DNA from: Phycisphaeraceae bacterium
Lineage (GTDB): Bacteria > Planctomycetota > Phycisphaerae > Phycisphaerales > Phycisphaeraceae
Assembly (NCBI GenBank): GCA_007119405.1
Contig: SKPT01000290.1
Coordinates: forward strand, 1 to 11,042
Direction of reading: 5' to 3'
DNA: 11,042 bases
The notes beneath the pieces were generated by a model that was given only the letters and a program-made list of their open reading frames with translations, searched no databases and had not been told where the DNA came from. Both the position numbers and the translations under genes were made by a program. Positions 1 to 11,042 of this stretch are shown here, in pieces (the first letter of the stretch is position 1; each line of letters begins with the position of its first letter).

Positions 1-70
1 CCGAACCCCGATCCCCACGCCCTCGTTCGGATGGTGTTAAGGCGAGGCCTCGATGCCGGCGACGTGCGGG

Positions 71-76
71 TATAAT
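71..76 (+). promoter_or_regulatory. Putative -10 box (TATAAT) for the first exported-protein gene
   Basis: A perfect TATAAT stands 49 bases before the ATG at 126 in otherwise GC-rich DNA. No good -35 hexamer is seen at 16-18 bp spacing (the 48-53 region reads CTCGAT), so the promoter may depend on an activator or be weak. The start of transcription is expected near 83, inside the dyad at 79-99. Confidence 0.5.
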
Positions 77-78
77 CG

Positions 79-99
79 CGGGTTGGCCCGGCCAACCCG
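79..99. promoter_or_regulatory. Dyad at the expected transcription start (operator-like or 5' hairpin)
   Basis: This is a near-continuous inverted repeat: CGGGTTGGCC and GGCCAACCCG, 10-bp arms around a single central C. It begins 2 bp after the TATAAT box, so it covers the expected +1. It could be a repressor operator or a hairpin at the 5' end of the mRNA. It has no T-tract, so it is not an intrinsic terminator. Confidence 0.4.
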
Positions 100-125
100 G
101 CTGGCGACGGGAAAGGAAGCAATCG

Positions 126-1637
126 ATGAGCGACATGACCGGCACGATGGGGCTGGCGGCGGTGGTGATGATGATCGCCGCCATGACGGTGACGCCCAAG
201 GCCGCGGCCGTCGACCCGGCCGATTACCGCGCCCAGCAGATGGGCAACCCCAACCTTGAGCGCTACGACGGCGAGCACTTCACCTGGCACGCCCGCTCGG
301 GCGTCGGCCGATTCTTCCGGGGCTACAAGGCCTTCAACGACGTGCGCTGGCTCGAGGAAGCCAGCGTCTACTTCGACTGGCTCATCGAGCAGATGGAGGC
401 CGAGCCCGACGGGTACAAGGGCTGGGTCGGGGCGCGCATCGGCACGGATGGCGAACTGCGCGGGCCGCACGTCGTCGGCGACGCCAACCTCATCGAGCCC
501 ATGCTCCGGTGGGCCGAGATCGTCTCGCGCGACGCGACGCTGCGCGAGCACTTCGGCGACAAGGCGCAGGAGTACGTCGACCTGGCGCTGCACGTCATTG
601 AGAAGTGGGACAAGCGCGGCTCGTGGGAGGTCGACGGCGAGTTCGCCGTCTACACCCAGCAGGACATGTGGGTGCACGAGGACAACCCGGACGAGTTCAT
701 CACCGTGCCCGAGCTCAAGCGCACGGAGAACATGAACAAGAGCGGGAAGATGGGGGTGGTGTTCATCCGGCTGTGGCGCATCACGGGCGACGAGCAGTGG
801 CGCGACCGGGCGGTGAAGATCTTCAGCCAGTACAAGCGGATCATGCGCTACTTCGAGGACGAGGACCGCATGATCTTCAACTTCTGGGAGCCCTTCGGCC
901 GGTGGGACATCCAGGAGGACCTCGAGCCCGTGGGCTGGGTGAACGTGCACACGCGGCAGGCGGGCTATCAGGCGTCGGAGGTGGGGATGATCGTCGAGGC
1001 GTATCACAGCGGGCTGGTGTTCACCGAGGAGGACATCACGCGGCTGGTGCGGACGAACCTGTTCATGTGGAACGGGGACGTGCGCGACCAGGACTACACG
1101 GCCGCGGACGGCCGCACCGCCGCGGGGACGCTGTGGACGGCGCTGGCGGACTTCGACTCGACGATCCGCGAATTGCAGGTCCGCCGCGTGGCGGGCGGGG
1201 ATTCGATGAATCGGCGCATCGACCGGGCGTACGTGGAGCGCGTGGTGGCGCGGCGGCCGATCGGCTTCGAGCGCCGGCACGTGGCGAGCGCCGAGGAGCT
1301 GGTGATCCCGGAGATTCGCCTCTTTGAAAGCCGGGAGCTGAACTTCGCCGCGGCCATCCCGGGTCAACTCGAGCGTGGCGGCGAGCCGATCTTCCTCGCC
1401 AGCCAGGTGCGCGGCAAGGGCACGCTGCGCGTGGCGCTGTATGACCGCGAGGATGAGCGGGTCGGCGTGCTGTTCGAGCAGGAGGTCGATGGCTCGACGG
1501 ACTACGACGGCCGGGCCGGGTTCAAAACGTTCGTGTGGGATGGGACGGTGGACGGCGAACCGGCGGCCGCGGGCGACTATCGCGTCGTCTGGACGCTCAA
1601 CGACAGCCGACGCGAGCGTGACGTGGTGGTGGAGTGA
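126..1637 (+). CDS. Probable exported alpha/alpha-barrel (toroid-like) protein with C-terminal FlgD-type Ig domain
   Basis: This 503-residue protein starts at ATG 126, preceded by an AAAGGAAG ribosome site at 112-119. Residues 10-28 form a hydrophobic stretch ending in PKAAA before VDP, which resembles a signal peptide, although the short n-region lacks Arg or Lys, which is unusual. Residues 30 to about 350 are rich in Trp and aromatic-acidic helices (WHARSGVGRFF, YFDWLIEQM, MLRWAEIV, WRITGDEQWRDRA, TLWTALADFDSTI), with the spacing typical of alpha/alpha-toroid enzymes such as glycosidases, polysaccharide lyases and epimerases. The last ~45 residues carry FVWDGTVDGEPAAAGDYRV, the pattern of the FlgD Ig-like domain often found at the C-terminus of secreted proteins. 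The fold is inferred and the substrate is unknown. The gene stops 13 bp before repeat E1 and has no separate terminator. Confidence 0.8.
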   Translation: MSDMTGTMGLAAVVMMIAAMTVTPKAAAVDPADYRAQQMGNPNLERYDGEHFTWHARSGVGRFFRGYKAFNDVRWLEEASVYFDWLIEQMEAEPDGYKGWVGARIGTDGELRGPHVVGDANLIEPMLRWAEIVSRDATLREHFGDKAQEYVDLALHVIEKWDKRGSWEVDGEFAVYTQQDMWVHEDNPDEFITVPELKRTENMNKSGKMGVVFIRLWRITGDEQWRDRAVKIFSQYKRIMRYFEDEDRMIFNFWEPFGRWDIQEDLEPVGWVNVHTRQAGYQASEVGMIVEAYHSGLVFTEEDITRLVRTNLFMWNGDVRDQDYTAADGRTAAGTLWTALADFDSTIRELQVRRVAGGDSMNRRIDRAYVERVVARRPIGFERRHVASAEELVIPEIRLFESRELNFAAAIPGQLERGGEPIFLASQVRGKGTLRVALYDREDERVGVLFEQEVDGSTDYDGRAGFKTFVWDGTVDGEPAAAGDYRVVWTLNDSRRERDVVVE

Positions 1638-1650
1638 AGGTGGTGATGAA

Positions 1651-1882
1651 TAGCCACAGATGAACACCGATGAACATGGATGGGTAGAACGGTGGGCGTT
1701 GCCGCCGCTTGCGGCTTCGCGAAGTCGCAAGCGGCGGCAACGTCCAGCCGATACGCAAGCTGGAAAGGGCAGCAATGCACGAAGGGATCGGAACCCCGCA
1801 CGCTTTTCTGTCTGTTCGCTTCCTGGTTTCCTCGCTTGCTTATTGGTTCCTTGTCTGTGTTCATCCGTGTTCATCTGTGGCT
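1651..1882. repeat. Fold-back repeat element E1
   Basis: This 232-bp element has inverted arms at 1651-1682 and 1853-1882. Each arm starts AGCCAC and continues with about three RGATGAACAC decamers; the arms match apart from a few mismatches and the inner end. The interior holds the 46-bp palindrome at 1697-1742 and a pyrimidine-rich stretch (CTTCCTGGTTTCC, then GGTTCCTTG) next to the right arm. The element fills most of the 340-bp gap between the two exported-protein genes. The remaining 1883-1977 shows no clear promoter, only the ribosome site of the next gene. No target-site duplication is visible. Confidence 0.9.
1697..1742. repeat. 46-bp palindrome centred on TTCGCGAA inside E1
   Basis: Arms of 23 bp meet with no loop and only one mismatch (C in the left arm against T, read as G·T). 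The outer part reads CGTTGCCGCCGCTTGCGG and the centre TTCGCGAA. It looks like two opposed copies of a smaller motif also seen at 4246-4269, 6631-6656 and 6796-6820. As RNA it would form a very stable hairpin; as DNA it could extrude as a cruciform. There is no T-tract. Confidence 0.85.
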
Positions 1883-1965
1883 GAGGCGACGGTCCATGAA
1901 GCAGGAGGGCATGCGGCCGAGTTGGTCTCGCGGAGGCCTTGGCTGCACGCCGGTTCACGCAGTTC

Positions 1966-1970
1966 AGGAG
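1966..1970 (+). promoter_or_regulatory. Ribosome binding site that fixes the start at 1978
   Basis: AGGAG lies 7 nt before ATG 1978. The alternative in-frame TTG at 1939 would place this site inside the coding region and add 13 residues in front of a standard signal peptide, so 1978 is preferred. Confidence 0.7.
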
Positions 1971-1977
1971 TACAGGT

Positions 1978-4008
1978 ATGAAGTGGTTGAGAAGCCTGGT
2001 GTTCTCGGCGGCGGCGGCGGTGCTGGCGACGAGCCCGGTGCAGGCGCAGGAGCGGCTGTTCAATTATCCGATCCTCGCCGACCCCTACCGGGTCGAGGAC
2101 CCTGAGCCGGTAAGCACGATGCGCATCGCCGCGACGCGCAACGGCACCTTCAGCGGCGCGGTGGCGGTCGAATCGGCCGAGGCGATCGAGGGCCTGCGGG
2201 CGTCGATCTCCGAGCTGCGCAGCGACGACGGCGGCGCGATCGACCCCGAGCACGTGCGCGTGCGCTACGCCCTGCCCTGGACGGGCGTGCGCGGCGGGCC
2301 GCCCGGCCTGGACGTGCTCGAGGCCGAGGCGCCGCGCTCGGTCGATCATGCCCAGGACGGCCGCGTGCTCGCGGGCGTGTGGGTGACCGTCGACGTACCC
2401 GCCGACGCCCAGCCGGGCACCTACCAGGGCGAGCTGACGGTCATGGCGCGGGGGCTTGGCCAGGAGACGGTGGACGTGGAGCTGTCGGTCGCCGGCTGGC
2501 GGGCGCCGGACCCGGCGGACTACCGCACGTGGATCGAGATGATCCAGTCGCCCGACACGCTGGCGCTGGAGTACGGGATGGAGCTGTGGTCGGACGAGCA
2601 CTTCGAGTTGATCGCCCGCAGCTTCGACCTGATCAGCCCCACGGGCAGCCGGGTGGCGTACGTGCCGCTGATTCGCCGGACGAACCAGGGGCATTCGGAG
2701 TCGATGCTGCGCTGGGTGCGCAAGGCCGACGGCTCGCTTGAGCCGGACTACACCGTGGTGGAGCGCTACATGGACGTGGTGCAGGAGCATCTGGGCGAGC
2801 CGGAGATCGTGGTGTTTTACGTCTGGGACGCGTACCTGGTAATGGAGTTCCGCGGCTCGACGCGCGAGGAGAAGCCCGAGATCACCGCGGAGGAGGGCTC
2901 GTACGCGTACCAGCAGCAGCGTCGCGCGGTCCAGCAGTGGGAGCGTCGGCAGGAGGGTCTGGCGGTGACGATCGTGGATGAGGCGACGGGAGAGGTCGAG
3001 GACGGGCACATCGAGCTGTACACCGACGAGGGCGCCCGCGAGCGCTGGGAGCCGGTGTTCGCGACGCTGCGCCAGAAGATGGCCGAGCGCGGCCTCGAGG
3101 ACGCGATGGCGCTGGGGATGGTCACGGACCTTGAGCCGCTGCGCGAGGAGGTGGAGTTCTTCAACGAGATCACCGGGCACCTGCCGTGGGTTTCGCACTC
3201 GCACTTCCGCCGCACGCACAACAACCCCTCGCCCAACACGGCGCTGCGCAGCGTCGGTGACATCACCTACGAGGCGCACGCGTACAGCCTGGTCTACCAG
3301 GTGAACCCGGAAGAGGGTCGGCTGTATGGCTGGGACATTCCGGAGCGGCGTGCGTACCTCTGCCGCTTCGGGTTGCTCAACGGCCAGCCGCTGCGCGTGC
3401 GGCAGATGCCGCTGTTGAACATCACAGGCAACCAGCGCGGGGTCGGGCGGCTGGCGGGCGATCTCTGGCCGGCGATCCGCGACAGCCGCGGCCGGCGGCA
3501 GGGCCGGGCCTTCGACCGTTACCCCGAGAACCACTGGCGCGGGATCAACATCAACAACTGGTTTCTCGCGCCGGGCTACGACGGGCCGGTGGCGACCTCG
3601 CGCCTGGAGAACCTGCGCGAAGGCGTGCTGGAATGCGAAGCACGCATCTTCATCGAGCAGGCGCTCATGGACGACCCCTACCGCAGCCGCATCAGCGCCG
3701 AGCTGGCCGACCGTGCCCAGGAAGTGCTTGACGAGCATCACTGGCTGATGTGGCGCAGCATCTGGACGAACGAGGAGGAGCTCCGGAAGCTGGGCCGGAT
3801 CTCCGGCCGCAGCACCTACGAGGCGATCTGGGGCGGGCTCAGCGACGCGGGCGTGGACATGCCCGGGTTCTGGGAGGGCGAGGCGCGGCGCAAGCGCAGC
3901 GAGGAGGGTCGCAAGGGCCTGGACTGGTTCGTCAGCGAGTCCAACTGGCAGGAGGTGACCGAGCGGCTGTACGCGGTCGCCGCGGAGGTGCAGGCGGCGC
4001 TGCAGTAG
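1978..4008 (+). CDS. Exported DUF4091 / glycoside hydrolase 123-like protein
   Basis: This is a 676-residue protein. It starts MKWLRSLVFSAAAAVL and is followed by TSPVQAQ, a standard Sec signal peptide with likely cleavage after AQA near residue 22. An N-terminal beta-rich domain carries the PGTYQGELTV motif (residues 146-155), typical of the domain preceding GH123 and DUF4091 catalytic regions. Near residues 530-560, the sequence APGYDGP followed by SRLENLREGVLE matches the DUF4091 signature (of the type SIRxExLREGxxDYE). The middle section, about 175-500, is aromatic-rich and probably forms the barrel. GH123 and its relatives remove N-acetylhexosamines; that activity is not shown here and I could not assign catalytic acids with confidence. 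The gene ends at TAG 4006-4008 with its own terminator, and a convergent small gene lies beyond repeat E2. Confidence 0.82.
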   Translation: MKWLRSLVFSAAAAVLATSPVQAQERLFNYPILADPYRVEDPEPVSTMRIAATRNGTFSGAVAVESAEAIEGLRASISELRSDDGGAIDPEHVRVRYALPWTGVRGGPPGLDVLEAEAPRSVDHAQDGRVLAGVWVTVDVPADAQPGTYQGELTVMARGLGQETVDVELSVAGWRAPDPADYRTWIEMIQSPDTLALEYGMELWSDEHFELIARSFDLISPTGSRVAYVPLIRRTNQGHSESMLRWVRKADGSLEPDYTVVERYMDVVQEHLGEPEIVVFYVWDAYLVMEFRGSTREEKPEITAEEGSYAYQQQRRAVQQWERRQEGLAVTIVDEATGEVEDGHIELYTDEGARERWEPVFATLRQKMAERGLEDAMALGMVTDLEPLREEVEFFNEITGHLPWVSHSHFRRTHNNPSPNTALRSVGDITYEAHAYSLVYQVNPEEGRLYGWDIPERRAYLCRFGLLNGQPLRVRQMPLLNITGNQRGVGRLAGDLWPAIRDSRGRRQGRAFDRYPENHWRGININNWFLAPGYDGPVATSRLENLREGVLECEARIFIEQALMDDPYRSRISAELADRAQEVLDEHHWLMWRSIWTNEEELRKLGRISGRSTYEAIWGGLSDAGVDMPGFWEGEARRKRSEEGRKGLDWFVSESNWQEVTERLYAVAAEVQAALQ

Positions 4009-4035
4009 GCGACGCCCAATAAACGCAGCGATTCC

Positions 4036-4070
4036 AAGCCCACGGGTGCTCGCGCCCGTGGGCTTTTTTT
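4036..4070 (+). terminator. Intrinsic terminator of the DUF4091-like gene
   Basis: A perfect 11-bp stem, AAGCCCACGGG (4036-4046) with CCCGTGGGCTT (4055-4065), encloses an 8-nt loop and runs into seven T's (4064-4070). It lies 27 bp after the stop codon. It is one of only two clear rho-independent terminators in the window. Confidence 0.92.
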
Positions 4071-4087
4071 GTGCGCCATGCATGGTG

Positions 4088-4327
4088 AGCCACAGATCAA
4101 CACGGATGAACACGGATAAGAAGCAATAAGGAAGGCAGGAAGGCAGGAAGGGGAGGATTGTGCGGTGGTTGGGTTGGGGCGTTTCGTGGGTCCTTGTCCT
4201 TCCCGGGTTCCTTATCTGTTCCGTGCGGGTTGGGGTTGTCGGTGGGTTTCGCGAAGCCGCGAGCGGCTTGGGGCAGGGTCATACTCCTCTGTCTCTTATC
4301 CGTGTTCATTTGTGTTCATTCGTGGCT
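4088..4327. repeat. Fold-back repeat element E2
   Basis: This 240-bp element has arms at 4088-4120 and 4295-4327, both starting AGCCAC from the outside and ending CACGGATAAG on the inside. Next to the left arm is a purine run with an 8-bp period (GGCAGGAA repeated, 4129-4154). The interior has a pyrimidine stretch (CCTTCCCGGGTTCCTTAT, 4198-4215) and one copy of the TTCGCGAA-type hairpin (4246-4269). It lies between convergent genes. The TAG stop of the small minus-strand gene is formed by the outer end of the right arm. One left-arm decamer is altered to GATCAACAC. Confidence 0.9.
4246..4269. repeat. TTCGCGAA-type hairpin motif in E2
   Basis: GTTTCGCGAAGCCGC followed by GAGCGGCTT gives a 7-bp stem (AAGCCGC with GCGGCTT) around a 2-nt loop, preceded by the TTCGCGAA palindrome. 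It matches the copy at 6797-6820 at all but one position. Confidence 0.7.
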
Positions 4328-4601
4328 ATTCTCCAAGCGGTGCAAAGAGGTCGCCCTGCTCGTCGAGTCGTTGGATGACGTGCGCGGGGCTGGAGGTCGG
4401 CGGCGGGGTGTCGGGGTTGTCGAGCCAAGCGGTGAGATCGTGCCAGGCCATGGAGGCGGAGACGCGCGGCACGGGCTGGGCGCGGGGCCGCTGCGCACGG
4501 CTTGCCGCTTCGCGGACAAGGCGCGGCACCCGGCGGGACGGTTTGACCACGGCGGGGCCCGGCGGTAGACTTGCCGCGCCCCGGGAGAGGTGTTGCCTCA
4601 T
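4326..4601 (-). CDS. Small hypothetical protein
   Basis: This 91-residue reading frame on the minus strand has strong G/C at third codon positions (about 80%) and a plausible C-terminal part: MAWHDLTAWLDNP, then HVIQRLDEQGDLFAPLGE. I do not recognise a family. It is Arg/Pro-rich in the middle, with no signal peptide or membrane segment. The ATG at 4601 has only a weak AAGG upstream. A shorter form from ATG 4451 (41 residues) is possible and holds the most protein-like part. Its stop codon falls in the outer end of the right arm of E2. Its start codon overlaps that of the plus-strand leader ORF in a CATG at 4599-4602, and the plus-strand promoter lies inside it, so both cannot be used freely together. 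Confidence 0.4.
   Translation of the reverse strand: MRQHLSRGAASLPPGPAVVKPSRRVPRLVREAASRAQRPRAQPVPRVSASMAWHDLTAWLDNPDTPPPTSSPAHVIQRLDEQGDLFAPLGE
4543..4571 (+). promoter_or_regulatory. Sigma-70-type promoter upstream of the leader ORF and ABC genes
   Basis: TTGACC (4543-4548) and TAGACT (4566-4571) are separated by exactly 17 bp. They match the TTGACA and TATAAT consensus at 5 of 6 and 4 of 6 positions. Transcription would begin near 4578, just before a GGGAGAGG ribosome site (4583-4590) and the leader ATG at 4600. Confidence 0.5.
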
Positions 4602-4665
4602 GACGATGAACCTTGGCGTCAAGATTTTCGTGAATCGGCTGCGGCTGCGGGTCGGCAGCGGATAG
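4600..4665 (+). CDS. Possible 21-residue leader peptide
   Basis: This short frame reads MTMNLGVKIFVNRL then RLRVGSG and stops at TAG 4663-4665. A purine-rich ribosome site, GGGAGAGG (4583-4590), stands 9 nt before the ATG. A sigma-70-like promoter lies upstream and an intrinsic terminator begins 35 nt downstream, before the ABC exporter genes. Three Arg CGG codons alternate with Leu CTG near its end (4636-4650). This layout is that of an attenuator leader or of a very small standalone gene. The peptide itself matches nothing I know, and chance cannot be excluded for so short a frame. Confidence 0.33.
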   Translation: MTMNLGVKIFVNRLRLRVGSG

Positions 4666-4699
4666 CGTTCGCATGGAGCATGAACCTGTCCGATGACGC

Positions 4700-4730
4700 A
4701 CCCGCTCGGCCGATGGCCGGCGGGTTTTTT
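4700..4730 (+). terminator. Intrinsic terminator between leader ORF and ABC exporter genes
   Basis: ACCCGC (4700-4705), a bulged T, CGGCC, loop GAT, GGCCG and GCGGGT (4720-4725) form an 11-bp stem ending in a run of six T's (4725-4730). It lies 53 bp before the ABC subunit start at 4783, so it would either end a short transcript or act as an attenuator. The 3' arm hexamer GCGGGT also occurs inside the leader ORF at 4647-4652 and could compete for the 5' arm. Confidence 0.8.
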
Positions 4731-4782
4731 CGTGGCGTCGTGCCTATCGTCGGGCGACGCCGGAGCGAGCAGGTCGCAAGCG

Positions 4783-6600
4783 ATGTCGATCGGGTACCGG
4801 ACGAGCACGTTGTGGCACGTGATGGCCGGGCAGCGGTTGCGCTACAGCGCGGCCGTGGCGGCGATGCTCGGCGCCACGGTCGTGGGCTACCTCGAGCCGC
4901 TCATCCCCGCGCTGGTCATCGACGGGCTGATCCGCGACGACCTGGAGGCGAGCCCGGCGATCGTGGTGTACCTCGTGGAGCTGCTCGGCGGGCGCGAGTT
5001 CCTGGTGGCGAACCTCTGGCTGCCCGCGGTGCTGCTGGTGGGGCTGATGCTCGTCGCCGGGTCCATGCACTTCCTGCGCGCCCGCCTCGCCGCCCAGGCC
5101 AGCGAGACCGTCTGCCGCAACCTGCGCAACCGGCTCTACAGCCACCTGCAGGCGCTGCCGGCGGCGTACCACGAGAGCGTGGAGACCGGCGACATCGTCC
5201 AGCGCTGCACCAGCGACGTCGAGACGCTGCGCATGTTCCTGGCCCAGCAGGTGGTGGAGATCGGCCGGGCGGTGCTGCTGCTGGTGGCCGTCGTGCCCTT
5301 CATGCTCTGGATCGACGCGACCATGACGCTCGTGGCGCTGGTGATGATCCCGGTAATCGTCGTCTTCGCGACGGTGTTCTTCCTGGCGGTGAAGCGCATC
5401 TTCCGCCAGGCCGACGAGGCCGAGGGACGCATGACCGGGCGATTGCAGGAGAACCTGACCGCCATCCGCGTCGTGCGGGCGTTCGCCCGGCAGGACTACG
5501 AAAAGCAGCGCTTCGCCGGGCTCAACCAGGCCTATCGCGACCATCAGCAGCGGCTTTACAACATCATGGCGGCCTACTGGTCGAGCACGGACTTCCTGTG
5601 CCTGATCCAGCTCGGCCTGGTGCTGGTGGTCGGCGGGTGGCGCGTGATGCACGGCGAGCTGTCGCCCGGGGCGCTGTTCGCGTTCCTGGCGTACGTGAAC
5701 ATGCTGCTCTGGCCCATCCGCCAGATGGGGCGGATCCTCACCGACTCGGGCAAGGCGGTGGTGGCGATCGGGCGCATCGGCGAAATCCTCGACGAGCAGG
5801 CGGAGCGCGACCCGCCTCCCGATCGGCGCGCCACGCTGCCCGAGCCGGTCCAGGGCCGCATCGAGCTGGCGGGCGTCAGCTTCGCCTACGACGGCGAACC
5901 GCCGGTCATCGACGACGTGTCGCTGACGATCGAGCCCGGGCAGACGCTGGCGATCCTCGGGCCCAGTGGCGCGGGCAAGTCGACGCTCGTGCAGTTGATG
6001 CTGCGCCTGCACGACCCGCAGGCCGGACGCATTCACCTCGACGGCGTGCCGATCGACACGCTGCCGCGGATGCAGGTGCGTCGGCAGTTCGGCGTGGTGC
6101 TTCAGGAGCCGTTCCTCTATTCGCGGACGGTCAGCGAGAACATCCGCCTCGGCCAATGGAGCGCGACGCCGGATCAGCTCATCGAGGCGTCGACGTCCGC
6201 GGCCGTGCACGAGGCAATCGAGAGCTTCGTCGCCGGGTACGACACGGTCGTCGGCGAGCGGGGAGCGCGCGTCTCGGGCGGGCAGCGCCAGCGCATCGCG
6301 CTGGCGCGGGCGCTGATCAAGGACCCGCCGGTGCTCGTGCTCGATGACGCGCTCTCGGCCGTGGACACGCAGACGGAGCGGGTGATCCTCAAGGCCCTGC
6401 GGCGCCGCCACGCCAAACGCACGACGATCGTGATCGCGCATCGCCTCTCGACGCTGATGGAGGCGGACCGAATCATCGTGCTCGATCACGGGCGCATCGT
6501 CCAGCAGGGCACGCACGAGACGCTGGTGCGCGAGGACGGGCTGTATCGCCGGCTGTGGGCGATACAGAATGAGGAAATAGCCACCAATGAACACCAATGA
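4783..6600 (+). CDS. ABC exporter half-transporter, subunit with degenerate ATP site
   Basis: This 605-residue fused membrane/ATPase protein has about six membrane segments in residues 20-300, then an ATP-binding domain from about 355. Motifs seen are Walker A GPSGAGKST (393-401), Q-loop Q441, signature VSGGQ (497-501), Walker B VLVLDD (517-522) and H-loop H553 in IAHRLST. The residue after the Walker B Asp is Asp522 instead of the catalytic Glu. That is typical of the degenerate half of heterodimeric exporters such as TM287/288 or BmrCD. The partner gene follows downstream. Start at ATG 4783 gives the usual length; an earlier in-frame ATG at 4693 would add 30 residues, reading through the terminator stem. 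The original stop seems lost: the last residues (ATNEHQ) are encoded by the left arm of repeat E3. The transported substrate is unknown. Confidence 0.93.
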   Translation: MSIGYRTSTLWHVMAGQRLRYSAAVAAMLGATVVGYLEPLIPALVIDGLIRDDLEASPAIVVYLVELLGGREFLVANLWLPAVLLVGLMLVAGSMHFLRARLAAQASETVCRNLRNRLYSHLQALPAAYHESVETGDIVQRCTSDVETLRMFLAQQVVEIGRAVLLLVAVVPFMLWIDATMTLVALVMIPVIVVFATVFFLAVKRIFRQADEAEGRMTGRLQENLTAIRVVRAFARQDYEKQRFAGLNQAYRDHQQRLYNIMAAYWSSTDFLCLIQLGLVLVVGGWRVMHGELSPGALFAFLAYVNMLLWPIRQMGRILTDSGKAVVAIGRIGEILDEQAERDPPPDRRATLPEPVQGRIELAGVSFAYDGEPPVIDDVSLTIEPGQTLAILGPSGAGKSTLVQLMLRLHDPQAGRIHLDGVPIDTLPRMQVRRQFGVVLQEPFLYSRTVSENIRLGQWSATPDQLIEASTSAAVHEAIESFVAGYDTVVGERGARVSGGQRQRIALARALIKDPPVLVLDDALSAVDTQTERVILKALRRRHAKRTTIVIAHRLSTLMEADRIIVLDHGRIVQQGTHETLVREDGLYRRLWAIQNEEIATNEHQ

Positions 6601-6630
6601 ACACGGATGGGAAGCCGGTGTGCAACCCGC

Positions 6631-6656
6631 AGCCGCTCGCGGCTTCGCGAAGCGCT
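6631..6656. repeat. TTCGCGAA-type motif in E3, first (inverted) copy
   Basis: AGCCGCTCGCGGCT folds with a 2-nt loop and is followed by the perfect 12-bp palindrome GCTTCGCGAAGC (6642-6653). It is the reverse complement of the motif at 6796-6820 with a few changes. Confidence 0.65.
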
Positions 6657-6795
6657 ACGGCGGGCGATCGGGTAACCCCGCGAGTGCACCAACGTGGCGG
6701 CAACGGTGGACCTCGATGCCTGCGTGCATGGTTCCTGCATTCCTGCGCTTCCTGGGTTCCTTATTCGCCGTTTCGAGAACCCCCGGTCATCGGGC

Positions 6796-6820
6796 GGTTT
6801 CGCGAAGCCGCAAGCGGCTT
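6796..6820. repeat. TTCGCGAA-type motif in E3, second copy
   Basis: GGTTTCGCGAAGCCGC then AAGCGGCTT gives a 7-bp stem with an AA loop next to TTCGCGAA. It is nearly identical to the E2 copy at 4246-4269. Confidence 0.7.
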
Positions 6821-6872
6821 TCCTGTTTGTGTTCATTCGTGTTCATTCGTGGCTCTTTACGGAACGTCGGCC

Positions 6873-8729
6873 GTGGCTGATGACGCGATACTCAACGAGC
6901 GATTGCCCACGCGGCTGAACGTGGGGCTGTGGCGCAAGATTCTCGCGTACGCCCGGCCGTACTACCCGCTGCTGGCGGTGCTGATGACGCTGGGCGTGGT
7001 CGTCGCGGCGGCGGACACCGTGCTGCCGCTGCTGATCCGCTACGTCTTCGACACCGCCCTGCTGGCCGAGGACACCCGCCCGCTGTGGCTGGCGGGCCTG
7101 GCGTTCGCCGCGATCATCACGACGCTCGCCGGCTCCGTGATGGTGTTCATCCACATCGCCGGGCGGATCTCCAACGGCCTGTCGCACGACATCCGCCGGG
7201 CGGCGTTCGCCCGGCTCCAGGAGCTCGACTTCTCCTTCTACGACCACCACGCCACGGGCTGGCTGATGGCCCGACTCACCAGCGACTGCGACCGCCTCTC
7301 ACGCGTCATCGGCTGGGCGCTGCTGGACATCACCTGGGGCACCTGCCTGGTCTGCGGCGTCGCGGTGCTCATGCTCATCGTCGACTGGCCCACCGCGCTG
7401 GCGGTGCTGGCGGTCGTGCCCGTGCTGCTGGGCATCAGCGCCTACTTTCAGCGCAAGATCCTGCTCTCGTCGCGCGACATGCGGCGGATCAACTCGCACC
7501 TGACCTCCGAGTTCAACGAAGCCATGAGCGGGATGAAGACCACCAAGACGCTGACACGCGAGGCAGAGAACTTCGACGAGTTCACCGGCCACTCGGGCGG
7601 GATGTACCACGCGTCCATGCGCAACGCGATGCAGACGGCCGTGTTCCTGCCGCTCGTGCTCGTGCTCGTGTCGCTGGGCGAGAGCATGGCGCTGGCGGTC
7701 GGCGGCAGCCGGGCGCTGACCGGCGCGATCACCGTCGGCACGCTGGCGAGCTTTCTCTACTACGCCAAGCTCCTGCCCGACCCGATCCGCGAGGTGGCGC
7801 GGATGATGACCGAGGCCCTGGCCGCGCAGGCGGCGGCGGAGCGCGTCTTCACGCTGCTGGAGACCGAGCCGGGCATCCAGGACCGCCCGCACGTCATCGA
7901 GGCGATGCGCCGCCACGCCGCCAGCGACCAGGCGGGCGACCCGTCGCGGGGGGTCGATGGCCTGCCGAATCGCCTGGGCGTGATCGAGTTCCAGCACGTC
8001 GGCTTCGCCTACGAGTCCGACAAGCCGGTCCTCGAAGACTTCAACCTGCGCGTCGAGCCCGGGCAGACGATCGCCCTCGTCGGCCCCACCGGCGGAGGCA
8101 AGTCGACGATCGTAAACCTGCTGTGCCGCTTCTACGAGCCGACCAGCGGCCGCATCCTCTTCGACGGCGTCGACTACCGCGACCGATCGCTGGCGTGGCT
8201 GCAGTCGAACCTGGGCATCGTGCTTCAGGCGCCGCAGCTTTTCTCCGGCTCGGTGCGTGAGAACATCCGCTACGGCCGGCTCGATGCCAGCGACGCGGAG
8301 GTCGAGGCGGCCGCCAGAACGGTCGACGCCCACCGCTTCATCATGGAGCTCGAGGCCGGCTACGCCACGGACGTCGGGCAGGCGGGCAATCGGCTCTCGA
8401 CGGGGCAGAAGCAGCTCATCGCCTTCGCCCGGGCGGTGCTCGCCCAGCCGCAGCTTTTCGTGATGGACGAGGCGACCGCCTCGGTGGACACGGAGACGGA
8501 GCAGACGATCCAGGCGGCGATGCACCAGGTGCTCCAGGGGCGCACCAGCTTCGTGATCGCCCATCGCCTCTCAACGATCCGCGCCGCGGACCGCATCCTC
8601 GTGATCGAAGCCGGCCGCATCGCGGAGATGGGCACGCACCGCGAGCTGCTTCAGCGGCGCGGGCGGTACTTCGAGCTGTACACGGGCCAGTTCACGCGGG
8701 AGCAGACGGAGATGATGCTGCGGGAGTAG
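6873..8729 (+). CDS. ABC exporter half-transporter, subunit with catalytic Glu
   Basis: This is a 618-residue protein from GTG 6873 (VADDAILNERLP), with six membrane segments in about residues 25-310 and a C-terminal ATPase domain. Motifs: Walker A GPTGGGKST (404-412), Q-loop Q452, signature LSTGQ (508-512), Walker B LFVMDE (528-533) with catalytic Glu533, and H-loop H564. The signature deviates from LSGGQ while Walker B is complete, the mirror image of the upstream partner. In a heterodimer, this LSTGQ would face the partner's degenerate Walker B, giving one inactive and one active ATP site. The frame stays open upstream to ATG 6597, but those 92 residues only translate repeat E3. The ribosome site for GTG 6873 is weak (CGGA about 8 nt upstream), so TTG 6903 and GTG 6849 remain possible. 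The gene ends 4 bp before E4. Confidence 0.92.
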   Translation: MADDAILNERLPTRLNVGLWRKILAYARPYYPLLAVLMTLGVVVAAADTVLPLLIRYVFDTALLAEDTRPLWLAGLAFAAIITTLAGSVMVFIHIAGRISNGLSHDIRRAAFARLQELDFSFYDHHATGWLMARLTSDCDRLSRVIGWALLDITWGTCLVCGVAVLMLIVDWPTALAVLAVVPVLLGISAYFQRKILLSSRDMRRINSHLTSEFNEAMSGMKTTKTLTREAENFDEFTGHSGGMYHASMRNAMQTAVFLPLVLVLVSLGESMALAVGGSRALTGAITVGTLASFLYYAKLLPDPIREVARMMTEALAAQAAAERVFTLLETEPGIQDRPHVIEAMRRHAASDQAGDPSRGVDGLPNRLGVIEFQHVGFAYESDKPVLEDFNLRVEPGQTIALVGPTGGGKSTIVNLLCRFYEPTSGRILFDGVDYRDRSLAWLQSNLGIVLQAPQLFSGSVRENIRYGRLDASDAEVEAAARTVDAHRFIMELEAGYATDVGQAGNRLSTGQKQLIAFARAVLAQPQLFVMDEATASVDTETEQTIQAAMHQVLQGRTSFVIAHRLSTIRAADRILVIEAGRIAEMGTHRELLQRRGRYFELYTGQFTREQTEMMLRE

Positions 8730-8733
8730 GGAA

Positions 8734-8906
8734 TAGCCACAGATGAACACGGATGAACACAGATGAAGGCCGGATGAGCAAGGCAGCAAGGGACTCGCGG
8801 CAGGAAGAAGAGCGAGGTCGGCAGGTCTCCTTCCTGCATTCCTGACCCTCCTGGGTTCCTTATCCTCTTCTTCTTATCTGTGTTCATCCGTGTTCATCTG
8901 TGGCTA
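8734..8906. repeat. Fold-back repeat element E4
   Basis: This 173-bp element is the shortest and best preserved: the outer 31 bp of its arms (8734-8764 and 8876-8906) are perfect reverse complements. The pyrimidine tract TTCCTGCAT, TCCTGACCC, TCCTGGGT, TCCTTAT (8830-8863) has a 9-bp period and closely matches E3. It has no TTCGCGAA motif. It fills the gap between convergent genes, starting 4 bp after the ABC stop and ending 7 bp before the stop of the minus-strand YihY-like gene. No other terminator is visible for either gene. Confidence 0.93.
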
Positions 8907-8913
8907 TATTCGC

Positions 8914-9807
8914 TCAGTGATGCACCGTCTCGGTGATGACGGCGTACCGCGCGGGCCGGATGTCCTTGCCCATGCGCCGGGCCCAGACCTGGGTGATCTC
9001 GGCGCCGAGGAAGATGATCAGAGAGGAGTAGTAGATCCACAGCAGCAGGACGACGAGTGAGCCGGCGGCGCCGTAGGCTGAGGCGATCCCCGCGTGGCCG
9101 AGGTACAGGCCGATGGCGTAGCGCCCGAGGGAGAAGAGGACGGCGGTGACGGCGGCGCCGAACCAGACGTCGCGCCAGGCGATGCGGACGTCGGGCAGAT
9201 ACTTGAACATCACGGCGATCAGGCCGGTGATCACGATCAGGCCCAGGGCGATGTCGACCAGTCGCCAGAGCAGCCCCCCACCGCCGGGCAGCATCTCGGT
9301 GAAGTAGGTGTGCATGGCGGCCAGGGCGGCGGAGACGACCAGGGACACGAGCAGCAGGAAGCCGATGACGATCACCATCCCCAGCGACAGCAGTCGGGTG
9401 CGGATGAAGGACCAGATGGCGTTGCCCCGGGGACTGGCCTTGACGTGCCAGATGTGGTTCAGCGCGGCCTGGAGCTGGGCGAAGACGGTGGTGGCGCCGA
9501 CCAGCAGCAGGACGACGCCGATGGCCATCGACAGCGGCGCGCCCTGGGGTGGGGCGACGTTGGCCAGGACGGTTTCCACCGCCTGGGCGCCCTCTTGGCC
9601 GACCAGGCCCTCGATCTGCCCGACGAGCTCGCCCTGGACGGCGCGTTGGCCGAACAGCAGCCCCGCGAACCCGGTGACCACCATCAGCAGCGGGGCCATC
9701 GACAGCAGCGTGTAAAAGCTCAAGGCCCCGGCGAGACGGAACGGCTCATCCTCGCCGAATCCCTGGAGGGCCTCCTTCGTCGCAGACCAGAACGAGCGCA
9801 GGCTCAA
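8914..9807 (-). CDS. YihY/BrkB family inner-membrane protein
   Basis: This 297-residue protein has about six hydrophobic segments, near residues 25-50, 95-120, 140-165, 183-210, 218-240 and 247-272. Family marks include the early LAGALSFYTLLSMAPLL and the late AGSLVVLLLWIYYSSLIIF followed by LGAEITQVWA. The family was once misnamed ribonuclease BN; it is a membrane family of uncertain function (virulence factor BrkB, YihY). The start is TTG at 9807, chosen because a strong GGAGGTGA site (9811-9818) precedes it by 3 nt and no in-frame ATG lies before the first membrane segment. It is read in the same direction as the GspE/PilB-like gene, with the period-9 fold-back between them. Confidence 0.93.
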   Translation of the reverse strand: MSLRSFWSATKEALQGFGEDEPFRLAGALSFYTLLSMAPLLMVVTGFAGLLFGQRAVQGELVGQIEGLVGQEGAQAVETVLANVAPPQGAPLSMAIGVVLLLVGATTVFAQLQAALNHIWHVKASPRGNAIWSFIRTRLLSLGMVIVIGFLLLVSLVVSAALAAMHTYFTEMLPGGGGLLWRLVDIALGLIVITGLIAVMFKYLPDVRIAWRDVWFGAAVTAVLFSLGRYAIGLYLGHAGIASAYGAAGSLVVLLLWIYYSSLIIFLGAEITQVWARRMGKDIRPARYAVITETVHH

Positions 9808-9810
9808 GCG

Positions 9811-9818
9811 TCACCTCC
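9811..9818 (-). promoter_or_regulatory. Strong ribosome binding site deciding the TTG start
   Basis: On the minus strand GGAGGTGA is followed by CGC and then TTG. This near-perfect Shine-Dalgarno match supports the non-ATG start of the YihY-like gene. Confidence 0.75.
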
Positions 9819-9870
9819 GTGCTCAGCCTGATGATAGGCGGCGGCCAGGACGTCGGGGGGGGCGGGCGGA

Positions 9871-9984
9871 AGCCAGGGAAGTCGAGGAAGTCAGGGAAGT
9901 CGGGGAAGTCGAGGAGGTGTCTCAAGGCGCAGGGCATCAGGTTCGCCCTCCTCGACTCCCCTGACTCCCCTCGGTCCCTCCACC
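9871..9984. repeat. Fold-back repeat with 9-bp period
   Basis: The left half (9871-9917) is about five tandem copies of an AGTCRRGGA nonamer. The right half (9949-9984) is the opposite-strand version (CTCCCCTGA type). The inner arms GTCGAGGAGG (9908-9917) and CCTCCTCGAC (9947-9956) pair perfectly around a 29-nt loop; the outer parts pair imperfectly. It ends 12 bp from the stop of the GspE/PilB-like gene, so in that gene's mRNA it would be a 3' purine/pyrimidine hairpin. It lacks the decamer arms of E1-E4, but its nonamer resembles their inner pyrimidine tracts. Confidence 0.85.
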
Positions 9985-9996
9985 GCCGCGGCGCTG

Positions 9997-11042
9997 CTAC
10001 TCGATTCCGATGACGCGCTCGATCTCCTGCAGCGACGTCTCGCCCTTGATGACCAGGTCCATGCCGCTTTCGCGCAGCGGGGTGAAGTGGGTGGAGGAGA
10101 TGGCCTTTTTCAACTCGCCGATGTTGGGGTTGCGCAGAATGACGTCGCGCACCTCGTCGTTGGTGGTCAGCAGCTCGCTGATGGCCTGGCGTCCGACGTA
10201 GCCGGTCTCAAAGCAGCGGTGGCAGCCGCCGGCGGCGTAGATCTCCTTGACGCCCTCGACGAGCTTGCCCAGCTTCATGTTCTGGCTGGGCGTGGGGCGC
10301 TTGGGCACCTTGCAGTGCGGGCAGAGCTTGCGGGCCAGGCGCTGGGCCAGCAGAAGGTTGAGCGTCGAGGCGACGAGGTAGGGCTCGACGCCCAGGTCCA
10401 GCAGGCGGAAGATGGTGCCGATGGTGTCCTTGGCGTGGACCGTCGACAGGACCAGGTGGCCGGTGGTCGCGGCCTGCATGGCGGTGGTGGCGGTCTCGGC
10501 GTCGCGGATCTCGCCCAGCACGATCACGTCCGGGTCCTGGCGCAGGCAGGAGCGCAGCAGGGAGTTGAAGTCCTTGCCGTGGTCCTCGTCGACGGGGATC
10601 TGCGTCACGCCCTCGACCTCGTACTCGACCGGGTCCTCGATCGTGATGACGTTGCGCTGGCGGGCGTCGATCTGTCGGAGGATGGCGTAGAGCGTGGTCG
10701 TCTTGCCGCTGCCGGTGGGCCCGCACACGAGCACCATGCCGGTGTCCTGCCGCGAGACGTCGCGAAGCTGGCGGTACATCCAGCCGGGCAGGCCCAGGTC
10801 GCGCAGTTGCTGCGGCGAGTTCATCGGGTCCAGCACGCGGACGACCAGCTTCTGGCCGAACATCGACGGGGTGAAGCTGACGCGGTAGTCGATGCGACGG
10901 TCAGGCACCTGCACCGAAAAGTGACCCTCCTGCACCGCGTTGCGGTTGGCGATGTCAATATCACACAGCACCTTCACCAGGCTGTGCAGCTTCTTGCTCA
11001 TCGCCTGCGGCAGCTCGGTCGCCTCCACCATCGTCCCGTCCA
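9997..11042 (-). CDS. GspE/PilB family type II secretion / type IV pilus assembly ATPase (5' end outside window)
   Basis: This is the C-terminal 348 residues of a secretion or pilus ATPase that powers polymerisation of pilin-like subunits at the inner membrane. Seen in order: the end of the N2-type domain with DG at the window edge, FTPSMFGQKLVVRVLD, Walker A GPTGSGKTTTL (about 10692-10724), Asp box ITIEDPVEYE (about 10620-10650), Walker B VIVLGEIRD (about 10501-10527), His box LSTVHAKD, and a four-cysteine zinc motif, CPHC (10312-10323) plus CHRC (10213-10224). The zinc motif separates GspE/PilB from the retraction ATPase PilT. The frame is open to the window end, so the ATG at 11031 is internal and the gene is partial. 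GspE and PilB cannot be told apart from this part alone. Confidence 0.95.
   Translation of the reverse strand, partial: DGTMVEATELPQAMSKKLHSLVKVLCDIDIANRNAVQEGHFSVQVPDRRIDYRVSFTPSMFGQKLVVRVLDPMNSPQQLRDLGLPGWMYRQLRDVSRQDTGMVLVCGPTGSGKTTTLYAILRQIDARQRNVITIEDPVEYEVEGVTQIPVDEDHGKDFNSLLRSCLRQDPDVIVLGEIRDAETATTAMQAATTGHLVLSTVHAKDTIGTIFRLLDLGVEPYLVASTLNLLLAQRLARKLCPHCKVPKRPTPSQNMKLGKLVEGVKEIYAAGGCHRCFETGYVGRQAISELLTTNDEVRDVILRNPNIGELKKAISSTHFTPLRESGMDLVIKGETSLQEIERVIGIE

Follow-up and report, generated by a model that had tools for sequence, protein, structure and literature searches.

A family of intergenic fold-back elements in a Phycisphaeraceae genome and its probable link to GxxExxY-family genes

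What are the short fold-back elements that recur between the genes of an 11,042-nucleotide stretch of Phycisphaeraceae DNA (assembly GCA_007119405.1, contig SKPT01000290.1; the whole analysed stretch is referred to here as the window), and how did they come to be there? An initial annotation had reported four of them, and four inverted-repeat pairs, with complementary arms of 25-39 nt, were recovered in those places (E1 to E4, Table 1). The left arms are 2436, 2491 and 2156 bp apart, in agreement with the reported spacing of 2.2-2.5 kb, and the elements do form one family with decamer-built arms that begin AGCCAC and a common orientation by their inner tracts, with the TTCCT-type tract on the right side in all four (by repeat comparison for E2-E4 and as read from the sequence for E1). 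The number of repeated units had been overestimated, as each arm holds two full RGATGAACAC units and a truncated third instead of three units, giving 16 full units by a relaxed pattern in the eight arms, plus the truncated thirds, and not the 24 or so proposed. The window has 10 exact copies of RGATGAACAC, 8 in arms and 2 in genes, a two-unit arm pattern matches 11 times in the window compared to none in 200 shuffles, and each of the eight arms carries 2-3 cores of the more general form CRCNRA[T/G/A], 10 bp apart. RNA folding z-scores relative to shuffles were -12.4, -5.7, -7.3 and -10.4 for E1 to E4 respectively, and no Rfam RNA family matched the window at or above its gathering score.

Table 1. 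Elements and neighbouring operon genes in the window.
Feature	Position	Strand	Basis or remark
E1 inverted-repeat pair	1652-1676/1858-1882		96% complementary over 25 nt
E1 left arm, AGCCAC + 10-bp words	1652..1684	+	inverted-repeat and arm-pattern matches
E1 interior, near-perfect GC palindrome GCCGCTTGCGGCTTCG...	1693..1746	.	third repeat type, present in E2 and E3 too
E1 right arm	1850..1882	-	inverted-repeat and arm-pattern matches
E2 inverted-repeat pair	4088-4121/4294-4327		85% complementary
E2 left arm with three CRCNRAT cores 10 bp apart	4088..4123	+	inverted-repeat and arm-pattern matches
E2 inner word tract, left side, CAGGAANG type	4130..4149	+	GxxExxY locus L285 has this word in its arms
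E2 inner tract, right side, TTCCT type	4183..4215	-	repeat comparison
E2 right arm	4292..4327	-	inverted-repeat and arm-pattern matches
ABC1 gene, upstream operon partner	4693..6600	+	Pfam, relatives' loci
E3 inverted-repeat pair	6575-6613/6820-6858		82% complementary
E3 left arm, contains ABC1 stop codon (6598-6600)	6579..6612	+	inverted-repeat and arm-pattern matches
E3 inner tract, CAGGAANG type	6732..6764	-	repeat comparison
E3 right arm	6822..6855	-	inverted-repeat and arm-pattern matches
ABC2 gene, downstream operon partner	6873..8729	+	start codon chosen by us; Pfam run on 6870-8729
E4 inverted-repeat pair	8733-8764/8876-8907		100% complementary over 32 nt
E4 left arm, 32 nt	8733..8764	+	100% complementary to E4 right arm
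E4 inner tract, TTCCT type	8831..8863	-	repeat comparison
E4 right arm, ending 6 nt short of the convergent BrkB gene's stop	8876..8907	-	inverted-repeat match

The reported location between genes holds for the family, E1 starting 14 nt past the stop of an ORF and E4 occupying the whole space between two convergent genes, except that the left arm of E3 overlaps the stop codon of ABC1. The ABC1-ABC2 gene pair is conserved across the order, and in all 29 loci where both genes were found (of 30 read) the second start lies between -14 and +70 bp from the first stop, compared to a gap of 272 bp in the window, with E3 in between. ABC2 of the closest relatives recovered is 59% identical to that of the window, and among the eight relatives searched the arm word is absent from the three closest (G309, G119 and G171) and two others and present in three. 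The best explanation is that E3 was inserted between two genes which form a tight operon in relatives. The inner tracts of E1-E4 consist of a second word, CAGGAANG, and so the elements look composite or nested; across the order this word was detected in 29 of 201 genomes, it forms the arms of a GxxExxY gene locus (see below), and a tract related to it is enclosed by a GAT-type element of another genome (G243, locus L271). A candidate fifth element has yet another word, which is rare (7 of 201 genomes); a reversed control pattern also matches and no gene was linked to it.

The suggestion that the arm word is shared with other environmental bacteria proved correct, species genomes having at least 118 stretches with the exact two-unit word and Planctomycetota, Acidobacteriota, Pseudomonadota, Verrucomicrobia, Anaerolineae and Latescibacterota named among the matches listed. 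Further copies are thus very many, and their placement is not random: the matches listed include 100 arm pairs less than 600 bp apart (spanning 59-558 bp), and 15 of 99 pairs were centred in an ORF, compared to 1747 of 1980 random points, where ORFs were chosen by a simple length rule (150 amino acids or more). Among these listed matches the elements lie at a median of 12 bp from gene 3' ends, and 14 of 69 sit between divergent genes; their left flanks are rich in A and their right flanks in T. The word was also found in 5 stretches of viral contigs, and a profile search of the viral pieces bearing it found no GxxExxY gene. DNA of E4 gave no match to plasmids or phages.

The key part missed by the initial annotation is a gene lying between the arms of the full-length form. 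The lead came from database proteins starting MNTD (one frame of GATGAACAC-GAT), which we take to belong to the GxxExxY family, and it was then tested. The gene in full elements is a member of this family (TIGR04256/PF13366) and encodes a protein of about 120-140 amino acids with a predicted PD-(D/E)XK fold. TIGR04256 genes were present in all of the first 8 word-bearing genomes and, among the matches listed, in 37 of 43 further ones, making 45 of 51 exact-word genomes in all. Three of the first eight genomes have the gene between arms of the window's own word (loci L126, L127 and L134), and L101 is a fourth such locus, the one intact gene in a profile search of L001-L123, which also found remnants in L044 and left the rest gene-less at threshold. 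In seven of nine GxxExxY proteins the M-N encoded by the arm word lies ahead of the domain in the same frame, suggesting that translation may start within the arm. The same word as that of the window was also seen around GAT-type, 10-bp-period GxxExxY loci of other genomes. Within E1-E4 and the window as a whole no GxxExxY remnant was recognisable, even with all filters off.

Among Planctomycetota 55 of 119 genomes have a GxxExxY gene, and among Pseudomonadota 48 of 249; a query with the L126 protein matched 8 of 72,556 plasmid records and none of 50,697 phage records. Among the 119 Planctomycetota genomes there is a weak excess of any GxxExxY gene in those bearing the word (11 of 17, compared to 44 of the remaining 102). 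The most arm copies (96) were counted in G049, and three genomes (G047, G059 and G087) have 11-22 arm copies each and no GxxExxY match. In a comparison of 36 Planctomycetota genomes, covering those of their GxxExxY genes that had been retrieved and so part of the total, at least three genomic arm copies were found in 7 of the 10 genomes where a gene has GATGAAC-type words on both sides, compared to 3 of the 26 others (P = 0.0013).

Flanking arms are common in this gene family. A non-random sample of 159 GxxExxY loci was assembled from the 79 best-scoring matches and 80 picked from match lists (15 Planctomycetota loci being picked from word-bearing genomes); 7 had no usable flanks, leaving 152, in which L142 and L143 are two matches of one locus and are both counted. 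When the 300 bp upstream were aligned to the reverse complement of the 300 bp downstream and a score of at least 14 was taken as armed, inverted arms were found at 127 of the 152 loci, in several phyla, and 25 were without such arms, while controls gave 1 of 141 for flanks 500 bp further out and 35 of 750 for mispaired flanks. In the Planctomycetota sample 54 of 62 loci had arms (45 with at least four word cores), and in Pseudomonadota, which were sampled separately, 23 of 29 did (at least four cores in 22; one of the 30 loci was unusable). Many of the genes are flanked by words other than that of the window, yet the grammar CRCNRA[T/G/A] fits 113 of the 127 armed loci (14 do not fit), with a most frequent period of 8 bp in 36 of these 113, 9 bp in 33 and 10 bp in 36. 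The initial annotation had proposed that spacing by one helical turn allows a protein to bind all units on one face of the DNA; as sister elements have units of 8, 9 or 10 bp, one-face binding to B-DNA cannot be the common logic of the arms.

The words change together with the protein. When mapped onto a quickly built domain tree, with labels for the armed loci other than the 14 lacking a classifiable word, the word core required 27 changes compared to 58.5 ± 2.7 when shuffled (112 loci) and the period 19 compared to 49.4 ± 3.0 (104 loci), and none of 2000 shuffles reached either value. Weaker signals came from the CAC/CGC letter (29 changes compared to 37.0, reached by 9 of 2000 shuffles) and the fourth unit letter (35 compared to 42.9, reached by 6 of 2000). 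Under a stricter word rule (132 loci, 131 with a neighbour), the nearest protein in another genome had an identical core in 98 of 131 cases and an identical period in 96 of 124, compared to 27% and 33% respectively for random pairs, and 28 of 29 GAT-type, 10-bp loci had a GAT neighbour. Within single genomes the types diverge, core or period differing in 20 of 23 genomes with at least two labelled GxxExxY genes. This suggests that each word may be recognised by its cognate GxxExxY protein; as arms and gene are physically linked, co-inheritance without recognition could also produce the co-variation.

Orthologous sites in Geothrix differ in whether they hold such an element and in its word. A first intergenic slot, read in 28 genomes, holds the GATGAACAC word in 5, other words in 4 (CGCAGATGA, CACGAAGACAGGAAGAC twice and CACCAAGA) and other palindromes in 3, and is empty, with a 27-bp gap, in 16. 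A second slot (29 genomes) holds GATGAACAC in 1, CGCAGATGA in 6, CACAGATT in 2, CACGAAGAC in 2, CRCAGAGG in 3 and CACCAAGA in 1; it is empty (15-16 bp) in 13, and one genome has 34 bp. Of these six words, five also make up the arms around GxxExxY genes of Geothrix genomes in the set (L134 and L295, L292, L184, L135 and L139). As one slot is filled by different families or else is empty, the pattern is best read as repeated insertion. Derivatives that keep the arms and lose part of the gene were also found, in genomes carrying the window's word (G151; loci L186 and L044) and a CACAGAG word (G160; L286), each of which has a full gene together with remnants of its 3' part only between arms of the same word. 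These remnants lie near the full gene or on another contig and have lost the 5' half, retaining profile positions of about 66-113 or fewer, and some copies of L186 have one worn arm. Gene between arms, presence or absence at orthologous sites and derivatives that keep arms but have lost part of the gene are all directly visible in these genomes. No target-site duplication was found among 114 flank pairs, for which the exact element ends are uncertain; the sole clear excess in these pairs, a 4-base match at one offset (10 compared to 2.9 by chance, with the same uncertainty of ends), we read as an AATT common to the palindromic end.

We consider it probable that E1-E4 represent the gene-less, non-autonomous form of a fold-back element. 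Its full form consists of an arm of tandem 8-10 bp words, a GxxExxY gene and the same arm inverted, and the GxxExxY protein would probably mobilise the gene-less copies in trans. Such mobilisation, in the manner of REPINs and with GxxExxY in place of a RAYT, is our best reading of the sequence comparisons, proposed because the organisation matches what has been reported for RAYT/REP loci and REPINs (inverted flanks, co-evolution and gene-less hairpins). The nuclease would recognise the arm words of its own element, most probably in the form of a hairpin or cruciform made by the single-stranded arms, and would cut this structure at its base, and the cut segment would be copied or moved in trans to other intergenic sites. 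With its predicted Cas4/Hjc-like fold, the protein would most likely begin by cutting the extruded arms in a structure-specific manner. We know of no DNA joining by PD-(D/E)XK enzymes on their own, and rejoining of the DNA after cutting is inferred. A single gene copy per word type would suffice to sustain many gene-less copies, as a RAYT is thought to do for REPINs.

The GxxExxY protein could instead be a passenger, or a housekeeping or defence nuclease that processes hairpins, with the palindromes spread by replication slippage or recombination and the gene merely captured. We regard this as unlikely, although word copies occur without any GxxExxY gene in 6 of the 17 word-bearing Planctomycetota, some GxxExxY genes lack arms (25 of 152), target-site duplications were not found, and L128 and L186 hold clustered elements, suggestive of local recombination. 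We would not expect simple capture to leave a single gene family with such a variety of words, and the gene lies between arms at 127 of 152 loci in several phyla, with word and protein co-varying across genomes. The elements might also be domesticated host sequences such as transcription terminators, mRNA 3' hairpins or, along the lines of the one-face binding in the initial annotation, arrays for protein binding, as their strong hairpins, A-rich left and T-rich right flanks, closeness to gene 3' ends and avoidance of long ORFs (84 of 99 not centred in one, among the matches listed) would suggest. This seems to us quite improbable given the orthologous Geothrix slots that are empty or hold other words, the elements between divergent genes, the variation of unit length between 8, 9 and 10 bp and the splitting of an operon by E3, although the host may make secondary use of them.

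Mobilisation by a RAYT-type (Y1 HUH) transposase, with the elements as REPINs or terminal inverted repeats, would fit their REPIN-like anatomy and the presence of Y1_Tnp in 14 of 17 word-bearing Planctomycetota compared to 74 of 119 overall, and some RAYT-like genes are reported to lie between terminal inverted repeats that are long and have no relation to REPs (PMC3733652). Inverted repeats were found at 18 of 29 and 14 of 20 RAYT (PF01797) loci and were mostly GC-rich, REP-like palindromes, and at least four word cores were present at none of the 29 and at one of the 20 loci, that one being a GC palindrome, in a control of 49 loci from one phylum with longer, 700-bp flanks (one of 30 loci in the larger set was unusable). 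G049, the genome richest in arm copies, has no Y1_Tnp match. With word arrays at 1 of 49 loci, RAYT as the mobiliser of the word arms was not supported, and we think this explanation very improbable.

If mobilisation by GxxExxY is correct, E1-E4 and their kin probably point to an unrecognised class of mobile DNA. Whether that class is very widespread, with one small Cas4/Hjc-like PD-(D/E)XK nuclease reading the arm word and mobilising its own element and gene-less copies in trans, a word for each lineage, and families competing for intergenic slots, we judge to be about evenly balanced. The GxxExxY model would explain the origin of short intergenic words in Planctomycetota, Acidobacteriota, Pseudomonadota, Verrucomicrobia and others and would reveal what a family of proteins known by its motif alone does. 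As protein and word co-vary over many pairs, the family offers a natural experiment in changing the DNA specificity of a compact nuclease. In the general view a DDE or HUH partner is required for DNA mobilisation; if GxxExxY does move DNA, it would be a PD-(D/E)XK enzyme acting without one. The literature searched, which excludes most subscription papers and was in part accessible as partial text, holds no link of TIGR04256/PF13366 to flanking repeats or mobility and no match to the arm word strings. In the accessible text the name GxxExxY occurs as a passing annotation, and PF13366 as an expanded Pfam in Arctic algae.

Among known systems, the Cas4, lambda exonuclease and Hjc nucleases resemble GxxExxY in predicted fold and active-site pattern, although GxxExxY has no PDB sequence match at E ≤ 1 and its nuclease activity is a prediction. 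MITEs of DDE transposons are short and non-autonomous, have terminal inverted repeats and arise by internal deletion. E1-E4 resemble them in shortness, non-autonomy, terminal inverted repeats and probable derivation by internal deletion; the family differs in its tandem-word arms and in that the gene found between them, by a search for GxxExxY, is a GxxExxY gene and not a DDE transposase. No target-site duplication was found, the exact element ends being uncertain. The closest likeness in workings is to the REPIN/RAYT system (REPtron). According to the accessible text of the reports, RAYT genes are flanked by inverted REPs, with repeat and protein co-evolving (Nunvar 2010 PMC2817692), and REPINs are many gene-less intergenic hairpins whose abundance tracks the cognate gene (Bertels and Rainey 2011 PMC3116915; Nunvar 2010 PMC2817692). 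Both systems have a small gene between inverted repeats, gene-less intergenic hairpins, co-evolution of repeat and protein and a repeat abundance linked to the cognate gene. REPIN/RAYT combines an HUH tyrosine transposase with short GC palindromes, whereas the GxxExxY elements combine a predicted PD-(D/E)XK nuclease with arrays of 8-10 bp words, and the GTAG/CGTC tags described for the short palindromes (PMC3733652, accessible part) have no counterpart in the window's arms, with their AGCCAC start and tandem words. As both protein and repeats are unrelated, the GxxExxY elements are not members of the REPIN/RAYT system despite their similar workings.

Relatives of the GxxExxY protein (TIGR04256/PF13366) encoded at L126, a locus with arms of the window word, were found by a search with the L126 query on just 8 of 72,556 plasmid records (H1-H8) and the same query matched none in phage records, so that the GxxExxY elements seem to be chromosomal. 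Word elements were tandem or clustered at three loci of other genomes, with 13 arm copies surrounding a GxxExxY gene in L128, and with 7 (L099) and 4 (L091) arm copies, all on the same strand within each locus, which suggests that they have been amplified locally. In two unrelated genomes with different words, the deletion derivatives at L186 and L044 (window word) and at L286 (CACAGAG word) agree in the C-terminal portion of the gene that they retain (approximately positions 66-113 of the GxxExxY profile).

Within E1-E3 of the window, a repeat search revealed a third repeat type, linked to no gene, the palindrome GCGGCTTCGCGAAGCCGC and its variants, and a terminator-like hairpin directly precedes E2. 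A further fold-back element takes up the space that separates the BrkB gene from the T2SSE-like gene; an inverted-repeat search gave it arms that are 74% complementary and 29 nt apart; its word was rare in a word scan of the order (7/201 genomes).

Features of the window additional to the arms of E1-E4
Feature	Element	Position	Sequence or basis
GCGGCTTCGCGAAGCCGC-type palindrome	E1	1693-1746	
GCGGCTTCGCGAAGCCGC-type palindrome	E2	4243-4267	
GCGGCTTCGCGAAGCCGC-type palindrome	E3	6629-6653	
GCGGCTTCGCGAAGCCGC-type palindrome	E3	6794-6818	
Terminator-like hairpin		4039-4070	CCCACGGGTGCTCGCGCCCGTGGGC and T run, read by eye from the sequence
Fold-back element with a word other than that of E1-E4		9872-9992	9-bp word GGGAAGTCR

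At slot 1, an orthologous intergenic site of Geothrix genomes, L363, L375 and L382 carry palindromes which do not fit the CRCNRA grammar of the arm words and are perhaps other kinds of element. Past a short AATT palindrome, the flanks of word elements (n = 114) are rich in A/G on the left side and in T/C on the right side across approximately 15 nt, a skew that may reflect a preference for certain targets or a feature resembling a terminator.
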